A DNA stretch of 52,105 nucleotides from Dactylosporangium siamense (lineage in GTDB: Bacteria > Actinomycetota > Actinomycetes > Mycobacteriales > Micromonosporaceae): NCBI RefSeq assembly GCF_016862795.1, contig NZ_BONQ01000185.1, positions 1-52,105 on the forward strand, given 5' to 3'. Of this stretch, positions 1 through 52,105 are shown one piece after another (within the stretch, counting starts at the first letter, position 1; the number at the start of each line of letters is the position of its first letter). A model generated the notes under the pieces. That model ran no database searches, had not been told where the DNA came from, and saw only the letters and a program-made list of their open reading frames with translations. The position numbers were made by a program, and so were the translations under genes.

Positions 1-520
1 CGCCGTGACGCGGAACGTGTACCCGGTGCCGTTGGTCAGGCCGGTGACCGTACACGTCAACGGCGGCGTGAACGGCGAAGTCAACGTGCACGTCTTGCCG
101 GACTGCGACACGCCGCCCGCGTAGGCCTGCACGGTGTAGGACGTGATGGCGTTGCCGCCGTCGGAGAGCGGCGCGGTCCACGTCACATCCGCCTGGCCCT
201 GGCCCGCGGTCGCCGTGCCGATCGTGGGCGCGCCCGGCGCCGTGCCGGCGGGGGCCGTTGGGGTGACCGGCGCCGACTCGGCCGAATCGGCACCCGCGCC
301 GGAGCCGTTGGTCGCCGTCACCTTGAACGTGTAGGCGGTGCCGCCGGTCAGGCCGGTCACCGTGCACGTCAGCGGCGGCGTGAACGGCGAGCTCAGCGTG
401 CACGTCCTGCCGGACTGCAGCACGCCCCCGGCGTACGCCTGCGCGGTGTACGCCGTGATCAGCGAGCCGCCGCTCAGGGCCGGCGGCTCCCACGCCACGT
501 CCGCCTGGCCGCTGCCGGCC
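1..520 (-). repeat. Near-identical tandem fibronectin III coding repeats
   Basis: The stretch around 1-190 and the stretch around 313-500 match closely at DNA level with an offset of 312 bases (104 codons). Both encode a QAYAGGV-QSG-TCTL-SPFTPPLTCTVTGLT block. The similarity at synonymous positions suggests recent duplication or gene conversion of one domain. Confidence 0.7.
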
Positions 521-1575
521 GTCGCCGCCGCCTGCGTCGGGTTGCCGGGGATGCTGGTCTGCGGGGAGGCGACCACGATCTTGCCGTCGCTGCCGGTGGT
601 GACGTACAGCCGGCCGCTGCCGCCCGGGTCGACGGCGACGCCCTCGGCGGGCACGCTGCCCGGCAGCGTGATCGTGTCGCTGGGCTCGACCGGCAGGGCG
701 TTGGCGAACGAGTCGGCGCGGTACACGTAGACGCCCTGCGATCCGCTGCCCGAGGTCGCGTAGACCGTCTCGCTGTCGGGGCTGACCGCGATCTGCCCGA
801 CGGTCCCGCTCTGCGCGATCGTGGCACCCTTGCGCGCATAGGTGGTGGCGTCGAACGCGTACACGCCGCTGCCGGCGCCGAGGTAGAACGTCTGGCCGTC
901 GGGGGCGACCGCCAGGGACGTCGTCATGGAGCCGATGGGCGGGTTCATCACGCCCGGCCAGCTGGCGGTGTTGTTCGACGTGTCGAGGACCCAGACGGTC
1001 GAGTCGGCGTGCGCGATGAGGACCTTGCCGGCGCCGGGGACGAAGCCGACCGCGACCGGGTTCATCGCGGTCGGCACGGTCTGTGCGACGATCCCGCCGG
1101 TGGCGCCGTCGATGACGGTGACGCTGCCGAGGCCGAAGTTCGCCACGTACACGCGCGGGTTGCCGCTGACGGTGCCGGCGGTGACGCCCTTCGGCATGTT
1201 GTTGACCATCGTGGGGCCCATGGACATGCCGGTGGACGTGGCGTAGGCGAACACGGTGTTCATGCCGGTCATCGACACGTACGCCCGCGAGCTGTCGGGA
1301 GTGAACGCGACGCCCGTCGGGGTCAGGCCGGCCGACACCCGGTTCGTGGAGTACGGCAGCGAGGTCGTGTCCATCGTGACGACCTCGTTGCTGCCGGTCG
1401 CCGCCGCGTACACGTACTGCCCGTTCGGGCTCACCGCGACCTGGTACACCGAGGCGCCGGCGCTCACGGCGGTGGTGCTGAACGTGGCGGCGCGCGCCGG
1501 CGCCGGCACGACCACTGCCCCGAGCGCGGCGGCGAGGGCAACGGCGGCAACGGCTCGCCAGGCGTGGAACGACAC
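1..1575 (-). CDS. Secreted YVTN beta-propeller protein with fibronectin III domains (partial)
   Basis: The C-terminus is cut by the window edge; 525 residues are visible. It starts at a GTG with no strong ribosome binding site; no in-frame ATG lies just upstream. Residues 1-30 form a signal peptide ending in an ARA-A type site. Residues about 35-340 are repeated blades with motifs such as VAVSPNGQYVYAAA, VAFTPDSSRAYVS and IAVSPDSETVYATS, typical of YVTN/lactonase-like beta-propellers. From about 345 on, two fibronectin type III domains follow, each ending in TCTVTGLT-G-T-YTF-VTA. Such proteins are extracellular and usually bind or anchor; no catalytic site is visible. The product of a flanking ABC or enzyme gene cannot be inferred because the downstream side is missing. 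Function unknown. Confidence 0.85.
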   Translation of the reverse strand, partial: MSFHAWRAVAAVALAAALGAVVVPAPARAATFSTTAVSAGASVYQVAVSPNGQYVYAAATGSNEVVTMDTTSLPYSTNRVSAGLTPTGVAFTPDSSRAYVSMTGMNTVFAYATSTGMSMGPTMVNNMPKGVTAGTVSGNPRVYVANFGLGSVTVIDGATGGIVAQTVPTAMNPVAVGFVPGAGKVLIAHADSTVWVLDTSNNTASWPGVMNPPIGSMTTSLAVAPDGQTFYLGAGSGVYAFDATTYARKGATIAQSGTVGQIAVSPDSETVYATSGSGSQGVYVYRADSFANALPVEPSDTITLPGSVPAEGVAVDPGGSGRLYVTTGSDGKIVVASPQTSIPGNPTQAAATAGSGQADVAWEPPALSGGSLITAYTAQAYAGGVLQSGRTCTLSSPFTPPLTCTVTGLTGGTAYTFKVTATNGSGAGADSAESAPVTPTAPAGTAPGAPTIGTATAGQGQADVTWTAPLSDGGNAITSYTVQAYAGGVSQSGKTCTLTSPFTPPLTCTVTGLTNGTGYTFRVTA

Positions 1576-1684
1576 GACCGAATTAAACCGTTTTGCGGAT
1601 AGTTCGCGGGTGATTTTGCGGTAATGAGGTGACTTGGCGGGCCGATGCTGGAGGTGGTTCCTGTTCCGGCTCCCGTGGACGTCG

Positions 1685-4600
1685 TCACCGGCGGGCGCGG
1701 GCCACGACCTCGTCGTCGGTGAGCGGGGCCCGGGGATGATGGCTGAGGCACAGCGGCGTCCGCACCAGCTGCGGTGGCTCGCCCTCCACCGTGACGTAGA
1801 ACTCGCCCGACGTGAGCAGTCCCAGGTCGGGGATGTCGCCGCCCTTCATCCGGGCCATCTCCCGGGCCGCCTCGATCTGCACCGGCGCGTTGAGCAGGCC
1901 GAAGAACTGGGTCGTGGCGTTGCCCGCGATCCGGTTGTGCAGGCCCTTCGGCGCCTGGGTCGCGAAGATCAGGCCGAGCCCGTACTTGCGGGCCTGGGAG
2001 GCGAGGGCGAGGGTGCTCTGGGTGCAGGCCGTCATCGCACCCGACGGCGCCAGGGTCTGGGCCTCGTCCATCACGAACAGGCCGAGCAACGGCCGGTCGG
2101 CGGCCGGGTGCTTCTTGATCCAGGCGAACAGCGCCATCTGCAGCTGGTTGACGAAGCCCTGGCGGGCCTCCTCGGCCGGCAGGCCGATCAGGCTGATCAC
2201 CGAGATCCGGGCGCGCTTGCCGGCCGTCGGCGTGAGCAGCACGCCGGGATCCGCCGGTGCCCCGCTGCCGGCGAACAGCGGGTCGTTGTCCATCGAGGCG
2301 GTGAGCGTCTGCGCCAGACCGGCGGCGATCTTGTCCGCGCCGTCGAGGCCACTGACCCCGGCGGGAAGGTCCGCGAGGAGGTGGATGAGGCCGGGGACGT
2401 CGCGGCCGCCCTGCCGGGCGTAGTGCTCCACCGCGCGGCGCAGGACCGCCAGGCCCAGGTGCACCTTGGCGGCCCGCCCGGCGAGCTGGGCGCGCGGGGC
2501 CAGGGCGGCCACCGCGGCCTCGACCGCCTCGGCGAACTCGTCCGGGTCGTCGCGCACCTGGCCGAAGTCCGGGAGCGGCTGGAAACTCAACGGCCGGCCC
2601 GACTCACGGCGCGGGGTCCAGACCACGACCTCGGTGCCGGCCAGGTACTCCTCCGCGCGTTCCCGATCGCCGGATCCCCACCATCGCGGTGGCTCCGGCC
2701 ACGCGTCGCCGAGCCGGGCCAGGTCGTTGTTGGGGTCCAGGACGATGGCGGACACGCCCTGCAGCGCGCACTCCTCGATGAGCCGGCGGATGAGCACCGT
2801 CTTGCCCGAGCCCGAGCCGGCGAAGATCGCCACGTGCTTGCGCAGGGCCTCCAGCGGCACGCGCACGGCGTCGCCGCCCCGCCCCTCGCGGCCCAGCACC
2901 AACTCGTGAACCTCCGCCGCGGCCGGCGGCGCACTCGAACCGGCCCAGTCATCGGCGTCGGCGAGGGCCTCCTTGAACAGTTTGACCTGCGCCGCCGGCC
3001 GGTGTTTGACCAGCCACGCCTGTAGGTCCACCGGGTTCTCGTCGCGCAGTCCGTGCAATGCGGCGAGCACCCTCAGGTCCGCCTCGTCGACGCCCACCGT
3101 CAGGCCGCCGTCGCGGTGAAACTCCTCGACCGCCAGCCGCGTCTTGGCCCCCGACGACCACGGGCCGTTGCGCACGAGGATCAGCTTGCGCTTGGCCACC
3201 GCCGCGGTCAGCCCGGCGGCGGTGCGGGCCCGGCGGACCCGGTTCAGCGCGGCGATCGCGTGGTGGGTGTCGCTGACCGCCCGGAAGCACCAGTGCACCT
3301 GATCCTCGGTCGCCTCGTCGAGGGTACGGCGCAGCCTCGCGTGCAGGTCCGGCTTCTCACTGGGCGGCGGGTCCAGGGTGAACACCTCGGCGTTCACCCC
3401 GTGCTCCAGGATCCAGGCGGTCAGGCCGGCGGTGAGCAGGGCCGGGAACGTGGTGTCCTCGGTGTCGGGATCGAGCGGGGACGCGACGTCGGCATCGCGT
3501 TTGAGCGCCTCGAACCGCGCGTCGATCCGGGTGATGACGTCGTCGGCCACCTCGGGCACCACCACGACGGGCGGTGCCGGCTCCTCGGCCTCGTCCAGCT
3601 CCCCGGACAGGCTCGTCAGCTCCCGGACCACGCCGGTCTTCAGACAGTCCCGGACGTGCCGGTCGATCTCCTTGAGCAGCTGCCGCGGCGTGTACTTGTC
3701 GACCTCCGCGAACACCGATTCCCGCACCGGCCACGTGGTGTAGTCCGGCACGAACCCGATGTCGTGGTACCGGGCGGTGAACCGACGCTCGACGATCTCC
3801 CGGGCGATGTCGGCGTCCAGGATGCCCTTCAGCGACGAGCAGAGGCGAAACCGGTCGGCAGTGGTATTGGTCGCCCGGTTGATGATGAGCGTCCAGGTCG
3901 CCGGTAGGCAGGCGACCACAACAAGCGTGCGGCGGGTGCGTTCCCGCAGCCGCAGCAGACCGCTGCCCATCTGTTCCAGGGCCAGCGCCTGCCGCTGACC
4001 GGCCTGCTCGTCCGTGTTGAGTGCCAGGTCGGCGCTGAGCGACGCCTGGGCCACCAACGTGTCGATCTGGTCGACCGCGATCACCGACGGTCCGGTCAGT
4101 GCCAGCAGCAGCGACAGGTCGCGGACGATGTCCTCGGCGGTGTGCGGCCGGCGGCGGATCCCCCACTCCTTGCGTTCGCCGGCGACAGACTCGTCGTCGG
4201 AGATGAAGTAGGCGTCGGCCACGTCGCGGTGCTCGGACTGTGGGGAGGCGCTGAGGGCGAGCGCCCGCGCGGTGTCCGAGGCCGTGTCGGCCACATACGA
4301 ATCGAATTCCCTGAGCCCTTCGAGGAACTCGTTCAGTGCTTTCGGGGTCAGCTCGATCTCGCCCATGACGGCGCGGCGGGCGGCCCGTGGCGCACCGATG
4401 CGCGAACACAGGCGGCGCAGCAGCAGCCGCAACTGGTTCCCGCCGTCGGCGACCGGCCGGGCCAGGCTCTCCCGCAGGTGGGCCAGGACGTTGGGCCAGA
4501 AGGTCTGTTCGTCGAGCAGGCTGACGAGGAAGAAGTACCCGCCCTGCTCCTGCACGCGCTGCCGGACCCCGCCGAGCAGGTGGGTCTTGCCCGATCCCCG

Positions 4601-4795
4601 CCGGCCCAGCAACGCCAGGCCGATCGGGTTGGAGTCGGTGCAGGCCGCCGCATCCGCGACCCCGTCCCGGAGCTCCTGCACGACGTCGGTGTGCAGGCCA
4701 TCGACGTGGAACGGCGACGGCCGCCAGGCGTCGTCCGGCACCGGCGCCCAGGTGAGCCGGAGCGCGGCGAGTGCGGCGAGGTCCTGTCCGGTCAT
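1685..4795 (-). CDS. Two-ATPase protein: N-terminal AAA/STAND-like domain plus C-terminal HerA-type ATPase
   Basis: 1036 residues from the ATG that overlaps the upstream stop as ATGA; a longer frame exists but its extra N-terminus is shadow sequence of the upstream gene. The first ATPase has Walker A GRRGSGKT at 64-71, a Walker B-like SVIAVD at 237-242 and a sensor-like LVVVACLP near 291-298, resembling AAA/Orc-Cdc6 or STAND modules. The second has Walker A AGSGSGKT at 659-666 and Walker B LFVMDE at 906-911, followed by a long HerA/DUF87-type C-terminus with SQARKYGLGLIFATQAPKG. HerA-type ATPases are hexameric DNA translocases. Residues about 440-640 form an unassigned linker domain. It is the last gene of a three-gene operon, translationally coupled to a winged-helix protein. 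A role in DNA handling within a defence or conflict system is inference. Confidence 0.85.
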   Translation of the reverse strand: MTGQDLAALAALRLTWAPVPDDAWRPSPFHVDGLHTDVVQELRDGVADAAACTDSNPIGLALLGRRGSGKTHLLGGVRQRVQEQGGYFFLVSLLDEQTFWPNVLAHLRESLARPVADGGNQLRLLLRRLCSRIGAPRAARRAVMGEIELTPKALNEFLEGLREFDSYVADTASDTARALALSASPQSEHRDVADAYFISDDESVAGERKEWGIRRRPHTAEDIVRDLSLLLALTGPSVIAVDQIDTLVAQASLSADLALNTDEQAGQRQALALEQMGSGLLRLRERTRRTLVVVACLPATWTLIINRATNTTADRFRLCSSLKGILDADIAREIVERRFTARYHDIGFVPDYTTWPVRESVFAEVDKYTPRQLLKEIDRHVRDCLKTGVVRELTSLSGELDEAEEPAPPVVVVPEVADDVITRIDARFEALKRDADVASPLDPDTEDTTFPALLTAGLTAWILEHGVNAEVFTLDPPPSEKPDLHARLRRTLDEATEDQVHWCFRAVSDTHHAIAALNRVRRARTAAGLTAAVAKRKLILVRNGPWSSGAKTRLAVEEFHRDGGLTVGVDEADLRVLAALHGLRDENPVDLQAWLVKHRPAAQVKLFKEALADADDWAGSSAPPAAAEVHELVLGREGRGGDAVRVPLEALRKHVAIFAGSGSGKTVLIRRLIEECALQGVSAIVLDPNNDLARLGDAWPEPPRWWGSGDRERAEEYLAGTEVVVWTPRRESGRPLSFQPLPDFGQVRDDPDEFAEAVEAAVAALAPRAQLAGRAAKVHLGLAVLRRAVEHYARQGGRDVPGLIHLLADLPAGVSGLDGADKIAAGLAQTLTASMDNDPLFAGSGAPADPGVLLTPTAGKRARISVISLIGLPAEEARQGFVNQLQMALFAWIKKHPAADRPLLGLFVMDEAQTLAPSGAMTACTQSTLALASQARKYGLGLIFATQAPKGLHNRIAGNATTQFFGLLNAPVQIEAAREMARMKGGDIPDLGLLTSGEFYVTVEGEPPQLVRTPLCLSHHPRAPLTDDEVVARARR

Positions 4796-5400
4796 CGCAG
4801 CCCGATCGACAGCAGATGGCGATTCTCGCCGCCGATCCGCACGGCCGCCCGCCGTTCCTCGACCTTCAACGTCTTCTGGTTGTCCTCGGGCTCGAGTTCG
4901 ACGTCGGGGGAGTCGAGCAGCCGCTCCAGCGCCTTGTCGAGGTCGTCCTTCGACACGTCGGCGAACCTCGGGCGCAGGCGGCTCAGGCTGACCCACGCCC
5001 CGGGTTCAGTGGTCAGCTCGGCGTAGGCCGCCCGGATCCGCTCCTCCAGGCCGCGGTGCCCGTTGACCGCAGCCACGCGCGGCCGGTCGAGCTGCGCGTT
5101 GTGGAGGGCTGACAGCGCGGCCCAGAGCTGCTGCTCCCGGCCATTGCTTTTGCCCTTGTCGGACCGGTCTTCGGCGATCTGGCCGCCGAGCAGTTTCGTG
5201 CCGGTCTTCGACAGGGTGTGGTGGTAGGTGCTGCCCACCTTTTGCGAGTCCACGTAACCAAGCCCGTTGAGCCGGGCGTAGCTGTCGCCGATGAGCCGGA
5301 CGCCGTAGGCCGTGTCCAGCTCCTTGTTGGAGATCTCCCGGCCCTCGATCTGCAGCAGGATGAGGAACGCGTAGTCCGTGGGGGTCAGGTCGCCGGCCAT
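4792..5400 (-). CDS. Double winged-helix DNA-binding-like protein
   Basis: 202 residues. The ATG is preceded by AAAGGA at good spacing. Residues about 1-85 look like a MarR/PadR-type winged helix (TPTDYAFLILLQIEGREISNKEL, then a YxRLNGLGYVDSQK recognition and wing region). Residues about 130-202 look like a second winged helix ending in RRAAVRIGGENRHLLSIG, a pattern I associate with accessory subunits of large ATPases, though I cannot name a family. It lies 16 bp after the HTH/P-loop gene and its TGA overlaps the ATG of the AAA/HerA gene, so the two products are probably made together and may form a complex. A DNA-loading adaptor or repressor role is possible. No enzyme motif is visible. Confidence 0.75.
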   Translation of the reverse strand: MAGDLTPTDYAFLILLQIEGREISNKELDTAYGVRLIGDSYARLNGLGYVDSQKVGSTYHHTLSKTGTKLLGGQIAEDRSDKGKSNGREQQLWAALSALHNAQLDRPRVAAVNGHRGLEERIRAAYAELTTEPGAWVSLSRLRPRFADVSKDDLDKALERLLDSPDVELEPEDNQKTLKVEERRAAVRIGGENRHLLSIGLR

Positions 5401-5416
5401 GTGGGGTCCTTTCGGG

Positions 5417-7594
5417 TTATCGGGTGGGGGGACGGGGGGCGCCGTCGGCGGTCAGCCCGAACGCGCGCAGCTCGGCCAGCTGCTCGATCGGCATCGTCTC
5501 GTGGGCGGTGTGCAGGGCCATGAGCCGGTCGGCCGCGCCGTGGGTGCCCGCGTCCAGCTCGGTGTGCAGCCCCTCCAGGTCGCGCAGCTCGAAGAGCAGG
5601 CCGCACAGCTGCCAGGCCGCCTCCGGGTCGCCGCCGGCGGTGGCCCGCAGCGCGGCCAGTTCCGACGCCGCTCCAGCGGCCCGCACCACCGCCTCGTGGA
5701 CCTTCGAGAGGCGCCGCCGCGCCGCCTCGTCGCCGTCGTCCGCCCGGGCCCGCAGCTCGTCCACGTCGCCCCAGGCGACGTGCAGGTCGGCGAGGGCCTC
5801 GGCGGCGTACTCGTGCCCGTCGTCGGCGCGCTCCCGCAGCTCCCGCAGGCAGCCGTGCCTGGCGAGGTCCTCGACCAGCTCCTCGCCGGCGACGGCCTCA
5901 CCGGCGTCCGCCCGGGCGCGCAGGGCGTCGCGGCGGCCACCGTCGTCGAGGATCTCCACGAGCCGCCGGCGCGCGACCGGATCCCGCAGCGCCAAGGGTC
6001 GGAGCTGGTCCAAGCGCTGGCGGAGCGCCTCGACGGCGGCGAGGCAGTCGCCGGCAACGCCGTCCGAGGGGTCCGCGGCGAGCCTGCGGTGCAGCACCTC
6101 GACGGCCCGTCCGAACCGGTCCTGGCGGGCCAGCAGCCGGGCGAGTTCCACGGCTGCGGCGCCGTCTCCGAACGCGCCGGCGAGCCGTTCCAGGGCCTGT
6201 TCGGTGTACTCGTACCGCAGCCGGGCGGTGGCGCTGTCGGCGATGCGGCGCAGGTCCGCCGGCCGGTCGGTCCGGGCGATCAACGCCTGCCAGGCCTCGT
6301 GCGGGACGCGTTCGGCCCGCCGCTGCCGCCGCAGGTGCTGCGCCAGGTAGTCCGCGACGGTGTACCCGGCGAAGGTGCCGGGCCGGCCACCGTCGGACGC
6401 CGACAGCGCCGACACGTCGCCGTACAGCGACTGGGTGGCGTACGGGACGGCCTCGGCCAGCCAATGCTCCTGTGGCTTCACCCGCCACTGTCCGGTCAGG
6501 TACCCGGCCATCGCGTCGACCAGCAGGTGCTCGCTCAACGGCGACTGGACGCCGAGGCGGTGCGCGTCGGCCGCCGCGTTGATCATCGCCTTGGCGTAGG
6601 GGCGCGCCTGCTCCCAGTGGAGGACCAGGGCGGGCCCGCCGGCCAGCACCTGGGTCAGGCCCGCGTCGCGGGTCTCCAGCGCGATCCGGATCCGGGCGTC
6701 CTCCGCGGCCTTCGCGTGGGCGCGTTCGCGCTCGTCGGCGGTGAAGTCGTCCGCGACGCTGATGACGGTCGCGCTGCGCAGCAGCCGGCGGATGTCGTCG
6801 GCGCCGGTCGGGTCGGACTGCCCGCCGACGAGCCGCGCGTCGTAGTGGTCGGGCCACAGCGTCCCGACGACGATGTTCGGCTTGCGGGTCAGCGCACGGA
6901 CACACTCCGCCGACAGCGGGGGATGGCTGCCGAGGTAGCGCTGGAGCTCGTCGAGCCAGAAGATCGTCTGGCCGGGCGGATCGTGCCGGAGCTCCAGCAG
7001 TTCCTCGGTCTCGGCCGGCTGCACGAGGTACCAGTTCGGCGCCACGTCGTGGATCGCCTCGTACAGCGACCGCGTCTTGCCCGTCGACGACCCGCCGACC
7101 AGGATCACGAAGCTTCCGCGCTCGACCACGCTCGTCAGTGCCGCGCGCAACCGGAAGTCGAACTCCCGCTCGACGTATGCGGGCAGGTCATCGGCCGCGT
7201 CGGGCGCCATGATCGCGCTGTGGATGCCGAGCTCGCGCGGGGACGCCGTGTCGAAGCGGTCGGTGCCGGCCGCGCGCTGGGCGGCGCCCCGCTCCCCGGC
7301 CTTGATCCGCCGGTGCGCGGCGAGCCACGACTGCCGCACGTGTGACGGCTCCTCGCACAGGGCGAGCAGGCTCTCCAGGGCCTGCTCGCCGAGCAGGGTC
7401 TGACCCCTGAACGCGTCGCTCAGTGTGGCCCGTTTCAGCGCCAGGTGCGGACCGTTCCATGCGCTGGTGCGCTTCTCGATCTGGGACAGTGACAATCCCT
7501 TGCCCTGGCTGAGGGCTCGAAGCGCGGCGCCGAATTCGCTTTTCGTGCGCACTCGGGAGAGGTCGGCGGCGGTTCCGGGCGTCAGCGTGCTCAC
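5417..7594 (-). CDS. XRE-type HTH plus P-loop (nSTAND-like) protein with C-terminal helical repeats
   Basis: 725 residues, GTG start directly after a G-rich run that may serve as the ribosome binding site. Residues about 18-80 form the actinobacterial HTH type seen before STAND-like NTPases (GLSLSQIEKRTSAW, then KRATLSDAFRGQTLL). Walker A is GGSSTGKT at 167-174 and Walker B IFWLDE at 211-216. From about residue 430 the chain becomes Arg/Ala/Asp/Glu-rich with short recurring helical units such as ELRARADDGDEAA, resembling TPR/HEAT-like sensor repeats. The layout (HTH, NTPase, repeats) matches regulated ATP-dependent conflict proteins described in multicellular bacteria. It is first in the operon, divergent from the cyclase-like gene. 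Ligand and effector are unknown. Confidence 0.8.
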   Translation of the reverse strand: MSTLTPGTAADLSRVRTKSEFGAALRALSQGKGLSLSQIEKRTSAWNGPHLALKRATLSDAFRGQTLLGEQALESLLALCEEPSHVRQSWLAAHRRIKAGERGAAQRAAGTDRFDTASPRELGIHSAIMAPDAADDLPAYVEREFDFRLRAALTSVVERGSFVILVGGSSTGKTRSLYEAIHDVAPNWYLVQPAETEELLELRHDPPGQTIFWLDELQRYLGSHPPLSAECVRALTRKPNIVVGTLWPDHYDARLVGGQSDPTGADDIRRLLRSATVISVADDFTADERERAHAKAAEDARIRIALETRDAGLTQVLAGGPALVLHWEQARPYAKAMINAAADAHRLGVQSPLSEHLLVDAMAGYLTGQWRVKPQEHWLAEAVPYATQSLYGDVSALSASDGGRPGTFAGYTVADYLAQHLRRQRRAERVPHEAWQALIARTDRPADLRRIADSATARLRYEYTEQALERLAGAFGDGAAAVELARLLARQDRFGRAVEVLHRRLAADPSDGVAGDCLAAVEALRQRLDQLRPLALRDPVARRRLVEILDDGGRRDALRARADAGEAVAGEELVEDLARHGCLRELRERADDGHEYAAEALADLHVAWGDVDELRARADDGDEAARRRLSKVHEAVVRAAGAASELAALRATAGGDPEAAWQLCGLLFELRDLEGLHTELDAGTHGAADRLMALHTAHETMPIEQLAELRAFGLTADGAPRPPTR

Positions 7595-7935
7595 CCCCCA
7601 ACCCGTTGGTGCTCGCGGTGTGCACCAGCGGACCTGCGGTCAGGCTATTGACGGCCGGCCCGGAATGCCATCGGCGCTCTTCACTGTCTGGTCCTCCGTT
7701 CGGGTCACGCGTTCCGGCAGTGGTGCCGTCCGGCGCGGCCCTCCGGAGCGTCCGGTGGATCCACCGGACACCGGACGGTCGCGGGGCTGCGTCGCAGCTC
7801 AGCGCGGTGGTGGCCGGCCGGCTGCGGCCGGATCGCTCCGGTTCCGTGGCCGGACGGGTCTCCTGGTTGGTGAACTCATGCCGTCAACCTCGGGAACCCG
7901 GCCGGGACCCCGCCCCATCGCGTCAAGGAGTCCCG
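7595..7935. promoter_or_regulatory. Divergent intergenic region with a perfect 20-bp palindrome at 7750-7769
   Basis: This 341-bp gap separates the HTH/P-loop operon from the cyclase-like gene. It contains GTCCGGTGGATCCACCGGAC, a perfect 20-bp palindrome, flanked by further CCGGAC-like half sites. A site of this length midway between divergent genes is a good operator candidate, for instance for the HTH domain of the adjacent protein. An AAGGAG ribosome binding site precedes the cyclase-like start at 7936. I could not pick convincing -35/-10 boxes. Confidence 0.6.
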
Positions 7936-8655
7936 ATGCAGCAATGGCACACCATCGTCCAGAGCGGTGGCTCTCTTCTGATCTTCGCGGCGACCGCCCT
8001 CAGGCTGATCACGGTGTGGCGGCAGTCGTATCCGCCGCCGCGGCTGGAGGCCGCCGGTGCGACGCAACGGTTCCTCTGCCTGTCGGTCGACGTCCAGGGG
8101 TACGCCCGCAACGACGACCTGCGGCAGGCGCAGATCCAGCACGACCTCATCGACCTGCTCGATCAGGCGGGAGCGCGGGCCGGCCTCGATCGCCGGCGCT
8201 GGATCCGGCAACCCGCCGGCGACGCGGAGCTGGCGCTGATCCCGTACGCCGAGGCGCCGGCCCGGGTGGTCGGCGACTTCTGCCTGGAGCTCGCGGCCGC
8301 GCTGTGGCGGTACAACCGGGTGCGTGACCCGATCACCCGGATGCGGTTGCGCCTGGCGCTCGACGACGGCCCGGCCGACGTCGCCCGCAACGGCTTCGCC
8401 GGCCAGGCGGTCGTCGGCGCCAGCCGCCTGGTCGGCGCGGCACCGCTGCGGCATGCCCTCGCCCTGACCGGCACGGCCGACCTCGCGGTCATGCTGTCCG
8501 ACGGTGTCCACCGCGACTGGGTCCGCAGTGGACGGTCGGCCGTGCGGCCCGGATGGTGCCGGCGGGTCGCGGTCGTGGAGAAGGAGTACGCGGCCGACGC
8601 CTGGCTGTGGCTGCCCGGCGCGGACGTGCACGGCCTGGTCCTGGCCGGGCACTAG
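7936..8655 (+). CDS. Membrane-anchored class III nucleotidyl cyclase-like protein
   Basis: 239 residues; the ATG follows AAGGAG. Residues about 11-28 are a likely membrane helix (GGSLLIFAATALRLITVW). The rest resembles the class III cyclase homology domain. VDVQGY at 51-56 carries the first metal Asp (D52) and GDAELA at 95-100 carries the second (D96). RLRLALDDG near 137-145 corresponds to the RVGIHTG strand, and GASRL at 161-165 keeps the transition-state Arg (R164). The Asn normally four residues before that Arg is replaced by Val, so activity is uncertain. It is shorter than a full-length sensor cyclase and has no visible sensor. It diverges from the HTH/HerA operon; a signalling role in that system is inference. 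Confidence 0.65.
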   Translation: MQQWHTIVQSGGSLLIFAATALRLITVWRQSYPPPRLEAAGATQRFLCLSVDVQGYARNDDLRQAQIQHDLIDLLDQAGARAGLDRRRWIRQPAGDAELALIPYAEAPARVVGDFCLELAAALWRYNRVRDPITRMRLRLALDDGPADVARNGFAGQAVVGASRLVGAAPLRHALALTGTADLAVMLSDGVHRDWVRSGRSAVRPGWCRRVAVVEKEYAADAWLWLPGADVHGLVLAGH

Positions 8656-8715
8656 AGCGGACGGCCTCGTTGCAGGCGGCGGCGGTGGTTTCGGCAGGAT
8701 AGTGCCCGGCCCGGT

Positions 8716-8747
8716 CGCCCGTCCTGGCGGACACGCCAGGACGGGCG
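8716..8747. terminator. Bidirectional stem-loop terminator
   Basis: A perfect 14-bp stem (8716-8729 with 8734-8747) and a GACA loop sit between the stop of the cyclase-like gene and the stop of the convergent deacetylase. There is no clear U-tract, which is common for actinobacterial terminators. Confidence 0.75.
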
Positions 8748-8756
8748 CGGGTCATC

Positions 8757-9812
8757 TCATACCGTGCAGGTCAGCGTGGGTACGGAGTTCGTGCCGTTCC
8801 AGGTGCCGGTGAAGCCGAACGAGGTCGTGCCGCCGGCCGGGACGGTGCCGTTGTAGGACGCGTTCGTCACCGTGATCGTGGCGCCGGACGCGCTCAACGT
8901 GCCGTTCCACAGCTGGGTGATCGTCTGGCCGTTGGCGAACGTCCATCTCACCGTCCACCGCGAGATGGCGGCGGTCCCGGCGGTCACCGTGACCTGGGCC
9001 TGGAATCCGCCCTGCCACGGGTTGGTGATGGCGTACGTCGCCGAGCAGGCCCCACCCGCCGGCGGCGGTGAGCTGGGCGGCGGCGAGCTGGGCGGTGGCG
9101 GGCTGCTGGGCGGTGGGGTGGTCGGGTTGGTCCCGTCCGGGGCGACCGCCCGGCCGGTCTGCGGGGAGATCATGCCCGCGCACAGGTTGCGCGACGCCAG
9201 GCCCTGGGCGATGCGCGGGATCGCGGCGACCGTGTTGGCCGGCCAGTCGTGCATGAGGATGATCTGGCCGTTGGTGAGGCGGGCGTTGGCCTGGACGATC
9301 GCGTCGACGCTGGCGTTGTTCCAGTCGCCGGAGTCGACGTCCCAGATGATCTGGGTCAGGCCGTAGCGGGACAGGACCGACTGCAGGGTGCCGTTGGTCT
9401 CGCCGTACGGCGGCCGGAAGAGCTTCGGGGTGCCGCCCCCGGCGTTAGCGATGGCCTGCTGGGTGCGCGAGACCTCGGAGTCGATCTGGGACTGGCTCTG
9501 CTGGGTCAGGTGCGGGTGGGTGTAGCTGTGGTTGCCGACCCACATGCCGGCGCTCACCTGCGCGCGGACCTGGGACGGGTACTGCGCGGCGTACTGACCC
9601 TCGTTGAACATCGTGGCGCGCAGGCCGTTCTGGCGCAGCGCGTTGAGCAGGTTGCCGGTGTTGTTGCCCGGGCCGTCGTCGAACGTGAGCCCGACATAGC
9701 CGTTGCAGGTCGCGGCGCTCGCCGGGGTGGCGGCCGTGACGACGAACGTGGTGAGGGCCGCGGCCGCCGATACGGCGGCAGCGGTGGCGAGCAGACGGTT
9801 CCGCAGGTTCAT
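8757..9812 (-). CDS. Secreted CE4 polysaccharide deacetylase with C-terminal CBM2
   Basis: 351 residues; the ATG is preceded by GAGGAGG. A signal peptide (about 1-33, ending ASA-A) leads into a NodB/CE4 domain with TFDDGP at 43-48, metal His residues in NHSYTH (H95, H99), RPPYG at 133-137 and ILMHDW at 185-190. These residues bind the metal and remove N- or O-acetyl groups from chitin-, peptidoglycan- or xylan-like polymers. A Pro/Ser linker (about 225-254) joins a CBM2 module (about 256-351) with conserved aromatic residues and terminal Cys, which binds crystalline cellulose or chitin. The binding module favours a role in plant or fungal wall degradation, such as acetylxylan esterase or chitin deacetylase, rather than self-wall remodelling. 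Confidence 0.9.
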   Translation of the reverse strand: MNLRNRLLATAAAVSAAAALTTFVVTAATPASAATCNGYVGLTFDDGPGNNTGNLLNALRQNGLRATMFNEGQYAAQYPSQVRAQVSAGMWVGNHSYTHPHLTQQSQSQIDSEVSRTQQAIANAGGGTPKLFRPPYGETNGTLQSVLSRYGLTQIIWDVDSGDWNNASVDAIVQANARLTNGQIILMHDWPANTVAAIPRIAQGLASRNLCAGMISPQTGRAVAPDGTNPTTPPPSSPPPPSSPPPSSPPPAGGACSATYAITNPWQGGFQAQVTVTAGTAAISRWTVRWTFANGQTITQLWNGTLSASGATITVTNASYNGTVPAGGTTSFGFTGTWNGTNSVPTLTCTV

Positions 9813-10121
9813 GGTGCGCGCGTTCCTCCTCAACAGGGCAGCATGCGACAACCCGGTCGGCGGCCGGGGTTGACGGATGTCGATGGCGCCAGTATTAGGC
9901 GGTTGTCGCGGCGGAGTCAAAGCTTTCGAAACCCCGCGGTGCCGCGCCGGCGGGCGGATCGGGGCCGGTGCGGCGGGGACGGAATCGTTGCGCACGGCGG
10001 TGAAATGCCTTGCCGCGACTCGTGATTCGAGCGGCCGATAGCACATTTTCCGCAACCGGCTGTCCGCCGTGCAACTTTCACGACCGGCCCGTGGGTCAGG
10101 CTCGCCCAACGACGCCCGGAC
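9813..10121. promoter_or_regulatory. Intergenic region upstream of the CBM2 deacetylase
   Basis: This 309-bp gap must hold the promoter of the minus-strand deacetylase. The ribosome binding site GAGGAGG is clear just outside its ATG. I see no convincing operator, repeat or small gene. Confidence 0.3.
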
Positions 10122-10361
10122 GTGGACGTCGGGGGAGATCTGGAAGTTCTCACCGGCTGGACCACCCGGTTCGGTCTCGCCGGCGGCCAGGCCATCAGCA
10201 GCCTCTGGAGCGGCGTCAACACCGGCACCACCGGCAACGTCAGCGTCCGCAACGCCGTCTACAACGGCACCCTCGGCCCGAACGCCACCACGACGTTCGG
10301 GTTCACCGCCACCGGCGCCAGCTCGCCGACGCCCAGCGGCATCACCTGCACCAGCCCGTGA
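10122..10361 (+). pseudogene. Remnant of a CBM2 carbohydrate-binding module
   Basis: The reading frame encodes the C-terminal two thirds of a CBM2 module: GWTTRF, GQAISSLWSG, VRNAVYNGTLGPNATTTFGFTATG and a terminal ITC. The start of the module, any enzyme domain and a signal peptide are missing, and no good ribosome binding site precedes it. It is on the opposite strand from the CBM2 of the neighbouring deacetylase and is not a close copy of it. It is best read as the 3' end of a deleted secreted glycoside hydrolase gene. Confidence 0.6.
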
Positions 10362-10404
10362 CCGCCGCGCGAAGCGCGTCCACGACGGACTTGAGGAGAC
10401 CAGG

Positions 10405-10563
10405 ATGACCGGTCCCCGTGCCAGCGTGCGATCGTTCTGCGGTTTCGCCGCGGTGCTCGCTCAGGTGACGCTGGTCCAGGCCGGATACTTGGCGGTGCGC
10501 CCGTCGCCGGAGGAGCGGCCGCGGGCCCGGCGCAGCACCCACGGCAGGACGTGCTGGCGGTAG
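10405..10563 (+). pseudogene. Possible truncated start of a secreted protein
   Basis: A good GAGGAG ribosome binding site precedes an ATG, and the frame begins like a signal peptide (MTGPRASVRSFCGFAAVLAQ) but runs antisense into the SGNH hydrolase gene and stops after 52 codons. It may be the surviving 5' end of a gene lost with the CBM2 remnant just upstream. It could equally be chance sequence. Confidence 0.25.
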
Positions 10564-11204
10564 TACCGCGCCTGGACGATCAGCCCGTGCGACCCGGCGT
10601 GGCTGTCGTCGATGCGGTGCTCGGCGTCCGCCACGCCGAGGGCGGCCAGGACGAACCCCGCGACGCGGCGGTGGCCGGCGGCGTTGAGGTGCAGCCGGTC
10701 CGCCGACCAGTACCCGGCCCGGCGCAGTTCGGCGTCGCCGAAGCAGTCGACGAACAGCACGCCGTGGCGCTCGGTCAGGTCCCGCACCGCCTCCGTGAGC
10801 TGCGCGGCGCGGCGGCGCAGCACCCGCCCGAGCGGCAGGTGGTCCGACGGGTCGGCGCCGCTGAGGACCATGATGCGGACGCCGGCCGCGGTGCAGCGCT
10901 CGACCGCCCCTTCGATGAGCCGCACGAGGTGTGCCAGGTCCGCGTTGCGGCGCATCATGTCGTTGCCGCCGCCGTTGAGCGAGACCAGCGTCGGCGGCGG
11001 CGACATCGCCAGGGCGGCGTCCAGCTGCGTGGTCACGATCGGCTCCAGCAGCCGCCCCCGGATCGCCAGGTTGGCATACTGCCAGCTCGGGTCGTCGGCG
11101 ATGAGCGCGGCCGCGACCAGGTCGGCCCAACCGCGGGGCGTGCCGTCCGCCCGCTCGTCACCCATGCCTTCGCTGAAGCTGTCGCCGATCGCCACGTAGC
11201 GCAT
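10461..11204 (-). CDS. SGNH/GDSL-family hydrolase
   Basis: 247 residues, no signal peptide. Block I GDSFSEG at 7-13 carries the nucleophile Ser9; the NGGGND block supplies the oxyanion Gly/Asn; DRLHLN near 170 supplies the catalytic Asp and His. These are the hallmark residues of SGNH esterases/lipases acting on ester bonds of lipids, acyl-coenzymes or acylated sugars. The length suits the single-domain cytosolic type. It lies 42 bp after the NmrA-like gene on the same strand and could be co-transcribed with it. The substrate cannot be inferred. Confidence 0.88.
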   Translation of the reverse strand: MRYVAIGDSFSEGMGDERADGTPRGWADLVAAALIADDPSWQYANLAIRGRLLEPIVTTQLDAALAMSPPPTLVSLNGGGNDMMRRNADLAHLVRLIEGAVERCTAAGVRIMVLSGADPSDHLPLGRVLRRRAAQLTEAVRDLTERHGVLFVDCFGDAELRRAGYWSADRLHLNAAGHRRVAGFVLAALGVADAEHRIDDSHAGSHGLIVQARYYRQHVLPWVLRRARGRSSGDGRTAKYPAWTSVT

Positions 11205-11246
11205 GCGCCCGACGATACCGAGTCGATCTCCGCAGCTGGGGTCAGG

Positions 11247-12122
11247 TCATCGAGCTGTGGGCAACGTCGCGGTCATCGCGGTGAGGACCGCGCGGGCCCG
11301 GACGGCGGGACGGCCGATGACGGTCTCGAGGGTCGGGTCGGTGACGGCGAACTCGCCCCGGCGGGCGGCGCGGAACAGGCCCAGGGTGAAGTCGGCGGCC
11401 TGCGGTGGCATGCCGCGCTCGACCGCGCCCGCCTTCCACTCCTCGTCGTCCACGACGACCCGGACGACGGTGCGTCCCGTGAGGTCGCTGAGGATGCCGG
11501 CCACGGCCTCGAAGTCCAGCAGCTCGGGCGCGGTCAGCGGGGCGGTGACGCCGTCGAGGACGCCGCCGCGCGCCAGTGCGACCGCGGCCACCTCCGCCAG
11601 GTCGGCGTGATCGGTCCAGGACACCGGGCCGTCCTGGGGCGCGACGAGCCGGCCGGTCTCCAGGGCCGCGCCGATGTAGTGGCCGAGGGTGCTGGTGTAG
11701 AACCCGTTGCGCAGGGCGGTGAAGGGGATGGCCTGCCCGGCGAGGTGCTCCTCGGTCAGGGCGTGCGTGGCCTGCGGCGCGAACAGTGAGTCCTTCGACG
11801 CGGCCTGGTGGCTCGTGTACAGGACGCGCTTCGCCCCCGCGGCGCACGCGGCGTCGACGGCGGCGATGTTGGCCGCGACCGCGCCGGCACCGCGGATCGA
11901 GGCGGAGACGACCAGCACCTGGCTGGCGCCCTCGAACGCGTGCCGGAGCGTGGCGGGATCGGTGAAGTCGCCGGCCCGGACGCGGACGCCGCGCTCGGCG
12001 AGCGCCGCCGCCTTCCCGACGTCGCGGACGCTGACGCCCACGGTGTCGGCGGGGACCCGCTCCAGCAGCCGGGCGACGATCTGCGATCCGAGGTGACCGG
12101 TGGCTCCCGTGACGATGATCAT
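11247..12122 (-). CDS. NmrA-like NAD(P)-binding oxidoreductase or redox sensor
   Basis: 291 residues; the ATG follows GAGGAG, which rules out the longer upstream frame. The N-terminus MIIVTGATGHLGSQIV carries the GxxGxxG dinucleotide motif of atypical short-chain dehydrogenases. It lacks the usual YxxxK pair in a clear form, as in the NmrA/QOR2-type subfamily, which includes quinone reductases and redox-sensing proteins. It is divergent from a TetR regulator with an 81-bp shared promoter, a common arrangement in which the TetR protein controls the reductase in response to a small toxic or quinone-like molecule. Confidence 0.85.
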   Translation of the reverse strand: MIIVTGATGHLGSQIVARLLERVPADTVGVSVRDVGKAAALAERGVRVRAGDFTDPATLRHAFEGASQVLVVSASIRGAGAVAANIAAVDAACAAGAKRVLYTSHQAASKDSLFAPQATHALTEEHLAGQAIPFTALRNGFYTSTLGHYIGAALETGRLVAPQDGPVSWTDHADLAEVAAVALARGGVLDGVTAPLTAPELLDFEAVAGILSDLTGRTVVRVVVDDEEWKAGAVERGMPPQAADFTLGLFRAARRGEFAVTDPTLETVIGRPAVRARAVLTAMTATLPTAR

Positions 12123-12132
12123 GAGACTCCTC

Positions 12133-12181
12133 GTTTCCGTTGATATGCCTGAGACGTTATCAGTGATTTTCCAACGGAAAC
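12133..12181. promoter_or_regulatory. Inverted repeat operator candidate between the NmrA-like gene and tetR
   Basis: GTTTCCGTTG at 12133-12142 is repeated exactly as its reverse complement CAACGGAAAC at 12172-12181, with a 29-bp spacer. The spacer and flank are AT-rich against the local background and also contain GTTATC twice. This is a likely binding region for the TetR regulator that starts at 12204. Confidence 0.5.
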
Positions 12182-12203
12182 CAGATTCTGTTATCTTTGA
12201 TAC

Positions 12204-12914
12204 ATGGAGCAGGTGCAGATGCGGACGGCCGTCCTCGACGCGGCCGCGCGGTTGCTGGTCGAGCACGGCGCACGCGGGGTGACGACCCGGGCCGTGGCCC
12301 AGGCGGCCGGCATGCAGGCCCCGACCATCTACCGGCTGTTCGGCGACAAGGACGGGCTCATCGACGCCCTCGCCGAGCACGTCATGGCGACCTACGTCGC
12401 CGGCAAGTCGGTCTCGGTGGCGGAGGGCAGCGGCGACCCGGTGGCCGACCTGCGCGCCGGGTGGCGGCTGCACGTCGAGTTCGGGCTGGCCAACCCGGAG
12501 CTGTACGCGCTGCTCAACACCCCGGGCCGCGGTGCGCTCTCACCGGCGACGGCCGCCGGCATCGAGGTGCTGCGGACCCTGGTGCGGCGGCTCGCCGCCG
12601 CGGGCCTCCTGCGCGTCGACGAGCGGCGGGCCGTGGCGATGATCCATGCCGCCGGCACCGGCACCGTCCTCGCCCTGCTGGGCATGCCCGCGGCGATGCG
12701 GGACCCCGGCCTGGCGGACGTGATGTTCGGCGCCGTCGCCGACCGGATCCTCACGGCCGCACCCTCGGTGACGGGCGACACCACCACGACCACGGTCACG
12801 GTCGCGTTCGCCACCGTGGTGCCCGACCTGCCCGGGCTCTCCGCCGCCGAGCGGGCCCTGATGGCGGAGTGGCTCACCCGCTCCCTCGATGATGCGCGGC
12901 CCCCGCGAAGCTGA
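12204..12914 (+). CDS. TetR-family transcriptional regulator
   Basis: 236 residues. The N-terminal HTH is typical (AAARLLVEHGARGVTTRAVAQAAG, then APTIYRLFGDKDGLIDALAEHV), followed by a helical ligand-binding domain. The start codon is only a few bases after an AT-rich GTTATCTTTGATAC element, so the message may be leaderless or nearly so. It is divergent from the NmrA-like gene and most likely represses it and itself. Near the C-terminus there is a run of four Thr codons (DTTTTTVTV), a small low-complexity insertion. Confidence 0.9.
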   Translation: MEQVQMRTAVLDAAARLLVEHGARGVTTRAVAQAAGMQAPTIYRLFGDKDGLIDALAEHVMATYVAGKSVSVAEGSGDPVADLRAGWRLHVEFGLANPELYALLNTPGRGALSPATAAGIEVLRTLVRRLAAAGLLRVDERRAVAMIHAAGTGTVLALLGMPAAMRDPGLADVMFGAVADRILTAAPSVTGDTTTTTVTVAFATVVPDLPGLSAAERALMAEWLTRSLDDARPPRS

Positions 12915-13165
12915 GGGCGGTCTCACTCGACACGATCATGGCCGGTCGTCGTTCACCCCGGGCAGGCGATCCGGAGTTGCCGCAATTGCCGCAGGCGCCC
13001 GGTCGCTGGAGTCACACCGTCGGGTGAAGGCGGCGACGGCGGTGTGGGGGCGCGGGGTGAGGCCGGCGCGGTCGCGAGGTGAACGCGGTGGGAGATTCAG
13101 CAACGCCCTTCGATCTGGCATTGCTTCCCGCGCTTTCGGCGGCGGGTCGCTCCTAAGCTGGCGCG
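12915..13165. other. Gene-free stretch before the MatA-like gene
   Basis: This 251-bp gap separates tetR from the next plus-strand gene. It is GC-rich and I see no convincing gene, terminator hairpin or operator in it. Confidence 0.3.
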
Positions 13166-13666
13166 GTGCTCGTGAATGCCCCGGCCGCCGGTGCGGCGGA
13201 CGACACCACCATCGCCGCCGGCGAGGTGTCAGCACCTGTCTTCGTCGATGCCACGGGTCGTCGTGGACGGCGGATCCGAGTCGTCTTCCATCTGTTCGGT
13301 GGAGCGGCGTTGGCCTATGCGGTGCTGGTCCTGACCGCCGCGCTCCTCGTCACCGGCCCGCTGGACCTGCTGTCGCTGCCGGCGCCGGCGCCGGCGCCGT
13401 CCACGTCCGCGCCCACGAGGGCGCCGGCCGGCAAGAACACGCCGACGCCCGGGCAGGCCGGCAAGCGCAACCCCGGCCGCAACCCCACGCCCGTCGTGGC
13501 CAGCGCGTCCGTCGGGCCGCGTGGCTCCGTGACCGTCGCGCCGTCGCCCGAGCCGTCACCGCCGGAGGCCTCCGTGTCGCCGTCGGGCCCATCGACCGGG
13601 CCGAGCACGTCCGCCACGCCGCAGCAGCCGGAGCAGAGCCCCACCGCCGAGGCGGGCCCGGCGTGA
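13166..13666 (+). CDS. Small Pro/Ser-rich single-pass membrane protein, MatA-like position
   Basis: 166 residues from a GTG; a second GTG two codons later is equally possible, and neither has a strong ribosome binding site. A cytoplasmic N-terminus with RRGRRIR precedes one membrane helix (about 43-70), then a long extracellular tail rich in Pro, Ala, Ser and Thr without a fold I recognise. Its TGA overlaps the GTG of the deacetylase/glycosyltransferase gene, so the two are translationally coupled. In Streptomyces a small membrane protein gene precedes the similar matB; by position this may be a MatA-like partner, but sequence identity to MatA is not something I can verify here. Confidence 0.6.
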   Translation: MLVNAPAAGAADDTTIAAGEVSAPVFVDATGRRGRRIRVVFHLFGGAALAYAVLVLTAALLVTGPLDLLSLPAPAPAPSTSAPTRAPAGKNTPTPGQAGKRNPGRNPTPVVASASVGPRGSVTVAPSPEPSPPEASVSPSGPSTGPSTSATPQQPEQSPTAEAGPA

Positions 13667-15840
13667 CCCGGGCGCGGGGTCGGGTGTCGTTCGGCCGGCT
13701 GATCTTCGGGGCGATCGCGCTGAGCGTGCTGGTCGGCGCGCTGCTGGTCGAGGCCTACGCCAATGCCGAGTTCCACCCCGATCACACCGCGAAACCCGGG
13801 CAGCGCAGCAAGGTGCCGGCCGAGGTCATCGATGGTGGCCCGATCATCGACACCCGCACCGCGACGGTGCGCTCCTACCGGCTGCCGGCCCGCACCATCG
13901 CCCTCACCTTCGACGACGGCCCGGACCCGCGGTGGACGCCGCGGGTTGTGGAGGTGCTGCGCCGGCACCACGTCAACGCCACGTTCTTCGTCGTCGGGTC
14001 CCAGGTGATCCGGCACCCGGAGATCGTCACGGCGCTCGCCCGGGCCGGCGACGAGATCGGTGTCCACACCTTCACGCACCCGCGACTCGACCGCCTGCCA
14101 CAGTGGCAGCGCGAGCTGGAGTACTCCCAGACCCAGCTCGCCATCGTGCACGCCACCGGCACCAAGTCGGCGCTGCTGCGGCTGCCGTACACCTCCAGCG
14201 CCCGTGCCGTCGACGACACCCAGTGGCCGCTGATCCGGGAGGCCGGCCGGCTCGGCTACCTGTCGATCATGGCGGACACGGACAGCCGGGACTGGAGCGG
14301 TCCCGGCGTCGACGCGATCATCGCCGGCGCGACTCCGCCGGGCGACTCGGGCGCGATCGTGCCCATGCACGACGGCGGCGGCGACCGCGCGCAGACCGTC
14401 GCGGCGCTGGACCGGTTCATTCCCATGATGCAGCGGCGCGGCTACACCTTCACCACGGTGTCGCAGGGCCTGGCGCGCACGCTCGCGGGACACGCGGTCG
14501 TCGTCGGCGCGCCGACGGGCGCGGCCGACAAGCGGCGCGCATTCGCACTGGCCACGGCCGTCGTGCTGGCGGACTGGGTGACGGCCGCCTTCCGCGTGCT
14601 GTTCCTGGCCGCCGGCGTGCTGACGATCGCCCGTACCGTGGCGATGCTCCTGCTCGCGGGCCGGCACGCGCGGCGACGGCGGGCCGCGTCGTGGCGGTGG
14701 GGCCCGCCGGTGCGCCTGCCGGTGTCGGTGATCGTGCCGGCCTACAACGAGAAGGAGGGGATCGAGGCCGCGGTGCGGTCCCTGGCCGGCGGCGACCACC
14801 CCGGTGGGATCGAGGTGGTGGTCGTCGATGACGGCTCGACCGACGGCACGGCGGCGCTGGTGGAGGCGATGCGATTACCGAACGTGCGGGTGGTGCGGAT
14901 CCCCAACGGCGGCAAGCCGAACGCGCTGAACGTCGGGGTGGCGATGGCCCAGCACGACCTGATCGTCATGGTCGACGGTGACACCGTCTTCGAACCCGAC
15001 TCGATCCGGCATCTGGTGCAGCCGTTCGCCGACGCCTTCGTCGGCGCGGTGGCGGGCAACGTCAAGGTCGGCAACCGCCGGTCGATCGTGGCCCGTTGGC
15101 AGCACATCGAATACGTCATCGGGTTCAACCTGGACCGCCGGCTCTACGACACCCTGCGCTGCATGCCGACCATCCCGGGCGCGATCGGCGCGTTCCGCCG
15201 CGAGGCGCTGCAGGACATCGGCGGGATCAGCCACGAAACTCTCGCCGAGGACACCGACGCCACCATGGCGCTGTGCCGCGTCGGCTGGCGCGTCGTCTAC
15301 GAGGAACGCGCCCGCGCCTGGACCGAGGCGCCGGCCACCCTGCGGCAGCTGTGGTTGCAGCGCTACCGCTGGAGCTACGGCACCATGCAGGCGATGTGGA
15401 AGCACCGCCGGGCGATGCTCGACCGTGGCCCGTCAGGCCGGTTCGGCCGGGTCGGTCTGCCCCTGGTCGGGTTCTTCGGCATCGCGCTGCCGCTGCTCGC
15501 CCCGCTCATCGACATCATGTTCGTGTACGGCCTGTGCTTCTCCAGCCGGATGGTCACCACCGTCGCCTGGCTGGTCATGTTCGCCGTGCAGGTCCTCACC
15601 GCCGTCGTCGCCTTCCGCCTCGACAAGGAGCGGCTCCGCGCCCTGTGGGTCCTGCCGCTGCAGCAGATCGCCTACCGCCAGCTCATGTACATCGTGCTCC
15701 TACAGTCCCTCGGCACCGCCCTCACCGGCGCCCGGCTGCGCTGGCACAAGCTGCACCGGTCGGGCTCCGCCGCCGCGGCCGCCCCGGTGCTTCCGGTGGC
15801 GCCCGCGGACGCCCGCACGGCGGCGTTGCGCACCGGTTGA
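13663..15840 (+). CDS. Bifunctional polysaccharide deacetylase / family 2 glycosyltransferase (MatB-like)
   Basis: 725 residues from a GTG in the GTGA overlap. After a membrane anchor (about 10-30) comes an extracellular CE4 domain: TFDDGPD at 82-88, HTFTHP at 135-140, LRLPYT near 172-177. A membrane segment near 295-335 leads to a cytosolic GT2 domain: SVIVPAYNE, DDGSTDG from 389, DGD at 438-440, EDTD at 529-532 and QRYRW at 566-570. Several helices follow at the C-terminus. This is the D, D, D, QxxRW set of processive synthases. Together they would polymerise and partly deacetylate an N-acetylglucosamine-type polymer, as for the poly-beta-1,6-GlcNAc made by MatAB in Streptomyces, which drives pellet aggregation and adhesion. 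The exact linkage is inference. Confidence 0.88.
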   Translation: MTRARGRVSFGRLIFGAIALSVLVGALLVEAYANAEFHPDHTAKPGQRSKVPAEVIDGGPIIDTRTATVRSYRLPARTIALTFDDGPDPRWTPRVVEVLRRHHVNATFFVVGSQVIRHPEIVTALARAGDEIGVHTFTHPRLDRLPQWQRELEYSQTQLAIVHATGTKSALLRLPYTSSARAVDDTQWPLIREAGRLGYLSIMADTDSRDWSGPGVDAIIAGATPPGDSGAIVPMHDGGGDRAQTVAALDRFIPMMQRRGYTFTTVSQGLARTLAGHAVVVGAPTGAADKRRAFALATAVVLADWVTAAFRVLFLAAGVLTIARTVAMLLLAGRHARRRRAASWRWGPPVRLPVSVIVPAYNEKEGIEAAVRSLAGGDHPGGIEVVVVDDGSTDGTAALVEAMRLPNVRVVRIPNGGKPNALNVGVAMAQHDLIVMVDGDTVFEPDSIRHLVQPFADAFVGAVAGNVKVGNRRSIVARWQHIEYVIGFNLDRRLYDTLRCMPTIPGAIGAFRREALQDIGGISHETLAEDTDATMALCRVGWRVVYEERARAWTEAPATLRQLWLQRYRWSYGTMQAMWKHRRAMLDRGPSGRFGRVGLPLVGFFGIALPLLAPLIDIMFVYGLCFSSRMVTTVAWLVMFAVQVLTAVVAFRLDKERLRALWVLPLQQIAYRQLMYIVLLQSLGTALTGARLRWHKLHRSGSAAAAAPVLPVAPADARTAALRTG

Positions 15841-15909
15841 CGCTCTTGACCAGATTCATGCCATATGCCAGACGTGATAGCATTTTCGTGTTACGGCTGG
15901 GAGAACGGG

Positions 15910-17136
15910 ATGAACCTTCGCCTGCATGAACGCGATCGCGATCGCGACGGCGTCGCACCGTCGGCGAGGCGGTGGCTGTCGGTCGGCAGTGCGGGCACCC
16001 GGGCCAGCACCGTCGGCCACGACGCGGGGCGCCAGGCCGCGCTCGAGGCGATCACCGGCGAGGACCCGCGTCTCCTGGTCGTCTTCTGCGCCAACACTCC
16101 CGACCCCGCGGCGGTGCTGGCCGGCATCGCCGAGGTCGCTCCGGGCGTGCCGCTGATCGGGTGTTCCTCGACGGTGGCCATCGATCCGGACGGTCCGCGG
16201 TGGGACGGCGTGGTCGTCACCGCGCTCGGCGGGGCCGGCCTCTCGGCTGCGACCGGTGCCGGACGGGACGCGGCCGCGGGACTGCAGGAGGCGGGCGCGG
16301 CGGCGGCCGCCGGCGCGACCGACCTGGCCGAGCGCGCGCACCATGTCCTGGTGCTGCTGACCGATGGTCAGGTCCTGAACCAGGAACGGATCCTCGCCGG
16401 CGCCTACAGCGTGGTGGGTGCGAGCATGCCGTACGTGGGCGGCGCGGCCAGCCCGGACACCGCGTTCGGCGGCACCTACGAGCTGTTCGGGACGGAAGTC
16501 CTCACCGGCGGTGTGGTGGGTGCCGCGATCCAGTCGGACGGGCCGTTCGGAGGAGCCGTCGGGCACGGCTGGCGCAGGGTCGGCGCACCCATGATCGTCA
16601 CGCACAGCGCGGGCGGGGACATCTACACGCTCGACGAGCAGCCGGCGCGCGGCGCGTACCTGGACCGCCTGGGCGCTCCCGGGGACGCCTACACGGATCC
16701 GGACGCGTTCATGGCCTTCGTTCGCACCCGGCCCATCGGCATCCGCCGCCGGAGCGGTCTGGAGATCCGCGACATCGGCTCGGACCGCTTCGTCGCCGGA
16801 GAGCCCTGGCTGCGCTCCCTGGGCGAGGTGCCGGAGGGCGGGGTGATCTGGCTGATGGAAGGCGACGCCGAATCCGGGCTGGACGCGGCCGGGGACGCCT
16901 GCCAGAAGGCGGTGGCCGCGGTGGGTCAGCCCCGCCCGCTCGGGCTGCTCGCCTTCGACTGCATCGCTCGCCGACAACTGCTGGGCGAGGAGCGCTCCGG
17001 GGCCTCGGTCGGGCGCATGCGCGAGCGGGCGGGCGGTGCGCCCGTCGCCGGCTTCTACACCTGGGGAGAGTGGGCCCGGCTCCGCGGCATCACCGGATAC
17101 CACAACATGACGCTCGTCCTGCTCGCGGTCGGCTGA
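15910..17136 (+). CDS. FIST-domain signalling protein
   Basis: About 408 residues from the ATG at 15910, chosen because GGGAG lies just upstream; another ATG at 15865 would add 15 residues. The sequence has a FIST_N region (LLVVFCANTPDPAAVLAGIAEVAPGVPLIGCSST, split over about 55-95) and a FIST_C region towards the end (GLLAFDCIARRQLLG, then GFYTWGEWARLRGITGYHNMTLVLLA). FIST domains are sensory input modules thought to bind small ligands such as amino acids. No output domain is attached. Its stop is only 9 bp from the stop of a convergent histidine kinase, which suggests a functional link but not co-transcription. Confidence 0.88.
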   Translation: MNLRLHERDRDRDGVAPSARRWLSVGSAGTRASTVGHDAGRQAALEAITGEDPRLLVVFCANTPDPAAVLAGIAEVAPGVPLIGCSSTVAIDPDGPRWDGVVVTALGGAGLSAATGAGRDAAAGLQEAGAAAAAGATDLAERAHHVLVLLTDGQVLNQERILAGAYSVVGASMPYVGGAASPDTAFGGTYELFGTEVLTGGVVGAAIQSDGPFGGAVGHGWRRVGAPMIVTHSAGGDIYTLDEQPARGAYLDRLGAPGDAYTDPDAFMAFVRTRPIGIRRRSGLEIRDIGSDRFVAGEPWLRSLGEVPEGGVIWLMEGDAESGLDAAGDACQKAVAAVGQPRPLGLLAFDCIARRQLLGEERSGASVGRMRERAGGAPVAGFYTWGEWARLRGITGYHNMTLVLLAVG

Positions 17137-17144
17137 CGTGGTGC

Positions 17145-19151
17145 CTATCGCCGGTGGCGGGCAACGTCGACACCGGCGTCGGTGATCGGCAGCTCCATGT
17201 GCAGGGTGGTCCCGACCCCGGGGGGACTGTGGAGCACGACCCGGCCGCCGAGCGCCTCGACGCGGTCGTTGAGGCCGAGCAACCCGGTGCCGCGGGTGAG
17301 GTCGGCGCCGCCGACGCCGTCGTCGCGGACCGCGACACGCAGGAGGCCGTCGGTGGCGTCGGCCTCGACGGTGACCGCCACGGCCGAGGCGTGCGCGTGC
17401 TTGGCCGCGTTGGTGAGCGCCTCGGCGACGACGTAGTAGGTGCTGACCTCGACATGCTCGGGCAGCCGCGGGTCCGCTCGGATGTCCAGCTCGACCGGGA
17501 CCGGTGAGCGGCGGGCAAGCGCGCGCAGCGCCGGCCGGAGACCGCCCTCGGTCAGGATTGCCGGGTGGATGCCACGCGCGATTTCGCGCAGCTCCTCCAG
17601 CGCGCCGGTCGCCCCGGCGATGGCGCGGTCGAGCTGTGCGTCGAGCGCGTCCAGCCCGGGCGGCAGCACCGCCTGCGCCGCCCGCAGCTCCAGCGCCAGG
17701 GTGACCAGTTGCTGCTGGGCGCCGTCATGCAGGTCCCGTTCGATGCGGCGGCGGGTCTGGTCGGCGGCGGCGACGATGCGGGCCCGCGAGGTGTTGAGCT
17801 CGGCGCGGCTTTCGGCGTTGGCGATGGCCGTCGCGACGAGCTCGGTGAAGTCGGCCAGCCGGGGCTCGGTGTCCTGGGGGAGCCGCTCGCCGAGCGCTGC
17901 CACGCTGATCGCGCCCCAGATGCGGTCCTCCACCACGATCGGGCTGGCGACCGCGGAGCGGGCCTCGTCAGCCGGGAGCTGCCGGAAGGGCGTGACAGCG
18001 ACGGTCTCCGTGTTGTCCACGTCGCGGCGGGCCGCGCGGCTGGTCGCCTGGACGGTTGTCACGGCCGAGCGGGGGTCGAGCTTTCCGCGTGCACCGCAGC
18101 GTGAGCGCAGCAGCGGGAAGCCACCCATGAGGGTCGTCTCCCCGCCCGGCTCGAACCGGGTGATCGTCGTGCTGTCGGCGCCGAAGAGCGTGGCGACCTC
18201 TTCGGCCACCGCCGTGAACACGAGCTGCGACGGGGCCCCGCGAGCCACGAGCGTCGCCACCCGCCGCAACGCGGTCTGCTCGTCGGCGATGCGGCGGAAC
18301 TCCTCATACAGGCGGGCCAGCTGTTCCTGCGAGCGCCGCAGGGCCTCCTCCCGCCGCTCCCGTTCCTCCTCGAACTGCTTGCGTTCGGTGACGTCGCGCG
18401 CGCTCGCGTAGATCAGGCGCTGCTCCGGAACGCCCAGCGCGATCCAATCCAGCCAGCGCGGCGATCCACCCTTGCAGCGGTAGCGGTTCTGGAAGTTGGT
18501 GTTCTCGTGCCCCTCGGCCAGGAGCCTCGTCGCGGCGGCGGTGCGCTCCCGGTCCTCCTCGCACACGAACTCGAGGAAGGGACGCGCCAGCAGCTCCGCG
18601 GTGGAATACCCGAGCGTCCGCTCGAACGCGGGGTTCACCTGCTTGAAGTAGCCGTCGAACCCGACCGTGCAGATCAGGGCGCGCGACAGCATGAAGATGC
18701 GGTCGAACTCCTCCCGGGCCTGCTGCCGGGCCTCGAAGGTCTTCATCGTGCCGAGGGTCAGGTCGAGCACCCTGGCCATGCTCCGCACGAGGCTGACCTC
18801 GTCGACACTGAACCCGTCCTCGCCCAGGCGCGCGACCAGCAGATGCCCGGGCGAACCACCGTCCAGCGGCACCACCACCGTGTGGCAGCTCCCCGCGCCG
18901 GGAACCTCGAGCATCGCCTTGCGCCGGTTGACGACCTCGGTGATCTCGGCCAGCGGGAGCCGGCCGACCGGGAAGCCGACCGAGCTGACCGCACCGTCAC
19001 GGCCGAGGACGATGCCGACCTCGCCCTCCAGCGCGCGGGCAGCCCGCTCCGCGGCGACCAGGGTCGCCGCCGCAGCATCGGGCGCGGCTGACACCGCCGC
19101 GAGGAACTCGGCGAGGCTCTGGGTCGACAGCGCGGTTGCGGAGGGCAGCAT
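17145..19151 (-). CDS. Orphan sensor histidine kinase (GAF-PAS-GAF-HisKA_3-HATPase)
   Basis: 668 residues from the ATG; a TTG seven codons upstream is possible. There are no membrane helices, so it is cytosolic. I read an N-terminal GAF-like domain (about 10-135), a PAS domain (about 145-258, with GYFKQVNPAFERTLGYSTAELL), a coiled coil (258-295), a second GAF (about 295-448), a HisKA_3 dimerisation domain with phospho-acceptor His475 in ERDLHDGAQQQ, and a HATPase_c domain (N box EALTNAAKHA at 577-586, G1 box RDDGVGGAD at 609-617). This is the NarL/LiaS-type class that pairs with LuxR-type response regulators, but no response regulator is encoded in the window. The ligand is unknown; GAF and PAS suggest a small molecule or redox signal. 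Confidence 0.9.
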   Translation of the reverse strand: MLPSATALSTQSLAEFLAAVSAAPDAAAATLVAAERAARALEGEVGIVLGRDGAVSSVGFPVGRLPLAEITEVVNRRKAMLEVPGAGSCHTVVVPLDGGSPGHLLVARLGEDGFSVDEVSLVRSMARVLDLTLGTMKTFEARQQAREEFDRIFMLSRALICTVGFDGYFKQVNPAFERTLGYSTAELLARPFLEFVCEEDRERTAAATRLLAEGHENTNFQNRYRCKGGSPRWLDWIALGVPEQRLIYASARDVTERKQFEEERERREEALRRSQEQLARLYEEFRRIADEQTALRRVATLVARGAPSQLVFTAVAEEVATLFGADSTTITRFEPGGETTLMGGFPLLRSRCGARGKLDPRSAVTTVQATSRAARRDVDNTETVAVTPFRQLPADEARSAVASPIVVEDRIWGAISVAALGERLPQDTEPRLADFTELVATAIANAESRAELNTSRARIVAAADQTRRRIERDLHDGAQQQLVTLALELRAAQAVLPPGLDALDAQLDRAIAGATGALEELREIARGIHPAILTEGGLRPALRALARRSPVPVELDIRADPRLPEHVEVSTYYVVAEALTNAAKHAHASAVAVTVEADATDGLLRVAVRDDGVGGADLTRGTGLLGLNDRVEALGGRVVLHSPPGVGTTLHMELPITDAGVDVARHRR

Positions 19152-19292
19152 GTCAGTCCACCGCGAGGACAACTGACGTCATGTTGTGTTCCCGGTGATG
19201 CCTCGGAGTCGGGGGGACCCACCCCAGGTGGAGGAGCCGGCGACGGGCGCACCGCCCGACCGCTCGCGCCCGATTCTACGCCGCCGGCGACG

Positions 19293-20969
19293 TCATCCCC
19301 TGACGACGAACTCCAGCTCACCCACGGGGTTGACGAACTGGGTGACGCGCAGGGACACCTGCATCCGCCAGGTGCCGGGCACCGGGAGCGTGACCTGCGC
19401 CGTGTAGATGCCCGCTGATACGTGGGTCAGCGGGATGTCGCCGAGCGTCGCGCCGTCGGAGGACAGGCGCACCACCGGCGGGGCGACGCCCTCGGCGGGT
19501 TCACCGGCCGCGGAGCTCAGCCGGAGCATGATGGTGCTGGGACCGCGGGTGAGTGGGGTGAGGGAGGCCCGCACCGTGATGTCGCCCAGCGTTGTCGTGC
19601 GGGTGTCGGGTTTGGCCTCGGCCGACGCGCCCGCCGGCCGGGAACCGCCCTCGGGGCTCGTGTCGACGAGGAAGCCGGTGAGGAGCAGGGCGACGACAAG
19701 GACCGCGCCCTCGACGGCGGTGGCGCGCACCACCGGTCGGGTGCGCGCCTGCCGGCTGGTGGTGTTGGGTGCCCGCTTGAGCCGGGGGAGGAGCGACCAT
19801 CTGTTCCACGCCGCGATGGCGAGCGCGGTCAGCACGACGGCGATCTTGGCCAGCACCAGCCGGCCGTAGCTGGTGTCGACGAGCGCGGTCCAGGACCCCA
19901 GGATCCGCCACACGAGCAGCGAGCCGGTGGCGACCAGGGCCGCGAGGATGCCGGCGGCGACGGTCGAGAACCGGGCGAGCACCTCGGCCGCGGTGACGCC
20001 ACGACTGGAGAGGGCCGGCAAGGTCAGCGCCAGGCCGGCGAGTCCGCCGAGCCAGACGCCGCCCGCGACGAGGTGCAGCGCGTCCGCGCCGATCGCGAGG
20101 AGCTCGGGGCTCGCCGCGCGGGTGTGCCCGACCAGCGCGGGGGCCATGACCGCGATCGCGGCGGCCGCCACCGCTGTGACGCGTCGGCGTCGCGCTGCCA
20201 ACCCCGGACCGAGCAGGGCCACGGCCAGCGCCAGGCCGGCGGTGACGGCCGCGGTGACGGCGTACTCGGTCGGCGGCAAGGAGGACCACGTCGCGCCCTG
20301 GTTGAGCCGGCCCAGCCCGCCGCCGAGCAGGTAGACCGCGGTGATCGGCAACACCGCGAGCCACGCCCCGGCGGCGACGGCCGCAGCGGCCCGCGCGGAG
20401 ACGGTCAGGCGGCGTCGCGGGCGGTCGGCCGACGGGTCGGTGGGCAGGAACATGGCGGCGAACGCGACCAGCCCGGCGGCGAGGAAGAGGCCGACATAGC
20501 CCACCGCACGGGCCAGGGTCAGCGTCCAGGGGACCTCCGGAACGCTGCTCGCGTCGTTCGAAGGTGGGGTGATGCCGGTGGTGGGCGCGCCGACGGAGAA
20601 CGTGAGGGCGCCGCTGATGGGATGCCCGTCCGTGGAGACGACCCGCCAGGTGATCACGGTCGTGCCGCTGCCCAGGCCTTTGGGCAGCGCGATGTCGAGC
20701 TCGAGGCCCTGGACGGTCGGCCTCGCTTCGACCAGCTCACCCTGAGCGTCGAAGACCTGGACACCGCCCGGGACGCCGCGGACGGCCTCGTCGAACGTGA
20801 ACAGGACCCGCTCGGGTGCGGTCTGCAGCACCGCGCCCTGGGCCGGGTCGGTGCTGGCGAGGTGCGCGTGCGCGTGCGCCGGCTGGGGGAAGCCGAACAG
20901 CAGCACCGCGACGTTGACCAGGACCAGCCATGCCGTTGTCCGGAGCCGTCGCGGCCGTCGGTTGCTCAT
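19293..20969 (-). CDS. CopC-CopD fusion copper-import protein (YcnJ-like)
   Basis: 558 residues; the ATG overlaps the YcnI stop as ATGA. A signal peptide ends in the AHAHAHLAST region, so the mature chain starts with His (H34 or H36), as in CopC proteins where the N-terminal His is a Cu(II) ligand. The CopC domain (about 34-130, ending DGHPISGALTFSV) is followed by a CopD membrane domain with about eight helices (about 150-420) containing conserved His residues (LVGHTRA, GADALHLVAGGVWLGG), and then an extra C-terminal beta domain (about 440-558) similar to YtkA-like or FixH-like domains. Fusions of this type in Bacillus and actinobacteria import copper. Together with YcnI this forms a two-gene copper uptake operon. 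Confidence 0.9.
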   Translation of the reverse strand: MSNRRPRRLRTTAWLVLVNVAVLLFGFPQPAHAHAHLASTDPAQGAVLQTAPERVLFTFDEAVRGVPGGVQVFDAQGELVEARPTVQGLELDIALPKGLGSGTTVITWRVVSTDGHPISGALTFSVGAPTTGITPPSNDASSVPEVPWTLTLARAVGYVGLFLAAGLVAFAAMFLPTDPSADRPRRRLTVSARAAAAVAAGAWLAVLPITAVYLLGGGLGRLNQGATWSSLPPTEYAVTAAVTAGLALAVALLGPGLAARRRRVTAVAAAAIAVMAPALVGHTRAASPELLAIGADALHLVAGGVWLGGLAGLALTLPALSSRGVTAAEVLARFSTVAAGILAALVATGSLLVWRILGSWTALVDTSYGRLVLAKIAVVLTALAIAAWNRWSLLPRLKRAPNTTSRQARTRPVVRATAVEGAVLVVALLLTGFLVDTSPEGGSRPAGASAEAKPDTRTTTLGDITVRASLTPLTRGPSTIMLRLSSAAGEPAEGVAPPVVRLSSDGATLGDIPLTHVSAGIYTAQVTLPVPGTWRMQVSLRVTQFVNPVGELEFVVRG

Positions 20970-21730
20970 GTCCGGCGGCGCTGTCGGACCAGCGCCACGC
21001 CGCCGAGGACCGAGCCGAGGACGCCGGCCGCGAGCGCGGCGAGCGTCAGGGTGTCGTCCCGGCCCGGCGCGGGCGTCGCGGCGGATGTCTCGTCGGAGCG
21101 CGGGTCGCCGGCGGTCACGTGGTGGTGCGTGCCGTCGACGGGCCCGGAGATGACGAAGCTCGGTGCGGGCAACTCGAGCCCTTCGACGTTCTGCCCGTCC
21201 TGCGAAACCTCGATCCAGGCGGATTCGCCCTGCTCGCAGGTTTGAATGGTCGGGAAGGCGAGCCTGGTTCCCTTGGCGTCGGGCAGCTGGACCGCGAGTT
21301 CGAACACCTCGCGGTAGCCGTCCGGGAGGGGGGACTCCGTGCTGAACGTGACCGAGGCGACCCGTTGCACGATCGTGTTGCCGTGTGGGTCCACGGCGGG
21401 CGGGTCGACCGTCTCGGTCTGCTTCGTGACCTTCCACAGCGCGGTTCGGGTGGGGGTGACCGAGGTGATCTGCGCCGGAATCTGAATGGTGATCCTGGTG
21501 GTGGGCGAGTTGCCGCAGCCGTGCCCGACGCTGAACTGGAGGAGGGCCTGGGCGCCGGCCGCGGTGGTGGAAGGGGTGACGGTGACGTGGGCGCTCGCCG
21601 GGGACGCGACACCGACCACGCCGACGATCAGCGCGGCGGCACCGGTCCGCGTGATGCGCCGTGGCCACGCCCGAGCCGGGCGGCGGTCGTGCCCGCCGGC
21701 CCGGTCAGATCCGATGTCGTTGCGCCGCAT
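20966..21730 (-). CDS. YcnI-family (DUF1775) copper-binding membrane protein
   Basis: 254 residues from the ATG preceded by AAGGA; a longer frame from 21802 lacks such a site. A signal peptide ends ASA, and the mature chain begins HVTVTP with His48 first, the Cu(II) ligand typical of YcnI. The DUF1775 beta-domain spans about 48-195 and includes GHGCGNSPTTRITIQIP and the WKVTKQTE region. A C-terminal membrane helix (about 225-246) ends in RQRRRT and anchors the protein on the outer face of the membrane. YcnI proteins are thought to act as copper chaperones for CopCD. A perfect -35 box TTGACA for this gene lies at 21818-21813. Confidence 0.9.
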   Translation of the reverse strand: MRRNDIGSDRAGGHDRRPARAWPRRITRTGAAALIVGVVGVASPASAHVTVTPSTTAAGAQALLQFSVGHGCGNSPTTRITIQIPAQITSVTPTRTALWKVTKQTETVDPPAVDPHGNTIVQRVASVTFSTESPLPDGYREVFELAVQLPDAKGTRLAFPTIQTCEQGESAWIEVSQDGQNVEGLELPAPSFVISGPVDGTHHHVTAGDPRSDETSAATPAPGRDDTLTLAALAAGVLGSVLGGVALVRQRRRT

Positions 21731-21812
21731 GTCGCATCCTTGCGCCTCAGGACGAGCCGGCTCGCCGTGGTGATCCGGGTGCACGTGTGATTCGACCAAC
21801 ATGCCGAACTGA

Positions 21813-21828
21813 TGTCAAGTATGTGAAC
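21813..21828 (-). promoter_or_regulatory. Weak IclR-type site overlapping the ycnI -35 box
   Basis: Read on the minus strand this is GTTCACATACTTGACA, matching the first ten bases of the GTTCACATA motif found near iclR/kduI but ending GACA instead of GAAC or GGAC. It contains the TTGACA -35 box of the YcnI/CopCD operon. Regulation by the nearby IclR protein is a weak inference. Confidence 0.35.
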
Positions 21829-21844
21829 TCATGCGGCCCGCGCA

Positions 21845-21891
21845 TTGCGGCGTCCAAGGTCGCACGGTAGCGTTTGTTCACACTAGTGAAC
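21845..21891 (+). promoter_or_regulatory. Tautomerase promoter with IclR operator candidate
   Basis: TTGCGG (21845-21850), a 17-bp spacer and TAGCGT (21868-21873) form an actinobacterial-type promoter. GTTCACACTAGTGAAC at 21876-21891, inverted repeats GTTCAC/GTGAAC around 4 bp, would cover the transcription start. The site matches the motif before kduI and before the galactose oxidase. Confidence 0.6.
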
Positions 21892-21931
21892 TGGGGTCCA
21901 TATGGTGGACAGCCGGTCAGAGAGGGGCACC

Positions 21932-22156
21932 ATGCCGAACATCACCGTCGAGCTGCTCGCGGGCCGGTCCTTGGAGCAGCGCAAGGCCTTTGCCCGGGCC
22001 GTGGCCGACAACGCCGTCGAGATCCTCGGAGCCCGCCTGCAGGACGTCCGCATGGTGTTCACCGAGATCACCGCGAACGACGTGGCCAACGGGGGCGTGC
22101 TGGCCAGCGAGGATGCCTCCCGCGCCGGTGTGCTGGCCGCGCTCGACCAGCACTGA
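21932..22156 (+). CDS. 4-oxalocrotonate tautomerase-family protein
   Basis: 74 residues. The ATG at 21932 is chosen over 21902 because it follows GAGAGGGG and places Pro immediately after the initiator Met, giving the catalytic N-terminal Pro1 (PNITVELLAGRSLEQRKAFARAV). Length and sequence match the 4-OT family, which tautomerises keto/enol acids. The conserved Arg corresponding to Arg11 is likely in GRSLEQR. It stands alone but carries an operator shared with the iclR-kduI regulon, so it may convert a 2-keto or enol sugar acid formed in that pathway. Substrate unknown. Confidence 0.88.
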   Translation: MPNITVELLAGRSLEQRKAFARAVADNAVEILGARLQDVRMVFTEITANDVANGGVLASEDASRAGVLAALDQH

Positions 22157-22188
22157 GGTCGCTGTTCCGGCGTAGCCCTGGACGGTTC

Positions 22189-22218
22189 GGGGCCGACCCG
22201 TCAGCACGGTTCGGCCCC
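22189..22218. terminator. Stem-loop between tautomerase and iclR
   Basis: GGGGCCGA (22189-22196) pairs with TCGGCCCC (22211-22218) across a 14-nt loop, between the convergent stops of the tautomerase and the IclR regulator. Confidence 0.55.
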
Positions 22219-22239
22219 ATCGTCGTCAGCGGGGGTGGG

Positions 22240-23031
22240 TCAGCGCACCAGCCTGTTGTCGCGCATCGCCGACAGCCGGGCCTTCACGCTCAGCAGGGTC
22301 TCGATGATGAAGTCCTCCCGGCCGTGCTTGAGGCGGCTGATCGGGACCGCGATGCTCAGCGCGTCGACCGACCGGCGCGAGAAGGGCAGCGCGACGCCGA
22401 AGCAGCGCACGCCCAGGCACGATTCCTCGCTCTCCTCCGAGTAGCCGACCTGGGCGGCCTTGTCGATGATCGCCAGCAGGGCGTTGCGGTCCGTGATCGT
22501 CTGAGCTGTTATCGCCTTGATCTGGTGGGGGACGAGCGTGTCGCGGACGTCTTCGGGCATCTCGGCGAGCATCGCCCGGCCGAGGGCGGTGCTGTAGGCG
22601 GGGAGGCGTCGGCCGACGGCCGAGTACATGCGCAACGGGTGCTTGGACTCGCGCTTGGCGGTGTAGATGATCTCCGCACCCTCCAGCCGGCCCAGGTGGA
22701 TGGTCTCCTCGGTGGCGGCCGCGATCTCGTCCATCACCGAGCTGGCGCGCGACAGCACCGGGTCGCCGTCGAGGTAGGCGGAGCTGACCGTCAGCGTGTG
22801 GACGCCGAGCCGGTAGATGCTGCCGGTCTGGTCGGTGTCCAGCCATCCGCGGGCGCACATCGTGCGCAGGAGCGCGTGCAGGCTGCTCTTCGGGATGCCG
22901 AGGCGCTTGGCCAGCTGCAGTTGGGTGCCGGGGCCGTGGGCGGCTATGTCGTCCAGGACATCGAGGACTCGAGCGGCCGACTTGACCTGCGAGGTAGCCG
23001 AGCTGCCGTTGACCGTTTTGTCCGTGTCCAC
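22240..23031 (-). CDS. IclR-family regulator of the uronate/galactose-oxidase regulon
   Basis: 263 residues. I place the start at the GTG 23031 because GAGGAGG lies 6 bases upstream; ATGs further out would put that site inside the gene. The winged helix is at about 17-78 (VLDVLDDIAAHGPGTQLQLAKRLGIPKSSLHALLRTM) and the IclR effector domain at about 90-255 (HLGRLEGAEIIYTAKRES, then SRLKHGREDFIIETL near the end). IclR proteins such as KdgR repress sugar-acid catabolism and bind keto-deoxy-gluconate or similar acids. It diverges from kduI with two operator candidates in between, so it most likely controls kduI-kduD, the ABC importer, the dehydrogenase and the galactose oxidase. Confidence 0.88.
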   Translation of the reverse strand: MDTDKTVNGSSATSQVKSAARVLDVLDDIAAHGPGTQLQLAKRLGIPKSSLHALLRTMCARGWLDTDQTGSIYRLGVHTLTVSSAYLDGDPVLSRASSVMDEIAAATEETIHLGRLEGAEIIYTAKRESKHPLRMYSAVGRRLPAYSTALGRAMLAEMPEDVRDTLVPHQIKAITAQTITDRNALLAIIDKAAQVGYSEESEESCLGVRCFGVALPFSRRSVDALSIAVPISRLKHGREDFIIETLLSVKARLSAMRDNRLVR

Positions 23032-23085
23032 CGAGGGCCTCCTCATCAATCGTGCGCATGCACCCGGCGTAAACACTAACCCACG

Positions 23086-23168
23086 GTTCACATAGAGGGA
23101 CAGACTTCAGCCCCTTGACCTGTGATCGCAGCCACAGGTATTGTCGCCCCCAGTTCACGTAGCGGAAC
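23086..23168 (+). promoter_or_regulatory. kduI promoter with two IclR operator candidates
   Basis: TTGACC (23115-23120), an 18-bp spacer and TATTGT (23139-23144) form the promoter. GTTCACATAGAGGGAC (23086-23101) lies upstream of the -35 and GTTCACGTAGCGGAAC (23153-23168) just downstream of the expected transcription start. They share GTTCAC-TAG---G-AC. A third half site, GTTCAC, is at 23172-23177. Two sites flanking the promoter fit repression by looping or roadblock. Confidence 0.7.
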
Positions 23169-23193
23169 GTGGTTCACAAACGAGGAGAAAGTT

Positions 23194-24009
23194 TTGATCG
23201 AAGTTAGGTACTCCGCATCACCGTCTGAGGTTGAGACGGCGACGACTGCGGAGCTGCGAAAGAACTTCCTCGTGGAGCGACTGTTCCGCACCGGCGAGGT
23301 GCACGGGGTCTACACCCACGACGACCGGCTGGTCGTCGGCGGCGCGGTCCCCGGTGCCGGCCAGCTCGAGCTGCCGGCCTGGGACGTGCTCGGCACCCCG
23401 TCCCACCTGACCCGCCGCGAACTCGGCATCATCAACGTCGGGCAGGCCGGCCACGTGATCGTCAACAGCGAGAAGTTCGAGCTCGACCACCTGGACGGGC
23501 TGTTCGTCGGCCGCGGCAACGAGGTCGTCTTCGCCGGCCAGGACGCCGCGTTCTACTTCGTCTCCGCCCCGGCGCACGCGACCTACCCCACCGTCCTGCT
23601 GAGCCACGCGGAGATCGAGCCGGTCAAGCTGGGCACGCCGCAGGGCGCGAGCGAGCGCAGCCTGTACCGCTACGCCTGGGGCCAGGAGCTGCAGACGTCG
23701 GTGCTCCAGTTCGGCGTGACCGTCATCGCCGACGGGTCCGTGTGGAACACGTTCCCGCCGCACCTGCACGACCGGCGCACCGAGGTCTACCTGTACGTCG
23801 ACCTCGACGAGCAGGCCCGGATCTTCCACCTGATGGGCCAGCCCGGCGCCGCCCGCCACCTCGTCGTGCGCGACCGCGAGGCGGTCATCTCGCCGCCGTG
23901 GTCGATCCACTCGGGCGTCGGCACCGGCTCCTACGCCTTCATCTGGGCGATGGGCGGCGAGAACAACGACTACACCGATCTGACGCCGGTACCGCTGGAG
24001 GATCTGTGA
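23194..24009 (+). CDS. kduI: 5-dehydro-4-deoxy-D-glucuronate isomerase
   Basis: 271 residues from a TTG preceded by GAGGAG; this start aligns the N-terminus with KduI (IEVRYSASPSEVETATTAELRKNF, in two parts). KduI interconverts 4-deoxy-L-threo-5-hexosulose uronate and 3-deoxy-D-glycero-2,5-hexodiulosonate in pectin and glycosaminoglycan breakdown and can also act on galacturonate and glucuronate. The zinc ligands are visible as His190, His192, Glu197 and His239, with the spacing of the E. coli enzyme (196, 198, 203, 245), so the site is intact. First gene of an operon with kduD, whose start overlaps by GTGA. Confidence 0.92.
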   Translation: MIEVRYSASPSEVETATTAELRKNFLVERLFRTGEVHGVYTHDDRLVVGGAVPGAGQLELPAWDVLGTPSHLTRRELGIINVGQAGHVIVNSEKFELDHLDGLFVGRGNEVVFAGQDAAFYFVSAPAHATYPTVLLSHAEIEPVKLGTPQGASERSLYRYAWGQELQTSVLQFGVTVIADGSVWNTFPPHLHDRRTEVYLYVDLDEQARIFHLMGQPGAARHLVVRDREAVISPPWSIHSGVGTGSYAFIWAMGGENNDYTDLTPVPLEDL

Positions 24010-24761
24010 CCTCTCCGTTCGACCTCAGCGGCCGCTGCGCCGTGGTGACCGGCGCCGGCCGGGGCCTCGGGCAGGCCATCGCCCTCGGGCTCGCCCAGGC
24101 GGGCGCCGACCTGGTCCTGCTGGGCCGGCCGGGAAGCCAGTCGGCCACGCGGGACCAGGTGGCCGACCTCGGCCGCGACGTGGAGGTCGTCGACCTCGAC
24201 GTCAGCGACCACGAGGCCGTCGAGCGGGTCGCCGCCGAGGTGAACGGCAACCGCCAGGTGGACATTCTGGTCAACAACGCCGGCATCATCGACCGCCAGG
24301 ACTCGGTGGACGTCAGCCGGCAGTCGTGGAACCGCGTGGTGGACACCAACCTGACCGGACTGTTCTTCCTCTGCCAGGCGTTCGGGCAACCGATGACCGA
24401 ACGTGGCCAGGGTAAAATTGTCAACGTCGCCAGCCTGCTCTCCTTCCAGGGCGGACTCCGCGTGGCGTCCTACGCCGCCAGCAAGCACGCCGTCGCCGGC
24501 GTCACCAAGGCCCTGGCCAACGAGTGGGCCCCGCGCGGCGTGCAGGTCAACGCCATCGCGCCCGGTTACATGAGCACCGACAACACGACCGCGTTGCGTG
24601 CGGACCCGGATCGCTCCCGGTCCATCCTCGAACGCATCCCCGCCGGCCGCTGGGGGGACGCCGCCGACATCGCCGGAGCGGCCGTCTTCCTGAGCTCCGC
24701 CGCCGCCAACTACGTCAACGGCCACGTTCTGGTCGTCGACGGAGGCTGGATGGCCAGGTGA
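24006..24761 (+). CDS. kduD: 2-dehydro-3-deoxy-D-gluconate 5-dehydrogenase-like SDR
   Basis: 251 residues from the GTG that overlaps the kduI stop; KduD of E. coli has 253. Classical SDR motifs are present: TGAGRGLG at 15-22, NNAG at 90-93, Ser143, Tyr156 and Lys160 (SYAASK), and the PGYMSTDNT region near 190. KduD uses NAD(H) to interconvert 3-deoxy-D-glycero-2,5-hexodiulosonate and 2-keto-3-deoxygluconate. Pairing with kduI strongly supports the assignment. No KDG kinase or aldolase is encoded in the window, so the pathway must finish elsewhere. Confidence 0.88.
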   Translation: MTSPFDLSGRCAVVTGAGRGLGQAIALGLAQAGADLVLLGRPGSQSATRDQVADLGRDVEVVDLDVSDHEAVERVAAEVNGNRQVDILVNNAGIIDRQDSVDVSRQSWNRVVDTNLTGLFFLCQAFGQPMTERGQGKIVNVASLLSFQGGLRVASYAASKHAVAGVTKALANEWAPRGVQVNAIAPGYMSTDNTTALRADPDRSRSILERIPAGRWGDAADIAGAAVFLSSAAANYVNGHVLVVDGGWMAR

Positions 24762-24865
24762 CCCCTGGTCTTCAGCGCACCGAACCCGCAAGATACGACG
24801 ACTCCTCTCTGGTTGTGCCACACCCCGCCGGACCCCTGCCGGCACTGAAGAGATTGAGGATCAGC

Positions 24866-25951
24866 ATGAGAATCACCCCACGTCCCGCCGTAGCCTTACT
24901 GAGCCTGACACTGGCCGCCGCCGCCCTGGCGGGCTGCAGTGAGGAGGCCGCGGGGGACAAGACCGCCACGGACGCGGGCGGCTGCAAGCCGGCCGACGTC
25001 AAGCTGGTCGGTCAGGTCCGTAACGAGTCCAACCCCTACGAGGCCTCGTGGCTGGCCGGTGGCGACGCCTTCGCCAAGTCGGTCGGCCTGACCCAGGAGC
25101 GCCTCACCTACGGCGGCGACTCCACCAAGCAGCAGGAGCAGATCAGCCAGATCCTGGCCAAGGGCGACAAGTGCCTCGTCCTCAACGTGCTCCCCAACGG
25201 TGACTCGGACACCGCTCCGATCGTCAAGGGTGCCGACAAGGCCGGTGCCTACCTCGTCACGCAGTGGAACAAGCCGGCCGACCTGAAGCCGGCCGACTAC
25301 AAGACGTGGGTCAGCCACATCACGTACAACGGTGTCGAGTCGGGCCAGCAGATCGGCGACGCGCTCGCCACGGCGATCGGCGGCTCGGGCGGCATCATCG
25401 CGCTGCAGGGCGTCCTGGACACCGCGGCCGCCAAGGACCGGTTCGCCGGCCTCCAGGCGTCGCTGAAGAAGAACCCGGGCGTCACGCTGCTCGACCAGCA
25501 GGCCGCCAACTTCTCCCGCGCCGAGGCGCTCACGGTGACCAAGACCCTGCTGACCAAGCACGGCGACAAGGTCAAGGCCATCTGGGCGGCCAACGATGAC
25601 ATGGCCCTCGGTGCGCTGGAAGCCCTCCAGCAGGCGGGTCTGTCCGGCAAGGTCGCTGTTGCCGGTATCGACGCCGTTCCGGACGCCGTGAAGGCGGTCA
25701 ACGACGGCACCATGACCGCGACCGTCTCCAGCGACGGCACCTGGCAGGGTGGCATCGGTCTGGCGATCGGCTTCTGCGTCGCGACCGGCAAGCTGAAGGT
25801 CGCCGACATCGCCGCCGCGAACCGGGCGTTCTTCGCCAAGCAGTTCCTCGTCACCAAGGCCAACGCCGCCGACTTCTCGCAGCCGAAGACGACCGCGTCC
25901 GACTTCGAGTGCGGCAACGTCTTCAACCGTGTGGCCGGGCCCCTGACGTGA
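24866..25951 (+). CDS. Sugar ABC transporter substrate-binding lipoprotein
   Basis: 361 residues; the ATG follows GAGGA. A lipoprotein signal ends LAGC with Cys24 lipidated. The mature part is a Peripla_BP_4/ribose-type binding protein: GQVRNESNPYEASWLAGGDAF, then KGADKAGAYLVTQWNKP, and WAANDDMALGALEALQQAG with the usual DDMALG ligand contacts. It is the first gene of the importer and about 105 bp after kduD. The binding-protein/ATPase/two-permease layout is like YtfQRT-YjfF for galactofuranose, so the substrate may be a galactose-derived sugar or uronate. Exact substrate unknown. Confidence 0.9.
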   Translation: MRITPRPAVALLSLTLAAAALAGCSEEAAGDKTATDAGGCKPADVKLVGQVRNESNPYEASWLAGGDAFAKSVGLTQERLTYGGDSTKQQEQISQILAKGDKCLVLNVLPNGDSDTAPIVKGADKAGAYLVTQWNKPADLKPADYKTWVSHITYNGVESGQQIGDALATAIGGSGGIIALQGVLDTAAAKDRFAGLQASLKKNPGVTLLDQQAANFSRAEALTVTKTLLTKHGDKVKAIWAANDDMALGALEALQQAGLSGKVAVAGIDAVPDAVKAVNDGTMTATVSSDGTWQGGIGLAIGFCVATGKLKVADIAAANRAFFAKQFLVTKANAADFSQPKTTASDFECGNVFNRVAGPLT

Positions 25952-26949
25952 CCGTGACATCCGAGGTCGTCACAGCGCCTCGCCGTAGCTCTCGGCGAGG
26001 CGCGTCGTTCCGAGACGCTGGCCCACCGGTCGCACTGGTCGTCATCTACCTGGTGTTCGCGGCCCTGAGCCCGCAGTTCCGCAGTCTCGGGAACGCCCAG
26101 AACATCATGGATGCCGCCGCGGTGCTCGCGGTCGTCACCTGCGGCATCACGTTCGTGCTGATGATGGGGTCCATCGACCTCTCCTCCGCCGGCGTGATGG
26201 GTGCCTCGGCCCTGACCGTGTCACTCCTGGTGGCCAACAATCGCAACGACAACGACCTCGGACTTCTCGGGATCGCGGTCGCGGTCCTGCTGGGCTGCGC
26301 GTTCGGCTGTCTGAGCGGGCTCGCGCTGGTGCTGCTGAAGGTGCCGTCGTTCATGGCCACGCTGGGGGTGTCGGCGATCGGGCTCGGCGTCGCCACCCTC
26401 ATGTTCGCCGGCGTCCAGCCCAACATCACCGACGCCATGCTCAAGGGCTGGGCGATCGACCGCTTCCTGGGGCTGTCCTATCTCACCTGGATCGCCGTCG
26501 CGTGCATCCTGGTGGGCTGGCTCATCCAGCGCTACACCCGGCTCGGCCGATACGCCTACGCGATCGGCGGCGCCGAGGAGGTGCTCGCGCTCTCCGGTGT
26601 CAAGGTGAAGCCGTACAAGGTCGCGGTCTTCGCCCTCGCCGGAGCCTTCTACGGTCTGGGCGGGGTCATGGTGACCAGTCAGCTGGGCGCCGGCCTCGTC
26701 CAGGCCGGCAACGGATACGACTTCTCGGCCATCACCGCCGCCGTCGTCGGCGGCACCCTGCTCACCGGGGGCCGGGGCGGCGTCCTGCACTCCGCCGTGG
26801 GCGTCCTGCTCGTCATGGTGCTCACGAACGGGCTCGTGCAGGTCGGCGTCAGCCCCTACTGGCAGGGCGGGGTCGAGGGTCTCATCGTGGTCGCCGCGGT
26901 CGCCGCCGCGGTCATCCCGCAGCGTCGCAGAAACCAGGTGGTCAAATGA
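25948..26949 (+). CDS. Sugar ABC transporter permease 1 (RbsC type)
   Basis: 333 residues from the GTG in the GTGA overlap with the binding protein. It has about eight to ten membrane helices and the BPD_transp_2 signature region (LLKVPSFMATLGVSAIGLGVA; AYAIGGAEEVLALSGVKVKPYK; VVGGTLLTGGRGGVLHSAVG). It belongs to the ribose/xylose/galactose permease family. With the second permease it probably forms a heterodimeric channel, unlike the RbsC homodimer. Its stop overlaps the ATPase start. Confidence 0.92.
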   Translation: MTVTSEVVTAPRRSSRRGASFRDAGPPVALVVIYLVFAALSPQFRSLGNAQNIMDAAAVLAVVTCGITFVLMMGSIDLSSAGVMGASALTVSLLVANNRNDNDLGLLGIAVAVLLGCAFGCLSGLALVLLKVPSFMATLGVSAIGLGVATLMFAGVQPNITDAMLKGWAIDRFLGLSYLTWIAVACILVGWLIQRYTRLGRYAYAIGGAEEVLALSGVKVKPYKVAVFALAGAFYGLGGVMVTSQLGAGLVQAGNGYDFSAITAAVVGGTLLTGGRGGVLHSAVGVLLVMVLTNGLVQVGVSPYWQGGVEGLIVVAAVAAAVIPQRRRNQVVK

Positions 26950-28472
26950 GCGTCGCAGAAATGCCGGCGCTGGAGGTCCGCGGGCTCGTCAAGCACTACC
27001 CGGGCGTCAAGGCGCTCGACGGTGTCGACCTGGTGGTCCGTCAGCACGAGGTCCTCGGTCTGGCCGGCGAGAACGGCGCGGGCAAGTCCACGCTGCTCAA
27101 GGCGCTGGTCGGCCTGGTCACCCCCGACGCCGGTGAGATCTACGTGCGCGGCGAGGCCGTCAAGCTCCGCAGCGTCGTCGAGGCCGCCAACCACGGCATC
27201 GGGATGGTCTTCCAGGAGCAGTCCCTGGTGCCCAACCTGACCGCCGCGGAGAACATCCTCCTCGGCAGCGAAGGGGCCTCGGTCCGTCGCGGCCTGTACC
27301 GCTGGGACGTCATGCGCCGGCTGGCCCAGGAGCAGCTCGACAAGATCGGGTCGAAGATCGACCCCCTGGCCAGGACCGACTCGCTGTCCTTCGCCGACCG
27401 GCAGATGGTCGAGATCGCCAAGGTGCTGCGCATCGAGCAACGCAGCCAGCACCCGCCGGTGATCATCCTGGACGAGCCGACCTCGGTGCTGGAGTCCAAG
27501 GAGATCGACACCCTGTTCGCGCAGATCCGCCGGCTGCGCGAGTTCGCCTCGGTCGTCTTCGTCTCGCACCGTCTCGACGAGGTGCTGGACGTGTGCGACC
27601 GGGTGACGGTGCTGCGCAGCGGCCAGTCGGTCGGCGAGGTCGCCGCGGCCGGTGCCGTGCCGCGCGAGCTGCACCGGATGATGATCGGGTCCACCGGGTC
27701 GGACGACCACTACCACGAGAACGCCGCCTCGGTCGTCGGGTCCGAGCAGCCCCGGCTGTCCGTCCGCGGGCTGTCGGGCAAGTCGTTCCGCGGCATCGAC
27801 CTGGACGTCGCGGCCGGTGAGATCGTGTCGATCGTCGGCGTGCACGGATCCGGCCGCGAGGACGTCTGCCGGGCGCTGTTCGGCGCCGAGCCGGCCACCG
27901 CCGGTGAGATCCGGATGGACGGCCGGAAGATCGATCTTCGCAGCACCCGTGCCGCGTGCGCCGCCGGCATCGGCTACGTGCCGGCCGAACGCAAGATCGA
28001 GGGCATGGTCGGCCCCATGTCGGTGGCCGACAACATGACCCTGACCAAGCAGAAGGCGCGCTGCGCGGGTCCCTTCGTGGCACCCGCGAAACAGGCCAGC
28101 CTGGTGGACCGCTGGATCGAGCGGCTGTCCATCCGCACGCCGACCCGTGACACCGCGATCCAGCGGCTGTCCGGCGGCAACCAGCAGAAGGTGGTCCTGG
28201 CCCGGTGGCTGGTCGGCGGCGACATCAAGCTGCTCCTGCTGGACCATCCGACGCGCGGCCTGGACATCGGTGCCCGCTCGGAGGTGTACCGGCTGATGCG
28301 TGAGCTCGCCGCGAGTGGCGTCGCCACCGTGCTGCTGGCCGACAGCCTCGAGGAGGCCATCGGCATGGCCGACCGGATCCTGGTCATGAACGACGGACGG
28401 GTCGTGACCGAGGTCGCCTGCCCCGCCGGCGGCAAGCCGAGCCCTCTGGACCTCGTGAAAGAGATGGTATGA
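26946..28472 (+). CDS. Sugar ABC transporter ATPase with two nucleotide-binding domains (RbsA type)
   Basis: 508 residues; ATG overlaps the permease stop. Domain 1 has Walker A GENGAGKST at 41-49, an atypical signature LSFADRQ at 147-153 and Walker B ILDEPTS at 174-180. Domain 2 has a degenerate Walker A GVHGSGR at 298-304, a good signature LSGGNQQ at 408-414 and LLDHPTRGLD near 431-440, where His434 replaces the catalytic Glu. Degeneracy of domain 2 is normal for RbsA/MglA proteins, leaving one working ATP site, but the Glu-to-His change is worth noting. It energises import by the two permeases. Confidence 0.92.
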   Translation: MSVAEMPALEVRGLVKHYPGVKALDGVDLVVRQHEVLGLAGENGAGKSTLLKALVGLVTPDAGEIYVRGEAVKLRSVVEAANHGIGMVFQEQSLVPNLTAAENILLGSEGASVRRGLYRWDVMRRLAQEQLDKIGSKIDPLARTDSLSFADRQMVEIAKVLRIEQRSQHPPVIILDEPTSVLESKEIDTLFAQIRRLREFASVVFVSHRLDEVLDVCDRVTVLRSGQSVGEVAAAGAVPRELHRMMIGSTGSDDHYHENAASVVGSEQPRLSVRGLSGKSFRGIDLDVAAGEIVSIVGVHGSGREDVCRALFGAEPATAGEIRMDGRKIDLRSTRAACAAGIGYVPAERKIEGMVGPMSVADNMTLTKQKARCAGPFVAPAKQASLVDRWIERLSIRTPTRDTAIQRLSGGNQQKVVLARWLVGGDIKLLLLDHPTRGLDIGARSEVYRLMRELAASGVATVLLADSLEEAIGMADRILVMNDGRVVTEVACPAGGKPSPLDLVKEMV

Positions 28473-28502
28473 GCGGTCAGCGGAGCGGCTCGGGCCGCTC
28501 AT
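28469..28502 (+). terminator. Stem-loop between the ATPase and the second permease
   Basis: ATGAGCGG (28469-28476) pairs with CCGCTCAT (28495-28502), starting inside the ATPase stop region. The 82-bp gap to the next gene is the only real gap within the transporter operon. It may attenuate or stabilise the message rather than fully terminate. Confidence 0.4.
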
Positions 28503-28554
28503 CATGTGACAGGTTCGGCTCAGGTCGACGCCGGAGCGCAGCGGAGGTGGCGGC

Positions 28555-29541
28555 ATGAGCACTCCAGTCGCTGTCGCTGAACCTGCGGCCAATCCAGCGG
28601 GCCCGCGCCGTGCGGGGCGACTCACCGGGTTCATGCCGCTCATCGCCCTGGTGGCGCTGGTGCTCGCCCTGGCCATCGCCGATTCGGACTTCCTGACCAC
28701 CCGGAGCCTGACCGCGGCGCTGCGGACCGCGGCGCCGCTCATCGTGCTCGCCGCGGGGGCGACGCTCGTCGTGCTCTGCGGCGGCATCGACCTGTCCATC
28801 GCGGCCCTCGCGTCGCTGTCGACCGTGCTGCTGGCCCTGTGGCTGCCGGACCTCGGCGGCCTCGCCACGCCGGTGGTCATCCTGGCCGCGACGGCGATCG
28901 GCGCGGTGCAGGGCGTGGCGCACGTGCTGCTGCGGATCCCGTCGTTCATCGTCACGCTGGGCGGGATGAGCATCCTGTCCGCGGTCGCCCTCGTCGTCTC
29001 CGGCGCCGGCACCGTGCGGGTGGTGGACGACACGCCGGTCAAGTGGCTCGAGCTCTACGTCGGCGGCTACGTGCCGATGTCGGCCGCGGTGGCGATCATC
29101 GTCGTCGCGGTGATCGCCGTGGTCCTCAAGGTGACCCCGCTGCAGAGCTGGGTCTCGGCCACCGGCTACTCCGAGTCGGCCGCGCGGCTCGCCGGCACGC
29201 CCGTCGACCTGGTCAAGATCGCCGCGTTCTGCGTCTCCGGCGCCTGCGCCGGGCTCGCCGCGGTCATGCTCGTCTCCCGCCAGTACAGCGGCGGCCCCAC
29301 CATGGCCGACAACCTGCTGCTGCCGGCGGTCGCGGCGATCGTCGTGGGCGGCACCGCGATCACCGGTGGTCACGGCAGCGTGTGGCGGAGCCTCGCCGGC
29401 GCGCTCGTCGTGACGCTGCTGCGGGTCGGCCTGCCGATCGTCGGCGTGCCGTCCGCCTACGAGCAGATCCTGTACGGCGTCATCATCGTCGTCTGCGTCG
29501 CGCTCACCCTCGACTGGTCCAAGGTCTCGATCATCAAATAG
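28555..29541 (+). CDS. Sugar ABC transporter permease 2 (RbsC type)
   Basis: 328 residues; the ATG follows GGAGGTGG. About eight or more membrane helices; conserved family segments VVLCGGIDLSIAALASLS, LLRIPSFIVTLGGMSILS and IVVGGTAITGGHGSVWRSLAG. It is a distant paralogue of the first permease and completes a two-permease importer like YtfT-YjfF. It is followed 28 bp later by the aldehyde dehydrogenase. Confidence 0.92.
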   Translation: MSTPVAVAEPAANPAGPRRAGRLTGFMPLIALVALVLALAIADSDFLTTRSLTAALRTAAPLIVLAAGATLVVLCGGIDLSIAALASLSTVLLALWLPDLGGLATPVVILAATAIGAVQGVAHVLLRIPSFIVTLGGMSILSAVALVVSGAGTVRVVDDTPVKWLELYVGGYVPMSAAVAIIVVAVIAVVLKVTPLQSWVSATGYSESAARLAGTPVDLVKIAAFCVSGACAGLAAVMLVSRQYSGGPTMADNLLLPAVAAIVVGGTAITGGHGSVWRSLAGALVVTLLRVGLPIVGVPSAYEQILYGVIIVVCVALTLDWSKVSIIK

Positions 29542-29569
29542 CCGATCCCGGCACCTACGGAAGGCCATC

Positions 29570-31066
29570 ATGCCCCACGAGAACTCCCCGCTCCTGCCCG
29601 CCGTCCGCTCGTTCCTGTCCTCGCCCAAGCAGCTGCTGATCGGCGGCGAATGGGTGGACGCGAAGGACGGCAAGACGTTCGCCACCGTCAACCCGTCGAC
29701 CGAAGAGGACCTTGTCCAGGTCGCGTACGGGTCCGCCGTCGACGTGGACCGCGCGGTCGTGGCGGCTCGCACGGCGTTCGAGCACGGCTCGGCGTGGTCG
29801 AGGTTCACCCCGCGGCAGCGCTCCCACCTGCTGTGGCGCATCGGCGACCTGATCGACGCCCACGCCGACGAGTTCGCCCAGCTGGAGGCCCTCGACAACG
29901 GCAAGCGCGTCGAAGCGGCCCGCGACGGTGACGTGGCGATCGCCGCCGAGCTCTTCCGGTACTTCGCGGGCTGGGCGACCAAGATGGAGGGCACCTCCAT
30001 CCCGATGTCCGTGCCGGGCCGGGAGTTCCACGCCTACACCCGCCGCGAGCCGGTCGGCGTCGTCGCGGGCATCGTGCCGTGGAACTTCCCCCTGCTGATG
30101 GCCTGCTTCAAGATCGTCCCGGCCATCACCGCGGGCAACACCGTCATCCTCAAGCCGGCCGAGCAGACGCCCCTGACCGCGCTGCGCCTCGGCGAGCTCC
30201 TGCTCGAGGCCGGCCTGCCCGCCGGCGTCGTGAACGTCGTGCCCGGCTTCGGTGACACCGGGGCCGCGCTGGTCGACCACCACGGCGTCGACAAGGTCGC
30301 CTTCACCGGCAGCACCGAGGTCGGCAAGAAGATCGCCGCCGCGGCCTCGGGCAACCTCAAGAAGGTCTCCCTCGAGCTCGGCGGCAAGGCTCCCAACATC
30401 ATCTTCAACGACGCCGACATCGAGGCCGCCATCGCCGGCGCGGTGCTGGGTGGCTACTTCAACGAGGGGCAGTGCTGCGTCAACGGCTCGCGCCTCTACG
30501 TCCAGCGGGGCGTCTTCGACGAGGTCGTCGAGGGAGTGGCCGCGGCCGCGCGCGCGATCAAGGTCGGCGACGGCTTCGACCCGGCCTCGCAGATGGGTCC
30601 GCTCGTTTCCCGGGAACAGCACGAGAAGGTGCTGGGCTACATCCGTGGAGCGGTGCAGGATGGCGCCGTTCTGAACGCGGGAAGCGCCGACGCGGTCGGT
30701 GAGCGCGGCTATTTCGTGGCGCCGACGCTGATCACTTCCGTGAACGAGCAGATGGCCGTGCAGACCGACGAGATCTTCGGCCCGGTCGTGACCGCGATTC
30801 CGTTCGACACCGAGGACGAGGTCGTCGCGGCCGCGAACAACACCGTGTACGGGCTCGCCGCCGGTGTCTGGTCGCAGAACATCGGCACGGCGCACCGCGT
30901 CGGTGCCCGGCTGCGGGCCGGCACGGTGTGGCTCAACACGTGGCACGCCGACGACGTCACCTTGCCGCGCGGTGGCTTCAAGCAGTCGGGCTGGGGCCGC
31001 GAGCTCGGGTCGTTCGGCCTGGACGACTACACCGAGCTGAAGACGGTCATCGCCGAGCTGCGTTGA
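29570..31066 (+). CDS. NAD(P)-dependent aldehyde dehydrogenase
   Basis: 498 residues; ATG after GGAAGG. It is a full-length ALDH superfamily member with VPWNFPLLM at 169-177, KPAEQTPL at 195-202, FTGSTEVG at 245-252, catalytic Glu269 in LELGGKAPN and catalytic Cys303 in GQCC. It oxidises an aldehyde to the carboxylic acid with NAD(P). It is the last gene of the kduI-kduD-importer block, before a terminator and the secreted galactose oxidase. I infer a sugar-aldehyde substrate, for example a C6 aldehyde of galactose giving a uronate; alternatives are an alpha-ketoglutarate semialdehyde or lactaldehyde step. Confidence 0.9.
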
Positions 31067-31097
31067 GCCCGGAGCAAGCCGTTTGAACTGACGAGAT

Positions 31098-31125
31098 AGG
31101 CCCCCGGGAATGCTTCCGGGGGCCT
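31098..31125 (+). terminator. Terminator after the aldehyde dehydrogenase
   Basis: AGGCCCCCGGgAA pairs with TTCCGGGGGCCT around a TGC loop, with one bulged G. It separates the catabolic operon from the galactose-oxidase gene, so the latter needs its own promoter. Confidence 0.8.
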
Positions 31126-31143
31126 GCCTCGCGTTCGGATGTG

Positions 31144-31225
31144 GTTCTCATATGAGAACGCTGTAATTTTATGTTCACGTATATGGACACAGTTCTTGAC
31201 GATGTATTCATAGTTGCCCTACGTT
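31144..31225 (+). promoter_or_regulatory. Promoter of the galactose-oxidase gene with two IclR operator candidates
   Basis: GTTCTCATATGAGAAC (31144-31159) is a perfect 16-bp palindrome. GTTCACGTATATGGAC (31173-31188) matches the sites near kduI; the two start 29 bp apart. TTGACG (31196-31201), 18 bp and TACGTT (31220-31225) form a plausible promoter downstream. The sites lie upstream of the -35, so activation or repression are both possible. Confidence 0.65.
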
Positions 31226-31286
31226 CAGGCTCTCCGTGATGGCGTCCGCCTCGCCCTCACGTCCGCCGAACCTCAAGGGATCTCTT

Positions 31287-34200
31287 ATGAAAGTGCCCCG
31301 CAGGTCGCTCCGCATCCGCCTATCCACTCATTTCGACCGATTCTCGTCCCGGGCCACCACGGCGCTCGCCGCTCTGACGCTGGTCGCCGGTTCGGCGGTC
31401 GCCGTCGCGCTGCCCACCCCCGCGCTCGCGGCCCCTGACAACGATGGCCGGCTCAAGGTGCTGCTGTTCTACAAGGCCAATTTCCACGCGTCCAACGTGG
31501 AGGCCCGGCAGGCTGTGCGTAACCTGGCGACCCAGCTCGGCGCCCAGTACAACCAGCCGGTCGACATCCAGGAGACCGACGACCCGGCGGCGTTCACGAC
31601 CGCCAACCTCGCCATCCAGGACACGGTGGTCTTCGCGCAGACCGGCGGCGTGCTGTTCAACGCCGCACAGCGCAGCGCGCTCGAGGCCTACATCCGCGGT
31701 GGCGGCGGCTACATGGGCATGCACTACGACGCCTGGTCGGTCGGTGAGAGCGAGGCCGACGTCAACCCGTTCTACTACCGCCTCGTCGGCGCCGTCTCCG
31801 AGGGACACCCGGAGAACCCCGGCGTGCGGCCGGGCCGGGTCTTCGTGCGGGACGCCACGCACCCGCTCGTCGCGGGCGTGACGACCAGCATCACCCGCAG
31901 CGACGAGTGGTACGACTGGGTCGTCAACCCGGGACCCAACGTCCGCACCCTGATCGAGGCCGACGAGGCCTCGTACGGCATGGGCCGGCAGGGCTCCTCG
32001 CACCCGCTCACCTGGTGCCAGACGATCGACTCCGGCCGGTCCTGGTACACCTCCATGGGCCACGAGGGCACCGCCTACGCCGAGCCCTACATGCTCGCGC
32101 AGATGAAGAACGGCCTCGCCTACTCAGCCAAGCTGCTGCCCGCGGACTGCTCCCCGCCGCGGAAGGACTCGGCAGGTGCCTGGAGCGGCGTCACGCCGTG
32201 GCCGCTGGTGCCGATCAACATGGCGCTCACCTCCGACGGCCGGGTGCAGTCCTTCGGCAGCGTCGGCGGCTGGGCCAACGACACCACGCCGTACGACTGG
32301 ACCGGCAACGACGGGGTGACCCAGGGCGGCCAGATGGAGGTCGACGTCTGGAACCCGGCAACGCCGAGAACCCTGGCGAACCTCCGCGACGGCATCATCC
32401 CGAACACCACGTACACCGACCTGTTCTGCTCCATGCAGGTCCAGATGCCGCACGACCACTCGATCATGACGGTCGGCGGCGACGACGGCATGGGCGGCAA
32501 CGCCCCGAACGACGGCTCGATCGGTGTCACCAGCTACTCCACGAACAACGGGCTGCAGACCGAGGCGCCGCTGAACATCCCGCGGTGGTACCCGACGGGC
32601 ACCACGATGCCCAACGGCTCCGTCGTCGTGCAGGGCGGCACCCTCACCGGCGGACCCGGCGGCGCCGGTGTCAAGACCCCGGAGATCTACACGCCGGAGA
32701 CCGGCACGGGCTGGAAGCTGCTCACCGGCGCCACCAGCACGGCCGCGTACGGTGACGGCGGCTCCGACCACGCCGGCAACGACGAGAACCGCTGGTGGTA
32801 CCCCCGGGCGTTCGTCGCCCCGACCACCGGCACGCTGTTCAACATCACCGGCACGCAGATGTACGAGCTGAACCCCGCCGGCAACGGCGGCACCGGTCAG
32901 ATCACGCTGCGTGGCACCCTGCCGGCGAACATCTCCAACCAGGGCGCCAACGGCAACCCGGTCGGTGCCACGTCGACCGCGGTGATGTACCGCCCCGGCA
33001 AGATCATGCAGGTCGGCGGCGGCTGGTGGGGCAACGGCGGTGGCCCGGACGGCGCCCGCGCCGGCTTCACCGTCGACATCACCGGCGGCACCGCCAACCC
33101 GGTCATCACGGCGATCCCGCCGATGAAGTACCAGCGGCACTGGCTGACCTCGACGCTCCTGCCCGACGGCCGGGTGCTCATCACCGGCGGCAGCCGGGAG
33201 AACAACGGCAACGGCAGCTACGTCACCAACCCCGAGATCTGGGACCCGGTCACCAACACCTGGTCCGAGGTCGTCGTGGCGCACGAGCACGCCCGGCTCT
33301 ACCACTCCACCGCCCTGCTCCTGCCCGACGGCCGGGTCATGGTCGGCGGCGGCGGCGCTCCCGGTCCGCGCAACTACACGGACGTGGAGTACTACTCGCC
33401 GAACTACCTGTTCAACGGCGACTCGGTCGCCCCGCGGCCGGTGATCAGCGCCGCGCCGCAGAAGATCGGGTACAACGGCAACTTCCAGATCACCGCGACC
33501 GGCACGGTCTCCCGGGTCACGCTGGTCCGCAACGGTTCCGTGACGCACGGGTTCAACAACGACCAGAACTTCCAGGACCTGGCGTTCTCCCAGTCGGGTG
33601 GCACGGTGAACATCACCTCGCCGCTCAACGGCAACTACGCCCCGCCCGGGTCGTACATGCTGTACGTCTGGGACAACACCGGCACCCCGTCGGTCGCGAA
33701 GATCCTGCAGATCGACCCGTCGGTCCTCATGACCCAGCTCAACCCGCGGGTCGTCGACCAGTTCGAGTACCCGCGCCTGCCCGCCGAGTGGCGCACCAAC
33801 AACCCGCCCGCGACCGTCGACGTCGCCGCCGGCAACAGCCGGATGTCGCCGTGGAACGTCGTGAGCCAGGTCCAGCTGGTGCGCGGCAACGCCACCGGTC
33901 AGGGCGGCATGGGCTACACCGGGTACCAGCTCAGCCTGGGCACCACGGGCAACATGACCCGCACCGTCAGCGACCTCACCCCCGGCAACACCTACCGGAT
34001 CTCGCTGCGCTACGCACGCGACGCCCGGTCGGCCGGGACCGCCGCGGCGACAGGCACAGTGACGATCGGCAACCTGAACGCCACACTCACCGCCACGACC
34101 GCCCAACCCTCGACGGCCCCGTACGCCACGTACGTCGGCACCTTCACGGCCGCGACCGCTTCGCAGCTGCTCACCCTGAAGGCCGCCGCGGGCAGCGGTG

Positions 34201-35591
34201 CCGGCCTCAACGTCGACGATCTGGTGATCGTGGGCGACAACGCACCGCCGCCGGCCACCGGTATCCCGATCCGGTACGAGTTCGAGGAGGGCACCGGCAC
34301 CACCGCCGTCAACACCGGATCCGTCGGCAGCGTCGGCTCCGCGATCCTGACCGGGACCACCGGCTGGGCCGGCAACGGTGTGATCGGCAAGGCGATCAAC
34401 CTGCCCGGTGGCAGCACCGCCAACGCGGTGGACCTGCCGGACAACCTGCTCCAGGGCGCGGCGAACTTCACCACCGGGTTCTGGGTGCGCCCCGACACGA
34501 AGTCCAACTGGACGGGCCTGTTCCACATCGGTGACGGACTCGGCGCCGCCGGGAGCTACTACCAGATCCAGATGCAGACCCAGGCGAACGGGAGCACCGG
34601 CCTCGCGGTCACGTTCAAGGCGAAGACCGGCCCCGAGGAGCGGGTCTACGCCAGTCCCGCCCAGGACGTGGTCGCCGGCCAGTGGAACCACGTGGCGTTC
34701 ACCCGCCAGGGTTCGATCGGCACGCTGTACCTCAACGGCGTGGTGATCGCGACCCGCACCGACCTGACGATCGGCATGACCGAGGTCGGTCCGACGGCCA
34801 ACAACTGGCTGGGCCGCAACGGCTACGGGGACGCGGCGTACGACGGCCTCATGGACGACGTACGGATCTACACGTCCGCGTTGACCGCGTCGGACATCGG
34901 CGCGATGTACCGGGAAGGCGTCCCGATCCGGTACAGCTTCGACGAGAACACGGGCACCACGGCCGCGAACTCGGGCGCGAAGGCGTCGACCGGCGCGGCG
35001 ACCCTCCAGGGCACGACGTCCTGGAGCGCGGCCGGCAAGTACGGTCCGGCGGTGAACCTGCCGGGCGGTGCCGCGAGCACGGGCAACCAGGTCCGGCTGC
35101 CCGACAACATCCAGGCCGGGCTGACCGACCAGTTCACGGTGTCCTTCTGGGCCCGCCCGGACACGCTGCCGAACTGGGTGCCGCTGGTGCAGATCGGCAG
35201 CAGCACGGACACGTTCTTCCTGATGCAGTCGGCCACGAACGGCAACACCACCGGGTTCGGGGCCACGTTCAAGGCACCGGGGGTGGCCACGCAGGAACGG
35301 CTCCTGCTCGGTGCCGGCAACGACCTGCCGCTCAACGCGTGGACACACGTGGTCTTCACGATGAACGGCTCGACCGGGAAGATCTACTTCAACGGCGTCC
35401 TGAGGGCCACCCGCACCGACTTCCCCTTCGGCATCGGTGCCGTGGGCGTGAGCGGCAGCACCACGGCCAACTTCATCGGTGGGACCAGCTGGGGCGATGA
35501 CAGGTTCGACGGCCTGATCGACGACTTCCGGCTGTACGGCTACGAGCTCAGCGCCGACCACGTGAACCAGCTGTACGCGGGTCGCCGATGA
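31287..35591 (+). CDS. Giant secreted ThuA / galactose-oxidase (copper radical oxidase) / LamG protein
   Basis: 1434 residues; ATG after AAGGGA. Signal peptide about 1-49 (PALA-AP). Residues about 56-283 form a ThuA-like domain (LLFYKANFHASN, GGGYMGMHYDAWSVGE, SWYTSMGHEG). About 300-710 is a kelch-type galactose oxidase propeller, and about 712-812 a DUF1929 C-terminal domain. The active-site residues of fungal galactose oxidase are all present: Cys381 (TDLFCSM) for the Tyr-Cys cofactor, Tyr435 (RWYPTG), axial Tyr672 and His673 (RLYHSTALLLPDGRV), and His754 (VTHGFNND). A CBM-like beta-sandwich follows (about 825-995), then two LamG/concanavalin-like domains (about 1005-1205 and 1210-1430). 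It should oxidise a primary alcohol or aldehyde to aldehyde/acid plus hydrogen peroxide on a polymer it binds. Substrate inferred as galactosyl or glycan chains. Confidence 0.9.
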   Translation: MKVPRRSLRIRLSTHFDRFSSRATTALAALTLVAGSAVAVALPTPALAAPDNDGRLKVLLFYKANFHASNVEARQAVRNLATQLGAQYNQPVDIQETDDPAAFTTANLAIQDTVVFAQTGGVLFNAAQRSALEAYIRGGGGYMGMHYDAWSVGESEADVNPFYYRLVGAVSEGHPENPGVRPGRVFVRDATHPLVAGVTTSITRSDEWYDWVVNPGPNVRTLIEADEASYGMGRQGSSHPLTWCQTIDSGRSWYTSMGHEGTAYAEPYMLAQMKNGLAYSAKLLPADCSPPRKDSAGAWSGVTPWPLVPINMALTSDGRVQSFGSVGGWANDTTPYDWTGNDGVTQGGQMEVDVWNPATPRTLANLRDGIIPNTTYTDLFCSMQVQMPHDHSIMTVGGDDGMGGNAPNDGSIGVTSYSTNNGLQTEAPLNIPRWYPTGTTMPNGSVVVQGGTLTGGPGGAGVKTPEIYTPETGTGWKLLTGATSTAAYGDGGSDHAGNDENRWWYPRAFVAPTTGTLFNITGTQMYELNPAGNGGTGQITLRGTLPANISNQGANGNPVGATSTAVMYRPGKIMQVGGGWWGNGGGPDGARAGFTVDITGGTANPVITAIPPMKYQRHWLTSTLLPDGRVLITGGSRENNGNGSYVTNPEIWDPVTNTWSEVVVAHEHARLYHSTALLLPDGRVMVGGGGAPGPRNYTDVEYYSPNYLFNGDSVAPRPVISAAPQKIGYNGNFQITATGTVSRVTLVRNGSVTHGFNNDQNFQDLAFSQSGGTVNITSPLNGNYAPPGSYMLYVWDNTGTPSVAKILQIDPSVLMTQLNPRVVDQFEYPRLPAEWRTNNPPATVDVAAGNSRMSPWNVVSQVQLVRGNATGQGGMGYTGYQLSLGTTGNMTRTVSDLTPGNTYRISLRYARDARSAGTAAATGTVTIGNLNATLTATTAQPSTAPYATYVGTFTAATASQLLTLKAAAGSGAGLNVDDLVIVGDNAPPPATGIPIRYEFEEGTGTTAVNTGSVGSVGSAILTGTTGWAGNGVIGKAINLPGGSTANAVDLPDNLLQGAANFTTGFWVRPDTKSNWTGLFHIGDGLGAAGSYYQIQMQTQANGSTGLAVTFKAKTGPEERVYASPAQDVVAGQWNHVAFTRQGSIGTLYLNGVVIATRTDLTIGMTEVGPTANNWLGRNGYGDAAYDGLMDDVRIYTSALTASDIGAMYREGVPIRYSFDENTGTTAANSGAKASTGAATLQGTTSWSAAGKYGPAVNLPGGAASTGNQVRLPDNIQAGLTDQFTVSFWARPDTLPNWVPLVQIGSSTDTFFLMQSATNGNTTGFGATFKAPGVATQERLLLGAGNDLPLNAWTHVVFTMNGSTGKIYFNGVLRATRTDFPFGIGAVGVSGSTTANFIGGTSWGDDRFDGLIDDFRLYGYELSADHVNQLYAGRR

Positions 35592-35621
35592 GCGCTCGCA
35601 GGGCGTAGGGCCGATCTGACG

Positions 35622-35672
35622 CCTGGCGGCCCGCCGGTGCACTGATGACGCCCCAACCGGCGGGCAGCCAGG
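35622..35672 (+). terminator. Stem-loop after the galactose-oxidase gene
   Basis: CCTGGCGGCCCGCCGGT (35622-35638) pairs with ACCGGCGGGCAGCCAGG (35656-35672) with one mismatch, followed by TTTC. Likely intrinsic terminator. Confidence 0.65.
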
Positions 35673-35695
35673 TTTCGGTCCGAGTGAACAGCACG

Positions 35696-35729
35696 ACGTG
35701 GGCCCCGGGAATCCTCCCGGGGCCCACGT
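35696..35729. terminator. Strong bidirectional terminator
   Basis: ACGTGGGCCCCGGGA and TCCCGGGGCCCACGT form a perfect 15-bp stem with an ATCC loop, between the convergent galactose-oxidase and deacetylase genes. Confidence 0.85.
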
Positions 35730-35749
35730 GTGGTTGAGCTCGGCGAACC

Positions 35750-36589
35750 TCACAGTCCGTCGGGGGGCAGGCCCGCCAGGGTGAAGCGTTCCTGGAGCCA
35801 GGGCAGCAGGTACTGGTAGGCGGTGATGGTGTTCGGCTGGCCGTTGTCGTGGGACAGCACGATCGAGCCCGGGCGCGTGTGGCCTTTCACGTGGCTCACC
35901 ACGCGGGAGATGTGCGCCGACGCGCCGCTGTCGTGGGTGTGCTCCCAGTCGCGCGGGTCCACGTCCCAGGAGATCGAGTCCATGCCCAGCGAGCGCGCCT
36001 TCGCCACGAGGGCGGGCGTGAAGTTGCCGCCGGGCGCGCGGAAGTACCGGACCGGCACGTCCGTGCCGACCGCCGCGCGGATCATCTCGTTGGTGTGTTT
36101 GAGGTCCCAGTCGATGTAGGCGTCGTCGCGCTGGGCGAGGTTCAGCAGGTGCTGCCACGAGTGGTTGCACAGGGTGTGCCCGTCGGCGTGGATGGCCCGG
36201 ACGAGGTCGGGCCGGTCGCGGACCCGGAACCCGACCATGCAGAACGTGGCGTGGATGTGCCGCTCCCGCAGCATGGCCAGCAGCTTGGGGGTGTTGATCG
36301 GGTCCGGCCCGTCGTCGAAGGTCAGGGCGACCGCCGGGCTCCCCGTCGTGATGAAGGCGCCGAAGCGCCCGTCGCCGTCATGGAAGGTCGGGCTGGGCGA
36401 CGGCGACGCCGGCACGGTGGGGCTGGGCAGGGGCGCGGCGCCGACCGGGACGGCGGACACGGCCGGCGCCAGCTGCGCGGGCCGTGTCACGGTGATGCCG
36501 TCGCCGGTCAGCGTGATGAGCAGCAACACCACCACGGCGGCCGGCCGGCCGAAGATCGCAGGACGCACACCTGCCAGACGGGCGAACAC
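35750..36589 (-). CDS. Secreted CE4 polysaccharide deacetylase
   Basis: 279 residues from a GTG; a second GTG seven codons in is possible and neither has a strong ribosome binding site. A signal or anchor segment (about 15-35) precedes a Pro/Ser-rich linker (about 50-70). The CE4 domain has TFDDGPD at 90-96, NHSWQH at 142-147, RAPGGNF at 184-190, DPRDW at 211-215 and SIVLSHDNG near 246. The catalytic and metal-binding set is complete. It probably deacetylates peptidoglycan or an extracellular amino-sugar polymer; unlike the gene at 8757 it has no binding module. Confidence 0.9.
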   Translation of the reverse strand: MFARLAGVRPAIFGRPAAVVVLLLITLTGDGITVTRPAQLAPAVSAVPVGAAPLPSPTVPASPSPSPTFHDGDGRFGAFITTGSPAVALTFDDGPDPINTPKLLAMLRERHIHATFCMVGFRVRDRPDLVRAIHADGHTLCNHSWQHLLNLAQRDDAYIDWDLKHTNEMIRAAVGTDVPVRYFRAPGGNFTPALVAKARSLGMDSISWDVDPRDWEHTHDSGASAHISRVVSHVKGHTRPGSIVLSHDNGQPNTITAYQYLLPWLQERFTLAGLPPDGL

Positions 36590-36635
36590 CGCGACAGGGT
36601 TGCATGCCGCGCCGGCCGGCCGGCCGGCGACCCGG

Positions 36636-37568
36636 TCAGTGCCGCTGGTCCAGCCACTTCAGGATGGCCCGGTTGGTCTCCTCGGGCCGCTCCTGCTGGA
36701 TCCAGTGGCCGCTGTCCAGACTGACCACTTCCACGTCGGGCACGAACTCGGCCAGCCGCTCGGACCGCTGGACCGCGTCACGGTCGCCGTAGATCATGAG
36801 TGTGGGCTGCTGGATGATCGGGTCCGCGTCCGCCAGCAGACGCCAGTTGCGGTCGAGGTTCCGGTACCAGTTGATGCCGCCCGTGAACCCCGACGCCTCG
36901 AACGCGGAGACGAAGACGGCCAGTTCGTCGGCGCTCATCAAGGGATCACCGAGTGGGGTCCCCGCTCCGGCGAGATTGATGAACGACATGCCCGGCTGAG
37001 GCTCCGTGAAGGGCACGTTCTTCCGGTACAGGTTGCGAAGGAACTGGAAGGTGTTCTCGTCGAACACGGCGTCGGCGACGCCTGGCTGCCGGTTGAAGTG
37101 GACGAAGTAGAAGTCGCCGCCGAGCACGGCCTCCATGACCTCGATCCAGGGCGTTTCCCCGCGCTCCTGGTACGGCAGGCTCAAGTTGATCACCTTGTTG
37201 ACACGGTTCGGGTGCAACAAGGTCAGGCCCCAGACGACAAACGCACCCCAATCATGGCCGACGAAGGTGGCATTGTCGTATCCGTAGTGATCGAGCAACG
37301 CGACGAGATCACCCGACAGGTGCTCGATGTCGTAGTCCGGCACCGCGGCCGGACGGGACGAGTTGCCGTAGCCCCGCTGGTTCGGGACGATGACGTGGTA
37401 GCCCGCCGCGGCGAGGGCAGGCACCTGATGACGCCAGGAATAGGCGAGCTCCGGCCAGCCGTGACACAGCACAATGGGTCGCCCTGCATGGTGTCTGCCG
37501 GCCTCGAAGACTTCGAGTTCCACGCCGTTGACGGAAATCATGGTCGGTTCGGGAAAATCGGTGGTCAT
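36636..37568 (-). CDS. Epoxide-hydrolase-like alpha/beta hydrolase
   Basis: 310 residues; ATG after AGGATGG. The oxyanion motif HGWP is at 36-39, the nucleophile Asp106 in GHDWGA replaces the usual Ser, a second acid is in YGDRD near 255, and the His is in SGHWIQQERP near the C-terminus. An Asp nucleophile and HGWP fit the epoxide hydrolase/haloalkane dehalogenase group, and the lid region (FTEPQPGMSFIN) supports epoxide hydrolase. Cytosolic. It diverges from a WYL regulator with a strong inverted repeat between them, so regulation by that protein is likely. Confidence 0.9.
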   Translation of the reverse strand: MTTDFPEPTMISVNGVELEVFEAGRHHAGRPIVLCHGWPELAYSWRHQVPALAAAGYHVIVPNQRGYGNSSRPAAVPDYDIEHLSGDLVALLDHYGYDNATFVGHDWGAFVVWGLTLLHPNRVNKVINLSLPYQERGETPWIEVMEAVLGGDFYFVHFNRQPGVADAVFDENTFQFLRNLYRKNVPFTEPQPGMSFINLAGAGTPLGDPLMSADELAVFVSAFEASGFTGGINWYRNLDRNWRLLADADPIIQQPTLMIYGDRDAVQRSERLAEFVPDVEVVSLDSGHWIQQERPEETNRAILKWLDQRH

Positions 37569-37587
37569 GCCGCCATCCTGCCGACCC

Positions 37588-37612
37588 AAACCGGTCACCC
37601 CATGACCGGTTT
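37588..37612. promoter_or_regulatory. Operator candidate between epoxide hydrolase and WYL regulator genes
   Basis: AAACCGGTCA (37588-37597) and TGACCGGTTT (37603-37612) form a perfect 10-bp inverted repeat around CCCCA, in the 64-bp gap between the two divergent starts. Likely binding site of the WYL protein. Confidence 0.75.
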
Positions 37613-37632
37613 CATGTGGAAATGTTGTCGGG

Positions 37633-38604
37633 GTGCGAGCCGACCGGTTGATGGCCATCCTCCTGCTGCTGCAACAGCGCGAGCAGGTGACAGCGGCAGA
37701 GGTCGCCCGCGAGCTGGAGATCTCCGAGCGCACCGCCCGCCGCGACCTCGACGCCCTGGGCATGGCCGGGGTGCCCGTGTATTCCGTGCAGGGCCGAGGC
37801 GGCGGCTGGCGCCTCGTGGGCGGCGCCCGCACCGACCTGTCCGGGTTGACCGCGGGTGAGGCCCGCGCCCTGTTCCTGGTGGCCGGCCCGGCCTCGGCCG
37901 CGACGCCGGCCGTGAAAGCGGCGCTGCGCAAGCTCGTCCATGCCCTGCCGGAGCCCTTCCGGGTGCAGGCCGAGGCGGCCGCGTCGGCGCTGGTCACGGA
38001 CCCCCGACGGTGGGGGTCGGATCGGGTGGAGCACCGCCCGCCCCGCTTCCTCGACGAACTCCAGGACGCGGTGATCCGTGGCGTCCAGGTGCGGCTCGGC
38101 TACGTCGACCGCACCGGCACCGAGACCGGGAGAACCGTCCACCCGCTGGGCATCGTCGCCAAAGGGCCGTCGTGGTATCTCGTCTCCAACACCGAGGCCG
38201 GCCGGCGGACCTTCCGGATCGACCGCGTGTCGTCCGTCAACCCGACCGCCGATCCCGTGCACCGACCCGAGGACTTCGACCTCGCCGGGAGCTGGCGCGA
38301 GATCGCCGACGAGGTCGACCGCAGGCGAATGCCCCTCGAGATCCAGGCGCTCTGCACGCCCCACGGGATACGCCTGCTCCGGATGGGGTTCGGCGGCCGG
38401 CTCGAGGTGGGAGGCCCCACGCCCGACGGCCGCGTCGAGGTCGTGATCCGCGGCAACGACGAGTACGTGATCGCCGGCGAGCTCGCCGGACTGGTCGAAT
38501 GGCTCGAGGTGACCGGCCCGCCGGGTGTGCGGGCCCACCTTGCCTCGATCGGCAGGGCGCTCCTCGAGCGATACCCTTGCACACCGCCGTCGGGAGGAAC
38601 GTGA
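37633..38604 (+). CDS. YafY-type WYL-domain transcriptional regulator
   Basis: 323 residues from a GTG. N-terminal DeoR-type HTH (MAILLLLQQREQVTAAEVARELEISERTARRDLDAL, in two parts, about 7-42) with the wing GVPVYSVQGRGGGWRL, then a WYL domain (about 135-210, RTVHPLGIVAKGPSWYLVS, FRIDRV) and a C-terminal extension. WYL domains bind ligands such as nucleotides or small effectors. It is divergent from the epoxide hydrolase; its TGA shares a base with the start of the ankyrin gene (TGATG), so those two are coupled. Confidence 0.9.
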   Translation: MRADRLMAILLLLQQREQVTAAEVARELEISERTARRDLDALGMAGVPVYSVQGRGGGWRLVGGARTDLSGLTAGEARALFLVAGPASAATPAVKAALRKLVHALPEPFRVQAEAAASALVTDPRRWGSDRVEHRPPRFLDELQDAVIRGVQVRLGYVDRTGTETGRTVHPLGIVAKGPSWYLVSNTEAGRRTFRIDRVSSVNPTADPVHRPEDFDLAGSWREIADEVDRRRMPLEIQALCTPHGIRLLRMGFGGRLEVGGPTPDGRVEVVIRGNDEYVIAGELAGLVEWLEVTGPPGVRAHLASIGRALLERYPCTPPSGGT

Positions 38605-40061
38605 TGCGTCAGCACGGCGTGCCGGCCGGCATGATCGAGCTGGCCACACGGCGGCGGCTCGCGGGAGACTGGCGCGGCGCGTGCGAGGCCGCCAACATCG
38701 CCCCGGACGTCGACCTCGCGGCCGTCTCCCGCACCTTTGGTGTTGAGGTCGCCGATCGGGTCGCCGACGATCTCGGGCACCTCGTGCCCGACCTGCTGCG
38801 CTGGCACCTGCCGGGCCCCGCTGAGCCGCTGAACGCCACCGGCCCGTTGACGCCGCTCAGCGTGTACGGCACCGGAACAGCGTTGTGCGTGATCGGACCC
38901 GCCGCCACGGACCAGCCGCAACGGCTGACGCTGCGGGTCGGACCGGTCACCGCCGAGGACGAGCACCGGGGTCTGCACCTGTCCCGGGAACGCTGGGACG
39001 ACCGGCACACCACCGAGCTCCTGGCCCGCTGCGGCAGCTTCGACGACGGCACCGAGCGGGTCCTCCGCCTGTTCAAGGAGGTCAGGGTCGCCGAGGCGTG
39101 GCGCACGGCCGGGTTCGTGCTCGACGCGCCGGAAGACCTGGTCAAGCACTACCGGCCGGGCCTCACCATGCTCGCCGAGCGGGCCCGGCACCTCGCCGGG
39201 ATCACCGGCAGTGACGTCGTCATGGCGCGGCTGCCGTCGTCCCACGCCCTCCTGCTCGACCGGCTCGACGACCCCGCCGGCCCCCGGGTGCGAACCGTGC
39301 CGACCCACAACGGGCCGCCGGACGGGGTGCCCGTGCTGCCGCACGCCGCCCAGCATTACCCACCGGTGCTGGAGCGGCTGCGCTCCGGCGAGTACGACCC
39401 GGCGCAGCTGCACCCACTCGTCGGCGCGGCGCTCTTCCCCTCGCGGGCACCCACGTCGCCGGCCCCCGCACAACTGCCCGGTCCGGTGGAGATGCTCTGC
39501 GGCGCCGGCGTGCACAAGGTGGCGGTCCGTGACGGCGCCCTGCACTTCCCGCACCCACCGCAGGAGCTGGCCCGCGAACGCGCCCTCAGCGCCCTCACCG
39601 GTCGCGCCCCGACCGGCTGCGCCGCCGTGGAGCAGAACTGGGGGCGATCCGACGGGTGGCTGCCGCCGCCGCTGGTGCACCTGCGGATGGAGCTGCTGCG
39701 GTACGTCATGCACGGCGAGTCGGCCGAGGTCGAGGCGCTGCTGGACGCGGGCATCGACCCCCGCGTTCTGGACGCGCGGGGACGGAACCTCGCCCACCTG
39801 CTGCCGTGGCTGTTCCCGGCCGACAGCCGGCTGCGGGTCCTGGACCGGCTCGTAGCCGCCGGGTTGGACGTCGGCGCCGTCGACCGTACCGGCTGGACGC
39901 CGCTGCACTACGCGGTCCTGCGGGGCGGGTCGGCGTCGCTGATCCGGGGCCTGCTGACCGCGGGCGCCGACCCCTCCCCGCCGGGCGGGCCCCCGCTCGA
40001 CCTCGCCGGCCCGGCCCGGCGGGAACGGCTCGCCCCGCTGTTCGGGGGGTCACTCCGGTAG
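38604..40061 (+). CDS. Ankyrin-repeat protein of unknown function
   Basis: 485 residues; ATG follows GGAGG and overlaps the WYL stop. The first 350 residues have no fold I recognise. From about 375 to 470 there are about three ankyrin repeats (VEALLDAGIDPRVLDARGRNLAHLL, VLDRLVAAGLDVGAVDRTGWTPLHYAVLRGG, LIRGLLTAGADPSP, each a separate unit). No signal peptide or membrane segment. Ankyrin repeats bind proteins. The N-terminal part includes a VYGTGTALCVIGPAATD stretch and His-containing HLPGPAEP, with no clear catalytic pattern. Its last 12 bases overlap the 3' end of the convergent cyclodeaminase gene. Confidence 0.75.
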   Translation: MRQHGVPAGMIELATRRRLAGDWRGACEAANIAPDVDLAAVSRTFGVEVADRVADDLGHLVPDLLRWHLPGPAEPLNATGPLTPLSVYGTGTALCVIGPAATDQPQRLTLRVGPVTAEDEHRGLHLSRERWDDRHTTELLARCGSFDDGTERVLRLFKEVRVAEAWRTAGFVLDAPEDLVKHYRPGLTMLAERARHLAGITGSDVVMARLPSSHALLLDRLDDPAGPRVRTVPTHNGPPDGVPVLPHAAQHYPPVLERLRSGEYDPAQLHPLVGAALFPSRAPTSPAPAQLPGPVEMLCGAGVHKVAVRDGALHFPHPPQELARERALSALTGRAPTGCAAVEQNWGRSDGWLPPPLVHLRMELLRYVMHGESAEVEALLDAGIDPRVLDARGRNLAHLLPWLFPADSRLRVLDRLVAAGLDVGAVDRTGWTPLHYAVLRGGSASLIRGLLTAGADPSPPGGPPLDLAGPARRERLAPLFGGSLR

Positions 40062-40997
40062 GCGGTCGACCGCGAGGCCGAGGCGTTCCACGACGAGGCA
40101 GGCGAGGGCCACGTCGCAGGCGGCCACGCCCTGCACCACGGCGAGGATGCGTTCGTCCGGGGTGGTGCGGCCCGGCACCTCGCCGTTGACGACGGCGGAC
40201 AGGGTGCCGGTGAGCCGGGCGCGCAGCTCGGCCGGGGCGAGGCCGGTCCTGAGCCAACCGGCCACCGACCCCACCGTGCGGGCGAACCCGAGCTCGTCGA
40301 CGTAGAACCGGTCGGACGCCAGCAGCACCCCGGCGGCGATCTCGGCGCCGCCGCCGAGACCGATGACGGCGCGGCGCGGCTCCAGGTGCCCGGCGTGGAT
40401 CACGGGTTCGGTGGCGGAGGTCACCGCGATGATCACGTCGGCGCCGGCGGCGGCCTCGTCGACGCTGTCGTACGCCGCCACCGTGACGCCGTCGGCGCGA
40501 TGCCGGGCGGCGAAGTCGGCGGCCGCGCCGGCCCGGCGGCCGACCACCCGGATCTCCTCGACGGCGAAGCCGGCCGCGCACGCGGGAGGCACGAGGTCGG
40601 CGATGCGGCCGGTGCCCACGAGGGTGAGCACCCGGCTGTCCGGCCGGGCCAGCAGCCGCGCCGTGACCACCGCCGAGGCCGCGGTCCGCAGCCGGTGCAG
40701 CCAGGTCTCCTCGACCCGGGCGAGGGGCCGGCCGGACGCGGTGTCCAGCAGCAGGCACCAGCCGTTGCCGCCGCCCGGGTGTGATGGGATCACCCGGACA
40801 CCGGCGGTCCCGTACCGGTCCAGGACGGCCCCTTTCAGCGCGAAGCCCCACGCGTCGTGGTCCAGGCGCATCAGCCCGGGATCGCTGAGCGACGCCCGCG
40901 CCGACCCGAGGTCGCCGTAGGTCTGCGCGACGATGTCGATGGCGTCCTGGGCGGAGACGGCATCGCGGGCCTGTGCGTCGGTGACGAGAGGCAGCAT
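40050..40997 (-). CDS. Ornithine cyclodeaminase / mu-crystallin family protein
   Basis: 315 residues from the ATG at 40997; AAGGAG is about 13 bases upstream, a long spacing, and another ATG further out lacks one. A dinucleotide motif GTGRIA is at 128-133 (usual GxGxQA) and Lys55 in FALKG matches the substrate Lys. Family members deaminate ornithine to proline or act as ketimine/alanine-type dehydrogenases with NAD. It is the last gene of the ureide/pyrimidine operon, 8 bp after the amidohydrolase stop. It may dispose of or form an amino acid or imine from the pathway; exact reaction unknown. Confidence 0.85.
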   Translation of the reverse strand: MLPLVTDAQARDAVSAQDAIDIVAQTYGDLGSARASLSDPGLMRLDHDAWGFALKGAVLDRYGTAGVRVIPSHPGGGNGWCLLLDTASGRPLARVEETWLHRLRTAASAVVTARLLARPDSRVLTLVGTGRIADLVPPACAAGFAVEEIRVVGRRAGAAADFAARHRADGVTVAAYDSVDEAAAGADVIIAVTSATEPVIHAGHLEPRRAVIGLGGGAEIAAGVLLASDRFYVDELGFARTVGSVAGWLRTGLAPAELRARLTGTLSAVVNGEVPGRTTPDERILAVVQGVAACDVALACLVVERLGLAVDRLPE

Positions 40998-41005
40998 GGG
41001 AATGT

Positions 41006-42085
41006 TCAGGCTCCTTCGGGCGCTGCGGGGCCGACGATCGCCACGCACAGGCCGCCGCCGTCGGGCGCCTGGTGGACCGAGTTGGCCGAGATGAACATGC
41101 GGCCGGTGCCGAGCACCGATCCGGCGACGCCGCTCATCGTCGCCCGGGTGTGGGTGTCGGCGTCGATGCGGCTGGTGTGCACGGTGGTGCGGGCGCCGCG
41201 CAGCGCCCCGTCGTGCCGGTAGCCGGACTTGACCAGCAGGGCCGCGACCCGGCCCGGATCGGCCACCCGGCCGCCGTCGAGCTCGGCGCCGGCGGCGGCG
41301 AGGACCCGGCGGACGCCGTCGGCGTCGAGGACGTCGGCGAGCAGGCCGGAGGCGATGCGCAGCGACCCGGTGGCGCCGGCCCGGTTGCCGAGCACCAGCA
41401 CCTCCACGGCGGCCGCCTCGGAGCTGGAGAAGACCATGGTGCGGCGGGAGTACAGGTCGAGCTCGGTGCCGAACGCGGCGGGCACGACCCGCTCGCGGGC
41501 GACCTCCCCGAGCGCGACGGCCGACCCGAGCGCGCCGACCGCCTTGGCGTAGGCCGAGGTGACCCGGGCCGGTGGTGCGTCCGGGGCCGGCGGGTCGTGG
41601 CTGACCAGCGGGGTCTTCACCACGGCCAGCTCGACCGCGTCGGCGGTGAGCCCGGCGTCGGCCATCGCGTCCCGCACGGCCTGCTCGACGAGCTCGGCGT
41701 GGGCCACGGTGCCGATCAGCGCGCCCGGGATCGGCCGGCTGCGCCCGACGCCGAGGGCCAGGCCGGTGGGCTGGGTGGCCGGGGGGCCGGCCAGTTCGAG
41801 GTCGGCCATGAGGTAGCCGAACGGTGTCATCGCCCCCTCGCAGCCGGTCGAGTGCAGGAAGACGGTCCGGTCCAGCAGGGCGGTCCCGCCGTGCCGGGTC
41901 ACCACCTCGCGGGCCCGGTAGGCGGCGTACTCGCGGGAGAAGTCGTCGATCTGCGCGCTGCCCTCGGTCTTGACCACGAGGGCCAGCCGGCGGATGGTGG
42001 CCGCCTCGTGGCGGTGCAGCGCGGCGGTGAGGCCGTCGACGTCGCCGGGTCCGGCGGTGTCGAATGCGTCGATCACTACGGTCAT
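41006..42085 (-). CDS. Barbiturase / cyanuric acid amidohydrolase (AtzD) family ring-opening enzyme
   Basis: 359 residues; ATG follows AAGGAC and overlaps the amidase stop. The family has three internal repeats, each with a Ser-Lys pair. I can see Lys39 (VVKTEG) with Ser79 (HSTGCEG), Lys157 (VVKTPL) with Ser221 (VFSSSEA), and Lys286 (LVKSGYR) with a Ser in FISANSVHQAPDGGG near 333-336. These enzymes open barbiturate to ureidomalonate or cyanuric acid to carboxybiuret. Actinobacterial members are often barbiturases of the oxidative pyrimidine route. The adjacent amidase would take the ring-opened product. Confidence 0.88.
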   Translation of the reverse strand: MTVVIDAFDTAGPGDVDGLTAALHRHEAATIRRLALVVKTEGSAQIDDFSREYAAYRAREVVTRHGGTALLDRTVFLHSTGCEGAMTPFGYLMADLELAGPPATQPTGLALGVGRSRPIPGALIGTVAHAELVEQAVRDAMADAGLTADAVELAVVKTPLVSHDPPAPDAPPARVTSAYAKAVGALGSAVALGEVARERVVPAAFGTELDLYSRRTMVFSSSEAAAVEVLVLGNRAGATGSLRIASGLLADVLDADGVRRVLAAAGAELDGGRVADPGRVAALLVKSGYRHDGALRGARTTVHTSRIDADTHTRATMSGVAGSVLGTGRMFISANSVHQAPDGGGLCVAIVGPAAPEGA

Positions 42086-43470
42086 GGTGTGTCCTTCGGT
42101 GGCGGGACGGGTCGGCGGTCGGCCCACGGGTAGGCCTGCTCGTACTGCGCGGCGAGGCGCAGCAGCAGCCGGTCGGCGCCGAACGCGGCGATGAGCTGGA
42201 ACCCGATCGGCAGCCCGGCCGGCGAATGGGGGCCGGGCAGGCTGATCGCCGGTACGCCGGTCGCGTTGGCGATGCCGGTGAACACCCGCTGGTGCGGCGG
42301 GGCGAGCTGGTCGGCGGGCCAGGGCATCGCGCCGGCGACCGGGGTCAGCAGCAGGTCGGTGGTGCGGAAGCAGTCGGCGAGCTCGAGGTGCAGCCCGCGG
42401 AAGGCGGTGAGCGCGGCCACGTAGTCGACGGCGCTCAGCGACTCGCCGTGGGCGACCATCGGCGGGTAGATGTCGGCGACGACGTCGCGCCAGCCGTCGT
42501 GGCCGCGCAGCAGCCACGCCAGCCCGGCGGTGCCGACGGTGGGCCAGTGGGCGTCGAAGGTCGCCACGTCGTGCGGGGCCGGGCCGGCGTCGACCTGGTG
42601 CCCGAGGGCGCGCAGCCGGTCGGCCACGACGTCGACCGAGGCGGTGATCTCCGGGTCCACCGGGTGCTCGCCGAACTGCGGCACGTACCGGATCCGCAGC
42701 GGCCGGTCCGGCCCGGCGGCGGCGGGCGTCAGGTGCGAGGCGCGGTCGCGCGGATCCGGTCCGGCGATCGCGTCCAGCAGCGCCTCGACGTCGGCCACGC
42801 TGCGCGCGAGGGGCGCCGCCACCTCGAAGTCGTGCAGGACGACGGGCAGCCCGTCCACCCGTGGCACCCGGCCGACCGAGGGCTTGAGGCCGACCAGCCC
42901 GCAGTAGCCGGCCGGCCAGCGGATCGACCCTCCGCCGTCGGTGCCCAGCGCGACCGGTCCCACGCCGGACGCGACCGCGGCCGCGCCGCCGCCGGTGGAC
43001 GCGCCGGTCGTCAGCGCCGGATCCCACGGGTTGCGGGTGGTGCCGTGCAGTCGCGTGCTGACGTTGCCGCGGCCGAGGGTGAACTCCGAGACGTTGGTCT
43101 TGCCGAGCACGACCCAGCCGCGTTCGCGCAGCCGGGCCACGCACAGCTCGTCGCGCGGCGCGACCCGGCCCTCGAACACCCGACTGCCCCACTCGCACGG
43201 CATGCCCGCGACCGGGATGTTGTCCTTGACCGTCAGCGGCACCCCGTCGTAGGGGCTCAGCGGCTCGCCGCGGCGCCACCGCAGGGTGCTCTGTTCGGCC
43301 TGCGCGCGGGCGGCGTCGAACGCACGGTGGGCGAAGACGTTGAGGCGCTCGTCGACGCGGGCCGCGTGCTCGATGACGGACCCGACCACCTCGGCCGGTG
43401 TCGTCGACCCCTCGGCGTAGGCCGACGCGAGTGCTCGCGCCGACCTACGCCACAGTTCGGTGGAGGTCAC
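42082..43470 (-). CDS. Amidase-signature family enzyme (candidate ureidomalonase or biuret-type hydrolase)
   Basis: 462 residues from the GTG overlapping the upstream stop. The Ser-cisSer-Lys triad is complete: Lys82 in [10 protein letters not shown], Ser158 in GASTGGG and nucleophile Ser182 in [11 protein letters not shown]; the 24-residue Ser spacing matches known amidases. The first motif reads GASTGGG rather than GGSSGGS. Such enzymes cleave amides or ureides. With a barbiturase-like gene coupled downstream, cleavage of ureidomalonate to malonate and urea is the best guess; allophanate or carboxybiuret hydrolysis are alternatives. Cytosolic. Confidence 0.88.
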
Positions 43471-45095
43471 GTCGTGGGCCGCAACGCCCAGTAGAGGATC
43501 ACTGGTTCGGGGGTGAAGGCCAGGCCGGTCACCCCGGTGGCGCTGACCATGGTCCGGCCGGTGAGCACCAGCGGCAGGAAGCCGGCGTCCTGCGCGGCGA
43601 GCTGCTGGATCCGTTGGTATGCCTGGATCCGCTCGTCGCTCGGGGGCGCCATCGCGTGCCGCGCCTGCAGCGTGTCGACCTCGGCGATGCCGGTACGGGC
43701 GAAGTTGACCACGCCGCCGGTGACGCTCCACAGCTTGACCGGGGTCTTCGCGTCCTCGACGTACGTCGACAGGCTGAACAGCACCATGCCGTCGTCGGGC
43801 GCGCCGGGCGACTTGCTGGTCGCGCGGCCGATGATGAGCTTGAACATGGCCGCCGACGTCTGCGGCTCCAGCGTCACCTCGATGCCCAGCGGCTTGAGGG
43901 CCTCCTTGATCAGCTGGGCTTCGGTGGCGAAGGTGGGGTCCTCGCTGGGGTACCGCAGCTTCGTGCCGATCTTCGGGTTGCCCGCCTGTGCCATCAGGGC
44001 GGTGGCCGCGGCCTTGTCCCCGTAGGACTTCCAGGCCGGGTCGTAGCCCGGGGCGGCCGCCGCCACGTAGGAGTCGGCGCGGGTGGCCTGTCCGAACCAG
44101 ACGTTCTTGATGATGCTGTCGTAGGGCAGGGCGTGCGCCACCGCCTGCCGGACGCGCTGGTCGGCGAACGGCCCGGTGTCGGAGGCCAGCTGCAGGTAGA
44201 CGTAGCTGGACGTGGCCGCGTGCGCGACCCGGAACGCGTCGGACTTCAGCGAGCTGGTGTCGCGGGGGCTGAGTCCGTACAGCGCCACGTTGACGCTCTT
44301 GCCCTTGAGCAGCGTCGCCACGTTGCCGTCGCTCACCACCCGCAGCGTCACCGTCTCGAACGCCGCCTTGTTGATCTCGTTGCCGGGCACGGCGGCCAGG
44401 TTGATGGTCTGGCCGACCTGGCGGCTCTTCACGAAGTACGGGCCGCTGCCGGCGGTGTTGTTCTTCAGCCACTCCTTGGCGATCGGGTCGTCCGCGGTGG
44501 CGTGGCCGCGGGCCACCTCCGAGTCCACGATCCCGTACCAGCAGGTGCGCAGCGTGGCCAGGTTGACGTCGCTGGCCTTGACGGGCGCGCCGGCGCTGTC
44601 GGTGTAGCGGATCGCGACGTGCGCGTCGTCCGGCGCGGTGATCTGCTCCGGCTTGAACACGCCGCTGTTGTTGAGCTCGACGGCGCCGTTGAGCTTGAGC
44701 GCGCGCTGCAGCGACCAGACCACGTCCTTGGCCGTCAGCGGGTTGCCGCTCGGGTAGAACTTCAGGCCCGGGCGCAGCGTGAAGGTGATCGTGTCGGCGG
44801 CGAACGTCCACGACGCGGCCACCGCGGGCGTCGAGGTGAGACCGTGTGACACGGCGTGGTCGCCGTCGGCGTCGAGCTGGTAGCCGACCAGGTTCTGGTA
44901 GACGTTCATGGCCAGCTCTTTGTCCTGGTCGGTCCGGGTGTCACCGGGGTCCATCGTGGACACGTCGCTGGGCCAGGCGGCCACCAGGCCGGTCGGCGCG
45001 GAGCTCGGCGTGTCCGTCTTGCCGGAGCACGCGGTCAGCAGGGGGACGAGCACGAGCGCGTACGCCAGGCGCCGGCGTAAGCGGGAACGGGTCAT
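43467..45095 (-). CDS. ABC transporter substrate-binding lipoprotein (OppA/SBP_bac_5 type)
   Basis: 542 residues from the ATG at 45095, which has GAGG 9 bases upstream; an ATG at 45110 is also possible. Lipobox LLTAC with Cys23. The body has SBP_bac_5 hallmarks: LRPGLKFYPSGNPLTAKDVVWSLQR in two parts, FADQRVRQAVAHALPYDSII, and a C-terminal LTGRTMVSATGV. This family binds peptides and also small ureides or nucleobase products. Together with the two permeases and two ATPases it would bring the substrate of the ring-opening enzymes into the cell. Confidence 0.92.
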   Translation of the reverse strand: MTRSRLRRRLAYALVLVPLLTACSGKTDTPSSAPTGLVAAWPSDVSTMDPGDTRTDQDKELAMNVYQNLVGYQLDADGDHAVSHGLTSTPAVAASWTFAADTITFTLRPGLKFYPSGNPLTAKDVVWSLQRALKLNGAVELNNSGVFKPEQITAPDDAHVAIRYTDSAGAPVKASDVNLATLRTCWYGIVDSEVARGHATADDPIAKEWLKNNTAGSGPYFVKSRQVGQTINLAAVPGNEINKAAFETVTLRVVSDGNVATLLKGKSVNVALYGLSPRDTSSLKSDAFRVAHAATSSYVYLQLASDTGPFADQRVRQAVAHALPYDSIIKNVWFGQATRADSYVAAAAPGYDPAWKSYGDKAAATALMAQAGNPKIGTKLRYPSEDPTFATEAQLIKEALKPLGIEVTLEPQTSAAMFKLIIGRATSKSPGAPDDGMVLFSLSTYVEDAKTPVKLWSVTGGVVNFARTGIAEVDTLQARHAMAPPSDERIQAYQRIQQLAAQDAGFLPLVLTGRTMVSATGVTGLAFTPEPVILYWALRPTT

Positions 45096-45120
45096 GGCAG
45101 CGGTCCTCATCTCAGTTTCG

Positions 45121-46095
45121 TCATCGCGGTTGTCGGTGGGTCACCGGGCACGCGGCGAAGTGGTCGGGCCGGAACTCGGCCAGGGAGGGTTGCCTGGTGG
45201 TGCAGCTCGCCTCGGCGAGCGGGCAGCGCGACGCGAGCACGCAGCCCGGGTTGCGGTCGAAGGGGCTCGGAATCTCGCCGGTGAGGCGGATGGTGCGGTG
45301 GTGCCCGCCGTGCGCCGCAACGGGCGCAGCGTCGATGAGGGCCTGCGTGTACGGGTGCGCCGGATGCCGGAGCACCTCCGCGACCGGGCCGGTCTCGATC
45401 ACCCGGCCGAGGTACATCACGGCCACGGTGTGCGCGATCCGGCGCACGGTGTGCAGGTCGTGCGAGATGAGCAGGTAGGCGAGGTCGTTCTCGCGCTGCA
45501 GCCGGGCCAGCAGGTCGAGCACCACACCGCGGGTGGAGGCGTCCAGCGACGCGGTCGGCTCGTCGAGGATGACGACCTTCGGCTCGACGGCCAGGGCCCG
45601 GGCGATGCCGACGCGCTGGCGCTGGCCGCCGGAGAGCGCGGCCGGCCGCCGTTCGAGGATCGCCTCGTCCAGCTCCACCGCCGCGAGGAGCTCCCGGATG
45701 CGGCGGGCCCGGTCGGCGGGGGAGCGGCGCAGGTGCAGCCGCATCGGCTCGTCCAGGATCTCGCGGACGCGCTGGCGCGGGTCCAGCGAGGAGCGCGGGT
45801 CCTGGAACACCATCTGGATGTCCTTGTAGATGTCGCGCCGGCGGCGGAACGCCGACAGCGGGCGGCCGTCGACCAGGACGGTGCCGGCGGTCGGCTCGAC
45901 CAGCCGCAGGATGGACCGGGCCAGGGTCGACTTGCCCGAGCCGCTCTCGCCGACCACGGCCGACGTCCGGCCGGCGTGCAGCTCCAGGTCGACCCCGTCG
46001 ACGGCGCGCAGGGTGCGCCGGGACCCTCGGCTGCGCACGGTGAACTCGGTGCGCAGCCCGGTGACGCTCAGCAGTGGCTTCCCCGGCTCGGTCAT
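45121..46095 (-). CDS. Oligopeptide-type ABC transporter ATPase, OppF-like
   Basis: 324 residues; ATG overlaps the OppD stop. Walker A GESGSGKS at 49-56, Q loop VFQDPRSSLDP, signature LSGGQ at 154-158, Walker B ILDEP at 177-181. The C-terminal OppD/F extension with spaced Cys residues (NPGCVLASRCPLAEASC and CPVTH) resembles the Cys cluster of dipeptide transporter ATPases. Confidence 0.93.
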   Translation of the reverse strand: MTEPGKPLLSVTGLRTEFTVRSRGSRRTLRAVDGVDLELHAGRTSAVVGESGSGKSTLARSILRLVEPTAGTVLVDGRPLSAFRRRRDIYKDIQMVFQDPRSSLDPRQRVREILDEPMRLHLRRSPADRARRIRELLAAVELDEAILERRPAALSGGQRQRVGIARALAVEPKVVILDEPTASLDASTRGVVLDLLARLQRENDLAYLLISHDLHTVRRIAHTVAVMYLGRVIETGPVAEVLRHPAHPYTQALIDAAPVAAHGGHHRTIRLTGEIPSPFDRNPGCVLASRCPLAEASCTTRQPSLAEFRPDHFAACPVTHRQPR

Positions 46096-46955
46096 GCCGT
46101 CCCCTCCGGTTCCGTGTCCTGGTTGGCCGTGTCCTGGTTGGCCGTGCCCTGGTTGGCCGTGCCCTGGTCGACCGTGTCGCGGTTGGCCGCGAGCAGGGTT
46201 CGCGCGTAGTCGGTGGCCGGGTCGGAGAAGAACGTGGCCGCGTCGGCCTGCTCGACCACCCGGCCGCGCCGCATCACCACCACCCGGTCGCAGGCCTCGC
46301 CGACGAGGCCGAGGTCGTGGGTGACCAGGCAGGTGGTGAGGCCGGCCTCCTGGGTCAGCGCCACGATGAGCTCCATGACGTCGGCCTGCGTGGTGACGTC
46401 CAGGCCGGTGGTCGGCTCGTCGAGCAGCAGCAGCCGCGGCTCGCACAGCAGGGCCATGACGATCATCACGCGCTGCGCCATGCCGCCGGAGAACTCGTGC
46501 GGATACTGGGCCATCCGGCGGCGGGGCTCGGGGATCGCGACCCGGGCCAGGGTCTGCTCCACCAGCGCGGCCGCGTCCCGGCGGGAGAGCCCGCGGTGCA
46601 GCCGGGCCACGTCGCACAGCTGCCGCCCGACGGTGAGCACCGGGTTGAGCGACGAGCGGGCGTCCTGGAAGACCATCGCGATCTGCGATCCGCGCAGGGC
46701 ACGGTAGCCGGCCTCGTCCAGACCCATCAGCTCCCGGCCGTCGAAGCGGATCGAGCCTCCGGTGACCAGGCCGGGCGGCTGCAGGCCGAGGATGGACAGG
46801 GCGGTCAGCGACTTGCCGCTGCCGGTCTCGCCGACGACGGCGGTGATGCCGCCCGCCGGCAGGTCGAACGACACGTCGTGCAGGACAGGGGTGTCGCCCG
46901 CGCGTGTGCGGAACACCCCGGAGAGCCCGCGCACCTCGAGCAGCGCCGCGCTCAT
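46092..46955 (-). CDS. Oligopeptide-type ABC transporter ATPase, OppD-like, with repeat tail
   Basis: 287 residues; ATG overlaps the permease stop. Walker A GETGSGKS at 42-49, Q loop VFQDARSSLNP, signature FSGGMAQR, Walker B LLLDEPTTGLD. It lacks the usual OppD C-terminal Cys region; after TDYARTLLAANRD the tail is a repetitive TANQ(G/D)T sequence encoded by a 15-bp tandem repeat. It pairs with the OppF-like protein. Confidence 0.93.
   Translation of the reverse strand: MSAALLEVRGLSGVFRTRAGDTPVLHDVSFDLPAGGITAVVGETGSGKSLTALSILGLQPPGLVTGGSIRFDGRELMGLDEAGYRALRGSQIAMVFQDARSSLNPVLTVGRQLCDVARLHRGLSRRDAAALVEQTLARVAIPEPRRRMAQYPHEFSGGMAQRVMIVMALLCEPRLLLLDEPTTGLDVTTQADVMELIVALTQEAGLTTCLVTHDLGLVGEACDRVVVMRRGRVVEQADAATFFSDPATDYARTLLAANRDTVDQGTANQGTANQDTANQDTEPEGTA
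46114..46188 (-). repeat. Five 15-bp tandem repeats in the OppD-like tail
   Basis: Unit on the plus strand GTGTCCTGGTTGGCC, five copies (46114, 46129, 46144, 46159, 46174), the first two identical and the others with one to three changes. In frame it encodes repeats such as ANQDT. Copy number could vary by slippage without frameshift. Confidence 0.9.
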
Positions 46956-47773
46956 CGCTCGTCCCGATCGACGATGCCGTCGCCCACCAGGTAGAAGGCG
47001 GTCGACAGGAGCAGGATGCCGAGGCCGGGGAAGAGCGAGATCCAGTACTCGTCGGGGAAGTCGCGGCCGCCGGCGATCATCGAGCCCCATTCCGGGCTGC
47101 CGGGCTCGATGCCGACGCCGATGAAGCCGAGGCTGGACACGACGATCGCGACCCAGGCGGCGTTGACGGCGGCGTAGGACACCAGCGGGGTGAGGCTGTT
47201 GGGGACGAGATGCCGGGCGAGCACGCCGGCGCCGCTGTTGCCGGCGAGGATCGCGGCGTCGGCGAACTCCCAGCCGCGCCGGGCCTTCACCTCGGCGCGG
47301 ATCAGCCGCAGGTAGCCGGGCAGGCCCACGAAGGCCACCACGACGATGACGTTGACCAGCCCGTTGCCCAGGGCCGCGACCAGGAGCATGGCCAGCAGGA
47401 GGGCCGGGAACGACTGCAGGACCTCGGTGACGCGCATGATGAGCCAGTCGGTCCAGCCGCCCCAGTATCCGGCGACGGCGCCGAGCACGCCGCCGATGGC
47501 GAAGGCGAGGGCCACCGCGACCACGGTCAGCCAGACGTCGGTCGCGGTCGCGGCCAGGGTCATCGAGAACACGTCGGCGCCGGCCTGGTCGGTGCCGAAC
47601 CAGTGCCGGGCACCGGGTGCCAGGAACGGGTCCCCGACGCCGGGGGTGTTCGGGTCGTACGGCGTCCACAGCCGGCCGACGAGCGCGGCGACGAGCAGCA
47701 GCAGCATCAGCGCCGCACCCAGCCGGGCGGACATCGGATGGTGCCGCCACCAGCGGCCCGGTGCGGCGCTCAT
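46952..47773 (-). CDS. Oligopeptide-type ABC transporter permease, DppC/OppC-like
   Basis: 273 residues; ATG overlaps the first permease stop. N-terminal OppC domain region (PNTPGVGDPFLAPGARHWFGTDQAGADVFS, in parts), six membrane helices, and the EAA-type cytoplasmic loop (IRAEVKARRGWEFADAAILAG). C-terminus EYWISLFPGLGILLLSTAFYLVGDGI is typical. Confidence 0.93.
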   Translation of the reverse strand: MSAAPGRWWRHHPMSARLGAALMLLLLVAALVGRLWTPYDPNTPGVGDPFLAPGARHWFGTDQAGADVFSMTLAATATDVWLTVVAVALAFAIGGVLGAVAGYWGGWTDWLIMRVTEVLQSFPALLLAMLLVAALGNGLVNVIVVVAFVGLPGYLRLIRAEVKARRGWEFADAAILAGNSGAGVLARHLVPNSLTPLVSYAAVNAAWVAIVVSSLGFIGVGIEPGSPEWGSMIAGGRDFPDEYWISLFPGLGILLLSTAFYLVGDGIVDRDER

Positions 47774-48837
47774 GAGCGCGTCCTCGGATCGGCGGCGGCG
47801 TAGGCGAGGTCGACCAGCGCGTAGAGCACGACGTAGACGACCGCGGCGTAGAGCACGAAACCCTGCAGGGCCGGGAAGTCGGACTGCTGCACGGCGACCA
47901 GGGCGTACTGCCCGATGCCCGGCCAGCCGAAGACGCCCTCGACCAGCACGGCACCGGTGAACGCGAACGCGACGCCGTTGGCGATCATGGTGATCACCGG
48001 CAGGAGCGCGTTGCGCAGGGCGTGCGCGGTCAGCACCCGGCGGTGGGGGAACCCGTAGGCGGTGGCGGTGCGCACGTAGTCGCTGCGCAGTGCCTCCACC
48101 ATGCCCGAGCGGGCCACCCGCGTGATCGGTGCGAAGATCCCGCAGGCCAGCACGGCCACCGGCAGCACCAGCTGGGCCGCCGCGAGGCCGGCCGTCTGCG
48201 TGTCGCCGGCCAGCAGCGCGTCGAGCACGTAGGAGCCGGTCATGGTCGGCGGCGGGTCGACGCCGGCGGGGAGCCGCCCGATCGGGCCGGGCAGGATCCC
48301 GAGGCTGACGAAGAACAGCGAGAGCAGCATCAGGCCGAGCCAGAACGGCGGCATGGCCAGGGCGGCCACGGTGACGACGCGGATGGCGTGGTCGGCGAGC
48401 CGGCCCCGGCGCAGCGCGGCGACGATGCCCAGGCCGGTGCCGAGCGCGACGCCGATGATCAGGGCCGGCACGGCCAGCTCCAGCGTGGCCGGGAACCGGT
48501 CGAGCAGGTCGTCGCTGACGGGCTGGTTGGTGCCGAACGAGGTGCCCAGGTCGCCGCGGGCGAGGTGGCCGAGGTAGATGCCGTACTGGCTGACGATCGA
48601 GCCGTCCAACCCGAGCTCGGTGCGGACCGCGTCGCGGACCTCGGTGCCGGCCCCGGGCGGGACGAGCAGGCCGATCGGGTCGGGTGCGACGACCCGCACG
48701 ACGAGGAAGGTGAAGGTGACCACGCCCCAGATCACGAGCAGGGCACCGCCGAGCTTCCGGCCGGCGAGCAGCGCCACCGCCGCCAGTCGCGCGGCGGCGG
48801 GTTCGGCAGTGGGTCGGGCAGTGACTGTGCCTACCAA
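47770..48837 (-). CDS. Oligopeptide-type ABC transporter permease, DppB/OppB-like
   Basis: 355 residues from a TTG preceded by GAGGAGG at 6-base spacing; the ATG upstream at 48945 would read through the promoter. N-terminal GTSFGTNQPV motif, six helices, and the EAA loop (VARSGMVEALRSDYVRTATAYGFPHRRVLTAHALRNALLPV, in parts). First gene of the minus-strand operon, divergent from the IclR gene. Confidence 0.92.
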   Translation of the reverse strand: MVGTVTARPTAEPAAARLAAVALLAGRKLGGALLVIWGVVTFTFLVVRVVAPDPIGLLVPPGAGTEVRDAVRTELGLDGSIVSQYGIYLGHLARGDLGTSFGTNQPVSDDLLDRFPATLELAVPALIIGVALGTGLGIVAALRRGRLADHAIRVVTVAALAMPPFWLGLMLLSLFFVSLGILPGPIGRLPAGVDPPPTMTGSYVLDALLAGDTQTAGLAAAQLVLPVAVLACGIFAPITRVARSGMVEALRSDYVRTATAYGFPHRRVLTAHALRNALLPVITMIANGVAFAFTGAVLVEGVFGWPGIGQYALVAVQQSDFPALQGFVLYAAVVYVVLYALVDLAYAAADPRTRS

Positions 48838-48857
48838 GCCGGACCTCCTCAAACTCT

Positions 48858-49007
48858 GTTTCCGTGTGGCGGAAACTGCATTTCCACCATCGATCGGGCA
48901 AGTATTGGAACGTCCCGCGCAGCTGTCAAGAGGAGGCATTGACAAGCCAGTACAGTGGCTTCAATACTTCGGACCTCGCGGAAACAACGATTTCGTGTGG
49001 CGGAAAC
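48858..49007. promoter_or_regulatory. Divergent promoters with IclR operators for the ureide/pyrimidine locus
   Basis: On the minus strand TTGACA (48929-48924), 17 bp, AATACT (48906-48901) drives the transporter/amidohydrolase operon. On the plus strand TTGACA (48939-48944), 18 bp, AATACT (48963-48968) drives iclR and its partners. Downstream of the minus-strand start lies GTTTCCGTGTGGCGGAAAC (48858-48876), a perfect inverted repeat of GTTTCCG. Downstream of the plus-strand start lie CGGAAAC (48979-48985) and TTTCGTGTGGCGGAAAC (48991-49007), sharing the TGTGGCGGAAAC core. The symmetric arrangement fits one regulator acting on both sides. Confidence 0.8.
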
Positions 49008-49037
49008 ATGTGCGACACGAGGGATGGGGAACGGCTG

Positions 49038-49934
49038 ATGGGCAAGACTGGCGAGGAGAAGCCGATGCACGTCGTCGTGCGTGCGCTTGCCGTGCTCAAT
49101 CACCTCTCGAGCTACCGGCAGGGGCTGACGCTGCAGCAGCTGCACCAGCAGCTGGAGATCCCGGTCGGAAGCATGCACCGGCTGCTGGGCACCCTGGAGC
49201 ACGAAGGCTTCGTCAGCCGGTCGCCGACCACGAAGCGGTACGTGCTCGGCGCCAACGCGGTCAAGCTCGGCCACAGCGACGACTACGAGCCGTTCCTGAT
49301 CCAGCCGCCGGCGGCACTGCTGGAGGCGGAGCGGCTGCTCGGTGAGACCGTCGTCCTCACCCAGCTCATCGACGGGCGGGTGGTGGCCGTCTCCATCGCC
49401 GGCACGAAACGGCCGCTGCGCCTGTTCGTCCGCCTGGGCCAGGAGGTCCCGCTGCACGCCGCGGCCTCGGCCCGGGCGATCCTTGCCTACCAGGACCCGG
49501 CCCTCGCCGAGGCGCTGCTCTCGTCGTTTCCGCGCCCGTCGTTCACGGCCGGCACGGTGCGCGAGCTGAACCGGATCATCGACCACCTGGCACTGATCCG
49601 CGAGCGCGGGTTCGACGTCTGCGACAACGAGCTCGACGAAGGCGTGTGGGCCGTGTCCGCGCCGGTCCACAGTGGACCGGCCGGCCGGGTCAGCACCGCG
49701 GTGACCGTCTGCGCCGCGTGGTCGCGGGTGGCCGATCCGGCCGAGCGCGCGGCCGCGGCCCGGGTGGTGCTCGACACCGCGCAGCGGATCTCCCGGGAAC
49801 AGGGCTACGACAAGCCGTTCGCGGCCGACCCGGGCGTGGCCGAGCTGACCGACCTGTTCGCCGGCGACGCCGCGGCGCACGGCCTGCCCGCCGGCCGTGC
49901 GCCGCGGGTGTCCGGGGTCCGGGCCGAGTCGTGA
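49038..49934 (+). CDS. IclR-family regulator of the ureide/pyrimidine locus
   Basis: 298 residues from the ATG at 49038; a nearer start at 49008 would fall within the operator. Winged helix about 10-75 (VRALAVLNHLSSYRQGLTLQQLHQQLEIPVGSMHRLLGTLE, in parts), effector domain about 95-265 (VVAVSIAGTKRPLRLFVRLGQEVPLHAAASARAILAY, in parts; FDVCDNELDEGVWAVSAPV). It probably senses a pyrimidine- or ureide-derived acid. Its stop overlaps the next start by GTGA. Confidence 0.9.
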   Translation: MGKTGEEKPMHVVVRALAVLNHLSSYRQGLTLQQLHQQLEIPVGSMHRLLGTLEHEGFVSRSPTTKRYVLGANAVKLGHSDDYEPFLIQPPAALLEAERLLGETVVLTQLIDGRVVAVSIAGTKRPLRLFVRLGQEVPLHAAASARAILAYQDPALAEALLSSFPRPSFTAGTVRELNRIIDHLALIRERGFDVCDNELDEGVWAVSAPVHSGPAGRVSTAVTVCAAWSRVADPAERAAAARVVLDTAQRISREQGYDKPFAADPGVAELTDLFAGDAAAHGLPAGRAPRVSGVRAES

Positions 49935-50461
49935 GCCCGTTCACCCTGGCCGCGCTGGACCGGTCCCCGGGCGAGCTCGCCGCCGAGCTGGCGGCCGACC
50001 TCTGGGCGACGAGCACCGGCGCCGCGGACGCGGCGGCCCGGTGGCTGTCCCGACCGGCGCTGCTGCGCCGGCTGGCGGAAGGGCTGGCCGGGCACGTCCC
50101 CGCGACCGCCGACCGGATCGCGGCCGGCGGGCCGGGCGCCGCGGCGCTCGGCGCGGCCGTGTCCCTGTGGACCGGGCTGCCCTTCGTCGCGTTCCCCGAA
50201 GGTTCGGACGTGCCGGATCGCGACTGGTGTACGCCGGAGCTCGGGGAGCTCGACCGGGGTGACCGGGTGGTGGTCGTCGCACTGAACGGGGCGACCGCTC
50301 GGGATCTGGTGCCACGGTTGCGCGCGGACGGGGCGGTGATCGCCGCGGTTGCCGTCGTCGTCGCCGAGGAGCCAGGTGTCGCAGGTGTCGCCGTCGTCGC
50401 CGAGGAGCCCGGTGCCATGGCGCTCGTGCGTCGCGGCCCGCACGGCTTTGTCCCAGCCTGA
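49931..50461 (+). CDS. Degenerate phosphoribosyltransferase-like protein 1
   Basis: 176 residues from a GTG. The segment ADRIAAGGPGAAALGAAVSLWTGLPFVAF resembles the N-terminal half of orotate-type phosphoribosyltransferases, and DRGDRVVVVALNGATARDLVPRLRADGAVIAAVAVVV resembles the strand carrying the PRPP motif. The usual acidic pair (VDDVITTG) is replaced by VALNGATA, so PRPP binding is probably lost or altered. A near-duplicate VVAEEPG segment occurs twice in the C-terminus. It is coupled to iclR upstream and 27 bp before a second protein of the same kind. Confidence 0.55.
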   Translation: MSPFTLAALDRSPGELAAELAADLWATSTGAADAAARWLSRPALLRRLAEGLAGHVPATADRIAAGGPGAAALGAAVSLWTGLPFVAFPEGSDVPDRDWCTPELGELDRGDRVVVVALNGATARDLVPRLRADGAVIAAVAVVVAEEPGVAGVAVVAEEPGAMALVRRGPHGFVPA

Positions 50462-50488
50462 CAGCTCGCACGTGACAGGAGGAGTCTC

Positions 50489-50863
50489 ATGCCCATGACC
50501 AACCGGGCCGATCCGTCCAATGTGGAACTCGCCGGCGCGGCACTGGCGGAGGTCGCCGCGCAGCACCGTCCGACTTCGGTGGTGAGCTGGTCGGCCACGC
50601 TCGACGTGCTGCTCGCCCATGTGGTGGCCCGGGAGCTCGGGATCCCCCGCCTGGAGGCGGACCTCGATCTGGGCCGGCTGCTGCTGGACGGCCACGACCC
50701 GTCCGACGGGCTGAGCGCCGAGCGGGTCGTCCTCGTCGCCGACGCGATCACCGCCGACCGACCGATCGAGCCGCTCATCGCCGCGGTGGCGGGCGGCGGT
50801 GGGCAGGTCGTCGCGGTCTGCTCGGCCCGCGACGGCGTCAGGACGGCGGACCACACGCCATGA
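50489..50863 (+). CDS. Degenerate phosphoribosyltransferase-like protein 2
   Basis: 124 residues; ATG after AGGAGGAG, with a second ATG two codons in. VVSWSATLDVLLAHVVARELGIPRLEADLDLGRLLLD and SAERVVLVADAITADRPIEPLIAAVAGGGGQVVAV have the strand order of a type I phosphoribosyltransferase, with VADAITAD in place of VDDVITTG (one Asp kept). It is shorter than a full enzyme. With protein 1 it may form a split or heteromeric unit. Its stop overlaps the M20 hydrolase start. The assignment is tentative. Confidence 0.5.
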   Translation: MPMTNRADPSNVELAGAALAEVAAQHRPTSVVSWSATLDVLLAHVVARELGIPRLEADLDLGRLLLDGHDPSDGLSAERVVLVADAITADRPIEPLIAAVAGGGGQVVAVCSARDGVRTADHTP

Positions 50864-52105
50864 CACCGCCGACCGCCCTCGACGCGGCCGCACTGGACAC
50901 TGTGGACAGTGACCGGATCGCGGCGCACCTGGACCGGTTCGCGCGGCTGACCGAGGCCGGCGAGGGCTGCACCCGGCTCGCGTACACCCCCCTCGAACGG
51001 GAGGCGCACGCCGTCTTCGCCGCCCACATGAGCGGCCTGGGCCTGCTCGTGCACACGGATCCGGCCGGAAACACGATCGCCGAACTGCCCGGCGACGCCG
51101 CCGCCCTCGGCACGGGTTCGCATCTGGACACCGTCCCGCACGGCGGCGGGCTCGACGGGATCGCCGGAGTGGCCGCGGCGATGGAGATCGCTGAGGTGGT
51201 GACCCGCCGGGCTTCGGCGCGCCGGCGGACGTGGCGCTTCGTCGCCTTCGCCGCCGAGGAGGGCGCCCGGTTCGGTCAGGCGTGCAACGGCAGCCGGATG
51301 GTCGCCGGTCTCACCGGCCGGGCCGACCTGGACCGGCTCGCCGACCGCGACGGCCGCACCATGGCCGAGGCGATGACCGCCGTCGGGTTGACCCCCGACC
51401 GCGCCGACGAGGCCCGCTGGGCACCCGAGGACTGGCACGCGTTCGTGGAGCTGCACATCGAGCAGGGCGAGGTCCTGCAGTCGCGCGGCGCCGACATCGG
51501 CGTGGTCGACCTGATCTCCGGCAGCACCCGGCTGCGGGTCGCCGTGCACGGCCGGGCCACCCACTCCGGCGGGACGCCGATGCACCTGCGCCACGACGCG
51601 CTCGTGGTCGCCGCGGAGTGCGTGACGCTGGGCGACCGGCTGGCACGCGACGCACGGCACCACGGCACCCGGGTCACCGTCGGGCGGCTCGAGGTCGAGC
51701 CCGGCTCGATCACCACGATCCCCGGCGCGGTCGACTTCTCCGTCGACGTCCGCGACGTGGACACCGTCCGGCAGCGCGACGTGGCCCGGCGGCTGGCCGC
51801 CGAGTTCGACCGGATCGCCCGGTCCCACGGCACGAGCGTGCGGGTCGACGTCCTGGCCGACACCTCTCCGGTGCTGCTGTCCGCCGCGCTCGCCGGACGT
51901 GTCCGCGACTCGTGCGCCGCGCTCGGCCTGTCCTACCGGGTGCTGCCCAGCGGCGCCAGCCACGACGCCCAGCAGGTCAACCGGATCACCCCGGCCGCGC
52001 TCGTCTTCGTGCCCAGCCGCGACGGCGTGAGTCACGCGCCGCAGGAGTACACCACGCCGGCCCAGATCGCCGCCGGCACGAAGGTCGTGCTGCGGACGTT
52101 GCTCC
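50860..52105 (+). CDS. M20-family N-carbamoyl/allantoate amidohydrolase (partial)
   Basis: The 3' end is cut by the window; 415 residues are visible, close to the full family length. The ATG overlaps the upstream stop. Metal ligands are visible as His88 (GSHLDTVPHGG), Asp99 (GLDG), Glu134 in AAEEGARF, His199 (ELHIEQG) and His368 (SGASHDAQ). These define the HyuC/allantoate amidohydrolase/beta-ureidopropionase group, which cleaves N-carbamoyl groups to ammonia, carbon dioxide and an amino acid. With the barbiturase-like and amidase genes, beta-ureidopropionate or another ureide is the likely substrate. Confidence 0.9.
   Translation, partial: MTPPTALDAAALDTVDSDRIAAHLDRFARLTEAGEGCTRLAYTPLEREAHAVFAAHMSGLGLLVHTDPAGNTIAELPGDAAALGTGSHLDTVPHGGGLDGIAGVAAAMEIAEVVTRRASARRRTWRFVAFAAEEGARFGQACNGSRMVAGLTGRADLDRLADRDGRTMAEAMTAVGLTPDRADEARWAPEDWHAFVELHIEQGEVLQSRGADIGVVDLISGSTRLRVAVHGRATHSGGTPMHLRHDALVVAAECVTLGDRLARDARHHGTRVTVGRLEVEPGSITTIPGAVDFSVDVRDVDTVRQRDVARRLAAEFDRIARSHGTSVRVDVLADTSPVLLSAALAGRVRDSCAALGLSYRVLPSGASHDAQQVNRITPAALVFVPSRDGVSHAPQEYTTPAQIAAGTKVVLRTLL

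Follow-up and report, generated by a model that had tools for sequence, protein, structure and literature searches.

The locus is built on a constant core of two genes, P0001 and P0002, whose partner genes change from locus to locus, and it probably represents one form within a recently predicted class of systems directed against invaders, not a housekeeping locus. The core lies in the window, the whole stretch of 52,105 nucleotides from Dactylosporangium siamense that was analysed, together with the following features:

P0001, 1685..4795, minus strand: 1036 aa, with an N-terminal AAA domain (AAA_22-type), an uncharacterised middle region and a C-terminal HerA/FtsK-type ATPase (Pfam and profile matches, alignment)
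P0002, 4792..5400, minus strand: 202 aa, predicted tandem winged-helix protein and constant partner of P0001 (structure model, adjacency count)
P0003, 5417..7594, minus strand: 725 aa, GTG start, with predicted HTH, STAND-like P-loop NTPase and alpha-solenoid repeats (model, fold matches)
Intergenic region between P0003 and P0004, 7595..7935, no strand: 341 bp, divergent, presumably containing both promoters
P0004, 7936..8655, plus strand: 239 aa, class III cyclase-like, optional divergent neighbour (profile and alignment)

P0003 comes first and is followed after a gap of 16 bp by P0002, which is joined to P0001 by a 4-bp ATGA overlap; the reading frames of P0001 to P0003 are intact. This arrangement of four genes had been described in the initial annotation and proved to be real. 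The surroundings contain a secreted repeat protein, a chitin-deacetylase-like gene and metabolic genes, and are unlike a defence island. No tRNA was found in the window, and Rfam models gave 0 matches to it. A survey of seven genomes of the genus detected relatives of the chitin-deacetylase-like neighbour in five, including the window's own, and the other flank in the window's own genome only. No clean empty insertion site was found in the genus; three retrieved places lacked the other window genes, save for matches to an ABC-type ATPase.

P0001 had been annotated as carrying two P-loop ATPases, the second HerA-like, and this is borne out by Pfam matches to AAA_22 (residues 60-175, E 1.2e-9) and DUF87/HerA (residues 644-696, E 9.8e-10), with both domains, including the DUF87 match, common to all 23 aligned relatives. 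Members of the HerA/FtsK clade are described as having Walker A and B motifs, a sensor-1 Gln ending strand 4, and an Arg finger slightly upstream, in the available text of PMC10853773. The corresponding residues S661-T666, D910-E911, R936 and Q947 are invariant in 23/23 relatives, with strand placement by eye. Judged by these sequence features (Walker A/B, sensor Gln and Arg finger), the C-terminal ATPase is a member of this clade. Profile matches to solved structures included 4d2i, 9x1l, 8wiv and 8xau, and no DAM or restriction domain was detected in P0001 by Pfam. For the N-terminal domain, the relatives matched AAA_22 (23), AAA_16 (22) and NACHT (20), and an ORC-CDC6-like profile in only 2 at a threshold of E 0.01. 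Its Walker B motif has D-Q instead of D-E in 23/23 relatives, which makes hydrolysis by the AAA domain doubtful. A further conserved region spans about residues 420-610.

The model of P0002 contains two winged helices (mean pLDDT 89), in agreement with its annotation as a double winged-helix protein, although no fold match in the PDB fell below E 0.001. Its wHTH is weakly similar to the partition protein AspA (E 0.003), a score that calmodulin equals and that is at chance level; the calmodulin matches dominating its profile search of solved structures were likewise taken as chance. For P0003, the model (mean pLDDT 84, pTM 0.58) shows N-terminal HTH-like helices, a P-loop domain and an alpha-solenoid. 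The best solved folds found by Foldseek were SAMD9 (E 3.4e-5) and Apaf-1 (E 3.1e-3); TM-scores over the whole chain were low. PDB profiles gave 0 matches at E 0.1, and Pfam nSTAND3 matched only at E 0.088. The earlier assignment as an HTH-STAND protein thus agrees with the model and fold matches, in which a P-loop NTPase of Apaf-1-like fold is followed by repeats, and P0003 is best described as STAND-like by predicted structure.

To examine the linkage of the core, 298 genomes of the order were searched. All 53 genomes bearing P0002 also carried P0001, and 60 of 63 P0002 matches lay less than 500 bp from P0001. This adjacency, counted from complete match listings of the order draw, indicates an association beyond chance. 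Occurrence is patchy, with matches in 93/150 genomes of the family, 56/298 of the order draw and 6/396 of the phylum draw, and a housekeeping role was dropped on this distribution. For the neighbourhood survey, 144 loci were assembled from the window, 60 picked from the best matches, 80 kept of at least 568 confirmed relatives, two of the three matching plasmid records, and L237 from the cyclase search; removal of 7 near-duplicates left 137 loci, which represent best matches and not a random sample. Another 20 stretches around relatives of P0004 or P0003 were retrieved, among which L238 holds P0001 and was left out of the counts, and for the 17 best-scoring P0003 places the link to P0001 was judged from coordinates. 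Because the purpose-made gene caller missed some genes, loci were counted by profile search of open reading frames. P0001 and P0002 occur together at all 137 non-redundant loci of this non-random selection.

The three-gene form also occurs on an alphaproteobacterial plasmid record, and in Tsukamurella a cassette of DUF559, hypothetical and DUF87 genes is located within a ribosomal-protein gene cluster. Carriage by plasmids or phages was considered and dropped: matches were found in 3 of 72,556 plasmid records and 0 of 50,697 phage records, and 79 pattern matches in viral contigs yielded no confirmed relative. Two of the three plasmid records look chromosomal, since one is 11.85 Mb long and one has ribosomal-protein genes.

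The genes beside the core differ between loci. The commonest partner, at 76/137 loci, is a DUF559 nuclease whose acidic residues are invariant among the relatives; it is absent from the window and had been overlooked in the initial annotation. The genome of the window has a second locus, which is of the DUF559 form. The P0003 family is present at 32/137 loci, 10 with DUF559 and 22 without. A trypsin-NACHT-WD40 protein is found at 16/137 loci, none with DUF559 or the P0003 family, and AIPR/AbiU and DUF4365 at 7/137 and 4/137, respectively. A nucleoside-phosphorylase-like gene accompanies the P0003 family at 9/137 loci, and six of these nine proteins contain a bDLD3 death-like domain. A type I-G cas operon directly follows the nuclease form at 9 loci, with arrays seen at 8. 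Thirteen of the 137 loci have no labelled partner, and at mycobacterial loci L192-L195 and L206 the genes ahead of the pair show no sign of defence by eye. Positions are fixed for the recurring nuclease, NACHT, AIPR and CRISPR partners. The order of the genes, their domains, the linkage of the core, the exchange of neighbours and the company of CRISPR and AIPR genes are direct observations; the interchangeable nuclease, NACHT, AIPR and CRISPR I-G neighbours and the patchy occurrence give good support to the conflict or defence role put forward in the initial annotation. On sequence grounds we favour, with some confidence, the view that the cassette acts against invaders as a system of the 'HerA/FtsK capture' kind.

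P0004 gave no Pfam match, but a search with its family profile recovered a structure of class III cyclase type (3mr7, E 7.3e-5), and the metal-Asp positions D52 and D96 are kept in 27/27 relatives. Class III cyclases use a transition-state Asn and Arg motif. Arg164 is present in 26/27 sequences of the alignment, while position 160, which we take to be the site of the transition-state Asn, is occupied by Val in P0004 and by Asn in 4/27 relatives. The sequence thus suggests a class III cyclase-like protein with both metal Asps and without the Asn position kept. The cyclase-type motifs reported earlier therefore stand, whereas conservation of the membrane anchor is not evident, its N-terminal hydrophobic stretch being aligned in the window sequence alone (n = 27). 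Relatives of P0004 occur in 70/150 genomes of the family, mostly away from the cassette. Within 9 kb ahead of and 4.5 kb behind the core, the family was detected at 2/136 loci (the window and L067), and additionally at L237, itself retrieved through a cyclase match. The co-occurrence of the cyclase-like gene, which had been marked for checking, was thus not upheld, and P0004 was dropped as a core gene. Genes found opposite P0003 include the cyclase (window, L067), phosphorylase-like genes (L072, L112), an Mrr-type REase (L077) and a DpnII/MboI-type REase (L074), and P0004 is better read as one of these several genes than as a core part.

The initial annotation had proposed that all four genes act as one signalling defence unit, in which P0003 would sense, P0004 would make a second messenger, and P0002 and P0001 would act on DNA. 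The linkage of P0001 and P0002 survives from this proposal; the cyclase as a core part does not. The window and L067, from different genera, do share the same four genes in the same order (identity 75-78% for P0001/P0004 and 64-69% for P0002/P0003) with no other called genes in common at E 1e-15, and in the wider P0004 family one gene occurs at a locus that also has PycTM (L243), while others encode CATRA-cyclase (L250) and CATRA-cyclase-TIR (L237) fusions. However, the cyclase is present at just 2/136 loci (excluding the cyclase-chosen L237), L068, from the same genus as the window, holds P0001 to P0003 without it, the transition-state Asn position is not kept, and no cyclic-nucleotide effector was recognised beside P0004: the gene list by eye showed no Pycsar effector (PycTM/PycTIR), and PADLOC found no match on 13663-15840. 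We regard the four-gene unit as unlikely.

A DNA-maintenance or transfer module for segregation or conjugation, near defence genes by chance, is suggested by the HerA/FtsK and TrwB-type profile matches of P0001 and the chance-level AspA likeness of P0002, but the patchy, multi-copy occurrence and the recurring fixed positions of the nuclease, NACHT, AIPR and CRISPR partners argue against it, and neither a relaxase nor a partner ParA was noticed in the gene lists; we hold this to be quite improbable. The window copy could also be a decayed cassette that lost its nuclease and no longer functions. No nuclease was detected in the four proteins by Pfam, PADLOC or NCBIfam, nor DUF559 by profile within the window, and the P0003-only forms branch from within a clade in which nuclease forms occur as well. 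Against decay, which is very unlikely, all reading frames are intact, catalytic-type motifs are retained, and the window's branch, with P0003 present and the nuclease absent, comprises 18 rows with long separate histories. Membership in MADS has a negligible chance of being correct: the PADLOC mad8 profile matches P0001 residues 632-1005 (E 1.8e-24), but it also hits every one of the 14 control genomes and gives 171 matches in the genome of the window, and was set aside as unspecific; at E 1, the other three proteins had no PADLOC match.

For the preferred anti-invader role, we propose that P0001 loads onto foreign DNA, helped by its own AAA domain and P0002, and that its HerA domain would pump the DNA. 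In the commonest form among relatives, the DUF559 nuclease, whose gene lies directly ahead of the pair, would cleave the captured DNA. The window's branch encodes P0003 where the nuclease would be, and P0003 may detect either the motor once engaged or a molecule of the invader, and then activate an effector. The best candidate is the divergent gene, which is P0004 here and a phosphorylase-like protein or restriction endonuclease in relatives; a step from P0003 to P0004 itself is doubtful. More speculatively, and with a rather low chance of holding, the wHTH and AAA/HerA pair could serve as a general platform for DNA capture whose readouts can be exchanged. The window's branch would then signal instead of cutting: on engagement of the motor, P0003 would relay to an enzyme, cyclase-like or a nucleoside phosphorylase, for second-messenger production or nucleotide depletion. 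In another branch the nuclease form would have turned into an accessory to type I-G CRISPR-Cas.

No description of this cassette version, its interchangeable partners or its type I-G placement was found in a search of an open-access library, although the supplements of PMC10853773 may list the same proteins. If this reading is correct, a single DNA-motor core serves actinomycetes together with five or more kinds of partner gene, and the same core with different readouts would offer a natural test bed for HerA/FtsK 'capture' in immunity. The forms inside type I-G loci raise the question of whether a DNA pump and nuclease aid interference or spacer uptake, and the nuclease-less form in the window, whether capture leads to signalling or nucleotide depletion in place of cleavage.

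Among known systems, Pycsar and CATRA resemble P0004 in that one relative is encoded at the same locus as PycTM (L243) and another is a fusion carrying CATRA and CAP12/Pycsar TIR domains (L237), but no such effector was matched in the window, and P0004 matches no PADLOC model. Unlike MADS, the cassette does not combine mad8 with other mad genes. SIR2-HerA and DUF4297-HerA are two-gene anti-phage systems built on HerA. They share a HerA motor with P0001, which scored only 20.5 against the NCBIfam HerA cut-off of 800 bits and has an extra N-terminal AAA domain, and no SIR2 or DUF4297 partner was matched. DndFGH is similar in the C-terminal HerA of DndH, with sensor Gln and upstream Arg, and in a wHTH partner, while P0001 lacks a DAM/restriction domain by Pfam and has an N-terminal AAA in place of the DndH architecture (PMC10853773, available text). 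The BREX-related capture (BRC) systems outlined in the accessible part of PMC12839542 contain PglZ, DUF4007 and DUF6079; their HerA/FtsK, AAA, wHTH and STAND-type components are like those of the cassette, whereas PglZ, DUF4007, DUF6079 and BrxC-type proteins of BRC/BREX were not matched by the four window proteins.

The initial annotation recognised no named system, and no named system tested gave a match; the kind, however, had already been predicted in print in 2024, as Orc/CDC6-coupled 'HerA/FtsK capture' systems (PMC10853773, available text). These are described there as having an AAA of the Orc/CDC6 family, an inactive REase domain placed between this AAA and the wHTH, an active REase, and wHTH, in a subset as a separate protein with 2-4 wHTH. 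They differ from the window, where no active REase was recognised in the four proteins, and from its relatives in the nuclease, the term 'DUF559' being absent from the available text; its capture section likewise mentions no HTH-STAND-repeat, trypsin-NACHT-WD40, AIPR or type I-G CRISPR partners (PMC10853773). The same source couples an Orc/STAND-sort AAA with HerA/FtsK, as the cassette appears to do, and includes wHTH components, among them the separate 2-4 wHTH protein to which P0002, as modelled, would correspond; a restriction-type nuclease is shared with most relatives, and patchy gene neighbourhoods are a further common feature.

All four genes, three on the minus strand and one divergent on the plus strand, were found where the initial annotation had placed them.

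1685-4795, minus strand, AAA and HerA ATPase (P0001)
4792-5400, minus strand, tandem winged-helix protein (P0002)
5417-7594, minus strand, HTH-STAND-repeat protein (P0003)
7936-8655, plus strand, divergent, class III cyclase-like protein (P0004)

P0001 (1036 aa) does contain the two ATPases ascribed to it, an AAA_22-type N-terminal domain and a HerA/DUF87 C-terminal domain, and each of the two was recognised in every one of the 23 relatives aligned. All 23 keep unchanged, in the HerA half, the P-loop, the D-E Walker B, the Arg preceding the last core strand and the Gln ending that strand; in the AAA half, the Walker B of all 23 is D-Q, the form known from hydrolysis-dead mutants in other AAA proteins. 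P0002 gave no match to Pfam, PADLOC or NCBIfam profiles; its predicted structure shows two winged-helix units with a long connecting helix between them (mean pLDDT 89), in agreement with the earlier assignment. For P0003, Pfam returned only weak repeat and STAND matches, and the predicted structure agrees with the HTH/P-loop/repeat architecture previously claimed: HTH-like helices at the N-terminus precede a P-loop domain and then an alpha-solenoid. The best solved folds for this model in structure comparison are human SAMD9 and Apaf-1. P0004 likewise gave no Pfam, PADLOC or NCBIfam match, and a profile of 27 relatives matched a class III cyclase-type structure (E 7.3e-5). Alignment of these relatives revealed that both metal Asp positions, reported earlier as kept, are invariant, and that P0004 does not keep the transition-state Asn.

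Linkage of P0001 and P0002 was assessed in 298 genomes of the order, which were not hand-selected. P0001 relatives were present in 56 genomes and P0002 relatives in 53, all within the 56, and 60 of 63 P0002 matches had a P0001 match no more than 500 bp away. The pair also occurs together in all 137 hand-picked loci (144 before removal of near-duplicates), a set biased to close relatives. Among 150 genomes of the family, each of the 17 P0003 places with the best scores (E up to 5.1e-141) adjoins a P0001 relative, while none of the weaker matches compared by coordinates lies beside one; linkage to the core is thus a property of one P0003 subfamily and not of the wider family.

The most frequent partner of the pair, encoded directly ahead of it in 76 of the 137 loci, is a protein of ~340 aa with a C-terminal DUF559 match (two members tested, E 1.7e-11 and 2e-12). 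DUF559, which has a solved relative in 3hrl (E 1e-10), is a family of PD-(D/E)XK-type endonucleases, and its acidic motif residues are invariant in 20/20. The P0003 family lies ahead of the pair in 32/137 loci, 10 with the nuclease and 22 without. A divergent trypsin-NACHT-WD40 protein (domains checked in one member) occurs in 16/137, all lacking both the nuclease and the P0003 family, and is accompanied by a Trypco1 protein in 11 loci. AIPR/AbiU (7/137) and a DUF4365 protein (4/137) were also found. A nucleoside-phosphorylase-like protein is present in 9/137 loci, all having the P0003 family; the six located just behind P0001 carry a bDLD3 death-like domain (L129, L131, L132, L133, L135 and L076; convergent, at most about 130 bp from the end of the P0001 relative). 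Domain checks behind the labels trypsin, NACHT, AIPR, phosphorylase and DUF4365 covered 1-9 members each, the rest being assigned by profile. None of the labelled partners occurs in 13/137 loci. In mycobacterial loci L192-L195 and L206, the pair follows genes without evident defence link, with no recognised partner. The neighbourhood argument rests on repeated, position-fixed partners.

In nine loci forming one clade of the P0001 tree (L082, L085, L089, L092, L093, L119, L125, L185 and L189, with L285-L288), the nuclease form stands directly ahead of cas7g-cas5/6g-cas3g-cas8g of type I-G CRISPR-Cas, on the same strand. Cas7g, Cas5/6g, Cas3g, Cas8g, Cas4/1g and Cas2g were all matched by profile in one of the nine. 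Within the stretches retrieved, eight of the nine have CRISPR arrays, the largest with 112 repeats, and L092 has none; five loci have them on the side of the nuclease (L082, L089, L093, L125, L189), and three of these (L082, L093, L189) have arrays on both sides. MADS was judged from PADLOC models, of which PDLC04140 (mad8) is unspecific, matching in 14 of 14 control genomes and at 171 places in the window's genome.

The proposal that all four genes form one unit is only partly supported, and P0004 as a core part of it is not. The window and L067, from another genus, both have P0004 and P0003 back to back; the two loci have the four genes in common at 64-78% identity and no further shared gene among those called. 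However, L068, the nearest same-genus relative, carries the whole operon but lacks the cyclase gene, and the P0004 family is common in its own right, with matches in 70/150 genomes, mostly away from P0001. Some P0004 relatives lie in one locus with a PycTM-type protein or nSTAND3-like proteins, as in L243, where both are present (4259-4747 and 7402-9504). Crp-like regulators were seen by eye beside several such clusters. Two P0004-family cyclase domains are fused behind CATRA-N/CATRA-C (L237, 12207-14423; L250, 8531-10756, in the window's own genome), the former followed by a Pycsar/CAP12-type TIR domain. Elsewhere the gene opposite P0003 encodes a phosphorylase-like protein (L072, L112), an Mrr-type endonuclease (L077) or a DpnII/MboI-type endonuclease (L074), and in most P0003 loci it has no evident link. 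P0004 is thus plausibly the effector or regulator of the window, on a small number of cases.

In a quickly built P0001 tree of 137 rows with SH-aLRT support values, the window falls in a clade of 18 rows (support 100) whose members have P0003 but no nuclease. This clade is nested in one of 46 rows (support 100) in which forms with the nuclease alone and forms with both nuclease and P0003 also occur; the deepest forks lack support. Read most simply, an ancestral nuclease-wHTH-HerA cassette acquired P0003 at its front, and the nuclease was lost afterwards, more than once. Three observations suggest movement between hosts: Streptosporangiaceae rows (L136, L186) inside a Micromonosporaceae clade; a DUF559-hypothetical-DUF87 cassette between rplN and rpsQ, in a ribosomal-protein gene cluster of Tsukamurella tyrosinosolvens (L258, 10251-15219); and, beyond the Actinomycetota, the nuclease-wHTH-AAA/HerA trio on a plasmid record of Methylobacterium aquaticum (L257, 10159-15099). 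The Tsukamurella record is labelled plasmid but looks chromosomal; VapBC and a DEAD helicase lie near its cassette.

Since the window lacks the nuclease, its response would come from P0003 together with P0004, or from an effector elsewhere in the genome, or DNA pumping might by itself be protective. The same genome does hold a second P0001 locus with its own DUF559 nuclease (L087). We think a response by P0003 and P0004 the likeliest of the three. PMC7159879 and PMC8195603 describe cNMP cyclases, death-like domains, trypsin and STAND proteins in the context of conflict systems.

Searches of a library of open-licence papers listed none that combines these parts. The nearest published kind, capture of invader DNA, is described in PMC10853773 and PMC12839542. 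HerA/FtsK motors translocate DNA, and their Orc/CDC6-coupled forms are proposed in the former to catch the DNA of invaders while it is being replicated, transferred or packaged, and to deliver it to a nuclease. The core fits this proposal in joining AAA and HerA in one chain with a wHTH partner, as does the commonest form among relatives in having a restriction-type nuclease; the window is without the nuclease.
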